34,295 nucleotides of DNA from a virus, in IMG/VR virus record IMGVR_UViG_3300036985_005997, positions 1 through 34,295 of that record; one strand, written 5' to 3'. The notes beneath the pieces were generated by a model, which saw nothing but the letters and a program-made list of their open reading frames with translations, ran no database searches and was not told the DNA's origin. This document shows positions 1-34,295 of this stretch, in pieces. A program made the position numbers and the translations under genes. Positions within the stretch are counted from its first letter, which is position 1. Each line of letters starts with the position of its first letter.

Positions 1-673
1 CCATATCATTTTCGGTGTCTTGTCCTAAACCTTCATCACCCATTCTATTAATGTCACCAGCATCGTGTTGGAAAGTGTCTGATGGTTCATCTCTAAATGC
101 AAAACCATCTGATACGTCAAACATATTTGCTAAATCATCACTTGGGTCGTATCTTTCAACATCCTCCATTGAATCAATATCGTGATGTGGGTGTTCTTGG
201 TCATAATCGTGTAAAGTACCGTAAACATCTTCAGGACCGTGAGATTGGAATTGATAAGCCGACTCTACAGAATCATACTGTTCATCAGTCTCACCTTCTT
301 CTTCAATGTAATCAACGTGAGCTTTTGGGTCAATGTCTTCAACAGTGTCTAAGTCTTGACCATACATTTCTTCGTTAACACTACCACATTGTTCACAAAC
401 ATTTTCTTTCATACCACCACCACATTGTTCACACATTGAATTGGCCTCGTTGATTGATTCGTTAATACCCATGTTAGTGTATTTCATAACCTCTCCTCTA
501 TTATTGACCGTAAGACCACTTTTGTCATTAGCAAAGTCTTGGGTATAGAGAGGTTGTATTTTATCCATAGCGGCGGGGTTCAAGGTTTGATACCCATTAT
601 ACAACTCTTTGTGTTGTGTTAAAATATTCTCTCTTTCGTTTTCCGAAGGACTCCAAACTGCAAAATGTGCCAT
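1..673 (-). CDS. Partial acidic protein with a CxxC-CxxC zinc-ribbon-like segment
   Basis: An open frame starts at the ATG at 673 and stays open to the window edge, giving at least 224 residues; the C-terminus is missing. Two CEQCG motifs (Cys81/84 and Cys93/96) look like a small zinc ribbon. The rest is very acidic and rich in Asp, Glu and His. The N-terminus (residues 9-27, SENERENILTQHKELYNGY) resembles the ITEEE/SESERE-type leaders of other genes here, so it may be a virion protein. A GTATTTAT element lies 17 bases upstream. I do not recognise the family. Confidence 0.75.
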   Translation of the reverse strand, partial: MAHFAVWSPSENERENILTQHKELYNGYQTLNPAAMDKIQPLYTQDFANDKSGLTVNNRGEVMKYTNMGINESINEANSMCEQCGGGMKENVCEQCGSVNEEMYGQDLDTVEDIDPKAHVDYIEEEGETDEQYDSVESAYQFQSHGPEDVYGTLHDYDQEHPHHDIDSMEDVERYDPSDDLANMFDVSDGFAFRDEPSDTFQHDAGDINRMGDEGLGQDTENDM

Positions 674-690
674 ATATGATTACTTTCTTA

Positions 691-698
691 ATAAATAC
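691..698 (-). promoter_or_regulatory. GTATTTAT element before the partial gene at 673
   Basis: Sense-strand GTATTTAT ends 17 bases before the ATG. It is one of 23 copies described under findings. Confidence 0.5.
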
Positions 699-734
699 TT
701 TGATACTCACATTTGTTTTATAATTCAATTTTAC

Positions 735-742
735 TATCTTTG
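735..742 (+). promoter_or_regulatory. Bacteroidota-type promoter (TATCTTTG)
   Basis: TATCTTTG lies 4 bases before the ATG at 747. A TTTG at 712-715 sits 19 bases upstream, which fits the -33/-7 arrangement known for Bacteroidota sigma factor. The start site would fall at or next to the ATG. Confidence 0.7.
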
Positions 743-746
743 TCCT

Positions 747-998
747 ATGGATATTGAAGAAATCAAAGAACGTGCGGAGGGAGCCATATTATTGGATGGT
801 CTTGATGATGCTATAGTTGGTATGGCGGAGGAATTCGGTAATGGATATCGAATTGTATATTCCAAATCAAAAATATACGAAATACTAATGAGCCGTGATA
901 ATATGACTGAAGAGGACGCAATTGAATTCTACGATTACAATATTCTTGGTTTATATGCGTCACCACAAAACGCAATTTTCTTGGAAGATACTTTTTAA
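747..998 (+). CDS. Small conserved phage protein, unknown function
   Basis: The ATG at 747 is preferred over upstream TTG/GTG codons because a TATCTTTG promoter ends 4 bases before it. The product is 83 residues and acidic. The stretch DNMTEEDAIEFYDYNILGLY resembles a short protein often seen in large phages that ends in an EEAxEFxxYNxxGxY-type motif; this is from memory. No catalytic motif is seen. It heads the plus-strand metabolic block. Confidence 0.8.
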   Translation: MDIEEIKERAEGAILLDGLDDAIVGMAEEFGNGYRIVYSKSKIYEILMSRDNMTEEDAIEFYDYNILGLYASPQNAIFLEDTF

Positions 999-1009
999 AT
1001 TTACTAATA

Positions 1010-1234
1010 ATGATTATACTCAACTTTAACACAACAACTAAGACCGCTAGGATTTATGACGGGTCTCAAAACATGACTAATCCGACTATTATTCAGGTTT
1101 TCACCGAAGTACCCACTGTTCAAGTTCGTACTGAAGGATTCTACGAAATCATGCAAGATAAATCTATCAATGGTAATCGTGTACCGGTTTATCGACTACC
1201 AATCCAAAATACATTGATGCAGATTGAGAAATAA
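1010..1234 (+). CDS. Hypothetical protein, 74 aa
   Basis: The ATG lies 11 bases after the previous stop, so it is probably in the same transcript. The sequence is beta-prone with many Thr, Val and Asn residues and no Cys. No membrane segment, signal peptide or known motif is visible. I do not recognise it. Confidence 0.65.
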   Translation: MIILNFNTTTKTARIYDGSQNMTNPTIIQVFTEVPTVQVRTEGFYEIMQDKSINGNRVPVYRLPIQNTLMQIEK

Positions 1235-1238
1235 TTAG

Positions 1239-1246
1239 TAACTTTG
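1239..1246 (+). promoter_or_regulatory. Bacteroidota-type promoter (TAACTTTG)
   Basis: TAACTTTG ends 4 bases before the RNA ligase ATG. No clear TTTG -33 box is seen. The ligase may therefore be transcribed both from here and by read-through. Confidence 0.6.
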
Positions 1247-1250
1247 TTTC

Positions 1251-2348
1251 ATGGAACTTTCGTTAGACATACTAAACAAATACCACGAAGAAGGACTGTT
1301 GTACAAACAAGTACACCCTACTTTGCCGTTAACTATTTGGAACTACTCAGAAAAAGTTCAGTACGAAAGTCTATGGGACGATGTAACCTCACAATGTAGA
1401 GGTTTAGTTACTGACGATACAACTGGTACAATCTTGGTTCGTCCATTTAGAAAATTCTTCAACTACGAAGAGGTTGTTGGTAAGGATGTAATTCCTTCCA
1501 AGGGCGATTATGTTTACATCCAAGAAAAGATGGATGGGTCTTTGGGTATTTTGTTCAACTACGAGGACCAGTGGATTATGGCAACTCGTGGTTCATTTGT
1601 CTCGGAACAAGCCATAAAAGGTCTTGAGATTGTTAAATCTAAGTATTTCTTGGGTTCATGGTCAAAGGAATATGCTTACTTGGTAGAAATCATCTACCCT
1701 GAAAATCGTATTGTTGTTGACTACGGTGAGGAAATGGTAACTTTTTTGTCTGTAGTTTTGAACGAAAGTTGGAAATGGAATCCCACTGACGACACTGAAT
1801 TACATTGGACTACCGCAAAAATGGTTCTACATGCTAACGGTGTTGAAGAAGATGATGTGGTAAAAACTGAACAACACTTCAACTTCTCTGATGAACTATA
1901 CAAGTCTTTGAAAGAAAAGAACGAGACCAACAAAGAAGGTTTTGTCTTGAGGTTCCAACCCGGTAACTTCAGGATGAAAATTAAGTTTGAGGAATATGTT
2001 CGTCTTCACAAGATTATGACCAACCTATCAACCACTGCGGTGTGGGAGGTTTTATCTAATGGTGGAAGTATGGATGAACTTCTTAAGGATGTACCTGATG
2101 AATTTTACAATAAAATCAAGGAGTATGAAGAGAAACTTAGATTTCAATTCAACTTAATTGATACTGACTACAAAACATTCTTTAGATACATTCAAATCAA
2201 AGTTAAAGAGTATGGTGGTGACAGAGGAACTTTTGCACGATTAGCCAAAGAATACACATACCCTTCATTAATGTTTGGTTTGTTGGATGGTAAAGACATC
2301 TCACCAAACATTTGGAAAATAATTAAACCTGAATTTAAAAAATTATAA
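1251..2348 (+). CDS. rnlA: T4 Rnl1-type RNA ligase
   Basis: ATP-dependent RNA ligase that would seal 5'-phosphate and 3'-OH RNA ends through a ligase-adenylate. The nucleotidyltransferase motifs are in order: motif I EKMDGSLG with Lys93 as the probable adenylated lysine (T4 Rnl1 has KEDGS), the upstream RGLVTD around Arg50, motif III-like LVEIIYPENRIVVDY at 144-158, motif IV KEGFVLR at 228-234, and motif V KIKFEEY at 243-249. At 365 residues it matches T4 Rnl1 (374). In T4 this enzyme repairs tRNA cut by a host suicide nuclease together with polynucleotide kinase (Pnkp). No Pnkp gene is in this window. Confidence 0.93.
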   Translation: MELSLDILNKYHEEGLLYKQVHPTLPLTIWNYSEKVQYESLWDDVTSQCRGLVTDDTTGTILVRPFRKFFNYEEVVGKDVIPSKGDYVYIQEKMDGSLGILFNYEDQWIMATRGSFVSEQAIKGLEIVKSKYFLGSWSKEYAYLVEIIYPENRIVVDYGEEMVTFLSVVLNESWKWNPTDDTELHWTTAKMVLHANGVEEDDVVKTEQHFNFSDELYKSLKEKNETNKEGFVLRFQPGNFRMKIKFEEYVRLHKIMTNLSTTAVWEVLSNGGSMDELLKDVPDEFYNKIKEYEEKLRFQFNLIDTDYKTFFRYIQIKVKEYGGDRGTFARLAKEYTYPSLMFGLLDGKDISPNIWKIIKPEFKKL

Positions 2349-2351
2349 GTT

Positions 2352-2489
2352 ATGCCTGAAACAGAAAATCATTTACCATCCATCTTAGAAATTGAATGGC
2401 AAGAAATGTGTAACAAACTATCCGACATCCGTCTAAGAATTTCTATTGAGGATGAGGAAACCATAAAAGAAATTTTAATGAAATATTGA
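2352..2489 (+). CDS. Hypothetical small protein, 45 aa
   Basis: This short frame begins MPETENHLPSILEIEWQEM and ends at TGA 2487-2489. It starts 3 bases after the ligase stop and its stop overlaps the next ATG (TGATG), which is typical of a translated gene in an operon. It is acidic and predicted helical. No motif is recognised. Confidence 0.6.
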   Translation: MPETENHLPSILEIEWQEMCNKLSDIRLRISIEDEETIKEILMKY

Positions 2490-2701
2490 TGAATAATTTA
2501 GATATAGATTTACAAAATATGACCGACATTGAGAAGTCGGCATTAATCTCTAAATTGGATTATGAAATAACCAAAGAAGTTTTAAATGGACATAAATCTG
2601 TTATTGGAGATAAATTTCAAATGCACAGAAACATTATATTAAAACTACGAAAAGAATTATTTCCTGATTCAGTTTGGGCTTTAGGGACAAAACAAGATTA
2701 A
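2489..2701 (+). CDS. Hypothetical protein, 70 aa
   Basis: The ATG at 2489 is coupled to the previous stop (TGATG); the TTG just before it is a less likely start. The protein is charged and helical and ends in LFPDSVWALGTKQD. It lies 3 bases upstream of thyA, in the same transcript. The family is not recognised. Confidence 0.7.
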   Translation: MNNLDIDLQNMTDIEKSALISKLDYEITKEVLNGHKSVIGDKFQMHRNIILKLRKELFPDSVWALGTKQD

Positions 2702-2704
2702 CAT

Positions 2705-3808
2705 ATGAACAATTTAGACAAACAATATCAAGAACTTTTAAAAACTATCTTAGAATACGGAATTGAAAAAAAAGATAGGACTGGTACTGGCACCAAATCT
2801 ATTTTTGGTTACACCATTCGTCATAATATGAGCGAGGGATTTCCTTTGTTAACAACAAAGAGGATGGGTATCAAAACTCTTTCAACGGAACTCAAGTGGT
2901 TTCTTAAGGGTGATACAAACATCAAATACCTTGTTGATAATAATTGCCATATTTGGGATGGAGATTGTTATAAAGCATATATTAAAAGATATAATAAAGG
3001 TGAATATGTTGGTAAAACCAAATTATTAGAAAATTCTAAGAAAAATAGAACATTGACTGAACCATTCACACAAGAAGAATTTATCAATAAAATCAAAACA
3101 GATGATGAGTTTGCTAAACAGTGGGGTGATTTAGGACCAATTTATGGTAAGCAATGGAGAAAGTGGGTTGGACAAGACCAAACCGCTAAAGGAAGCTTAT
3201 CTGCTTCAACAACTTTTGGTTATGTAGACCAAATCCAAAACCTAATCCAAGACCTTAAAACAAATCCAGACTCAAGACGACTAATGGTTTCTGCTTGGAA
3301 TGTAGGTGAATTAGACCAAATGGTTCTTCCACCTTGTCATTATGGATTCCAAGTTTATACAAGAGAGTTGAGTTTAGAAGAGAGATTAGATTTAGCATCA
3401 AAAACTTATGATGTATTTGACCCGTTAGATTTTAGTATTCCCGCTAAAGTAGACCACGATGAAATTGATAAACTATATCCTGTTCCTAAAAGAGCAATCT
3501 CTTTAATGTGGAATCAACGTTCAGTAGATACGTTCTTAGGTTTACCATTCAACATTGCTTCTTATGGGTTACTATTGATTTTAATCGCACGTGAGGTTAA
3601 TATGATACCTGAGAATCTTATTGGTAACTTGGGGGATACACATTTATATCTAAATCATTTAGAACAGGCTGAAGAACAAATGTCACGAGAACCGTTTGAA
3701 TTACCAAAAATTGAAATACTTGAAAGTAACATTTCAGAAGGTGAATTTGAATTCAATTTAGTTGGGTATCAATCTTATTCTCAGATTAAAGCACCTTTAT
3801 CAAATTAA
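2705..3808 (+). CDS. thyA: Thymidylate synthase (ThyA type)
   Basis: Converts dUMP to dTMP using methylene-tetrahydrofolate and would supply thymidine for phage DNA. Signature motifs are present: RTGTGT at 25-30, FPLLTTKR at 46-53, LPPCHYGFQVY at 208-218 with catalytic Cys211, and QRSVDTFLGLPFNIASYG at 271-288. The C-terminal region GNLGDTHLYLNH is also typical. At 367 residues it is about 100 longer than E. coli ThyA (264). The extra length is in two insertions, roughly 92-135 and 220-262. No interrupted frame or intron is seen. Confidence 0.96.
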   Translation: MNNLDKQYQELLKTILEYGIEKKDRTGTGTKSIFGYTIRHNMSEGFPLLTTKRMGIKTLSTELKWFLKGDTNIKYLVDNNCHIWDGDCYKAYIKRYNKGEYVGKTKLLENSKKNRTLTEPFTQEEFINKIKTDDEFAKQWGDLGPIYGKQWRKWVGQDQTAKGSLSASTTFGYVDQIQNLIQDLKTNPDSRRLMVSAWNVGELDQMVLPPCHYGFQVYTRELSLEERLDLASKTYDVFDPLDFSIPAKVDHDEIDKLYPVPKRAISLMWNQRSVDTFLGLPFNIASYGLLLILIAREVNMIPENLIGNLGDTHLYLNHLEQAEEQMSREPFELPKIEILESNISEGEFEFNLVGYQSYSQIKAPLSN

Positions 3809-3814
3809 AAAATT

Positions 3815-4057
3815 ATGGATACAAGTTCACTTCCTTTACAACCAACTAAGGCAAGCATCGTACAAAGATTGTTAGATGGAAAGTTAATCACTACAGAAGA
3901 AGCAGTAATTCTTCTCACAAATGACCAATCAATTAATATTCCGTGGTACCCTTCGTATCCAAGTTACCCAATAGGCATTCCAAACCCTTACGCGCCACCT
4001 TATAACCCTCAAATTTGGTATACAAATAATGTAAATCACAACGACACAAAAAAATAA
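3815..4057 (+). CDS. Small Pro/Tyr-rich protein, 80 aa
   Basis: The N-terminal half (residues 12-36, including IVQRLLDGKLITTEEAVILL) looks like a compact helical domain. The C-terminal half is low-complexity and rich in Pro and Tyr (PWYPSYPSYPIGIPNPYAPP). No signal peptide is seen. It sits 6 bases after thyA and 1 base before the RmlC-like gene. Function unknown. Confidence 0.7.
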   Translation: MDTSSLPLQPTKASIVQRLLDGKLITTEEAVILLTNDQSINIPWYPSYPSYPIGIPNPYAPPYNPQIWYTNNVNHNDTKK

Positions 4058-4058
4058 T

Positions 4059-4577
4059 ATGGAAATACCTTTTTTAATAGAACACAAGACCTTTCAAGAC
4101 GAACGGGGAAATTTTTGTAGTGTTCGTACAAATGTTATTGAAGACTCACGTCTTGATAAAAATTGGGTTCAGGTAAACACAAGTATTAGTTTAGAACCAT
4201 TTACTGTTCGTGGAATGCACTTTCAAGTAGGTGGTTTTGAACAATCCAAATATATGAAAATTGTTTGGGGTCGTATTATGAATTTTGTAATCTGTATTGA
4301 TAAATCAAGACCTGATTTTGGTAAGAAATACATTTTTGAAATTGATAAGGACCATGCGGTTTTGGTACCAAAAGGATTTGCAAACGGAGTTTTGACCTTA
4401 GAACCTAATACCGTCATTCAATATTTGGTGGATAACACATACTCGCCAGATAATGAGAGGTCACTACTTTATTCTTCTCTACCTGAATTTAAAGATATGG
4501 TTGCAGGATTTACCAGTAATCCAACTATATCAGAAAAAGATTTGAATGGTATTTTGTGGGAAGATTGGTGTAATTAG
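4059..4577 (+). CDS. rmlC: dTDP-4-dehydrorhamnose 3,5-epimerase-like protein (RmlC family)
   Basis: Family members epimerise dTDP-4-keto-6-deoxyglucose on the way to dTDP-rhamnose. The sequence shows the RmlC cupin signatures: FQDERGNF at 12-19, VRGMHFQ at 50-56 with the expected catalytic His54, PDFGKKYIFEI at 85-95, VPKGFANGVLTL at 103-114 and YLVDNTYSP at 122-130. At 172 residues it is close to the usual 180. The specificity could differ, for example another nucleotide sugar. No other rhamnose-pathway gene is in view. Its stop overlaps the convergent neighbour's stop. Confidence 0.85.
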   Translation: MEIPFLIEHKTFQDERGNFCSVRTNVIEDSRLDKNWVQVNTSISLEPFTVRGMHFQVGGFEQSKYMKIVWGRIMNFVICIDKSRPDFGKKYIFEIDKDHAVLVPKGFANGVLTLEPNTVIQYLVDNTYSPDNERSLLYSSLPEFKDMVAGFTSNPTISEKDLNGILWEDWCN

Positions 4578-5188
4578 TAGAATAGTTTCCAAAATGTAAA
4601 AAGTCTGTTAGCTACCTTAAAAACAAGTCTTTCAACATTTCTAAAATATTCATCATCATCATCACTTTCCAAATCTTTAATAGATTTAAAAACACCCGAA
4701 ATCAATTCTGATTTAACTTCTTCCGCCATTTCAAGAACTTCATCAAAAGATTCTTGATTTGGTGGATTTTCACCGTAATATCTATCTATCCAATCTTTTC
4801 CCGAGTAAAGAAACTTTGGTGCCTCATACATATTAATAACACCTGATTCCCTAACTTTATCTAAGTAATTAAAAATTAAATCTCTATTGAAATTTTTTCT
4901 GAGGTCACGGTTTTGTAACAAAAAATCCATTTGGTCTTCATCCCTACTATTAATATACTCATCATTTTCGGTTATGTTTTCCTTTATTTGTCTATAAACA
5001 TCTTTACAAGACAATAAACTTAGTGATGAACCATTATCCCATTTAACACCAATAATGTAACATTCGTCAGTTTCAAACGGGTCTCGGGTTACACTTGTGA
5101 CAGTACCCTTATCTTTTGTGGATAGGTCTAATTCGTCTTCCATATAGACTAACATTAGTCTATCACCAATTTTTACTTTAGGATTCAT
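4574..5188 (-). CDS. DUF4314-like protein, 204 aa
   Basis: Residues 5-62 resemble the DUF4314 pattern: KIGDRLMLVYMEDE, then KGTVTSV and GVKWDNGSSLSLL, a small beta-rich fold seen in phage and mobile-element proteins. The remainder is acidic and helical with a DDDD run near the end. Its ATATTTAT element is divergent from that of the plus-strand gene at 5223. It overlaps the RmlC gene by 4 bases, tail to tail. Function unknown. Confidence 0.75.
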   Translation of the reverse strand: MNPKVKIGDRLMLVYMEDELDLSTKDKGTVTSVTRDPFETDECYIIGVKWDNGSSLSLLSCKDVYRQIKENITENDEYINSRDEDQMDFLLQNRDLRKNFNRDLIFNYLDKVRESGVINMYEAPKFLYSGKDWIDRYYGENPPNQESFDEVLEMAEEVKSELISGVFKSIKDLESDDDDEYFRNVERLVFKVANRLFTFWKLFY

Positions 5189-5194
5189 TTGATT

Positions 5195-5202
5195 ATAAAT
5201 AT
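5195..5202 (-). promoter_or_regulatory. ATATTTAT element before the gene at 5188
   Basis: Ends 6 bases before the ATG and is placed back to back with the plus-strand copy at 5209. Confidence 0.5.
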
Positions 5203-5208
5203 ATTGGA

Positions 5209-5216
5209 GTATTTAT
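5209..5216 (+). promoter_or_regulatory. GTATTTAT element before the gene at 5223
   Basis: Ends 6 bases before the ATG and forms a divergent pair with 5195-5202. Confidence 0.55.
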
Positions 5217-5222
5217 TAAAGT

Positions 5223-5849
5223 ATGGAGTATCTTATAAGTGAGAGTCAACTCAAATTAATTTTAAGTGAATCTAATGGTAATGGAAATATTACAGAAGAC
5301 CTTAAACAAATGTTTGAGTCTGTAAAACAAATGCTAATCACCAACGCAAATGTTTGGGGATTGAACGCAAAATTTTTAATCACTTGGGGTGCTGCATTGG
5401 GTGGTATGATTCTTCCACTAAAAAATTGGTTAGAAGGTCAATCAACTGATTTAACTCAAGAACAAGTATATCTTTTACTTTTAGGTATTGCATCAAATTA
5501 TTATTACGATAACTCAGATTTTATTAGAAAAGTTGTTGCTAAAATAAAGGATGAAGGGTTAATGGATATCTTTAAGAGATTATATTCCAAATCCGAAGAA
5601 TTAAAAAGAGCTTTAGAAGAGTTTTTACGAACAATTAAAATTAACGTATCAACAAACGCATCAATTGTTAGTTATGCATTTATTTTACCAATACTTCACG
5701 ACATTTATCAATTATATGATGGTGTTAATCCAAATGAATCATTAAAAATGATTATAAGTAGGATAATTGCTTCAGGTGTTGTATTAATTGGTGGTAGTAT
5801 CTTAACCACTTTTATTCAAAAAGTTATAAGTAAACTTTCAGGTAATTAA
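5223..5849 (+). CDS. Leader-tagged membrane protein
   Basis: It opens with the leader MEYLISESQLKLILSES, whose LSE fits the (I/L)xE cleavage rule. Three or four hydrophobic stretches follow: about 50-66 (FLITWGAALGGMILPL), 83-93 (VYLLLLGIASN), 147-160 (IVSYAFILPILHD) and 182-200 (IIASGVVLIGGSILTTFI). It is probably a membrane-inserting protein of 208 residues. A leader plus membrane segments would suit an ejected virion protein; a holin-like role is an alternative. It converges with the gene at 5846, overlapping by 4 bases. Confidence 0.75.
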   Translation: MEYLISESQLKLILSESNGNGNITEDLKQMFESVKQMLITNANVWGLNAKFLITWGAALGGMILPLKNWLEGQSTDLTQEQVYLLLLGIASNYYYDNSDFIRKVVAKIKDEGLMDIFKRLYSKSEELKRALEEFLRTIKINVSTNASIVSYAFILPILHDIYQLYDGVNPNESLKMIISRIIASGVVLIGGSILTTFIQKVISKLSGN

Positions 5850-6487
5850 ATTACCTTTACTGATGTTAGAAATGCCCAATCTTCATCATCTACAGTCATA
5901 AATTTATTTTCATATTGGGAAACTAAAAACCCGCTCATGTAATTATTAACCATGTCAATAAAAATATTATTCTGAGCATCATTTTTTGATATACCATATT
6001 TTTCACTATCAAAATTCACATTAAAATTAAAATCAATTGATTTTATTACAGGATTTATAACTAAAGAAAAATCCGTAGCATCTACTTTATATGAAATAAC
6101 ATCATTATTATCTTTATTAACCACAGCACCTATAAGGGGTAAATTATTAAATTTCTTTAAAGTTTTTTGTTTATCCTTGTCATTAACGCGATACATTGAG
6201 TACGATAATCTTTCACCTTCCAAATTATTTGGACCTGAAAGGTTTAATTTCATATCATAGGCAGTGTCTTCAATATCTAAAATATCAAACGCAGCTAAAA
6301 TCAATTTTTCACCAAATCCATATATGTTTAACGCCAAAAATGTTACATCATCAGACTGAGTTGCGTCGATATAAAATTCATATACCCCATCATTAAAAAC
6401 TATTTGGGTGAAGGTATAAGTTGTATCTCTATCAACCCATTTGTTTCTTGATAAAATCTGTTTTAATATTCTAGATAAATTAGTCAT
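5846..6487 (-). CDS. Hypothetical protein, 213 aa
   Basis: Last gene of the minus operon that starts at 7962. Its start overlaps the previous gene's stop by 8 bases. The N-terminus MTNLSRILKQILSRN is amphipathic and could be a divergent leader, but it lacks an (I/L)xE site. The body is acidic, Asn-rich and beta-prone. The family is not recognised. Confidence 0.7.
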   Translation of the reverse strand: MTNLSRILKQILSRNKWVDRDTTYTFTQIVFNDGVYEFYIDATQSDDVTFLALNIYGFGEKLILAAFDILDIEDTAYDMKLNLSGPNNLEGERLSYSMYRVNDKDKQKTLKKFNNLPLIGAVVNKDNNDVISYKVDATDFSLVINPVIKSIDFNFNVNFDSEKYGISKNDAQNNIFIDMVNNYMSGFLVSQYENKFMTVDDEDWAFLTSVKVI

Positions 6488-7079
6488 TCTTTCCGTAATT
6501 TTCTAATAATTTTCTTATCAGTTTATTAACTTCTTTATCTTTAAGATTGTGTTTGTGAGGATATTTTTTAAACCAATCTTTCATAACTTTTCTTATTTCA
6601 GTTTTTGTTGTCTTACTTTTGGCTTCAAAACCTCTGATTTGTGCCTCTAACTCGTGAGGTTGGGAATAATATTTAAATGGTTTTTTTGGTATCTTTTTTG
6701 GGAACTCAAGACCACTTTCTTCTTGTAAAAAATGAACAACCTCATGAGTAACTAATTCATGAAGTTCAGGTATTACTAAATCCAAAATTTCATCAATTGG
6801 TTGGTTTGGGTTCAACTTAACCTCAATTTTGATTGTTCCCTCACCATCATAATATTCACCATCAACTTCTGGTTCAGGTAAAGCTGTATCGTGAGCAATA
6901 TCCAATTCCAAAGTAAGAGCGTTTAAATTTTCAAAAATGTAGATTCCTTCACCAACACTATCATCGGGTAAATAAAAGTATCCTAAACGATTTCTTTTGA
7001 GTACATTAACAACGTCGGTAACCAAAGCGTTTGCAATGATTTCCAATTTTTCCAAGTTAGTTTTAACGACCTTTTTCAT
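6480..7079 (-). CDS. Zincin-like putative metallopeptidase
   Basis: Residues 112-116 read HEVVH, the HExxH zinc-binding and catalytic motif, followed by FLQ. An acidic candidate third ligand follows in PHELEAQ (Glu143/Glu145). This layout resembles small gluzincin-type domains. The length is 199 residues with no signal peptide. It is coupled by ATGA to the upstream cupin-like gene. Whether it is an active protease, and on what substrate, cannot be told from sequence. A second zincin-like gene lies at 18738. Confidence 0.65.
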   Translation of the reverse strand: MKKVVKTNLEKLEIIANALVTDVVNVLKRNRLGYFYLPDDSVGEGIYIFENLNALTLELDIAHDTALPEPEVDGEYYDGEGTIKIEVKLNPNQPIDEILDLVIPELHELVTHEVVHFLQEESGLEFPKKIPKKPFKYYSQPHELEAQIRGFEAKSKTTKTEIRKVMKDWFKKYPHKHNLKDKEVNKLIRKLLENYGKND

Positions 7080-7345
7080 TCTACTTCTTCAATTGATACC
7101 ACCAAATTACCATTTCCCTTAATAACTCTGTGCCAAGCAAATTTAGGTATAAATAACTTATCATTTACATTTAATTTGTTTGGCAATCCATCATCCATTT
7201 GAAACATCCAATTATCAGACTCTAAAATAGTCACCCATCTGTTTTTCAAATCAAAATGCCATTTTAGTTCCTCGTCATCAACATTTTCTTGGAATGTTCT
7301 GACAAGATTACCGTCACTTATAATTTGTTCAAATGGGAAATCCAT
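7076..7345 (-). CDS. Cupin-like conserved phage protein
   Basis: The ATG at 7345 overlaps the upstream stop (TAATG), which selects it over an upstream GTG. The product is 89-90 residues. The pattern EELKWHFD, then WMFQMDDGLP, then LFIPKFAWHRVIKG is one I associate with a small family common in large phages. The late His and the LFIPKxxxHR turn look cupin-like. Function unknown. Confidence 0.72.
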   Translation of the reverse strand: MDFPFEQIISDGNLVRTFQENVDDEELKWHFDLKNRWVTILESDNWMFQMDDGLPNKLNVNDKLFIPKFAWHRVIKGNGNLVVSIEEVE

Positions 7346-7962
7346 TACCAAGAATTACCTGAGGATAAACCTAACTGTTTAGCATAACGTCCAACATTAC
7401 AAGACCAATATCCTGCGGTTGTCCTGTCTTTCTTTTGGTCGCATTTATGTCTTGCTCTGAATGATTTTGCAGCACCCTTGTTACTGTTTCTAACTCTTAA
7501 GTTTGGGTCACCAAATGTTACTTTCTTTACCCCACCACCAGGTGTTTTTACATATACCGCAAATTTCTTTGGTCCACCCGGTGTTCTGAATGGTTTACCA
7601 AGTTTAACATTTTTCCCTCTGTGTTTAGCTTCTTCTAAAACCTCATCTTCATCAACTAAAAATGGCGCATCCAAATATACTTCTTGTCCTTCAATGATAA
7701 TGGCTTTACCTAAATCTGATTCAACCATTAAAGTATCTTCCTCATTCAATTCAATTAAATCTTGTTCGTATAAATCCCTAACTTCATTAACCAAATTAAA
7801 ATATCCTGTTGAATATACTCTATAGATGTTATTGGTTAACGATAAACTATTTTCAATGTGGTAATTTAAACTTTCAGATATTTTAACATTCTTTTTAAGA
7901 ACTAAAGTTGGGTTTTCTTTTTCCTCAGTATACTCTCTTAATATTTCTAATATGTTTTTCAT
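7345..7962 (-). CDS. Virion-associated-type protein with a conserved C-terminal domain
   Basis: The ATG at 7962 follows a GTATTTAT element by 15 bases, so upstream in-frame codons are rejected. The N-terminus MKNILEILREYTEEKE resembles the leader family with a YTE or TEE cleavage candidate. The C-terminal part (about 130-205) contains KPFRTPGGPKKFAVYV, then VTFGDPNLRVR, then SFRARHKCD and YWSCNVGRYA. This domain recurs in large marine and T4-like phages and is often linked to head proteins; that is from memory, and its function is unknown. It heads the operon 7962-5846. Confidence 0.75.
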   Translation of the reverse strand: MKNILEILREYTEEKENPTLVLKKNVKISESLNYHIENSLSLTNNIYRVYSTGYFNLVNEVRDLYEQDLIELNEEDTLMVESDLGKAIIIEGQEVYLDAPFLVDEDEVLEEAKHRGKNVKLGKPFRTPGGPKKFAVYVKTPGGGVKKVTFGDPNLRVRNSNKGAAKSFRARHKCDQKKDRTTAGYWSCNVGRYAKQLGLSSGNSW

Positions 7963-7977
7963 AAACACTATTTTATT

Positions 7978-7985
7978 ATAAATAC
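7978..7985 (-). promoter_or_regulatory. GTATTTAT element of the 7962-5846 operon
   Basis: Ends 15 bases before the ATG at 7962. The host-type plus-strand promoter at 8020 is divergent to it. Confidence 0.5.
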
Positions 7986-8019
7986 TAACTAACCTTATTG
8001 TGTATTGTATAGTTTTTAC

Positions 8020-8027
8020 TATCTTTG
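8020..8027 (+). promoter_or_regulatory. Bacteroidota-type promoter (TATCTTTG)
   Basis: Ends 4 bases before the ATG at 8032. A TTG-containing -33 candidate lies at about 7998-8000. Confidence 0.65.
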
Positions 8028-8031
8028 TAGT

Positions 8032-8619
8032 ATGAAAAACTATGAGAACCCATATTGGAAGATTTATAGATGGTTTCGATGGGATGCGAAACATTTCCAT
8101 CGTGATGTAATCCAAGGATTCAAAAATCTTTGGAGATGGTTACCAATTGTTTGGAAAAACCGTGATTGGGACCACCATTTTATTTTTGAGGTTCTCAAAT
8201 TCAAAATTAAAAACACTGCAAACCTAACTAAAAAGAACCAACGTTTTGTTGGGTGGGAAAGTCAAGTTCGTTACATGACAATCTGTGAAAAACTAATCAC
8301 TTTAATTCAAGACGAATACTATAGTCACGAATATTTTGATTATTACGACAGTACATTCAGTTTTGAAAAAATTGAAGACTCAGACAATTTTGAAATGAAA
8401 TCAGAAGTCACCAGAGATGACCTTCAGAGTTACATTAACAAATATCCTAACACCAAACGTTTTGTTATGAACCATCCTAAGTATAGTAAGTTCATTGACC
8501 CTATATCCAAAGCTACCGATTCACGTTTGGCAATGGTTATGGGAATTGCTCGTCACGAAAAAGCGAAAAAACTTTTGTTCAAAATTCTTGAACAAAAAAT
8601 TGAAAATTGGTGGGACTAA
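8032..8619 (+). CDS. Conserved large-phage hypothetical protein, 195 aa
   Basis: The start at 8032 is fixed by the TATCTTTG promoter. The N-terminal half is rich in Trp and basic residues (WKIYRWFRWDAKHFHRDV, then WKNRDWDHHFIFEVLKFKI). I recall a similar W-rich IWKDRDWDYxFIFEILKFKL pattern in other phage proteins. The middle has an EYYSHEYFDYYDS run. No membrane segment or catalytic motif is assigned. Confidence 0.78.
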   Translation: MKNYENPYWKIYRWFRWDAKHFHRDVIQGFKNLWRWLPIVWKNRDWDHHFIFEVLKFKIKNTANLTKKNQRFVGWESQVRYMTICEKLITLIQDEYYSHEYFDYYDSTFSFEKIEDSDNFEMKSEVTRDDLQSYINKYPNTKRFVMNHPKYSKFIDPISKATDSRLAMVMGIARHEKAKKLLFKILEQKIENWWD

Positions 8620-8631
8620 TAGTTATAAAAT

Positions 8632-8745
8632 ATGGTATTTTTGATATTCTTTTTAATTATGCTCCCAATAAGTTACCTATGGGTTAGAGGGATTGATTAT
8701 ATGAAAAAAAATCATCCTGATTATAATGGTGATGATTTTATCTAA
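8632..8745 (+). CDS. Single-pass membrane miniprotein, 37 aa
   Basis: This frame starts VFLIFFLIMLPISYLWV after the Met, a clear transmembrane segment, and ends with a short charged tail (KKNHPDYNGDDFI). Its stop overlaps the next ATG (TAATG), which supports translation. Function unknown. Confidence 0.6.
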   Translation: MVFLIFFLIMLPISYLWVRGIDYMKKNHPDYNGDDFI

Positions 8746-9386
8746 TGTCTTATTTAGTCGCTAACCTTCCCCCCATTCAATGCTACATCCGTAAAGAATA
8801 TCTTTATGACTTTCAAAGTGGTTTTGGTGAGTTTGAACCATGTTATTGGGTTTCAGTAAAATCAATCAAGGGTAAAGCTCTGTATATTGAGTCTTTGATA
8901 TTAAATTACGGAGCGCTCTATGATAAGTTACCCATATCGGCTTACGTGTGGAGGACGGATATCTCTGATGAACTTTTGCCTTTGGACTTTTTGGAGATTT
9001 GGGATGGGTTTTCTTACAACATCTCAATAATTGAAAAGTCCTTACTCAAGGGTCTTCAGTGTAAGGTACTGATGAAGGACAAGAAATTGTATGACGGACA
9101 ATATATGTTCACCATTGACTCTTGTTCGTCAGAACCAAACGAACTTAATGTAAGTTTGTCTGAGACTCCCAATGAACACAAGTCGTTTAACATTATCAAA
9201 CTTGATAACGGTCAATTTGCCGCTCAACCCAATAACAGGGTTTTATTCTACGACCAGTCACTAACTCCCAAAGGTGTAACCATACCTGACTTTAAAGTAT
9301 CTACCAAAGATTTTCACTGTGAGGATGGGTTAAAATGGAGTTCAGGAGAAAGTGACGATTTTTTTTACATTTTAGAAAAAAAGTAG
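8745..9386 (+). CDS. Conserved phage hypothetical protein, 213 aa
   Basis: Starts at an ATG coupled to the preceding stop. The N-terminal stretch PPIQCYIRKEYLYDFQSGFG and a later LYDKLPISAYVWR match a phage protein family I have seen in large phages. No function is established to my knowledge. It is predicted cytoplasmic and mixed alpha/beta. It lies 12 bases before the metallophosphoesterase. Confidence 0.75.
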   Translation: MSYLVANLPPIQCYIRKEYLYDFQSGFGEFEPCYWVSVKSIKGKALYIESLILNYGALYDKLPISAYVWRTDISDELLPLDFLEIWDGFSYNISIIEKSLLKGLQCKVLMKDKKLYDGQYMFTIDSCSSEPNELNVSLSETPNEHKSFNIIKLDNGQFAAQPNNRVLFYDQSLTPKGVTIPDFKVSTKDFHCEDGLKWSSGESDDFFYILEKK

Positions 9387-9394
9387 TATATTTG
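9387..9394 (+). promoter_or_regulatory. Bacteroidota-type promoter (TATATTTG)
   Basis: Ends 4 bases before the ATG at 9399 and overlaps the end of the upstream gene by no coding bases. Confidence 0.6.
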
Positions 9395-9398
9395 TGGT

Positions 9399-10091
9399 AT
9401 GAAAATCACATTTATCTCCGATACTCACAATAAACACGCTCAGGTGACATCAAGTCTTCCTGGTGGTGACTTGTTGATTCATGCTGGAGATATGAGTTCA
9501 ATGGGTCACAAACACGAAATCCAACAGTTCCTCAAATGGTTCAATGGTTTGAATAACTATACCCATAAGATTTTCATTGCTGGTAACCACGATTGGGGGT
9601 TTCAAGAAAATCCTGTAATGTGTAAAGAGCAGTTGGATTTTTACAACAAGGTAACTTATCTTCAGGACAACCTTGAGGTTATTGGTGAGGATTACGAAAC
9701 TTCGGTAAAGGTTTATGGGTCTCCTTGGCAACCTGAGTTTTATAATTGGGCGTTCAATCTCCCAAGAATGGGTAAGGAGTTAGAGGTTAAGTGGAACGAC
9801 ATCCCTATGAATACCGACATCTTGGTAACTCACGGACCGGCTTGGGGACACTTAGATACCGTTACCGGACAAGGGGTTCCGTTGGGTTGTGAACTTTTGG
9901 CGGAACGAATCAAAGTTGTAAAACCTAAGATTCACGTTTGTGGACACATTCACACCGGTTACGGTTACAAGTTTGTGGATGGAACTCATTATTTTAACGC
10001 AGCGGTTTTGAATGAAAAATACACCTTCACTCAAAAACCAATGACTGTAGAATGGAATCCTGAAACTAACGAATTAGAATTTGTTGATTAA
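9399..10091 (+). CDS. Calcineurin-like metallophosphoesterase
   Basis: A two-metal phosphoesterase of 230 residues. The full motif set is visible: DTH at 8-10, GD with Asp31, GNHD at 62-65, TH with His145, and GHIHTGYG at 182-189. The spacing resembles the class that includes MPPED1-like and bacterial single-domain enzymes. The substrate is unknown; phage relatives include nucleic-acid end processors. It has its own host-type promoter and a strong terminator at its stop codon, so it is a closed unit at the 3' end. Confidence 0.9.
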   Translation: MKITFISDTHNKHAQVTSSLPGGDLLIHAGDMSSMGHKHEIQQFLKWFNGLNNYTHKIFIAGNHDWGFQENPVMCKEQLDFYNKVTYLQDNLEVIGEDYETSVKVYGSPWQPEFYNWAFNLPRMGKELEVKWNDIPMNTDILVTHGPAWGHLDTVTGQGVPLGCELLAERIKVVKPKIHVCGHIHTGYGYKFVDGTHYFNAAVLNEKYTFTQKPMTVEWNPETNELEFVD

Positions 10092-10115
10092 AAGGTGGGG
10101 TAATACCCACCTTTT
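10090..10115 (+). terminator. Rho-independent terminator after the metallophosphoesterase
   Basis: A 10-bp stem AAAAGGTGGG/CCCACCTTTT with a 6-base loop begins inside the stop codon. The next promoter element follows at once. Confidence 0.8.
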
Positions 10116-10117
10116 GA

Positions 10118-10125
10118 GTATTTAT
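10118..10125 (+). promoter_or_regulatory. GTATTTAT element before the gene at 10131
   Basis: Lies between the terminator and the ATG, 5 bases before it. This position argues that it is a promoter and not a translation signal alone. Confidence 0.6.
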
Positions 10126-10130
10126 TGTTG

Positions 10131-10718
10131 ATGAAAGAAGATTTATCAAACTATCCCGAAAAATTTGTTTATAGGATTGCAAAATCTCTTAAGGCAGATG
10201 GTTTTGATTTTAAACCATACTATGACCATCACTTTCAAGACAATCTTCCAATTGTAGAAGAGGCTTCATCACTTTACGGTATTGATATTCCTGAAGATTT
10301 TTTTGTTGAGTTGTATAGACTAAATGGGGAGGAAAGTATGTTTGAAAAAGGATACGACATTAATAATTTGAGATATCCCACATTAGAAAAATTCTATATC
10401 ACAATTGGTGTTTCTCATGATGTGGTTATCACCAGAGAATATAAAGTACCTACCAAAAGTTTTTATAGTAAACAAAGACTTGAAAAGTATTGGCAGTTTT
10501 TGATTGATAATGAATTATATGGTGATTTAATCGTAAATGCACAAGGTGAACCTAAGACTTATTATTCAGATGAAGATTTTAACGAAGTATATCTTAGTAC
10601 GGTTAAAGAAATTGGAATTGACGAATCTGTCCAAAAAAGAAAAACGAAGCTTGAATCCCTGAATAGAGACCAATTGCTTCGTTTAAGAGGGTTGATTGAT
10701 GAACAACTTAAGAGATAA
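10131..10718 (+). CDS. Hypothetical protein, 195 aa
   Basis: The ATG at 10131 lies 5 bases after a GTATTTAT element; the two TTG codons before it are rejected. The protein is mixed charged with many Tyr residues and ends in a helical segment with RDQLLRLRGLIDEQLKR. No motif is recognised. It converges with the small membrane protein at 10725. Confidence 0.72.
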   Translation: MKEDLSNYPEKFVYRIAKSLKADGFDFKPYYDHHFQDNLPIVEEASSLYGIDIPEDFFVELYRLNGEESMFEKGYDINNLRYPTLEKFYITIGVSHDVVITREYKVPTKSFYSKQRLEKYWQFLIDNELYGDLIVNAQGEPKTYYSDEDFNEVYLSTVKEIGIDESVQKRKTKLESLNRDQLLRLRGLIDEQLKR

Positions 10719-10724
10719 TCTCTC

Positions 10725-10988
10725 TTACATTACTTCTTCTTCTTTCGCTGAGTTTTTGTTTTTGTTGTTAACCCATTTGTCAATCGATGCAATACCAAAA
10801 GAACCTAATGTGATTACCAAGAATCCGTCAAAGATGAATTCGTTAATTAATAGTTCTTTACCCATGTAACCTGTTACCAAGTCAACCAAAAGTGAAAGAA
10901 CCATCATTGTAAATGATAAAAACCCAACGACAGATTTTTCATTAATTGTGTTGTTGTCGTCAAATAGTTGTTTAAAAAAGTTTTTCAT
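10725..10988 (-). CDS. Two-pass membrane protein, holin-like candidate
   Basis: Starting at the ATG at 10988 the product is 87 residues. It has a basic N-terminus (MKNFFKQLFDD), two hydrophobic segments (about 20-42, VVGFLSFTMMVLSLLVDLV, and 53-74, FIFDGFLVITLGSFGIAS) and a Lys/Asn/Glu-rich tail. Size and topology fit small holins, but so do many other phage membrane proteins. The endolysin is 4.8 kb away in the same direction. Confidence in the gene is high and in the role low. Confidence 0.7.
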   Translation of the reverse strand: MKNFFKQLFDDNNTINEKSVVGFLSFTMMVLSLLVDLVTGYMGKELLINEFIFDGFLVITLGSFGIASIDKWVNNKNKNSAKEEEVM

Positions 10989-11006
10989 AATGATTAGTGT
11001 TTGATA

Positions 11007-11014
11007 ATAAATAT
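11007..11014 (-). promoter_or_regulatory. ATATTTAT element before the gene at 10988
   Basis: Ends 18 bases before the ATG and lies directly downstream of the preceding gene's stop. Confidence 0.5.
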
Positions 11015-11018
11015 CCAA

Positions 11019-11324
11019 CTAATCGGGTATGACCTTTAAAACCATATCAATATACTTTTTAATCGTACGCCTAAGGATTGAATTATCAATAGAGGGAAAA
11101 TCTTCAGAAATTAAATAATAGATACGATTTACCAAGTTCTTTTTATTGTCTTCAACATGATATAATTTATCATCGATAAACATTTGTGTAAACGGTTTTT
11201 CCATCCAATCAAGTTTAATTGACCTTACAGGAAAACGTCTCTTCATATATTTTAATACCTCGTCTGAAGTATTTTCAAAATATTTTGATAAAATTTCTTC
11301 TCTTTCGCTTTCAGAAATAAACAT
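11019..11324 (-). CDS. Leader-type protein, 101 aa
   Basis: The ATG at 11324, 4 bases after an ATATTTAT element, gives an N-terminus MFISESEREEILSKYFENT. This matches the SESQL-type leaders in pattern but has no exact (I/L)xE site. The rest is basic and helical. The family is not recognised; a packaged virion protein is inferred from the leader only. Confidence 0.7.
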   Translation of the reverse strand: MFISESEREEILSKYFENTSDEVLKYMKRRFPVRSIKLDWMEKPFTQMFIDDKLYHVEDNKKNLVNRIYYLISEDFPSIDNSILRRTIKKYIDMVLKVIPD

Positions 11325-11328
11325 ACAG

Positions 11329-11336
11329 ATAAATAT
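11329..11336 (-). promoter_or_regulatory. ATATTTAT element before the gene at 11324
   Basis: Ends 4 bases before the ATG. Confidence 0.5.
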
Positions 11337-11356
11337 AATGCAAACATAGTTCAATT

Positions 11357-11509
11357 ATGGCTGCAGTAAAATCAAAAACCAAATCATCAAACACCTCTTT
11401 GTTCAGGGAAAAATCAAAAGTATCTAGACCTGGTGTTCACGCTAAAACTAAGACTTCAAAATCAAAAAATTCCAAGAACTATAAGAAACGTTATAGAGGT
11501 CAAGGTTAA
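11357..11509 (+). CDS. Very basic 50-aa protein
   Basis: This frame begins MAAVKSKTKSSNTSLFREKS and ends in NYKKRYRGQG. It is dominated by Lys, Ser, Thr and Arg, with a conserved-looking SRPGVHAKTKTSKSK core. I recall similar tiny basic proteins in other large phage genomes of this kind. It could bind nucleic acid or be a processed virion peptide. The ATG at 11357 is the first start after the divergent gene at 11324. No host-type promoter is clear. Confidence 0.68.
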   Translation: MAAVKSKTKSSNTSLFREKSKVSRPGVHAKTKTSKSKNSKNYKKRYRGQG

Positions 11510-11543
11510 TTGATTTATTAAAGTTTTAACTTAATTTTTGGAT

Positions 11544-11831
11544 ATGAACTCCAAGGGAAAAAACTATGCCCATTTGTTAGAGAAAGTCTTAAATAAAGTT
11601 AGGAAAGAACATTTGGAGTCATTTTATGGTGAAGGTACAAAAATTAAGATACGAAGTATCAATTTTTCGCACACAAAGAAAGAATGTATCGTAGATGCGG
11701 TTATCATACTTGGTCCAATCATCTGTGAGGACGTTTTAGAGGACATTATTTTACATTATGAGATACTTGATGTAGCCGAACTATACTTAGACGGTTATAA
11801 GGTCGGAATTCAAGTAAAATTTGATGTTTAA
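11544..11831 (+). CDS. Hypothetical protein, 95 aa
   Basis: The ATG at 11544 is chosen over an in-frame TTG 6 bases upstream. The protein has a basic helical N-terminus and an acidic beta-prone C-terminus. It ends tail to tail with the next gene, sharing TTAA. The family is not recognised. Confidence 0.68.
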   Translation: MNSKGKNYAHLLEKVLNKVRKEHLESFYGEGTKIKIRSINFSHTKKECIVDAVIILGPIICEDVLEDIILHYEILDVAELYLDGYKVGIQVKFDV

Positions 11832-12136
11832 GACTGTTTCATGAACCTTTGTAAAAGGTCATTGTTTTCTTTCTGTAAAAATTCAACACGAACCGACAGT
11901 GCGGACACTTTTTCTGTTAAAGCCAAGATAGTTTCTCTCATTTTGTCTTTTTCTTCAGAACTTTCTTTTAATAACACCTCCAACTTGGCAATTCTTTCTC
12001 TACAATCTTGTTTTACGAAATTATCATCGTCTCTTTTGACCTCAGCTCTCTTTTCGTAGTATTTCCAAGCACTAGTTGACCCCAAAATTGTGATTAGTGT
12101 AATTATAACTGTCCAAATTGAATCCGTGCTTCCCAT
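11828..12136 (-). CDS. Membrane-anchored coiled-coil protein
   Basis: An N-terminal membrane segment (IWTVIITLITILGSTSAW, 7-24) is followed by a charged linker and a long heptad-rich coiled coil (about 47-98, including KLEVLLKESSEEKDKMRE). The length is 102 residues. This is the topology of phage inner-membrane spanins, but many phage proteins share it and no partner lipoprotein is seen. It has an ATATTTAT element 17 bases upstream. Confidence 0.75.
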   Translation of the reverse strand: MGSTDSIWTVIITLITILGSTSAWKYYEKRAEVKRDDDNFVKQDCRERIAKLEVLLKESSEEKDKMRETILALTEKVSALSVRVEFLQKENNDLLQRFMKQS

Positions 12137-12153
12137 GTAATTTGATTATGTTA

Positions 12154-12161
12154 ATAAATAT
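12154..12161 (-). promoter_or_regulatory. ATATTTAT element before the gene at 12136
   Basis: Ends 17 bases before the ATG. Confidence 0.5.
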
Positions 12162-12180
12162 TCTGTTTTTAGAATGAAAA

Positions 12181-12304
12181 CAATTTAGAATTATTTTTTC
12201 ACAATTAACACTTTAGTCCAAGTTGAACTAAGTATTAATACTAGAATATAATATAATAATATATTATATTAATATAGTAATTTTAATTAATTCTAATACT
12301 AATT
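12181..12304. other. AT-rich palindromic intergenic region
   Basis: This non-coding stretch is almost entirely A and T. It holds the 12-base palindrome AGTATTAATACT (12231-12242) and an 11-bp inverted repeat AATATAATATA/TATATTATATT with a 4-base loop (12245-12270). A longer-range pair CTAGAAT (12241-12247) and ATTCTAG (12302-12308) encloses the region. It could be an unwinding element, an operator or a weak terminator. Confidence 0.5.
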
Positions 12305-12664
12305 CTAGGGAATTTTTTTCCAAACGTTATCGGAGTTCAATCTTACTGAGATGATGTGTTCCATGGACCATTCGTTTGGTTTAATCATGGATAAAAACTC
12401 TCGTCCATCCCTTCCCCTGTAAATGTGATAGGTTTGTCCAATTTTTGGTTCAAAATTATACTTACAATTGTAAATCCTATCGTTAAGCTCAATCGTATCC
12501 TTCAGTATTTGAGCCTCCTCTAACAAGTCTTCCCATTTACCCCCAAAATAATCGTTCGCTTTTATGACACCGTACCGTTTAAAGGCGGTCAAGTCTACAG
12601 GTTCTATTTTAGGTGATGAAAGTGATGTGGGATACTCATAAAGAGATAACGGTTTTTCTGACAT
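12305..12664 (-). CDS. DUF2452-like protein
   Basis: Starting at the ATG at 12664 the product is 119 residues. The order of motifs (IEPVD near 27, then a helical segment ending IELNDRIYNCKYNFEPKIGQ, then TYHIYRGRDGREFLSMIKP and EW) resembles the DUF2452 family, which is common in Bacteroidota genomes. Its function is unknown. A TATATTTTG sequence just before the ATG is close to the host-type box but one base too long. Confidence 0.75.
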   Translation of the reverse strand: MSEKPLSLYEYPTSLSSPKIEPVDLTAFKRYGVIKANDYFGGKWEDLLEEAQILKDTIELNDRIYNCKYNFEPKIGQTYHIYRGRDGREFLSMIKPNEWSMEHIISVRLNSDNVWKKIP

Positions 12665-12680
12665 TCCCAAAATATAGAGC

Positions 12681-12706
12681 AAAAAAAGGGGGAGTAATTA
12701 CTCCCC
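12681..12706 (-). terminator. Terminator of the gene at 13213
   Basis: A perfect 18-base palindrome GGGGAGTAATTACTCCCC (12689-12706) contains the stop codon and is followed on the minus strand by a T run (12681-12687). Confidence 0.8.
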
Positions 12707-13213
12707 TCCTTTGATTATGGTTATACCATGTTTTAAAAACTCTTTAGCTCGTGGGTCCAAGTAAGAAAGTGCGTAAACTTTCTCAATATCTTTCACCAAC
12801 TCTTCTCCGTGTTCGTTCTCTTTGTAAAGCTCGATGATTTTGTCCATCGCCTTGTTACATTGTTTGTTGTTTTCGTCAAAGTAGTTGTATGGTTTAAACT
12901 CTTGTAATGTTGTAGACACCTTATGTGCCAAATCAACTCCACCGTCGGTAATCTGTGGGAACAATCTCATGGTCTTTAATACCTCTAACATATCCACCAA
13001 ACTTTGGACACCACCTTTTCTTAATTTAATACCCTCGATATACTCCTCAGGTTCATCCATACCCATAAGGTCATGAATTGACTTTGTATTTTGAGAATTA
13101 CAAAACATTTTCTCACCCTGTTGTTCAGGTTGTTCTGATTCTTGCTCATTCAAACGATAAAGAGACATAATTTCTTTAATATCCTCTTCCGTTATTGTAA
13201 ATCTTTTTCCCAT
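12698..13213 (-). CDS. Leader-tagged protein (ITEED type), 171 aa
   Basis: The N-terminus FTITEEDIKEIMSLYRLNEQ is a clear leader; RLNE|Q fits the (I/L)xE rule, with a Gln/Glu-rich linker after it. The remaining 145 residues are mostly helical, with two Cys (MFCNSQ, QCNKAM), and are not recognised. Its own promoter element is 4 bases upstream and a terminator overlaps its stop, so it is a monocistronic unit. Confidence 0.75.
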   Translation of the reverse strand: MGKRFTITEEDIKEIMSLYRLNEQESEQPEQQGEKMFCNSQNTKSIHDLMGMDEPEEYIEGIKLRKGGVQSLVDMLEVLKTMRLFPQITDGGVDLAHKVSTTLQEFKPYNYFDENNKQCNKAMDKIIELYKENEHGEELVKDIEKVYALSYLDPRAKEFLKHGITIIKGGE

Positions 13214-13217
13214 GTCT

Positions 13218-13225
13218 ATAAATAC
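13218..13225 (-). promoter_or_regulatory. GTATTTAT element before the gene at 13213
   Basis: Lies between the upstream stop (13226) and the ATG, 4 bases from the ATG. Confidence 0.55.
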
Positions 13226-13906
13226 TCACATGTTATGAATAAAATCTACCTTTTCTTTCTCAGAAAGTTCTTTAGAAGTGAAACTAAAGGGGTCATAGCC
13301 ATAAAAATCAAAAATGTGTCGGTGTTTTCGGTAAATAATCCTGGCATTTTCATAGCTCCACACGTCTTTGTATGAATCCGAAACATCGTATTGTTTGTAT
13401 TCATCAAAATTAATATTCATTTTATCTAAAAAATCAATTTTTGATAAATCTTCACGGTAGTTATCCAATCGTATACTCTCATCGGGAGTAAATTGGGTAA
13501 AATCATATGGATACAGGTAGATGTAACTGTTTATAGTGGTTTTCCAATCCGTCTCTAACAAATGGAAATCATTTGCAATGAGTGGAGTTAACCAACTATT
13601 GAATTTTTCACTCAGGTAGTCTTTGGAGTACTTCTTTAAAGCCCAATTAACGTGTGATATATCCTTGTATTTGGACAATATACGTCTATATGGGTTGTCT
13701 ACCACACAAACCACTTTAAATCCCTCAGGAGGTCTAAAATAAGGTTTATAGTATAATACTTTATAACGACTAACATCCATTGAATCTTCAGAGTCAATTT
13801 CCATTCGTATTTTAAAACCTAAAACACCAAAATAATCACCCAAAACACGTTCACCGGTATTGTGTTGAAATAAAACGACTGTATTAAAAAGATTTGATAT
13901 GTTCAT
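13226..13906 (-). CDS. Sulfotransferase-like protein (divergent)
   Basis: Residues about 64-79, FKVVCVVDNPYRRILSKY, match the 3'-phosphate-binding motif of Golgi-type sulfotransferases (RDPYxRxxSxY, here DNPYRRILSKY). The N-terminal FNTVVLFQHNTGERVL occupies the position of the 5'-phosphosulfate loop but lacks a canonical PKxGTT. The length is 226 residues and aromatic-rich. If active it would sulfate a surface sugar or protein using PAPS. It may instead be a degenerate member. A near-match element (CATTTAT) lies 5 bases upstream. Confidence 0.5.
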   Translation of the reverse strand: MNISNLFNTVVLFQHNTGERVLGDYFGVLGFKIRMEIDSEDSMDVSRYKVLYYKPYFRPPEGFKVVCVVDNPYRRILSKYKDISHVNWALKKYSKDYLSEKFNSWLTPLIANDFHLLETDWKTTINSYIYLYPYDFTQFTPDESIRLDNYREDLSKIDFLDKMNINFDEYKQYDVSDSYKDVWSYENARIIYRKHRHIFDFYGYDPFSFTSKELSEKEKVDFIHNM

Positions 13907-13946
13907 TTGGGATAAATGTAATGGATAATGATTGTCTTATAAACAA

Positions 13947-13970
13947 AAAACCCCCAAAAGTGGGGGTTTT
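13947..13970 (-). terminator. Terminator of the gene at 14382
   Basis: AAAACCCCC/GGGGGTTTT stem with a 6-base loop; a T run follows on the minus strand. Confidence 0.85.
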
Positions 13971-13992
13971 AAGATAATTTTGTTTGTTTAAC

Positions 13993-14382
13993 TTATTTCT
14001 TACATGAAATGTTAACTTCAGGTTCTGTGGGTAATTCATCACCTGAAACTATGGTTTCTTCTGTGGTTCCTGTAATTACAGGGTGAACCTCCCAAGAAAC
14101 TGTTTTCATATCAACAACCATTTCAAAATCACCAGGTGTTGAACCCTTTGTTACGTAGATTCCGTCACTATCCCATCTTACTGTTGCGTTAACAGATGGT
14201 GCAGTGTTACAATCTTCAGTTGAAAATAATTGAATTTGTTTAGAACCCGTTGAAGATGATTCAATCCATTGGATTGTTTTATCTTCAATTTCAGAGTTGG
14301 GTGTAATTACTTTGTCTTCAAAGACACCAGCAATCTTGGCATACAAGTCTGTGTTATTTCTAAAGTTAAATGTGTGAGCCAT
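13993..14382 (-). CDS. Hypothetical protein, probable structural type
   Basis: 129 residues, beta-prone, with many Thr, Ser and Val residues and two Cys. It stands alone with its own ATATTTAT element and a strong terminator, as expected for a gene needed at a defined high level, such as a virion component; this is inference only. No motif is recognised and no leader is visible. Confidence 0.7.
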   Translation of the reverse strand: MAHTFNFRNNTDLYAKIAGVFEDKVITPNSEIEDKTIQWIESSSTGSKQIQLFSTEDCNTAPSVNATVRWDSDGIYVTKGSTPGDFEMVVDMKTVSWEVHPVITGTTEETIVSGDELPTEPEVNISCKK

Positions 14383-14399
14383 AATAGTATTATTTGATT

Positions 14400-14407
14400 A
14401 TAAATAT
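14400..14407 (-). promoter_or_regulatory. ATATTTAT element before the gene at 14382
   Basis: Ends 17 bases before the ATG; its outer base touches the upstream gene's stop codon. Confidence 0.5.
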
Positions 14408-14598
14408 TACTGCAATCGTTTAATTTCACTCACAATACTTGACAACTGTCTTTTCAGTTCATTGAGTTTTTGTGGTGTGTCTTTCATTGAAATCACATTA
14501 CCTGTCTCAATGTTTTTGATTTGTTCTTGCACACGCTGAAATCTAAACATTAATTGGTCGTAGATTTTGGCTTTTTGTTCGTTAGGTCGTACTATCAT
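14407..14598 (-). CDS. Small coiled-coil protein, 63 aa
   Basis: Almost entirely helical with heptad spacing (RFQRVQEQIKNIE, then LNELKRQLSSIVSEIKRL). It follows the membrane miniprotein at 14613 by 14 bases and is probably in the same transcript. Function unknown. Confidence 0.65.
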   Translation of the reverse strand: MIVRPNEQKAKIYDQLMFRFQRVQEQIKNIETGNVISMKDTPQKLNELKRQLSSIVSEIKRLQ

Positions 14599-14612
14599 AT
14601 TTTATTTTTATT

Positions 14613-14738
14613 TTATTTAATTTCTTCACAAGGAGTGAAACGACAACTCTTATAATGTGAAATGAAGAGTCTTTTGCCAATGTAACAACCTAAAATAGAA
14701 CAGGCCGAAACACCGATGATAAAAAATACTATTTCCAT
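14613..14738 (-). CDS. Membrane miniprotein, 41 aa
   Basis: Begins MEIVFFIIGVSACSILGCYI, an N-terminal membrane segment, followed by a basic, Cys-containing tail. An ATATTTAT element lies 15 bases upstream, which supports it as a real gene. A role in lysis or membrane remodelling is possible but unsupported. Confidence 0.55.
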   Translation of the reverse strand: MEIVFFIIGVSACSILGCYIGKRLFISHYKSCRFTPCEEIK

Positions 14739-14753
14739 GGATTTTTTTATAAG

Positions 14754-14761
14754 ATAAATAT
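14754..14761 (-). promoter_or_regulatory. ATATTTAT element before the gene at 14738
   Basis: Ends 15 bases before the ATG. Confidence 0.5.
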
Positions 14762-14768
14762 ATCGTTT

Positions 14769-14960
14769 TTACAACTTATTTTGTTTATGCTCCTTCCAAT
14801 CTAAATAAAAACCGAAAGCAACGACTATGTTCATACCAAAAGATGCAATAATCTCATAAATGTCTTCATATACATTCATAGTCAAATGTACATGACCAAC
14901 CATCCAAAAAGGGATTGAGAGATTATTTGCCACCCACCGAACAAAAAAGTTAAGAAACAT
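14769..14960 (-). CDS. Small membrane protein, 63 aa
   Basis: The ATG at 14960 is preferred over in-frame TTG and GTG codons just upstream. Two hydrophobic segments are visible (FLNFFVRWVANNLSIPFWMV, and IIASFGMNIVVAFGFYLDW). It overlaps the preceding gene by 11 bases. The endolysin is two genes upstream, so a holin-type role is possible. Confidence 0.6.
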   Translation of the reverse strand: MFLNFFVRWVANNLSIPFWMVGHVHLTMNVYEDIYEIIASFGMNIVVAFGFYLDWKEHKQNKL

Positions 14961-15177
14961 CAACACTCTGATTTTCCCTAATTTTTTTATTTAAAAAGTG
15001 TAAAATATCCACAGAATCCCATCTGTTGAATGTTTCCCATAAGCTCTTAGAACGAAGAAAGGGATGAGGTAAGGACTTAGCCCACCTCATCCCTGTTCTA
15101 AAATCTTCAACATTCCAATTCAGTTCCTGAGTAGGAACTTTACAGGTTAATTTATAATAAAGTCTTTTAAAATTCAT
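14950..15177 (-). CDS. Hypothetical protein, 75 aa
   Basis: A basic, Trp-rich small protein (including TGMRWAKSLPHPFLRSKSLW). It follows the endolysin by 39 bases with no terminator between, so it is probably in the endolysin operon. Not recognised. Confidence 0.62.
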   Translation of the reverse strand: MNFKRLYYKLTCKVPTQELNWNVEDFRTGMRWAKSLPHPFLRSKSLWETFNRWDSVDILHFLNKKIRENQSVDVS

Positions 15178-15216
15178 TATTGTTAGGTAATAATGAAATT
15201 ATAATCTAAAACTAAA

Positions 15217-15828
15217 TTATTTCAAGTATCCGTAGTATTTGAATGTTTTTTCTTCTCTATCAGCCAAACCGTGAGTACCACCATTAACTCTTTTTGTAAG
15301 AGCCAATATAGTGTCTTTACTCACACCTTTATCACAAATTGACCAAAGACCATTCTTTTCAAAGAAGAACATTGCAGATTCAAATGCAAATTCTGTCGCA
15401 ACCAAGTCAGGTTGTTCCATAATCAAAGGGTTTTTCAAATAGTCAGAGAACGACTTATAGTTAGACTTACCTGTTAATTGAAGTGCACCTCTACCTCTAA
15501 ATTTCCAACCATCACCTGAAGACTCAGGACCGTTACCCATTCTATCAGCATAAACACGATTTGCAATTTTTTCAGGATTTCTTGAATAAGACTCTTCTAA
15601 TGTACCAGGGAAATATTTTCCAAAAGTACCTTGGAGACCTTGTGCCGAGTAATTCAAGTTTTCAGAAAACGCTTTGAATCCTCCTGTTTCATGAGCTGTC
15701 TGAGCGAAGAAGTGTGCCGCTCTCTCGGGTGTCATTTTGTAATAAGCCATTGCGGCTTTAAGGGTACCAGGTCCGAACGCTCCGTCGGCACCAACCCCAA
15801 TTTTTGTTTGAAGATTTTTTAAACTCAT
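15217..15828 (-). CDS. GH19 chitinase-type endolysin
   Basis: A peptidoglycan hydrolase expected to cut the cell wall for host lysis. The GH19 signature is clear: HFFAQTAHETGGFKAFSENL at 39-58 with Glu47 as the likely general acid and Glu56 nearby, YADRMGNG near 93-100, and FRGRGALQLTGKSNY. The N-terminal 25 residues (LQTKIGVGADGAFGPGTLKA) are the tail half of a peptidoglycan-binding repeat. At 203 residues it is typical of phage GH19 lysins. There is no signal peptide, so release would need a holin. Confidence 0.93.
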   Translation of the reverse strand: MSLKNLQTKIGVGADGAFGPGTLKAAMAYYKMTPERAAHFFAQTAHETGGFKAFSENLNYSAQGLQGTFGKYFPGTLEESYSRNPEKIANRVYADRMGNGPESSGDGWKFRGRGALQLTGKSNYKSFSDYLKNPLIMEQPDLVATEFAFESAMFFFEKNGLWSICDKGVSKDTILALTKRVNGGTHGLADREEKTFKYYGYLK

Positions 15829-15846
15829 AATTAGTGTTTTTTTTCT

Positions 15847-15854
15847 ATAAATAC
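15847..15854 (-). promoter_or_regulatory. GTATTTAT element before the endolysin
   Basis: Ends 18 bases before the endolysin ATG at 15828. A host-type promoter for the opposite gene starts 14 bases further on. Confidence 0.55.
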
Positions 15855-15867
15855 TCTCAAATATACC

Positions 15868-15875
15868 TATATTTG
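15868..15875 (+). promoter_or_regulatory. Bacteroidota-type promoter (TATATTTG)
   Basis: Ends 8 bases before the ATG at 15884. Confidence 0.6.
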
Positions 15876-15883
15876 TAACCCAT

Positions 15884-16192
15884 ATGGATTATAACAAATT
15901 AAAAGTAGACCAACTTAAGAAGGAGTGTGACAAACGAGAAATTGTTTGTAAAGAAACTCGTGAGGAGATGATTAAAGCATTAAAACTTTATAATGAGGAT
16001 AAATGGATTTTCCACACATTACAAAAAAAACTCAAACATGGTGGTTACCATGTTCAGATTGATATTAGAAATACTAAAGAATTAATTGAGATGGGTAAAT
16101 TAGTTGAAAAGAAATTGGCAACTAATTTAAAAATCTACGCAACCAAAAGATTATATTTTAAAACCGAGAATGAATTTATTCCATCGAATTAA
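15884..16192 (+). CDS. SAP-like domain protein, 102 aa
   Basis: Residues 5-35 (KLKVDQLKKECDKREI, then KETREEMIKALKLY) form a SAP-type helix-turn-helix hairpin, a nucleic-acid-binding motif. The C-terminal part is basic. It is driven by its own host-type promoter and overlaps the convergent gene by 17 bases. It is probably a DNA- or RNA-binding early protein. Confidence 0.72.
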   Translation: MDYNKLKVDQLKKECDKREIVCKETREEMIKALKLYNEDKWIFHTLQKKLKHGGYHVQIDIRNTKELIEMGKLVEKKLATNLKIYATKRLYFKTENEFIPSN

Positions 16193-17627
16193 CAATCTCA
16201 GTTTCTTGAGGTTTTGAATTTGGGTGATTAATCTTAAACATTAAATCATCACGTTTTAATAGTTCAGGATATAATAAGGCTTTCATCTCTCTATCAACTG
16301 TCATCTCAGCCCCTTCAGAAAATAAACTTGGGTGAGCATAGGTCGTTGAAAGATATGCTCGTGTTGGTGTTGTAAATCCACCGCGAAGAATATCAATGGT
16401 TAACTCAGGTTTACCATCAACTAAATTAACGTCTTTAACAATAAAATCTATTTTACCACCCCTATTATCCATATTTCTCATTTCAGGTCTATTCCACCCT
16501 AAAGAATAAAAATCTATACTTCTAGTAAATTTTCTTCCAATCAACTCATTTTTTAATTTTTGAACTAATTTTTCATATTTGTTTGAAAGTAATTTTTCAG
16601 GACTAACTCCCGACCTCAACGCATTCATTTCAGACTTATTGAAGAGGGGTTTATCATAACCTATCTGAGTGTTACTAACATGTCTTCCTGTTGATGAAGA
16701 ATATGTGTCATTAATTTTATACCACTGACCTTTTTTGAAAATATAAATTGGGTACCACCCATAAGATGTGATGATATATTGGTCAACACCATTCAAATCT
16801 TTTTCCCAAAACCCCTCTAAGTTACTACCTTTAAACGGAATTTTTGATTGTGCAAAAGGACCAACATTTGTGTTTGTTGTTTTTTGTGCTTTTAAATCTT
16901 GAGGTCCTTTTTTTTCTGATTCTTTTGTTAAATCGTACCTACCATCCTCTCTAAAATTTGAAGTGAATAAATAATAGTAATACATCGACTCTAATGGGTC
17001 AAAACCCATGTAATCAAGTATTTCTTTTATTCTACCAATAATTTTGTCTTTAGTTTTTAATTCTTTAAGTTGTTTTTGAATTGTTCTAAAAATATAAACT
17101 TCCTGAGGTAAAAAAGCCTTAGAATCCGATGATTCTGTTAATGTTTTTTTGAGTTTTGATAACTTTGTTCCCTCAGTGTAAACTGACCTAACATCAACAT
17201 CAAAACTCTCACTATCAAATATTTCTTTACTTAATTCCTCACCTGACCACCAATCAAAATTACCATCTTTTTCATCAGTAGCAAAAATTTGTGATGCCAG
17301 CTCTTCATTGGGTGAGTTAACAATAGTTTTATATTTGTAAATTCCAGTTTCAGAAAAACTTACAGAATAAATAACAGTATATTGTGTTAAATTAACAGGA
17401 ACAAAATTTTGAGAATTTAGATTACCATTTTTTAAACTTTCAATATTATTTTGAATTAATTGAAAATAATATGCAATGGTTTCGGTGTCCTCAATTATAT
17501 CCACATCACCTAACAAATCAGAAACCTCATCTTCCAAAAATGATTTGAACTTGCTCAAGTCTGTCAAAGAATTTGGCGTGTTCTTTGATAACTTATAAAT
17601 AAATTTTATTAACTTTATCTCGTTCAT
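16176..17627 (-). CDS. Large hypothetical protein, 483 aa
   Basis: Third gene of the operon that starts with the AT-hook protein. Its ATG overlaps the upstream stop by 4 bases (ATGA). The N-terminus MNEIKLIKFIYKLSKNTPNS is amphipathic but has no clear cleavage site. A Ser/Thr-rich middle is followed by a region with WYPIYIFKKGQWYKI and YSLGWNRPEMRNM. It is basic and aromatic-rich. No fold is assigned; a virion-packaged role is inferred from the operon only. Confidence 0.72.
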   Translation of the reverse strand: MNEIKLIKFIYKLSKNTPNSLTDLSKFKSFLEDEVSDLLGDVDIIEDTETIAYYFQLIQNNIESLKNGNLNSQNFVPVNLTQYTVIYSVSFSETGIYKYKTIVNSPNEELASQIFATDEKDGNFDWWSGEELSKEIFDSESFDVDVRSVYTEGTKLSKLKKTLTESSDSKAFLPQEVYIFRTIQKQLKELKTKDKIIGRIKEILDYMGFDPLESMYYYYLFTSNFREDGRYDLTKESEKKGPQDLKAQKTTNTNVGPFAQSKIPFKGSNLEGFWEKDLNGVDQYIITSYGWYPIYIFKKGQWYKINDTYSSSTGRHVSNTQIGYDKPLFNKSEMNALRSGVSPEKLLSNKYEKLVQKLKNELIGRKFTRSIDFYSLGWNRPEMRNMDNRGGKIDFIVKDVNLVDGKPELTIDILRGGFTTPTRAYLSTTYAHPSLFSEGAEMTVDREMKALLYPELLKRDDLMFKINHPNSKPQETEIVNSME

Positions 17628-18031
17628 TTTTTTCCAATATAATTATCAACCATTATTTTACTATTAAATTGGTCTTCACGTCTAAAAACATCTAAAGACT
17701 TACCACTATTTAAAATAGTTTCAATATCTTCTTGAATATACACTAATTCATCTCTGTTACTATCAACAAATGGTACCCATAGTAATGCAGATGTGATAGA
17801 GTCATTATACTTGAACCAATCTTTCATATAAGGTTCTAATGTCAGATTTTCTATTTCTACTATTTTTGGTGTGGAATATACAATGTTTATAAAAATTAAT
17901 TGTGTGAATTCTGACAAATTTTCTTCATAATTATTTGGAAAATTATAGCCAATAATAAACGGATATTTTTTTTTCAAATTAGACATACCCAATCTGAAAA
18001 TAGGATTTGATTTTAATCTTTGCTTATCCAT
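17624..18031 (-). CDS. Hypothetical protein, 135 aa
   Basis: Middle gene of the AT-hook operon, 17 bases after the first gene and overlapping the next by 4. The N-terminus is basic (MDKQRLKSNPIFRLGMSNLK) and the body is aromatic and beta-prone. Not recognised. Confidence 0.7.
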   Translation of the reverse strand: MDKQRLKSNPIFRLGMSNLKKKYPFIIGYNFPNNYEENLSEFTQLIFINIVYSTPKIVEIENLTLEPYMKDWFKYNDSITSALLWVPFVDSNRDELVYIQEDIETILNSGKSLDVFRREDQFNSKIMVDNYIGKK

Positions 18032-18048
18032 TTTTAGTCACTAATATA

Positions 18049-18687
18049 TTATTCGTTTTTCCCAAAGTAACTTCTACGTTGATTAATTTGTCTCATCAAA
18101 TCTCTCATTTTCATCACGTGTTTTTCAAGGTCATCCTGCATTTTTTCATATTGTGACTCAAGTTTCTTTAAAGAATCTTCAGTTGGTTTTCTTCCTCTAC
18201 GTTTTGGTTCATCAGATACTGACGGTTCCATAGTTGAAATAGGAGATGGTTCAATGTCCATTGTTTGAGTCATAGACAAATCAGCAAAACCTGTTTTGGG
18301 TTTGTTTTTGGAACCTGGTTTTCTACCTCTTGTACTTCTAACCCAATCATCAGGTCTATTCCAAGTTTTAATTTTTTCGGCAATTATTGGGTATCTTTGA
18401 CTGATTAAAGTTAAGAACTTTTGAGACAATCTACCATCAATTTCGTTTAACCAATCCTCTAAATAAGAAAATCCTAAAATAACATCTTCATTATCAATAA
18501 TCTCTTCACCTCTATCAAGTAAGTATTTTCTGAAATCAGAATACATTGGCATTCTAACAACCATATTAGGGTCACCACCAAATTCATCTAATAACCAATT
18601 AGGCATTTTTTTAGTTATTGTCTCAAATTTTTCATCGGTATATCTTCTCTCGTTAATCAACTCCTCATAATAATGTGATAATTTCAT
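18049..18687 (-). CDS. Leader-tagged AT-hook protein
   Basis: The leader MKLSHYYEELINER ends in LINE, an (I/L)xE site. Two AT-hook cores are visible, RGRKP at 120-124 and RRGRKP at 163-168, both flanked by Lys/Pro/Ser. They suggest minor-groove binding to AT-rich DNA, which suits this genome. A coiled coil follows (about 172-203). The length is 212 residues. A DNA-binding protein carried in the capsid is the simplest reading; a non-packaged nucleoid-like protein is the alternative. Confidence 0.75.
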   Translation of the reverse strand: MKLSHYYEELINERRYTDEKFETITKKMPNWLLDEFGGDPNMVVRMPMYSDFRKYLLDRGEEIIDNEDVILGFSYLEDWLNEIDGRLSQKFLTLISQRYPIIAEKIKTWNRPDDWVRSTRGRKPGSKNKPKTGFADLSMTQTMDIEPSPISTMEPSVSDEPKRRGRKPTEDSLKKLESQYEKMQDDLEKHVMKMRDLMRQINQRRSYFGKNE

Positions 18688-18703
18688 AAGTATATTTTTT
18701 TTA

Positions 18704-18711
18704 ATAAATAT
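18704..18711 (-). promoter_or_regulatory. ATATTTAT element of the AT-hook operon
   Basis: Ends 16 bases before the ATG at 18687 and is divergent to 18726-18733. Confidence 0.5.
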
Positions 18712-18725
18712 TAAATTATGTGAAA

Positions 18726-18733
18726 GTATTTAT
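18726..18733 (+). promoter_or_regulatory. GTATTTAT element before the gene at 18738
   Basis: Ends 4 bases before the ATG, which decides the start at 18738 over an upstream GTG. Confidence 0.55.
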
Positions 18734-18737
18734 TATT

Positions 18738-19136
18738 ATGGAGGTAAAAGTAAAATATAAGGACTGCAATAAGTTAGAAAGTAGTCATAATACAATAATT
18801 GATTTTATTAAACACCTCCAAAGTAAGTTCCCACTGAAAAATAATATCTCAATTATTTTTTTAGGTGAAAAGTTAGACGGGATGACAACAGGGTCAAGAA
18901 CCGATAACAGTGAGTTAAGAATTTTAGTTCAAAACCGAATCATTAGAGACGTTTTAAGAACCTTGGCACACGAATGGGTACACGAGTATCAAATAGATGT
19001 TTTAAACAGAGACAAGGGTCCTGATATAGGTGGTAAGAATGAAGACGAGGCTAATGCCTACTCAGGAAGATTGGTAAAACAATTTGAAAAGAAAAACCCC
19101 TATAAAAGAGAAGTTGTTTACAACTCTTTTGAGTAA
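18738..19136 (+). CDS. Small zincin-like putative metallopeptidase
   Basis: Residues 78-82 are HEWVH (HExxH), followed by EYQ. NEDEANAYSG at 101-110 offers the downstream glutamate ligand. This is the arrangement of small zinc peptidases (LAHEWVHEYQ...EDEANAYS). The length is 132 residues and no signal peptide is seen. The start is at 18738 because a promoter element ends 4 bases upstream. It is unrelated to the 6480 zincin outside the motif. Confidence 0.72.
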   Translation: MEVKVKYKDCNKLESSHNTIIDFIKHLQSKFPLKNNISIIFLGEKLDGMTTGSRTDNSELRILVQNRIIRDVLRTLAHEWVHEYQIDVLNRDKGPDIGGKNEDEANAYSGRLVKQFEKKNPYKREVVYNSFE

Positions 19137-19394
19137 TTAATATCTTCCGGTAAGGAAGACAAATACCACTTCAGGAATTTTAGTACAAATAGCGTCGTTA
19201 CCATTTTTATCAACACACGCATATTCAGGTAAATCTTTTGCCCATCTTCTCATTTGTCTTGGGCCAGTCATTAAACGATTTGCAACATAATCTCTATTCC
19301 AAAGTTTGTCTTTATCATAATATTCTTCGGTGATAACTTTTTTTACCAAATCAATTAATTCAGACTCTGTCAATTTAATAATTTTCTTTCCCAT
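19137..19394 (-). CDS. Leader-tagged protein (RLTESDL type), 85 aa
   Basis: The leader IIKLTESELIDLVKKVITEE ends in VITE|E. The rest, about 60 residues, is basic with two Cys (EYACVDKNGNDAICTK) and is unassigned. It is the last gene of the operon that begins with the nuclease-like protein at 20979. Confidence 0.75.
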   Translation of the reverse strand: MGKKIIKLTESELIDLVKKVITEEYYDKDKLWNRDYVANRLMTGPRQMRRWAKDLPEYACVDKNGNDAICTKIPEVVFVFLTGRY

Positions 19395-19396
19395 AA

Positions 19397-19741
19397 CTAT
19401 TTTTTTCTAAATTTAACCATTAACCCATCAAAATCACTGCCCATAATATCTCTATTAAATAAAAACGAACCTCCTTTTGGATGCCAACCATAAAAAAGTT
19501 TGGCTTCTTTTGGAAAGTCTTTTTTAAAGTCTTCATAACTTTTATAGATTTTGTCAAATTCATATTTTTCGGTTGTCATTGGGTCAACCGATTCAAAAGT
19601 TGAATCAACAAAAGAATCGTAATCAACCCCAAAAATCTTTTCGGTGTAGTCAAATTTTTCAAATTTTTCTACGGGTGGCTTATCTAATATTTTTGAAACC
19701 AATCTGTTTATGTCTGAAGTTTCTGGTTTAGAGGTTTTCAT
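19397..19741 (-). CDS. Hypothetical protein, 114 aa
   Basis: Its ATG overlaps the stop of the nuclease-like gene by 4 bases. It has a Lys/Asp/Phe-rich sequence with HPKGGSFLFNRDIMGSDFDG near the C-terminus. The N-terminus (SDINRLVSKILDKPP) is amphipathic but does not match the leader rule. Co-translation suggests a functional link to the nuclease-like protein. Confidence 0.7.
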   Translation of the reverse strand: MKTSKPETSDINRLVSKILDKPPVEKFEKFDYTEKIFGVDYDSFVDSTFESVDPMTTEKYEFDKIYKSYEDFKKDFPKEAKLFYGWHPKGGSFLFNRDIMGSDFDGLMVKFRKK

Positions 19742-20979
19742 AAATTTATTTTGTAAAAAATTGTATAGTTTATGTCACCATACCTTCCGGTTTTAGTGTC
19801 ATTCTTTTTAGTCTTTATAATAGTGTTTTCAACATCAACCAAATCTCTAACTTTTCCTCCCTGAACAATCTCAACATATTTAACATTCTTTGGTATTTGT
19901 TCTGCAGAGACACTAGAACCATTACAAAATTTGTAATAGTTTTTATTGTCAGGACTCCAAGGAGTTAATGTTTTACAATTTATGGTGAACGTACCTTTTT
20001 TATTTGATTTTTGAACTAATAGTTCTGGCTCAACTTTTTTACTAACACCAATTGGTTTATCAGTTTCATACCAATTACCGAGTTTTTTATATGAAACAAA
20101 ACACTTACACCCACCTTGGTTGTAGTCCCATATTTTAAGATTTCCCGAAGCACCTCTTTCAGAACTTTTTACTTGTAATGGAAAATATTGACCATCTCTG
20201 AAAACCAAAACGTCAATACCCAACATATCTACAATCCCAAAATCATCACCAAAGGCAATAAATCTCTCACCTTCCTGTGACAAATAATTTAAATACTCTT
20301 CTTCATTTTTGTCACCTTTACTTTTGATATTTTCAATCGCATCAACAATCTTTCTTCTAATGTGATTTGGTTTAACCAACACATCTCTTAGATAACCGAC
20401 TAATTTGTCCAAGCCTAAAACGTTTCTGAAAAACAAATCAACAATTTCTTCAGGCGATTTTGTGGGTTCATGGTGAATCGCATACTCAGTCATTAAAATT
20501 GACAAACCTGAGGTATTTGTATTAAGTCTATTTAATAACGAATAATTCAATATCTCACCATCTTCAGTTACTTTCTTGTAGAGTAACATGTATTTTCCTT
20601 TGGATTGCAAATCTTTCAATGAATTAGTTGCAACCTCTTTGAGTCTACCACAAGAAGGTGATACCTTGTTGATTAGTTTTTCCAAATCATAAACTTTACG
20701 TTTATAAATTTCTTGGAAATCTTTAATGTTTTTATAAATTACTTTATACTCTCCTTCAGTTTCTTGTTCAACAAGATTTAAGGCTCTCTGAATTCTCCTG
20801 AATAAATTATTCCATTTTGATTCAGAACCCCTTTTGGGCATTTTTTCCAAAATTTGATATACCGACCTACAGAATTGGTTGGATGACGAGTCTGTAAATG
20901 TTTTACACGCCTCTCCAACAAAATCTTTAGATTCTGTAATTAAAACTTTTAATTGTGATTCTGAAATTAAAATTTCCAT
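19738..20979 (-). CDS. Leader-tagged PD-(D/E)xK-like nuclease candidate
   Basis: The leader MEILISESQLKVLITES (LITE|S) is followed by about 210 helical residues. A nuclease-like core then appears at 236-273: an upstream acidic helix (EGERFIAFGDD), IDVLVF with Asp256, and QYFPLQVKSS with Gln269-Val-Lys271. The D...(E/Q)xK order is that of PD-(D/E)xK enzymes, with Gln in place of Glu, as is seen in some families. Four Cys residues lie downstream. If packaged, it could act on host DNA at entry. The fold call is by eye only. Confidence 0.6.
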   Translation of the reverse strand: MEILISESQLKVLITESKDFVGEACKTFTDSSSNQFCRSVYQILEKMPKRGSESKWNNLFRRIQRALNLVEQETEGEYKVIYKNIKDFQEIYKRKVYDLEKLINKVSPSCGRLKEVATNSLKDLQSKGKYMLLYKKVTEDGEILNYSLLNRLNTNTSGLSILMTEYAIHHEPTKSPEEIVDLFFRNVLGLDKLVGYLRDVLVKPNHIRRKIVDAIENIKSKGDKNEEEYLNYLSQEGERFIAFGDDFGIVDMLGIDVLVFRDGQYFPLQVKSSERGASGNLKIWDYNQGGCKCFVSYKKLGNWYETDKPIGVSKKVEPELLVQKSNKKGTFTINCKTLTPWSPDNKNYYKFCNGSSVSAEQIPKNVKYVEIVQGGKVRDLVDVENTIIKTKKNDTKTGRYGDINYTIFYKINL

Positions 20980-20989
20980 AGGTATGTTT

Positions 20990-20997
20990 ATAAATAC
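20990..20997 (-). promoter_or_regulatory. GTATTTAT element of the nuclease-like operon
   Basis: Ends 10 bases before the ATG at 20979. Confidence 0.5.
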
Positions 20998-21010
20998 CCA
21001 TTAACTACCA

Positions 21011-21172
21011 TTATTTTTTATGATATAACAATCCTTTGTGTCTGATAAAATTAAAACCCACTTGAAAGCTTGGGTAATGTGACAAAGCAAATGTTTCGGT
21101 TTCTCCACTATTGTGTTTTAAAACCAACTTATTCTCTTTAATTAAAATTGTTCCTCTAATCTCTTCTTCCAT
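21011..21172 (-). CDS. Small hypothetical protein, 53 aa
   Basis: The frame begins MEEEIRGTILIKENKLVLKH and ends in HKGLLYHKK. It is beta-prone and basic at the end. It lies between a terminator and the next promoter element. AGTATATTATTAAT just before the ATG is close to the GTATTTAT element. Not recognised. Confidence 0.55.
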   Translation of the reverse strand: MEEEIRGTILIKENKLVLKHNSGETETFALSHYPSFQVGFNFIRHKGLLYHKK

Positions 21173-21202
21173 ATTAATAATATACTAAAATTTGCACAAT
21201 AA

Positions 21203-21228
21203 AAAACCCCTCTTTATTGAGGGGTTTT
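21203..21228 (-). terminator. Terminator of the peptidoglycan-binding operon
   Basis: AAAACCCCTC/GAGGGGTTTT stem with a T run on the minus strand, 7 bases after the stop at 21236. Confidence 0.85.
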
Positions 21229-21235
21229 AAATTTA

Positions 21236-21574
21236 TTAAAAACTTGCGAAATAACCTTTCATCGTGTTCTCCAATTTATCAGGAGTTGGTGAATCAATTA
21301 TCTCAATTATTTTTTGATTTATTAAATCCAAAACCTCTATTGACGTATATGGTTTTGGATATGACACTAACACTTGTGGTTTTGCTTTACTACAGTATTC
21401 GTGACTGAGTTCAATACCTGATGAATTTGCCTTAGCACCCTTACAAAATTGTTTTTCAAAACCCATATCTTTTAAAGTTTCAACTATTTCGGGGTCAGGT
21501 GAAACTTGTTCGAGTAATTGCATTTTTCTGATGCTATTTTTCTCTTCTTCTGTTATTAATAATCTTCTGTCCAT
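21236..21574 (-). CDS. Leader-tagged protein (ITEEE type), 112 aa
   Basis: The leader LLITEEEKNSIRKMQLLEQ ends in LLE|Q. The rest is a small domain with two Cys (KQFCKGAK, HEYCSKAK) and a C-terminal helix. It follows the peptidoglycan-binding gene by 1 base and precedes a terminator. Not recognised. Confidence 0.75.
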   Translation of the reverse strand: MDRRLLITEEEKNSIRKMQLLEQVSPDPEIVETLKDMGFEKQFCKGAKANSSGIELSHEYCSKAKPQVLVSYPKPYTSIEVLDLINQKIIEIIDSPTPDKLENTMKGYFASF

Positions 21575-21575
21575 T

Positions 21576-22676
21576 TTAGTAACTTACGGTTTGTATATTA
21601 CCTTGTCTTGTTATTTGTGGTGGTGTTTGTATGCCTTGTGTAACATTAGCCAATCCTTTTGGTTGAATATTCATAATCTCTTGAGGTACTCGTTTATCAG
21701 CTTCAGGTGTTGTTGAACTAAACAATACATTATAAGTTGACTTACCTACTTTACCATCTTCTTTAAGACCTTTAGCCTTTTGGAATGCTCTAACCGCAGC
21801 ATCTGTTTTAGAACCAAAATAACTTGTTGGTTTGGTAATTTTTAAGAATCCTTGTGAAATTAAAGCTTGTTGAATTTTTTTAACAAAATCTCCCGACATT
21901 GTTGATTCAACAAATGCTCTACCCGATTTGACAGCATCTTCAGTTGGTGCAACTCGGACATTACCTATTTGAGGTGTCGCCGAACCTCCATCTTTCTGAT
22001 ATGACATTTTTCCATTTACAATTGACCAATTACCTTTAGACGTTAGTTTTGAACCGTCCTTGGTATATTGAAAATATCTTTGTGTCCCTGTTTTTGGGTC
22101 TAACACAAAGAATACTTTTGAGTTGGGGAATTGTTTCAAAGCGGCATCAATACCACTTATTTTACCCTTAACAGCATCTGAGAACACTGTTTTGACTGTA
22201 TCAAGAACACTTCCACCTGTTGCCGCAGCACCACCTCCACCAACAGTTTTTGAAACATTTACCACAAATGAATTTGGTTCAACACTCACAGTTCCTTGTT
22301 CAGGACGAGATGTGTTTTTGGCACCTTTAAATGTTAAATCAACTCCAATTCTTTTCAAAGAATTTTTAATTCTTTCAGCACTTTTATAATCACCTATTTC
22401 CAATTCACCGTTTAAAACGTCTTGGATAGAACTATATGTTTGACCACCAAAAGCTTGACCTATCCAAGGATTTGACTTGATTTGATTATCTAAATTAACA
22501 AAATCTTCTTTAGACTTTAAAGATGCAAATAACTCTTCAAGTCCCTTTTCGTTTGTACCAGCACCTGACGCAGCATTCTTTAATGCCGTCAAATAATCCT
22601 GTGCTTGTTCCTTAATAACTTTCTGAACAATCCTACGAATATCAGTTTCAGTTAATCTAATTACTCTTTTTTTCAT
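21576..22676 (-). CDS. Leader-tagged peptidoglycan-binding protein
   Basis: The leader VIRLTETDIRRIVQKVIKEQ (VIKE|Q) is followed by an annexin-repeat-like stretch (GAGTNEKGLEELFASLKS, about 38-55), a Gly/Ala-rich linker and a PG_binding_1-type domain at 263-318 (DFVKKIQQALISQGFL, FGSKTDAAVRAFQKAKGL, DGKVGKSTYNVL). The length is 366 residues. Wall binding plus the leader suggests a virion protein involved in entry or tail-tip function. The enzymatic domain, if any, is not visible. Confidence 0.82.
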   Translation of the reverse strand: MKKRVIRLTETDIRRIVQKVIKEQAQDYLTALKNAASGAGTNEKGLEELFASLKSKEDFVNLDNQIKSNPWIGQAFGGQTYSSIQDVLNGELEIGDYKSAERIKNSLKRIGVDLTFKGAKNTSRPEQGTVSVEPNSFVVNVSKTVGGGGAAATGGSVLDTVKTVFSDAVKGKISGIDAALKQFPNSKVFFVLDPKTGTQRYFQYTKDGSKLTSKGNWSIVNGKMSYQKDGGSATPQIGNVRVAPTEDAVKSGRAFVESTMSGDFVKKIQQALISQGFLKITKPTSYFGSKTDAAVRAFQKAKGLKEDGKVGKSTYNVLFSSTTPEADKRVPQEIMNIQPKGLANVTQGIQTPPQITRQGNIQTVSY

Positions 22677-22699
22677 AAAAACAAATTTATTATTTAGTT

Positions 22700-22707
22700 A
22701 TAAATAC
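22700..22707 (-). promoter_or_regulatory. GTATTTAT element before the peptidoglycan-binding gene
   Basis: Ends 23 bases before the ATG at 22676, the longest gap of the set. Confidence 0.45.
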
Positions 22708-22711
22708 TAAT

Positions 22712-23095
22712 TTAATTATAATAGTTTGGGAATTTATTTCTTAAGAATTCAAATATTTTCATTTTACCCCAAGTTTGCATTCCTTCCTCATTATCAAACC
22801 AATGAATATTACCGAGGTCAAAGTTTTTGTTTTCCATTCTTTCGGTTTTAGGATTAAAAAAAATTATCTGAGCAAAACCGTTATTATCCTCAACATTGAA
22901 TTTAACATTGGGTATTAACTTCTCTTCTTTTTTTAATCTTTGAATTAATTTATCTAATTCAGATTTTTTTTCTTTAATCATGGACTTTAGTTGTCCAATA
23001 ATAAATTCTTGACCATAAACAAAATCATCAAATTCTCCTTGGAACATTTTATTTGCAACTTCCAATAATTGTCTTTCAGAAATTAATAGTTTCAT
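22712..23095 (-). CDS. Leader-tagged protein (LISERQL type), 127 aa
   Basis: The ATG at 23095 gives MKLLISERQLLEVANKMFQG; upstream codons in frame are rejected. LISE|R or QLLE|V would be cleavage candidates. The body has a long charged helix (about 36-55) and then a beta region with FAQIIFFNPKTERMEN. Its position resembles the 26.2-27.3 kb paralogues, which share FNPKTK-like text. Function unknown. Confidence 0.72.
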   Translation of the reverse strand: MKLLISERQLLEVANKMFQGEFDDFVYGQEFIIGQLKSMIKEKKSELDKLIQRLKKEEKLIPNVKFNVEDNNGFAQIIFFNPKTERMENKNFDLGNIHWFDNEEGMQTWGKMKIFEFLRNKFPNYYN

Positions 23096-23116
23096 TTTTG
23101 TTTTTTTACCATAACA

Positions 23117-23124
23117 ATAAATAT
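23117..23124 (-). promoter_or_regulatory. ATATTTAT element before the gene at 23095
   Basis: Ends 21 bases before the ATG. Confidence 0.45.
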
Positions 23125-23182
23125 GTGTCAATTTAAGTTATTTTTATCCTCAATACGGCTTTTTTATGTGGAATTGTTTGAA

Positions 23183-23190
23183 TATATTTG
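23183..23190 (+). promoter_or_regulatory. Bacteroidota-type promoter (TATATTTG)
   Basis: Ends 4 bases before the ATG at 23195 of the repeat protein. Confidence 0.6.
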
Positions 23191-23194
23191 TCAC

Positions 23195-24376
23195 ATGGAA
23201 ATAAAACCCAAACTTTACAAACTGATTAAAAGATTCATTACCCAAAGCACCAAAGGTAGTGATGTGTTTATACATAATGGTTCCAAATGGATAATATTTG
23301 TAGAAGACAAAAAATGGGTAATTGAGTTAACTAAAGAAGGAACTTTGTGGTACAATTACTATTTTTTTCAAAATATTTTTGAATTGGTTGATTTAGATGT
23401 TGTAGAAAACCAACATTACATTACCAAATGGGTTGAAGACACCATAATAAATGGGGTGAAATCCGTAAAAGGGGAGTATTATAAAGAAATTCAAAAAGTT
23501 GAATACACCATTCAAAATGGGGTGAAAAAGACCCGTAGAAACGGGGATTCAATGAATACCGAGGCTGAAGATGCCATTCAAAATGGGGTGAAAGAGACCT
23601 TTGAGGGTATCGGAACAGAGGGAATCCACGTTGAAGATGTCATTCAAAATGGGGTGAAACACACCTCTTGGGACCCGACCGGCAAGAAGTCTTTGGTTGA
23701 AGACACCATACAAAATGGGGTGATACACACCATAGACACCACACATCATAAAAACAAATTGGTTGAAGATGCCATTCAAAATGGGGTGAAAGACACCCGC
23801 CTACAATACCACTTACTAGGAAACCAAGTTGAGGACACCATACAAAATGGGGTAAAAGAAACTCATTCAGGTTGTGACCTTCTTATTAATGATAAAGTTG
23901 AAGACACCATTGAAAATGGGGTGAAATATACTGGTGGAATAGGTAATCCAATGTGGATGGGTGGTAGAGTTGAAGACACCATAGAAAATGGGGTGAAACG
24001 AACTAGCGGAAACAAAATTCCTGGTTTATGTGAAATTGAAGACACCATACAAAATGGGGTGAAAAAAACCTACTCAGATAAAATTCCTCATGAATATGAT
24101 TGGTCTAACCAATTTACAGAAGAAATTGACGACATTATTCAAAATGGGGTTAAACACACCGAAAAATCTCTACAAATTGATGGTTCTTGTGTTATTGAAG
24201 ATGTTATAAAGGAGGGTGTCAAACATACTGAATATGGTGATTGGTTAGATGGTGATGAAAGATTTGATGATGTGATTCGTGATGGTGTAAAGGAGACGTG
24301 GGGATATGAGAAACAATCTCAGGATAGAATAAATGAGGTTATTGAAAATGGAACAAAAGAAAACCCCTCCTTTTAA
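23195..24376 (+). CDS. Repeat protein with 14 VEDTIQNGVK units
   Basis: The start at 23195 is set by TATATTTG 4 bases upstream. The 393-residue product has a non-repeat N-terminus (1-79) with a basic, aromatic WIIFVEDKKWVIEL segment, then 14 copies of a core reading (V/I)ED(T/A/V)I(Q/E)NGVKxT from residue 80 to near the end. Variable hydrophilic linkers of about 8-20 residues separate the cores. The last three copies are degenerate. No signal peptide or membrane segment is seen. Function is unknown; a repeat scaffold or binding protein is plausible. The family is not recognised. Confidence 0.85.
   Translation: MEIKPKLYKLIKRFITQSTKGSDVFIHNGSKWIIFVEDKKWVIELTKEGTLWYNYYFFQNIFELVDLDVVENQHYITKWVEDTIINGVKSVKGEYYKEIQKVEYTIQNGVKKTRRNGDSMNTEAEDAIQNGVKETFEGIGTEGIHVEDVIQNGVKHTSWDPTGKKSLVEDTIQNGVIHTIDTTHHKNKLVEDAIQNGVKDTRLQYHLLGNQVEDTIQNGVKETHSGCDLLINDKVEDTIENGVKYTGGIGNPMWMGGRVEDTIENGVKRTSGNKIPGLCEIEDTIQNGVKKTYSDKIPHEYDWSNQFTEEIDDIIQNGVKHTEKSLQIDGSCVIEDVIKEGVKHTEYGDWLDGDERFDDVIRDGVKETWGYEKQSQDRINEVIENGTKENPSF
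23432..24364 (+). repeat. In-frame tandem DNA repeats, about 36 bp core, 14 copies
   Basis: Each core resembles GAAGACACCATTCAAAATGG followed by GGTGAAA and an Acc-type codon, with a period of about 60-85 bases. Copies 2-10 are nearly identical in DNA and the 3' copies diverge, as after recent unequal amplification. The linkers differ freely. Confidence 0.85.
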
Positions 24377-24388
24377 GAGGGGTTTTTT
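24360..24388. terminator. Bidirectional terminator between convergent genes
   Basis: AAAACCCCTC/GAGGGGTTTT stem plus T run. It overlaps the repeat gene's stop (24374-24376) and lies just past the stop of the minus gene at 24392. Confidence 0.85.
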
Positions 24389-24391
24389 ATT

Positions 24392-25237
24392 TTAGTGTTT
24401 CATTAATTTTCTTCTTTCACCATTATCGTATATTTCAATATACGGTATACCTTCTTTGATGTCTTTAATTGGTCTACCCATCATATCATACATACCAATT
24501 AGTTTTGGTTCAGGACGAGTCAAATTAACCACGTTAGATATTGGTCCCGATTTACAAACGTCCAAACGTCTGAACATGAAAGTATCCTGTCTCAAGCACT
24601 TATTCCACCACTGGGCGTACATTAACACACGTCCACTATCTTTAAATGTAAATTCAGCTAATCGTGTTTGAGTATATCCTAAAAAATCAGCGTCTGGAAA
24701 ATCATACTCCATACCAATTTGGTAATCAGTCAAATTATCCCATTCTTTTTGAGACATAGTATCCATCCAAGGTCCTTTATAAAATACCATATAGTATTCC
24801 ATACAAGTGTCTTTTACTGACATGCCTTTAGTATAGTTCATTTCAAACTTATATTTTTTACAATTAAGTGAATTCACAACCCATCCTAATCCAGCACCTG
24901 GAAATTGAACGATTTCGATTGGACGATATAAAGTTGTATCACATTTTTTACAACGGTTCCATACCTTCAAATACAATTTGTATTTACCTTTAACGTTGAA
25001 TTGAACCTCAACAATGCCACGAACATCATAAACGGTATCAGTTTTCTTGGTTTGGAAATCGTAAACCATAAACGTGTAATCAACACAGGTGTCATCCAAC
25101 ACTTGGCCACTCACTTGCCACTTGTAGTAATTACGTTCATTCCATTGTTTGAGTTTTAATGTGTTCCAATCACATTTTGCGGATAAAGACAGTGCTGTCG
25201 TTAAGACAAACACAAGAGTCATTAGTAGTTTTTTCAT
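24392..25237 (-). CDS. Secreted two-domain protein with a T9SS-like C-terminal domain
   Basis: Residues 1-20 form a signal peptide (MKKLLMTLVFVLTTALSLSA). Two similar domains follow, each ending in a W-N-(K/R)-C...DT pattern (VWNRCKKCDTTLYRP near 91-105, WWNKCLRQDTFMFRR near 210-224), Cys-rich and perhaps PKD-like. The last 40 residues (KLIGMYDMMGRPIKDI, then YIEIYDNGERRKLM) resemble the type A sorting domain of Bacteroidota type IX secretion. The protein is predicted to leave the cell or be displayed on its surface. A surface-alteration role is inferred. Confidence 0.75.
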   Translation of the reverse strand: MKKLLMTLVFVLTTALSLSAKCDWNTLKLKQWNERNYYKWQVSGQVLDDTCVDYTFMVYDFQTKKTDTVYDVRGIVEVQFNVKGKYKLYLKVWNRCKKCDTTLYRPIEIVQFPGAGLGWVVNSLNCKKYKFEMNYTKGMSVKDTCMEYYMVFYKGPWMDTMSQKEWDNLTDYQIGMEYDFPDADFLGYTQTRLAEFTFKDSGRVLMYAQWWNKCLRQDTFMFRRLDVCKSGPISNVVNLTRPEPKLIGMYDMMGRPIKDIKEGIPYIEIYDNGERRKLMKH

Positions 25238-25328
25238 ATATGTTTTTTTGTTTTATTTGTCTATCCGATATTGCTATAATAGCAATGAAAACCCCGATTA
25301 AAATAAATGCGTATGGGTTTAGTTTCAT
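25170..25328 (-). CDS. Possible small membrane ORF overlapping the secreted gene
   Basis: Begins MKLNPYAFILIGVFIAIIAI, a membrane segment, then a 32-residue hydrophilic tail that overlaps the next gene's start by 68 bases in another frame. A host-type promoter (TATATTTG) sits 6 bases before its ATG. It may be a real leader gene or a by-product of the 5' region of the secreted gene. Confidence 0.4.
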   Translation of the reverse strand: MKLNPYAFILIGVFIAIIAISDRQIKQKNIYEKTTNDSCVCLNDSTVFIRKM

Positions 25329-25334
25329 AATTAA

Positions 25335-25342
25335 CAAATATA
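25335..25342 (-). promoter_or_regulatory. Bacteroidota-type promoter (TATATTTG) of the secreted-protein unit
   Basis: The only host-type box upstream of the secreted gene, 97 bases before its ATG and 6 before the small ORF. Confidence 0.6.
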
Positions 25343-25383
25343 GACATAAAAATCCGAAAAAACGTGTCTTTTATATGTAAAAA

Positions 25384-25406
25384 AACCCTCACAATTGGTG
25401 AGGGTT
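25384..25406 (-). terminator. Terminator of the gene at 26184
   Basis: AACCCTCAC/GTGAGGGTT stem, 5-base loop and a T run on the minus strand, 4 bases after the stop. Confidence 0.85.
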
Positions 25407-25410
25407 AGTT

Positions 25411-26184
25411 TTATTTATCAATTTTACTCCACCATTCATTTGGTTCAGAAGGCATTGTTAGTCCACCAATAAAATTCGCATCCTTTAAATGCTCCATCTC
25501 TTGGTCTTGATGTAAGCTATTGGGAAGGTACAATAATGTCGGATTCTTCTTTTGAATGTCAGGAACATCACCTTGTAAAGACATAACCTTGTTAAACTCC
25601 ATCACATCAAATCGTTTAGTTATTAAATGATATCCGTTTTTAGTTGGAATGACCTTAATTACTTTTGGGGTATAATCATAAGTTATTTCCACAGAACCAT
25701 CTGACTTATGTAAATGAGTTTCATTTGCTATCTCTAACGGTTTGCAACCATTATTAATGAGGTCCATAATTTTTATTAATGCGTTCTCATCTTTCATATC
25801 AACATCCACAATCCATCTTTTTTCACTGGTTTTAATTTGACCAACGACAGAATCAAACAATCCTTTCTGATTATGTTGACCATTTTGTATACGTTGAGCC
25901 AAGTCAACCATCATATTTAATGAAACATCGAAGTGATTTTGTTTTTGGACATGGATATATGCACGTGCTTTAAACATCTCACAAAGTTGTTTAATCTCAT
26001 CGTACCTACGCTCAAGGTGGTCAATACTTTCAATACAATAGGTCTTAATAGTCCTTACCGATTGATGATTGTCCTTTTCATTCTCAGGTTGGTCTTTCTT
26101 TCTTTTGAAGACATAAAGCATGTAGAAGTCACCTTCGTCTTCAAAGTTCAATAGGGATTTGATAAGTTCAAGGTTGTTAATCAT
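25411..26184 (-). CDS. Conserved phage protein, weakly primase-like, 257 aa
   Basis: The order FYMLYVFKRKKD (20-31), RAYIHVQKQ, RWIVDVDMKDEN (123-134) and PTKNGYHLITKRFD (180-193) recalls a family of large-phage proteins with text of the form KWIVDID...PTxNGxHLIT. A DxD pair and a GxH motif in that order are loosely reminiscent of archaeo-eukaryotic primases, but I would not assign that fold. It is a single gene with its own host-type promoter and terminator. Confidence 0.72.
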   Translation of the reverse strand: MINNLELIKSLLNFEDEGDFYMLYVFKRKKDQPENEKDNHQSVRTIKTYCIESIDHLERRYDEIKQLCEMFKARAYIHVQKQNHFDVSLNMMVDLAQRIQNGQHNQKGLFDSVVGQIKTSEKRWIVDVDMKDENALIKIMDLINNGCKPLEIANETHLHKSDGSVEITYDYTPKVIKVIPTKNGYHLITKRFDVMEFNKVMSLQGDVPDIQKKNPTLLYLPNSLHQDQEMEHLKDANFIGGLTMPSEPNEWWSKIDK

Positions 26185-26208
26185 CTTCGTAATTGTTTAT
26201 AATCAACA

Positions 26209-26216
26209 CAAAGATA
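26209..26216 (-). promoter_or_regulatory. Bacteroidota-type promoter (TATCTTTG)
   Basis: Ends 24 bases before the ATG at 26184, a longer leader than the other host-type units. Confidence 0.6.
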
Positions 26217-26239
26217 ATGAAATTGTTCAATTAAAAAAA

Positions 26240-26587
26240 TTAGTCCTCATCAAAATCTTCCTCGTGACTCATATATTTTATGTTGATAGGGAAACCTTTT
26301 TCCAAATAAAACATAAATAACTCATCGGCATCAAGTCCAAATATGTCACCCAAGGTGAAATGAGGTGATTTTGTTCCTAAATTATTCCATAAAACACCGG
26401 ATTGGTTCAATTCGTAAGGTGGAACAACTCGTCTACCATGAGGTTCAGGGGCATAATTTTCGTTTGTACCCCAAAACTTAACATATCGTGTACCATGTAA
26501 ATCTTCAATAACAATTTCACCAAACATTTGTTTGATGTATTTGTCAATCAATTTGTATAATCTATCGTCCTGTATTGCGTAATTCAT
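26240..26587 (-). CDS. Leader-paralogue protein, 115 aa
   Basis: The N-terminus MNYAIQDDRLYKLIDKYIKQ followed by MFGE parallels its two neighbours (M-Y-I-x4-L-x-Fx-GD/E). It is the last of a three-gene operon and overlaps the previous gene by 4 bases. The central part (PEPHGRRVVPPYEL) and acidic tail (SHEEDFDED) are unassigned. Confidence 0.7.
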   Translation of the reverse strand: MNYAIQDDRLYKLIDKYIKQMFGEIVIEDLHGTRYVKFWGTNENYAPEPHGRRVVPPYELNQSGVLWNNLGTKSPHFTLGDIFGLDADELFMFYLEKGFPINIKYMSHEEDFDED

Positions 26588-26976
26588 GTTACTTTATAAA
26601 TTAACTCCATTTCATCTCCTGAATTTAACGTATAAACACCATCAAAATAAGATAATTTATCGGTGTACTCAGGTAATTTTTTCTTAAGGTAGGAAATTAG
26701 TAATGGTCTCAAAATGTATTTTGGGACAGGAAACACATCCATAATCCCTTCAAATAGAGGTCCTACAATATTTACTACTTTGGTTTTTGGGTTAAAACTT
26801 AAATCCGCCCACCAATACTTACCCAAATTTTGCAACGATATTTCATACTGTTCACTTGTTGTTACCAAATATTCACCACTTTCAGCGTTAAAAACAACAA
26901 CCAAATCACCCAAAACCATTTCAAAGACTTGGTGAGCCAACTTTTGTAACTTTTTATTTGAAATCTGATACTTCAT
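26584..26976 (-). CDS. Leader-paralogue protein, 130 aa
   Basis: MKYQISNKKLQKLAHQVFEM is followed by a beta-rich domain including WWADLSFNPKTKVVNI, which echoes the gene at 22712 (FFNPKTERMEN). A C-terminal helix reads ILRPLLISYLKKKLPEY. It is the middle gene of the operon, 3 bases after 26980. Function unknown; probably the same family as 26240, 26980 and 22712. Confidence 0.72.
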   Translation of the reverse strand: MKYQISNKKLQKLAHQVFEMVLGDLVVVFNAESGEYLVTTSEQYEISLQNLGKYWWADLSFNPKTKVVNIVGPLFEGIMDVFPVPKYILRPLLISYLKKKLPEYTDKLSYFDGVYTLNSGDEMELIYKVT

Positions 26977-26979
26977 TTT

Positions 26980-27282
26980 CTAAATTTCGTGTCCGTAAGC
27001 GTTGTAAATTTTATCAATAAGTCTATTAAATACTTTTGAAAAATAAAACTTCAAAACCTCCACTGATGTCAACTCAATAATATCATCAATAAAACGTATT
27101 AATTGAGTTGAATTAAGATATATTTTGGTATCTAATACAGTAAATGCTGGAAATTCTTTAACAGAAAAAAATCCGTGTTCGGCATAAAACTGGTTATCAA
27201 TAATAGTGTAATCACCAAATTCTTCACGCATGATAATATCAATAACGTTAAAGAGTCTTTTATCGGTTATAGAATATGTCAT
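26980..27282 (-). CDS. Leader-paralogue protein, 100 aa
   Basis: MTYSITDKRLFNVIDIIMREEFGDY is the leader-like start. The body ends in a helix like its neighbours (VEVLKFYFSKVFNRLI). First gene of the operon; its GTATTTAT element is 6 bases upstream. Not recognised. Confidence 0.72.
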   Translation of the reverse strand: MTYSITDKRLFNVIDIIMREEFGDYTIIDNQFYAEHGFFSVKEFPAFTVLDTKIYLNSTQLIRFIDDIIELTSVEVLKFYFSKVFNRLIDKIYNAYGHEI

Positions 27283-27288
27283 ACAATA

Positions 27289-27296
27289 ATAAATAC
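27289..27296 (-). promoter_or_regulatory. GTATTTAT element before the gene at 27282
   Basis: Ends 6 bases before the ATG. Confidence 0.55.
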
Positions 27297-27311
27297 CTTA
27301 AAAATGAATAA

Positions 27312-27330
27312 CCCCCAATTAAATCGGGGG
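27312..27330 (-). terminator. Hairpin ending the 30586-27629 operon
   Basis: CCCCC/GGGGG stem with a 9-base loop; TTATTCATTTTT follows on the minus strand. It lies beyond the plus gene at 27369, so the minus transcript would run antisense across that gene. Confidence 0.5.
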
Positions 27331-27356
27331 CTACTCTATAGGGAATCAAGTGGGTT

Positions 27357-27364
27357 ATATTTAT
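27357..27364 (+). promoter_or_regulatory. ATATTTAT element before the gene at 27369
   Basis: Ends 4 bases before the ATG. Confidence 0.55.
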
Positions 27365-27368
27365 AAAT

Positions 27369-27626
27369 ATGGAAAAAGGTTCTTTAACCAAATTACTCAA
27401 TGGTGTTTTATTAAAAAAATATCCTTGTATTAATACCATTTATGTTTCATACAATGATTTGGACACAATTTCATACTCTGTTAATGTTTATGTGATATCT
27501 AAGAATAACAAAAAAGATTATTTGGATTGTAAGGAAGTTTATAATGAAATTAAAGAAGATATTATTGATTTGTCAGAATCTATGGGAATACACATCAATA
27601 ATATAGCTCAAGCAGGCTATTCATAA
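27369..27626 (+). CDS. Hypothetical protein, 85 aa
   Basis: MEKGSLTKLLNGVLLKKYPC starts a small mixed-fold protein with a Lys/Asp-rich centre. It has its own element and is surrounded by minus genes. Its stop is 2 bases from the convergent stop at 27629. Not recognised. Confidence 0.68.
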   Translation: MEKGSLTKLLNGVLLKKYPCINTIYVSYNDLDTISYSVNVYVISKNNKKDYLDCKEVYNEIKEDIIDLSESMGIHINNIAQAGYS

Positions 27627-27628
27627 AA

Positions 27629-28012
27629 TTATTTATCAATCATTATAGGTTGATTTTTTTTGGGGTCCATAAATGATTTTACATCATAATTAAAATTATC
27701 TTCAAACCATTTAACAAAAACCATATACCACCTGTCATCAAACAAATCTGTTAAAATACTCGCGACGTTATCATCATCAGCAAGTAAAAGTGGTGTCACA
27801 CTCTTTAGTTTACTTGATTTGTGAAAGTGATTTTCAAAATATAATGCAGCTAATTCATCATAATTCTCATAATGATAGGTTATTTTAGTGAGAACATCCT
27901 CATTTTGGAATTTCAAATTTGATGTACTTTTAATGGCTTGCTTATCTATTATATTATCTATGGTTCGGTAGATAAGTTTATTTAATTTGTCTTCAGAGAT
28001 ACTGTAGTTCAT
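27629..28012 (-). CDS. Leader-type protein, 127 aa
   Basis: MNYSISEDKLNKLIYRTIDN is close to the MNYAIQ and MTYSIT starts of the 26-27 kb paralogues, but the gene sits in the ParB-like operon, coupled by TAATG to 28012. The body ends in a helical segment with WYMVFVKWFEDNFNYD. Function unknown. Confidence 0.7.
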   Translation of the reverse strand: MNYSISEDKLNKLIYRTIDNIIDKQAIKSTSNLKFQNEDVLTKITYHYENYDELAALYFENHFHKSSKLKSVTPLLLADDDNVASILTDLFDDRWYMVFVKWFEDNFNYDVKSFMDPKKNQPIMIDK

Positions 28013-28425
28013 TATGGTTCAATTAACATATCCATAGGGTTTATACCAAGTTTTTCTAAACTCCAAAGTATTTGATTATATTTGCCATCATATAATTTAT
28101 CAACAAAATTATCTTTCCATCCTTCTGTGGATGCTCTTTTAGTAATTGCCTTTTGAATCCATCCATCTTCACTTGAATGTTCTACATTATGTAAACTTAT
28201 TAAATGAGTATAAGGTTCTTTCAACCATTCTTTATAAGTTTCTGAATTTGGGTCTCCATCAATTGCAGGTGTAACAAAAACAACCCCTGAATCAACCAAT
28301 TTATTAATATCAAATGGTAACTTTTCAGAAACAGTATTCCTTCCTTTTTGATAATCATAAACCCTTTCATTTGGATTTAATTCCATCACCTCTCTAATTC
28401 TCTGTATGTTCTCTTGTAGGTTCAT
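28012..28425 (-). CDS. Leader-type protein (MNLQENI type), 137 aa
   Basis: MNLQENIQRIREVMEL is nearly the same as the start of the next gene upstream, while the bodies differ. The rest is Trp-rich with VFVTPAIDGDPNS and a C-terminal LEKLGINPMDMLIEP. Its ATG overlaps the preceding gene's stop by 4 bases. Function unknown. Confidence 0.7.
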   Translation of the reverse strand: MNLQENIQRIREVMELNPNERVYDYQKGRNTVSEKLPFDINKLVDSGVVFVTPAIDGDPNSETYKEWLKEPYTHLISLHNVEHSSEDGWIQKAITKRASTEGWKDNFVDKLYDGKYNQILWSLEKLGINPMDMLIEP

Positions 28426-28952
28426 TTGATACTTGGTTGTTCAAAATTGTTTGTTCCGTCAGGTTTTACAAAGTATTTATCAATCACTTTTTTATTATCT
28501 AAAACATCGGATAATCTCACATAGTCTTTGTTTTTATCCCCCCAACTTGATTTCATCAATACAACATCTGAGTGTGGTATTACAATCACATCCACATCAT
28601 TCATATCTGACTGAAGGAATGCATATCTCCTGTGATTACCATCCACAACAATATACTTTGAGTTGTCGTATGGATGTTCGATGACTTTGATTGGTGGTAA
28701 CTGTTCCCCATCATTAATTGATTGAATCATATTCTTGATGTTGTCACTTGTTTCCATATATGACGTATCTTTGAATGGTTCATTTGGTAAAGTATCAATT
28801 ACAGGTATTTTTTGAATAGGTCCTATGTACTTATCGGCAAATTCACTTCCGCCACCATCAGAGAATATTTCTACAGGTTGATTGGTGATTACCTCTTCAT
28901 TGAGAAGTCCCATCATTTCTTTAATTCTTGATATGTTCTCTTGTAGGTTCAT
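28422..28952 (-). CDS. Leader-tagged ParB/sulfiredoxin-fold-like protein
   Basis: MNLQENISRIKEMMGLLNEE (LLNE|E) is the leader. The ParB/Srx-type core follows: LPPIKVIEHP, YIVVDGNHRRYAFLQ (DGNHRR at 104-109) and VDVIVIPHSD. The DGxHR box binds nucleotide in family members, which include ParB CTPases, nucleases and sulfiredoxin. No DNA-binding helix-turn-helix is seen after it. The length is 176 residues. A second such gene lies directly upstream. Confidence 0.75.
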   Translation of the reverse strand: MNLQENISRIKEMMGLLNEEVITNQPVEIFSDGGGSEFADKYIGPIQKIPVIDTLPNEPFKDTSYMETSDNIKNMIQSINDGEQLPPIKVIEHPYDNSKYIVVDGNHRRYAFLQSDMNDVDVIVIPHSDVVLMKSSWGDKNKDYVRLSDVLDNKKVIDKYFVKPDGTNNFEQPSIK

Positions 28953-29491
28953 TACTTTGTCTTCTTAACACAGTTGGGATATCTTTTACCGAACATTGTC
29001 TTCATACCTTTTTGAGTATATCCTTTCCAACATCTTTCAGTTAACTCACCTTCTTTCATTTCTTCTTGTCTACCCATATGACTAAACACTTTTCTAATGT
29101 CTTTTGGAAGTGAGTTAATTGGTATTATCTTTGCTTTGATTGTTTCTAACTCTTTTCTTACTGCTTTTTGTGCTCGGTGGTGTCCATCTATAATTGATAT
29201 GAATTTACCATCATTATCAACAAATATTAATATTGGGTATTGTAAATCGGCCTTGTCTATTTTTCCTCTTTCTTCCTCATCACCATCCCAAGTTAATAGA
29301 TATGGTTTAAGTTCTTCTACCGATATTTTTTCCACAGGGATATCTTCCGTGGCGTTCAATAAATCCATAAGGGTTATTTTATCACCTTCATCATTTTCCC
29401 ATGATGTGTCGTGTAATCCTTCTTTTTGTAATCTAATTGTTTTGTATTCAAACAGTTTGTTATACTGTGATTCTGAAATAATAATATTCAT
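28952..29491 (-). CDS. Leader-tagged ParB/sulfiredoxin-fold-like protein with a C-terminal CxxGY domain
   Basis: MNIIISESQYNKLFEY is the leader (KLFE|Y). The core reads YPILIFVDNDGKFISIIDGH then HRAQKA (DGHHR at 102-106) and AKIIPINSLP. The tail ERCWKGYTQKGMKTMFGKR then YPNCV matches a recurrent phage motif of the form CxxGYxxxGxKxxxGxxxPNCV. The length is 179 residues. It is coupled to the next gene by TAATG. Confidence 0.76.
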   Translation of the reverse strand: MNIIISESQYNKLFEYKTIRLQKEGLHDTSWENDEGDKITLMDLLNATEDIPVEKISVEELKPYLLTWDGDEEERGKIDKADLQYPILIFVDNDGKFISIIDGHHRAQKAVRKELETIKAKIIPINSLPKDIRKVFSHMGRQEEMKEGELTERCWKGYTQKGMKTMFGKRYPNCVKKTK

Positions 29492-29492
29492 A

Positions 29493-29840
29493 TTATTCCC
29501 CTTTCAATTCTTGTACTAATGTATAAATAAGTGAAATAAGTGTTCCACCAACAACAACATCACCAGCCGGGGTTCTTGCAATAGGGTCGGTACCTTTTGT
29601 TATCATGTTATACGCTTCAGGGTCAAGTTGTTTCATTGCTTTCAATACTTTCATCATAATAAGATTATTCCCAGATAATGTCTTAGCTTGAGATTTAACT
29701 CGTGATAACATTGAAGAATCAAAAACAGGATTAACATCCTTAGGGGTTACATTTGTTGGTTGTACCACACCCTGTTCTTTTAAAACCTTACGAACTATCT
29801 GAGTTAATTCTCTTTCGTTTAGTCTGATAACTTTTTTCAT
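29493..29840 (-). CDS. Leader-tagged protein (RLNERELTQI type), 115 aa
   Basis: VIRLNERELTQIVRKVLKEQ ends in VLKE|Q. The mature part is helical (MLSRVKSQAKTLSGNNLIMM, then LISLIYTLVQELKGE) with a hydrophobic C-terminal segment. Second gene of the operon, 2 bases from its neighbour. Not recognised. Confidence 0.75.
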   Translation of the reverse strand: MKKVIRLNERELTQIVRKVLKEQGVVQPTNVTPKDVNPVFDSSMLSRVKSQAKTLSGNNLIMMKVLKAMKQLDPEAYNMITKGTDPIARTPAGDVVVGGTLISLIYTLVQELKGE

Positions 29841-29842
29841 AA

Positions 29843-30586
29843 TTATTTAATTCTTTTCAGTTGTGTAAAACAACCCAATTCCGAGTTACCACATAAACCA
29901 TTAGGTATACCGTTCGCAATCTCAGATGGAATTGAGATACTTAGGGCGAATTTTTGAGGAAATTTTCTTCCTTGATAAACACCCGGTCCGTTAATATTTG
30001 CCCAAACGTCTCTACCATCAACCTCTCCAATTGTAAGAGTGTATTTTTGGTTTTTAGAATCTAAATCCTGAGGTCCGTTCTTCCATGCTGGGACTCTAAT
30101 TCCTTCATAAACTTGGTTTATTTGATATTTAGAGGGTGATGTTTGTTCTTGAATTGACATTTTACCTACGGGTGAAAATGATTTGAAGAAATTTTGCAAA
30201 TCAGATGATATTTTATCCACATTATCAAAATTAATCATCACCTCTCCACCAATAACGTCCGTTTTATATCCTTTGTTAGACCACCACTTAAAAAGTGATG
30301 ATAATAGTTGTTTATTATCTGACATCAAATAAAACGATTCATGAGCATCACTCGCAGCTAACCCATAATCTGCGTTTGAAGTTTTGGTAGTACCCCAATT
30401 CAAACTTTGACTAGGGTTTCCGTCAAAATCTTTAAATGTTAAAACTTTTGGACTTCCAATATTTCTTAATACGTTAAATAACTTAATCCATCTTGGATTA
30501 TTTCTACCTTTTGTTACTTGTTCTTGAATCACTCGTTTAACAATACGAGCCAAATCGGCTTCTGTTAGTCTGATAACTTTTTTCAT
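29843..30586 (-). CDS. Leader-tagged protein (RLTEADL type), 247 aa
   Basis: VIRLTEADLARIVKRVIQEQ ends in VIQE|Q. The mature part is Trp/Asn-rich with an EQTSPSKYQINQVYEGI repeat of leader-like text in the middle, followed by a beta domain (KYTLTIGEVDGRDVWANING). It heads the six-gene operon ending at 27629. Not recognised. Confidence 0.75.
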   Translation of the reverse strand: MKKVIRLTEADLARIVKRVIQEQVTKGRNNPRWIKLFNVLRNIGSPKVLTFKDFDGNPSQSLNWGTTKTSNADYGLAASDAHESFYLMSDNKQLLSSLFKWWSNKGYKTDVIGGEVMINFDNVDKISSDLQNFFKSFSPVGKMSIQEQTSPSKYQINQVYEGIRVPAWKNGPQDLDSKNQKYTLTIGEVDGRDVWANINGPGVYQGRKFPQKFALSISIPSEIANGIPNGLCGNSELGCFTQLKRIK

Positions 30587-30600
30587 ACTTTAATTTTATA

Positions 30601-30608
30601 ATAAATAC
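30601..30608 (-). promoter_or_regulatory. GTATTTAT element of the six-gene leader operon
   Basis: Ends 14 bases before the ATG at 30586. Confidence 0.55.
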
Positions 30609-30622
30609 CCAAACAAATAAAA

Positions 30623-30645
30623 AACCCCTCGTATTAGGAGGGGTT
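30623..30645 (-). terminator. Terminator of the endonuclease-fusion gene
   Basis: AACCCCTC/GAGGGGTT stem, 7-base loop, T run on the minus strand. Confidence 0.85.
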
Positions 30646-30662
30646 AGTCATTTAAATTACAA

Positions 30663-32117
30663 TTATTCTTGGGAATAGAAATTGTCAAATATTATATCTG
30701 AATATTCTTCTTTCATAAAATCAATAATTTCATCCATACTGTCTATTTCATCTAAATAAGGATAATAAATTTCAGCAGTCCAATTTAATATATTATCCGC
30801 ATATTCAAACTCATCATCAAATTCATTTGGGGGATTATCAATCATAGTTTGATTGATGGACTCAATAACAGAAAAATTTGACATTCTTCTTCTAATGTTT
30901 ATTGGTACTGTTTGACCATTTTCAGAATACAACCCAATTATTAACTTGTAAAAATTATCGTCAGGATTTTTCTCACTATTAGTTGTCTTAGTTATCTTTT
31001 CACGATAAAGGTTTTGGATAATTGGGATAATCTTCTCAAAAGTAACGTCACCACATTCTTCATCTGAAAATATCTTAACATCTTCTATCACATATTTTAA
31101 ATGTTTAACAAATCTAATAAAAGCTTCGGTGTCATTTAACTGAGGTATTTCATTATTGTTCCAATAGAATAAATCGCCACCATCAAGAACTTCGTTATTC
31201 TCATCCATAATGGACGGTTCAAATAGAAAATCAACATATTGATTGGCACATTTAGATAAATCGCTTTGTTGTTCTTTAAGTACTCGTTTAACTATACGTG
31301 TTATGTCAGATTCTGTGATAGTATTCAAATATTTTCCAACTTCATCAATAGTTCTGACAGTATAAGGTATTCTAATTAATTTCATATTTTGTGATTCAGC
31401 AAATTTATCTTTAATAAAATCATACATACGTCTAGTGGAGAATCCTTCTTCACCACCAAATCTGTCAACAGGTTTATAATGACCAATTCCATCATACTCA
31501 ATTAGAGTATTTTTCTCAGGTAAATAAAAATCATATTTTAATTTAAAACATTTGTTATTTTTTTCAACAAAACAACCTTCAAATGTTTTTTCTCGTTTAA
31601 AATTAATACCATTTTTTGTTAAAAATTCATCAACTATTCGTTCACCAACAGAAGTGGTTAATCTTTGGGGGAATAAAGTGTCTAACATTCCCTTTCTCCA
31701 AGCAGAAACATATGATGTTGGGGACCCGTATTTAAATTCCTGTCTTGATTTGTATTTTTTGGATTCATCCTCAATAGATTTCACATCCCATATTTTTCTT
31801 GCAGGAAAAAAATCATTAATAATTTTATTTTTAATTGCAAAATTATAGGCACCTGGTGAGTTTTTTTGGAACTCAACATATGATGGGTATTTTTCCGCTT
31901 CTTTTTTTACAGATTCATAATCCCATTTATTCTTTGAGATGGGTAGTATTTTGTCAAGTATACCATTTTTGACTGCAAATTCGTATGCACCAGGTAAATT
32001 TATTTTAAATTGATTTCTATTTGGGTACTTTTCTGCCTCTTTTTTTACTGATTCGTAATCCCAAGACATTTTCTCATTTAAAATAGTCTTAATTAATGTA
32101 TGTAAATTATTACCCAT
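30663..32117 (-). CDS. Homing-endonuclease-like protein fused to a leader-tagged protein
   Basis: Three helical repeats of about 45 residues (WDYESVKKEAEKYP, around 19-150) precede a Vsr/EDxHD-like nuclease domain (about 157-262): GERIVDEFL with Glu159, KYDFYLP with Asp196, LIEYDGIGHY with Glu207, Asp209 and His213, and NMKLIRIPYTV. At 266-283 the frame continues into TITESDITRIVKRVLKEQ, a complete leader, and then about 200 acidic residues of unknown function. The N-terminus HTLIKTILNE is itself leader-like. It looks like an endonuclease gene inserted at, and fused to, a leader gene. Confidence 0.8.
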   Translation of the reverse strand: MGNNLHTLIKTILNEKMSWDYESVKKEAEKYPNRNQFKINLPGAYEFAVKNGILDKILPISKNKWDYESVKKEAEKYPSYVEFQKNSPGAYNFAIKNKIINDFFPARKIWDVKSIEDESKKYKSRQEFKYGSPTSYVSAWRKGMLDTLFPQRLTTSVGERIVDEFLTKNGINFKREKTFEGCFVEKNNKCFKLKYDFYLPEKNTLIEYDGIGHYKPVDRFGGEEGFSTRRMYDFIKDKFAESQNMKLIRIPYTVRTIDEVGKYLNTITESDITRIVKRVLKEQQSDLSKCANQYVDFLFEPSIMDENNEVLDGGDLFYWNNNEIPQLNDTEAFIRFVKHLKYVIEDVKIFSDEECGDVTFEKIIPIIQNLYREKITKTTNSEKNPDDNFYKLIIGLYSENGQTVPINIRRRMSNFSVIESINQTMIDNPPNEFDDEFEYADNILNWTAEIYYPYLDEIDSMDEIIDFMKEEYSDIIFDNFYSQE

Positions 32118-32122
32118 TAATG

Positions 32123-32130
32123 ATAAATAC
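32123..32130 (-). promoter_or_regulatory. GTATTTAT element before the endonuclease fusion
   Basis: Ends 5 bases before the ATG at 32117. Confidence 0.55.
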
Positions 32131-32147
32131 CACTTTAATCAAATAAA

Positions 32148-32170
32148 AAACCCTTCTAAAAGAAGGGTTT
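32148..32170 (-). terminator. Terminator of the 32849-32175 pair
   Basis: AAACCCTTCT/AGAAGGGTTT perfect stem, 3-base loop, T run on the minus strand. Confidence 0.85.
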
Positions 32171-32174
32171 AAAT

Positions 32175-32519
32175 TTATTTACCTCTTAGTTTTCTAATTT
32201 TAAGTGGTAACTCACGACCTGGTTTATAGTGTTGGTCATAGTAATCCTTTTCTCTTTTAAAATCCCACTTATTTGGAATATCTTTTGTATAATCTAAGAA
32301 TTTTTCATAGTCATCACGACCAAACTCAATTTCCTCTTCAAAATCCTCAATATCAAGTGGATTAACCGCTCTATCATCTTCATCGAACCATGAGTTGGGC
32401 ATCCAACTTCTAATTCTATAATTACCACGAAGTTTTTTAGGCATTTCTTCTTGTTCGGAAATAACTCTTTTAACAATACGAATCAAATCGGATTCTGTTA
32501 GTCTAACAATCTTTTTCAT
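32175..32519 (-). CDS. Leader-tagged protein, tandem paralogue 1, 114 aa
   Basis: The leader IVRLTESDLIRIVKRVISEQ ends in VISE|Q. The mature part contains EFGRDDYEKFLDYTKDIP then KWDF, aligned with the neighbour's EFGPEDYDSFMEYINNCN then RWCL, so the two are duplicates. Its tail is basic. Function unknown; it probably shares a transcript with 32541, with a 21-base gap. Confidence 0.78.
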   Translation of the reverse strand: MKKIVRLTESDLIRIVKRVISEQEEMPKKLRGNYRIRSWMPNSWFDEDDRAVNPLDIEDFEEEIEFGRDDYEKFLDYTKDIPNKWDFKREKDYYDQHYKPGRELPLKIRKLRGK

Positions 32520-32540
32520 ATTTTAATTTTACTTAGTAAT

Positions 32541-32849
32541 TTATCTTCTAATCCCTTTACCTACGGTGATATTACCTTTATTGGCATACATATCATACAT
32601 TCTTTTTGTGGTTAAACACCATCTTGTATTACAGTTGTTTATGTACTCCATGAAACTATCGTAATCTTCAGGACCGAACTCTCTTGTTTCAGAAAATTCA
32701 ATATCTGAATCCACACGTCTATCCATAGTGTCATAATACTTTCCGTCATGAGCATCATGAGTTGCAAACATTTCCTCCTCTTGCTCTTTTATAACTCTTT
32801 TAACAATACGAGTCAAATCGGATTCTGTAAGTCTAACAATCTTTTTCAT
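32541..32849 (-). CDS. Leader-tagged protein, tandem paralogue 2, 102 aa
   Basis: The leader IVRLTESDLTRIVKRVIKEQ ends in VIKE|Q and is nearly identical in DNA to paralogue 1. The mature protein is acidic at first (HDAHDGKYYDTMDRR) and then shares the EFGxxDYxxFxxY core. Two Cys lie in NNCNTRWCL. Function unknown. Confidence 0.78.
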   Translation of the reverse strand: MKKIVRLTESDLTRIVKRVIKEQEEEMFATHDAHDGKYYDTMDRRVDSDIEFSETREFGPEDYDSFMEYINNCNTRWCLTTKRMYDMYANKGNITVGKGIRR

Positions 32850-32863
32850 AATTTAATTTTATA

Positions 32864-32871
32864 ATAAATAT
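32864..32871 (-). promoter_or_regulatory. ATATTTAT element before the gene at 32849
   Basis: Ends 14 bases before the ATG. Confidence 0.5.
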
Positions 32872-32920
32872 ATGGATTAACCCCTTTTTCTGAGAGACCC
32901 TTTCATTATAAATTATTAAA

Positions 32921-33036
32921 TAGGGGACAATAACCCCGAAGGGGTTCGGACGGGGAGACATCCGACCGAAGGTCGGTGAACGGCGGGGGAGAAAAGAGGG
33001 GGTAGGGGGAGTCGGGAACCGTCACCGGCGTACCTT
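32921..33036. other. GC-rich structured non-coding island with a G-quadruplex motif
   Basis: Two hairpins with GAA triloops (AACCCC/GGGGTT, 32932-32946; CCGACC/GGTCGG, 32962-32976) precede an outer stem CGGTGAACGG (32974-32983) with CCGTCACCG (33019-33027), paired with one bulge. The enclosed stretch has G runs at 32985-32989, 32998-33002, 33005-33009 and 33014-33016. No frame of useful length covers it. It could be a structured RNA, a replication or packaging site, or a regulatory DNA structure. Confidence 0.7.
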
Positions 33037-33050
33037 AATTAACTCCAATA

Positions 33051-33266
33051 TTAAAATAAAAGGAACGCTCTTAGTTTGCTCATTCGTCCAATGTAATGAC
33101 AATCACTTAATTCTTTCTCACCAACTTTTATAAGGTTTGACTTGTCCCAATCCAATGCGTGGACATAGACACAATCACTATAGGAATATACAACTCTAAA
33201 TTTTTTTATTTCTTTTTCCCATCTCATCAAGAATAAATCATTCTTCACCAATTCATTTGCTTTCAT
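33051..33266 (-). CDS. Hypothetical protein, 71 aa
   Basis: A small basic protein (KNDLFLMRWEKEIKKFRVVY, then YVHALDWDKSN) with a KOW/SH3-like feel but no firm match. TATCTTTA at 33271-33278, one base from the host-type box, ends 4 bases before the ATG. The GC-rich island lies just downstream of its stop. Confidence 0.65.
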   Translation of the reverse strand: MKANELVKNDLFLMRWEKEIKKFRVVYSYSDCVYVHALDWDKSNLIKVGEKELSDCHYIGRMSKLRAFLLF

Positions 33267-33270
33267 ACAA

Positions 33271-33278
33271 TAAAGATA
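33271..33278 (-). promoter_or_regulatory. Near-match host-type promoter (TATCTTTA)
   Basis: One base off TAnnTTTG, 4 bases before the ATG at 33266. Confidence 0.45.
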
Positions 33279-33303
33279 ATAAAAAAATGGGGGAAATTAA
33301 TAA

Positions 33304-33891
33304 TTAACCAAAATATTTTACAAAATCGTTTTTTGTATCGTTATCAAGCATATCCCACCAATCACTATTTTCAATATCTTCAAAGAAAAAATAATTATCA
33401 TCATCAATACTTCCATTTAATAAAACATTATAATTAATACCTGATAATTTAGAAGTTACACCCCCATGGTTGTCAATGATAAATGACGGCAAATTAGTGT
33501 TACGCTCAGAGGTGTCCTTATTTTTAGATTCTGCTCCATAAGATACCTTATCATAGGTTGCAAATTGGTTGTATATGTTATTGTTATCAGATGTTAAAAT
33601 TTTAAATTCATCAGTTCCATATATTCCCGAGTATTCCAAAGCCTCAGTCAAAGTATTTCTAATAAGGGTGGATGTAGACCAATAACGATTTTCGTTCCAT
33701 CCATATTCATTAGGATTCTTCAAAACAAATTTTTTCGGATAGGTTATAAACTCATATGTCCATCTATCAACCCAATCATCATTCACAGAGATTTTAAGAT
33801 TCAAATCAATACCCCACTGTTCATTAACCTTTGGCCTGAAAACAGAATTGAATATTCTATTTACAATATACTCCTTCCTTTTAGAATCCAT
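33304..33891 (-). CDS. Hypothetical protein, 195 aa
   Basis: An acidic, Asn-rich protein starting MDSKRKEYIVNRIFNSVFRP; this start is amphipathic but does not end in (I/L)xE. C-terminal text is Asp/Trp-rich (FFFEDIENSDWWDMLDND). An ATATTTAT element lies 4 bases upstream. Not recognised. Confidence 0.7.
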   Translation of the reverse strand: MDSKRKEYIVNRIFNSVFRPKVNEQWGIDLNLKISVNDDWVDRWTYEFITYPKKFVLKNPNEYGWNENRYWSTSTLIRNTLTEALEYSGIYGTDEFKILTSDNNNIYNQFATYDKVSYGAESKNKDTSERNTNLPSFIIDNHGGVTSKLSGINYNVLLNGSIDDDNYFFFEDIENSDWWDMLDNDTKNDFVKYFG

Positions 33892-33895
33892 ACTG

Positions 33896-33903
33896 ATAAA
33901 TAT
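33896..33903 (-). promoter_or_regulatory. ATATTTAT element before the gene at 33891
   Basis: Ends 4 bases before the ATG. Confidence 0.5.
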
Positions 33904-33932
33904 TGGGGGGTTTAAATTTATACTTGAACTAT

Positions 33933-33954
33933 AATGTTCATTGAAGTGAACATT
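33933..33954. other. Intergenic hairpin
   Basis: AATGTTCA/TGAACATT arms with a 6-base loop next to the stop of the gene at 33954. No T run, so it is a weak terminator or an operator. Confidence 0.35.
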
Positions 33955-34223
33955 TAATTATCCCTCTCAGACGAATCCCCTGTTCCAAACTCTCCAATGT
34001 GGAAATCTGTACTGACGAATTCCTTCTGCAAATAATCCATTATCTCTTCCATTACCTCAGAATCATTCTCACAAGAACGAATACACAAAGCAAGTCCCCC
34101 ACCTAAGATGTGAGCCATCTCTTGATTGGTTAATGGTTCTTGAGAAGAAGGTTGAAAAACCTGAATGTTAGTTCTCCCCTGTTCCACGAATTCAACATCC
34201 ACCACAACTCTAATTTTTTCCAT
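33954..34223 (-). CDS. Hypothetical protein, 89 aa
   Basis: A beta-prone N-terminus (IRVVVDVEFVEQGRTNIQVF) is followed by MAHILGGGLALCIRSCEND and an acidic helical C-terminus. It has its own host-type promoter 4 bases before the ATG. Not recognised. Confidence 0.68.
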   Translation of the reverse strand: MEKIRVVVDVEFVEQGRTNIQVFQPSSQEPLTNQEMAHILGGGLALCIRSCENDSEVMEEIMDYLQKEFVSTDFHIGEFGTGDSSERDN

Positions 34224-34227
34224 AAGA

Positions 34228-34235
34228 CAAAGATA
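34228..34235 (-). promoter_or_regulatory. Bacteroidota-type promoter (TATCTTTG)
   Basis: Ends 4 bases before the ATG at 34223. A TTTG 21 bases upstream fits the -33 box. Confidence 0.65.
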
Positions 34236-34295
34236 TTAAACAAAACCCAAATTTTCCAAAATTTTTCCGGAAATTCCAGAATCCAAATTGAGGTC

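Follow-up and report, generated by a model that had tools for sequence, protein, structure and literature searches.

A gene for a secreted protein in a virus genome raises the question of whether a phage can supply cargo of its own to the type IX secretion system (T9SS) of its host. The window, which is the whole stretch of DNA that was analysed, is a virus record of 34,295 bases that encodes a T4-type RNA ligase/tail fibre attachment catalyst, a thymidylate synthase and an endolysin, the last being 73% identical to that of phage immuto (NC_055915; host Flavobacterium sp. LMO8). It is taken to be a large virus, with bacteria of the Flavobacteriales type as its likely hosts. The gene in question, P0001, is an ORF at 24392-25237 on the minus strand (stop codon included), whose 281-aa product is predicted to be a T9SS cargo protein. 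From the N-terminus onwards it is built of a signal peptide, a pair of mutually homologous domains that contain Cys, a flexible linker, and a three-stranded C-terminal mini-domain that ends in KLIGMYDMMGRPIKDIKEGIPYIEIYDNGERRKLMKH. The reading developed here, to which we give a probability of roughly three in four (0.77), is that P0001 is a phage-encoded cargo for the host T9SS that is displayed on the infected cell, and from its features we infer export, cleavage and attachment.

The earlier note had extended the gene to position 25328, where in fact a different ORF of 52 aa begins (25170-25328, minus strand; MKLNPYAFILIGVFIAIIAISDRQIKQKN...); this ORF overlaps the start of P0001 in another frame and contains one membrane-spanning stretch. 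A similar ORF occupies the same place in eight relatives (L001, L004, L006, L008, L017, L021, L022 and L029); a Pfam search with the 52-aa ORF gave no match, and it is possibly translationally coupled with P0001. A single TATATTTG octamer lies near P0001 at 25335-25342. It is common only to the near-identical upstream region of one relative (L008), and TANNTTTG octamers number 68 in the window against 54.9 expected. With a count near chance and conservation confined to L008, both the host-type promoter proposed for this gene and the early action deduced from it lose their basis. Terminator-like sites are more frequent than chance over the region (six, versus 0.6 in shuffles). A hairpin scan placed one of them at 25384-25406 (minus strand), 3′ of the upstream gene (25411-26184), so that P0001 would have its own transcript; another, bidirectional, hairpin at 24358-24388 separates P0001 from a convergent neighbour at 23198-24376 (plus strand). 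The product of this neighbour contains about a dozen VEDTIQNGVKHT repeats, one per ~28 residues, and a family search with it returned no match of note. Elsewhere in the window many otherwise unrelated proteins share a start of ~20 residues that ends in [L/I/V]xE (MKKVIRLTESDLxRIVKRVIKEQ, MEILISESQLKVLITES and similar), among them the products of 19137-19394, 19738-20979, 21576-22676, 29493-29840, 29843-30586, 32175-32519 and 32541-32849 on the minus strand and 5223-5849 on the plus strand; others exist. The resemblance of this start to a T4-type capsid-targeting sequence cut by a prohead protease is offered as an idea only.

The first 20 residues of P0001 (25178-25237, minus strand) form a signal peptide, MKKLLMTLVFVLTTALSLSA/K, that lacks a lipobox and is modelled as a helix over residues 2-19. 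All relatives with a complete N-terminus possess one, as the earlier note had described for P0001 itself. Domain 1 (residues 21-113; 24899-25177, minus strand), which carries a CxxCDT motif, and domain 2 (residues 114-228; 24554-24898, minus strand) are predicted to be Ig/FN3/PKD-like beta-sandwiches of about 93 and 115 residues, and the proposal of two similar Cys-containing domains is borne out by their mutual homology (hhalign probability 95). Some relatives have an extra domain that matches domain 1 at 98.8 (hhalign), and the extra third domain of one relative (L020) scores 23.3 bits (6.4e-5) against Pfam PKD, for which the cut-off is 23.5. An AlphaFold2 model built on 33 relatives (mean pLDDT 83) consists of two beta-sandwiches, a low-confidence linker and a tail of three strands, and Foldseek searches with this model retrieved only generic FN3/Ig folds, including FN3-type tail and Hoc proteins of phages. 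Eight residues, C22, C51, C96, C99, C126, C145, C214 and K277, are invariant (24/24). A weak NCBIfam listing of Shiga toxin B subunit was rejected since the match is confined to residues 1-45, signal peptide included; it scores 15-20 bits, whereas the cut-off, which applies over the whole 87-aa subunit, requires 165-203.

Relatives of P0001 are spread through a family of phages. Scans of IMG/VR recovered 11 and then at least 29 contigs with such relatives, up to 252 kb in size, and a scan of viral contigs with the tail only gave 43 contigs that overlap this set; a comparison of P0001 with 50,697 phage records gave no match. The body of the protein is under purifying selection, with a dN/dS of about 0.05-0.3. 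The number of viral contigs, the low dN/dS and the invariant residues together argue that the anatomy of P0001 is not due to chance. A conserved neighbourhood is found only with the nearest relatives (L008/L009), and the family, having no fixed genomic place, therefore behaves as a mobile accessory gene.

Behind domain 2 lies the linker (residues 229-243; 24509-24553, minus strand), where pLDDT falls below 50 at residues 232-239. It is the likely place of a PorU-type cleavage, and a cleavage-like motif, T/S-[GNSA]-[IV], is present in the linker of 25 of 37 relatives. The folded tail covers about residues 244-281 (24395-24508, minus strand), so that linker and tail together make up about 50 aa, and its three strands (246-250, 265-270 and 275-280) are modelled mostly at pLDDT 80-89. 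Three motifs can be recognised: B (IGMYDMMGR), a variant D (GIPYIEIY), and E (DGERRKLMK, with the invariant K277). Motif E and the motif B core, D-[MI]-x-G-[RK], are found in every family member (37/37), as is G254, and residue 250 is Y in most members, a few having F or V. The Gly of motif D is limited to a single member, that of the window itself (1/37), the rest having E/N-x-x-I-Y. All complete family C-termini inspected retain the tail, which stays at the extreme C-terminus while the number of passenger domains varies from two to three; the tail is thus a separate module.

The C-terminus had been likened to the type A sorting signal of the T9SS, and a comparison of its last residues with the sorting-domain HMM had been proposed, with lack of a match to count against the idea. 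Neither whole P0001 nor the tail alone matched the curated T9SS sorting-domain HMMs at E-values up to 10. The tails of two relatives, in G006/G007, reach only 11 bits to the type A HMM, against cut-offs of 23/27 bits (TIGR04183/PF18962), and where the seven-stranded Ig-like beta-sandwich of type A domains was sought in the P0001 tail, the model has three strands. Bacterial proteins with the same tail also escape the sorting-domain HMMs. Since bona fide short-tail proteins of the hosts fail as well, the outcome reflects the HMMs and not a missing signal. What stands of the earlier proposal is T9SS targeting, by way of a likeness to short CTDs and the exchange of tails on host proteins described below; the match to a type A HMM does not.

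When a profile of the tail was run over bacterial genome contigs, it led to Flavobacteriales (Crocinitomicaceae, Brumimicrobium, Flavobacterium) and a few Bacteroidales. The proteins that carry the tail in these hosts are mutually unrelated and include thioredoxin-like, kelch, DUF6055, LRR and other proteins. Over bacterial genomes and further viral contigs, 51 ORFs were examined, and in every one the tail lies 0-9 residues before the stop. Among the complete tail ORFs, 39 of 46 begin with a signal-peptide-like stretch, compared with 44 of 135 control ORFs (p = 4e-10). Five genomes encode 1-7 secreted proteins each with short tails. Some of the Flavobacteriales loci (L039, L043-L049, L052, L172-L180, L206-L215) encode secreted proteins missed by Pfam and NCBIfam, and the invisibility of this short sorting tail to both databases shows that Bacteroidota secretomes are undercounted. 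The mixed state of motif D is likewise a property of the bacterial short tails of Flavobacteriales.

The relationship of the short tail to full sorting domains is clearest on two host passengers. A thioredoxin-like passenger carries the short tail at three loci (L148, L149, L045) and a full type A CTD (PNP..., GxY...K) at another (L150, 42% identical) and in many more distant homologues. Similarly, an endonuclease I-type passenger has the short tail at L206-L209, L212, L213 and L215, the first of them from Brumimicrobium oceani, and a full type A CTD at L214 (62% identical), L220 (76% over part) and in further homologues, and either kind of tail sits directly behind the catalytic domain. The short tail and the full type A CTD thus replace each other on orthologous passengers, which is the strongest evidence that the short tail would act as a T9SS signal.

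Profile comparisons agree with this pattern. The phage tails align with the bacterial short tails over 41 columns at an hhalign probability of 99.3 (E 1.2e-20), and the phage tail region aligns with full CTDs of host-type genomes at a probability of 91.6 (score 32.5). As E-values of pairwise hhalign runs are uncalibrated, shuffles serve as the control: none of 300 column shuffles scored as high as the full-CTD match (mean 9.2, maximum 20.4), 3 of 300 reached it under a harder null in which blocks of eight columns were permuted, and the reversed profile and P0001's own domains gave background scores. In this alignment motif B (xYDxxGRxV) and motif E (K near the C-terminus) of the P0001 tail correspond to those of type A (TIGR04183/PF18962), whose place the short tail occupies on orthologous passengers. 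Unlike type A, the P0001 tail has about 40 aa rather than about 72-80, lacks the PNP/motif A region and the second sheet, and scores below the cut-off.

The closest known counterpart is a class of 48 'short CTDs' of 40-55 aa from Prevotella intermedia, in which motifs B, D and E lie close together (Ye et al. 2025, Open Biol 15:240335, PMC11969387). These form one three-stranded sheet that corresponds to strands 3, 6 and 7 in long CTDs; their cleavage is proven for five, attachment to a surface glycan has been shown, and P. intermedia is the only species reported to have both short and long CTDs (PMC11969387). According to a review, the C-terminal 22 residues of HBP35, which contain motifs D and E, are enough for GFP to be secreted (PMC10202324). 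The P0001 tail resembles the P. intermedia short CTDs in its position at the C-terminus behind a flexible linker, in the 40-55 aa range and the single three-stranded sheet, in the invariant Gly and strong Tyr of motif B, and in the invariant basic residue of motif E with an extra basic residue before it; a signal peptide on the cargo and coexistence with long CTDs are also common to both. The motif D Gly (GxY/GxN then Ile), by contrast, is absolute in P. intermedia and missing from nearly all phage copies, the short tails described here belong to Flavobacteriales and their phages, and export of P0001 is a prediction. Because the motif D Gly is lacking in the family, the tail is filed as a variant that, from sequence and model, would work like the short-CTD class and is not a strict member of it.

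If the tail is a T9SS signal, its carriers should possess the system. Among bacterial genomes that carry the tail, 30 of 31 encode the translocon component SprA (5/5 of the first five and 26/27 of the next 27, one being a repeat), versus 228 of 296 for the phylum as a whole (p = 0.004), a modest association because most Bacteroidota have SprA. Short tails were found phylum-wide in 5 of 296 genomes, too sparse for a presence/absence test, which is why tail genomes were compared with the background. Two Flavobacteriales MAGs have a chromosomal homologue of P0001 as a single gene (L040 3275-4126; L041 3275-4126) with no visible prophage and with genes for a glycosyltransferase, MarC, a short-chain dehydrogenase and DnaX as context; both genomes encode SprA, and each has 78-96 matches to the type A CTD. 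When bacterial genome contigs were scanned with the full-length profile no relative turned up, and these homologues surfaced only via the tail. In the tree they stand beside phage sequences L104/L105 (92/85, not starred), a placement that points to Flavobacteriales hosts and to gene exchange in either direction.

An alternative reading is that P0001 stays in the periplasm after Sec export, where its Ig-like domains would block genome entry by a second phage, and that the tail is a structural domain inherited from a host gene. A signal peptide alone would suffice for such a location, and the atypical motif D and the missing HMM match of the tail fit it as well. It leaves unexplained, however, why the tail is separate from the body, C-terminal and equipped with an invariant motif E lysine, and why full T9SS CTDs can take its place on host enzymes that would be expected to work outside the cell, and we consider this reading unlikely. 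A much less probable idea is that P0001 is a virion protein, such as a decoration or fibre with Ig/FN3-like domains in the phage particle, as the Foldseek matches to FN3-type tail and Hoc proteins might suggest. Those matches are to generic folds, no conserved neighbourhood of structural genes was found, and each relative with a complete N-terminus has a signal peptide, whereas virion proteins are assembled in the cytoplasm.

Cargo delivery to the T9SS is also supported by a second protein in related phages. Of 22 phage records that carry the tail gene, 8 also encode a protein of ~640 aa whose type A CTD scores above the cut-off. One such protein, checked in full, contains a cohesin domain, matches PF18962 at 52 bits and is encoded beside a GEVED protein and a lipoprotein with a weak likeness to CsgG. 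In the cultured phage immuto of Flavobacterium, the cohesin/type A protein has a split homologue; gp015 of this phage, a cohesin protein, is like P0001 in that a phage encodes it and that its C-terminal domain, inspected by eye, is type A-like, and differs in its unrelated passenger, with no P0001 homologue found among the 50,697 phage records. These second cargo proteins indicate that the phage group has used the T9SS route more than once. A conserved phage cluster (L198 3286-9132, L200, L202, L236 4870-10752) combines a cohesin protein with a T9SS type A CTD, a CsgG-like lipoprotein, a Ser/Gly/Asn-rich protein and a GEVED or lectin protein, and may be a phage-encoded outer-surface secretion island. 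That P0001 is a passenger gene, a host T9SS cargo gene acquired by chance and of no benefit to the phage, could account for the chromosomal homologues and the lack of a fixed place in phage genomes, but purifying selection on a gene that occurs in dozens of divergent phage contigs, together with the repeated carriage of a second T9SS cargo protein by the same phages, makes this highly improbable. T9SS targeting of P0001, still a prediction, is well supported by independent lines, among them the tail swap, the profile comparison, SprA, the likeness to short CTDs and the second cargo.

Phage-encoded T9SS cargo has one precedent, described in Cryophage and termed a unique occurrence (Bellas et al. 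2020, PMC7468147); no further report was found in the literature searched, and others may exist. As with P0001, these are genes of a Bacteroidota phage with T9SS sorting signals and the same proposed use of the host T9SS, and superinfection exclusion has been suggested for them too (PMC7468147). In Cryophage the cargo consists of enzymes or PA14 proteins, whose type A domains are recognisable and whose genes lie in variable islands, whereas P0001 belongs to a conserved and apparently non-enzymatic Ig-like family whose short tail is missed by databases.

As a phage-encoded T9SS cargo, P0001 would be carried to the periplasm by Sec through its signal peptide, and the two disulphide-type Ig/FN3-like domains and the three-stranded tail would fold there. 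The tail, as a short form of T9SS CTD, would then dock on the SprA/PorV translocon of the host, and P0001 would be passed through the outer membrane by the host T9SS. The linker would probably be cut, with P0001 ending up at the surface of the infected cell or close to it. A benefit at the surface is the most likely one, and a weaker proposal than targeting: a non-enzymatic binding protein could mask or alter the T9SS-built surface that is used by flavobacterial phages and so bring about superinfection exclusion, or surface P0001 could change adhesion and cell-cell contact.

T9SS and gliding mutants of Flavobacterium columnare are phage resistant (PMC9233685), which implies that the T9SS-built surface matters for phage infection and is contested between phage and host. 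By supplying the T9SS with a protein of its own, a phage would offer a direct test of how infected Bacteroidota cells are re-surfaced, and the cultured relative immuto, growing on Flavobacterium sp. LMO8, makes experiments possible. A functional-looking short signal that had been reported for a single Prevotella species is also present in Flavobacteriales and their phages. On a broader view, for which we see the chances as evenly balanced, large Flavobacteriales phages would run a conserved T9SS programme of surface rebuilding with at least two cargo proteins, one of them bearing a minimal, HMM-invisible signal exchanged with host genes, and a whole class of short signals in Flavobacteriales would have been missed by annotation.

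Follow-up and report, generated by a model that had tools for sequence, protein, structure and literature searches.

The locus described here raises the question of why a homing-endonuclease-like nuclease should be read in one frame with two leader peptides and a second domain, and whether its products could travel in a phage head. The window, by which we mean the whole stretch of 34,295 nucleotides that was analysed, is a 34-kb fragment (IMG/VR virus record IMGVR_UViG_3300036985_005997, positions 1–34,295). Its minus strand contains a single open frame at 30663–32117, which runs from an ATG at 32117 to a TAA at 30663 and encodes 484 residues.

Architecture of the 484-residue frame

The encoded protein is composed of a short N-terminal leader, three helical repeats, a Vsr/EDxHD nuclease, a complete second leader and an orphan acidic domain. 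The elements are listed here from the upstream edge, with a slash marking a putative cleavage position in this list and below.

32148–32170, minus strand: terminator-like hairpin belonging to the leader gene before this one; it marks where the cassette begins on its upstream side
32123–32131, minus strand: promoter-like GGTATTTAT, 5 nt before the start codon
32070–32117, minus strand: short N-terminal leader MGNNLHTLIKTILNE/K, residues 1–16, putative cleavage after E15; class of MKHLIKRILKEE, MKNLIRRILKEE and MEHNLSKIIKRVIKES
31929–32069, minus strand: helical repeat 1 (residues 17–63), starting at M17, a possible ancestral start of the endonuclease
31797–31928, minus strand: helical repeat 2 (residues 64–107)
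31662–31796, minus strand: helical repeat 3, diverged (residues 108–152)
31329–31661, minus strand: Vsr/EDxHD nuclease domain (residues about 153–263), catalytic residues kept
31326–31328, minus strand: TTG codon of L264, where the downstream leader gene may start internally or may once have started; a TGA in the +1 frame overlaps this codon
31272–31325, minus strand: internal leader NTITESDITRIVKRVLKE (residues 265–282), putative cleavage after E282
30666–31271, minus strand: acidic cargo domain (residues 283–484; pI 4.05), low-confidence model
30623–30645, minus strand: terminator-like hairpin closing the cassette

The GGTATTTAT element occurs four times in the window, each time just 5′ of a minus-strand start codon, and not at all within the frame. 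Because it lies upstream of M1, is absent from the interior, and terminator-like hairpins stand at both edges, we treat the locus as one cassette. An earlier note, made from the letters alone, had described repeats, a nuclease, an internal leader and a separate domain fused in one frame, and the 484-residue open frame confirms this arrangement. The leader that it placed at residues 266–283 is indeed present, with its position off by one: NTITESDITRIVKRVLKE/Q occupies residues 265–283, which read NTITESDITRIVKRVLKEQ. Residues 1–16 read MGNNLHTLIKTILNEK. The fusion of a leader-endonuclease to a leader-cargo is known from one contig.

The note's proposals of three helical repeats and of a Vsr/EDxHD-like nuclease are both borne out by PHROGs profile searches. 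The repeats, which contain WDYESVKKEAEKYP at residues 19 and 65 and, in the third repeat, the diverged WDVKSIEDESKKYK near residue 110, match phrog_20046 over three stretches (3.5e-20), and the nuclease matches phrog_559 (1.5e-29) and phrog_9084, annotated ‘homing endonuclease’ (5.3e-25). A Pfam search of the frame gave no significant family. Five residues that are invariant in 52 related endonucleases (D196, E207, H213, D233 and K236) and one that is nearly so (E159) are all present. Structure prediction, suggested earlier as a check of the fold, agrees: in the AlphaFold2 model the nuclease has a pLDDT of 95–98, with confidence dropping from about residue 262. The modelled domain superimposes on Vsr (1cw0; Z 11.0, rmsd 2.6 over 105 residues) and on I-Bth0305I (3r3p; Z 10.9, rmsd 2.7 over 96/97 residues), a relationship that fold comparison recovered and that phmmer against PDB sequences missed.

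With a Vsr-like fold and the E, D, H and D catalytic residues in place, the nuclease is by profile and model a member of the EDxHD homing endonuclease family, predicted to be active. It shares with I-Bth0305I-type enzymes the catalytic fold, the E/D/E/H/D/K residues and N-terminal repeats as the presumed DNA-binding part. Unlike those enzymes, the frame has an N-terminal leader and a fused second leader and cargo; most relatives stop right after the nuclease, whereas this frame continues. The endonuclease half has a pI of 9.34. A group I or II intron-encoded subtype was considered and rejected: the window has no Rfam match at the gathering score.

The leader family and its probable link to the capsid

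A degenerate DNA pattern for the leader core retrieved at least 120 loci from IMG/VR. A leader HMM run on these loci, as listed, finds 222 good copies, of which 217 immediately follow a start Met. The internal leader of the window scores 31.9 bits and is the strongest internal copy among the 126 loci listed. At least 187 distinct leader proteins were collected; among those listed, clustering of the 166 with 95 aa or more gives 124 cargo clusters, and 98 of these are singletons. As judged from these sequences, many unrelated cargos bear the leader as an N-terminal tag. An alignment of 125 leader proteins contains just two invariant columns, the glutamate of TES and the final glutamate of [IL]xE, corresponding to E269 and E282 of the frame. 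Leaders among the loci listed end in VINE, VIKE or ILKE, and the two in the frame end in ILNE and VLKE.

The N-terminus of the frame is assigned to a short leader class that is defined by motif and includes MKHLIKRILKEE, MKNLIRRILKEE, MKSLIRKVLKES and MKDIIKKILKEE, in keeping with the earlier description of it as leader-like (ILNE). In the leader loci listed, the short-class motif follows 154 of 1220 ORF starts versus 2 of 3733 internal Met residues, and 15 of the 154 starts are without the TES core. Taken together, the HMM score, the N-terminal bias and the motif rates indicate that both leaders of the frame exceed chance. The full motif, [ILVM][IVL][KR].[IVL][LIM].E, occurs in the frame at just two sites, residues 8–15 and 275–282; a point against cleavage at these sites is that L/I-x-E itself is short, with eight such triplets across the frame.

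In the loci listed, 120 of 182 leader genes have a TATTTAT no more than 60 nt upstream, against 13.9 expected by shuffling; it is mostly placed 13–18 nt or 4–6 nt before the ATG. It also precedes 211 of 625 other ORFs there, and is therefore probably a general phage promoter element often used by leader genes.

Several further observations concern the range of leaders and cargos in these phages. A homologous cargo (GLHDTSWENDEGDK..., up to 86% identical) is present at 28952–29491 of the window and in two other loci (L107:9906–10346 and L099:4603–5715), and its leader differs from phage to phage (MNIIISESQYNKL, MNLQEEIQRIREMMGVINE, MNLKKHIRKVLEEE), a case of leader swapping. A third leader class, MNLQENIxRIxxMMGLLNEE, is found on several proteins (window 28012–28952; L107; L099), and ISESQL-type starts occur at window positions 5223, 20979 and 23131. 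The plus strand of the window encodes, at 23123–24376, a protein of many VEDTIQNGVKxT repeats, several tandem relatives of which are found in L116 (10342–13391).

The end of the leader matches the presumed cut site of a capsid protein. Six of the six leader records examined encode a Gp23-type capsid protein, and these six proteins share ENQAS[HF]LINE/(A/S) near residue 60; on sequence, LINE/A is the presumed capsid maturation site and matches the leader end. T4 gp23 is cut at a corresponding place, after E65. The gp21 protease of T4 cleaves after L/I-x-E, and gp23 loses 65 residues (PMC9026906). The propeptides of the T4 internal proteins are 10–19 residues long and suffice for packaging foreign proteins, including nucleases; EcoRI and staphylococcal nuclease have been packaged and delivered as IPIII/CTS fusions (PMC9026906).

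A Peptidase_S77 (T4 gp21) match is found in 17 of 27 long leader records, and also in 6 of 14 large control records without the leader pattern. Since S77 is common in this size class without leaders, the capsid argument rests more on motif identity and strict placement than on co-occurrence. The window, a 34-kb fragment, contains neither an S77 protease nor a capsid gene.

Two other features of the head genes were seen in these records. The 269-kb record G010 (contig of L062) has S77 protease and Gp23 genes in two copies each, some 200 kb apart, which may reflect two phages joined or a duplicated head module. In G017 (contig of L080) and G094 (contig of L145) the S77 match is broken into two parts of a single long frame (632 and 653 aa), as would follow from an insertion or fusion in the protease gene.

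The leader has the form of a capsid targeting sequence (CTS): a short N-terminal propeptide ending in L/I-x-E, common to unrelated cargos. In this it resembles the CTS of T4 IPI–III and Alt. Like T4, many of the long leader records encode a gp21-type protease, and those examined for it a gp23-type capsid protein; the window itself shows neither. The leaders differ from those of T4 in having another sequence, a length of up to 25 aa and far more cargos; in the present frame the cargo is, in addition, a homing endonuclease, and one leader is internal.

Could the leader instead be some other N-terminal device, for instance one that affects translation or stability, or one bound by a regulatory or assembly protein of the phage? 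It is conserved far beyond the needs of cleavage alone, and we found no experiment on any leader protein of the group; no paper in the library searched contains the leader strings, and the leader peptide had no match in cultured phages, where a 23-aa query is weak. Such a device would leave aside the coincidence of the leader end with the presumed capsid-protein maturation site, and strict N-terminal placement on many unrelated cargos matches the logic of the T4 CTS (PMC9026906). We regard this alternative as distinctly unlikely.

The junction between the two halves

The endonuclease relatives end a median of 4 aa past the domain (101 ORFs), which in the frame is where the second leader begins, with no linker. 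If L264 is taken as a TTG start, it yields MNTITESDITRIVKRVLKEQ, whose register is exactly that of short leader genes like the one in L087 (MNRLTERDLSRIVRQVIKED) and which is also close to L100 (MKNNLTESDINRIVNRVINED). In the +1 frame a TGA overlaps this TTG. The simplest history suggested by that overlap is of two adjacent leader genes, perhaps translationally coupled, that were joined by loss of the first stop. Initiation at the TTG could still yield the cargo alone. An insertion within a single leader was also considered and rejected, and a two-gene fusion fits better: what lies upstream looks like the latter half of a leader, and the downstream copy is almost a whole one.

A one-base insertion at the junction, in nature or in assembly, would create the fusion, and a one-base indel there would split the frame into two ordinary genes. 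The fused frame could thus be an artefact of sequencing or assembly, in which a leader-endonuclease ending in TGA and a leader-cargo beginning at the overlapping TTG (TTGA) were joined by one extra base in AAAATATTT. The exact overlap of TGA and TTG at the junction and the AAAA and TTT runs there fit such an error. Short-read assemblies, however, rarely miscall such short runs, in AT-rich DNA it is not unusual to meet an off-frame stop close to a chosen position, and the contig is without independent sign of error; we consider the artefact improbable, the least likely of the explanations weighed here.

A real fusion may also have been an accident, in which a free-standing endonuclease inserted immediately 5′ of a leader-cargo gene and its stop codon was lost. 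The fusion would then be tolerated, or the cargo made from the TTG; the N-terminal leader would be a remnant of upstream sequence, and nothing would be packaged. The endonuclease does end exactly at the second leader, and L264 is a TTG in the right register for the leader gene. A same-family endonuclease in another locus (L139:1–2028) offers a parallel: it is in frame with a duplicate of the last 70 aa of an SNF2 helicase, the intact helicase end lies just upstream, and the arrangement suggests that the element brings a copy of the 3′ end of its target gene. Insertions of mobE, mobA and a seg gene into or next to phage genes that remain functional provide further precedents (PMC2988022). As with mobE in Aeh1 nrdA and mobA in T4 gene 60 (PMC2988022), an endonuclease gene is here joined to a phage gene without splicing; mobE and mobA split the host gene, whereas the present frame reads through, with a probable protease site at the junction. 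Accident leaves unexplained the intact N-terminal leader of the endonuclease with its promoter element, and a second, independently tagged endonuclease that has lost its own Met (below). We judge it somewhat unlikely, if the most serious of these competing accounts.

Third-position GC is 0.10 in the nuclease, 0.23 in the cargo and 0.25 in the repeats, values drawn from too few codons to prove origin. Scans for close relatives that queried the whole protein, both neighbouring genes and the cargo turned up no empty-site version. The cargo had no relative, with or without a nuclease, in IMG/VR, cultured phage records, 100 related records or bacterial genomes; a 24-residue match in a Balneolaceae MAG looks like chance, and the AlphaFold2 confidence of the cargo is too low for interpretation of its fold.

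A second two-leader protein is encoded on the minus strand of L117 (2307–3257). It has an N-terminal RVINE/RQYLMEG and a diverged internal KNVMNE/RRYLMEG at about residues 161–185, and has the appearance of two paralogous leader genes fused together.

A second tagged endonuclease and a possible route into the virion

Among 101 endonuclease ORFs of the family, one other has a leader start. It is present in L165, L167 and L247, which are identical in protein and were counted as one event. This protein begins MKQLIRHILRE/HTKEIGEIKKTTTPEFIEKAKTIHGDKYDYS, with the putative cut before H, and is an EDxHD-type enzyme that differs in its N-terminal region; GATATTTAT is positioned just upstream of the gene. 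Family members usually begin M-K-K-L-T-T-x-E-F-I. In these three loci an ATA stands in place of that Met codon, and no further Met occurs until far into the protein; an ATG for the complete endonuclease is therefore provided by the leader start alone. The internal-Met rate predicts about 0.06 leader-like starts in the 101 ORFs, and two independent ones are observed. Against this stand at least four further homing endonucleases of leader phages that have no leader (three in G009, one in G048), and none of the other leader proteins scanned against Pfam and PHROGs is a nuclease.

We hold with about even confidence that the frame is a leader plus EDxHD homing endonuclease fused head to tail with a leader plus acidic cargo, the leaders acting as T4-type capsid targeting sequences that are cut by an S77 protease. 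Both fused products are then probably capsid-targeted and separable by the prohead protease. Late-type transcription would run from the TATTTAT element to the terminator. By analogy with T4, the translated chain would be recruited to the prohead by the first leader, perhaps with help from the second, and the gp21-type (S77) protease would cut after L/I-x-E at E15 and E282. The cuts would leave an almost native endonuclease that keeps the second leader at its C-terminus, together with the freed acidic cargo; both would stay in the capsid and enter the next host with the DNA.

The interpretation in the earlier note is thus borne out in part. It had reasoned that cutting the internal site would release the nuclease, which is plausible because both leader ends fit the L/I-x-E rule of gp21-type proteases. 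Its alternative of a nuclease carried into the host gains independent support from the second tagged endonuclease. What appears to be new is the combination of an EDxHD homing endonuclease with a T4-like capsid leader, each of a known kind. Laboratory fusions that place EcoRI or staphylococcal nuclease behind a CTS in T4 heads have a similar design (PMC9026906); those fusions are man-made, whereas the leader-nuclease arrangement here is natural and seen twice, with virion packaging as its proposed outcome.

More tentatively, we propose as a possibility short of an even chance that a homing endonuclease has been turned into a virion protein: loaded into the head by natural leaders, freed from a polyprotein by the prohead protease, and entering with the DNA, it might cut a competing or resident genome before gene expression. 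Homing endonucleases are usually thought to act once made in a mixed infection. If carried in the capsid, they could act at once on competitor, prophage or host DNA, and would link selfish elements with virion-borne weapons. The conserved, repeated leader DNA beside the endonuclease is, speculatively, a possible DNA target. The finding points more broadly to a modular tag system in large uncultured phages, with one leader on more than 100 unrelated proteins, and the leader offers a sequence rule for predicting head cargo in genomes without proteomics. Further leader genes are present on the 76.7-kb contig of L247, alongside its tagged endonuclease.
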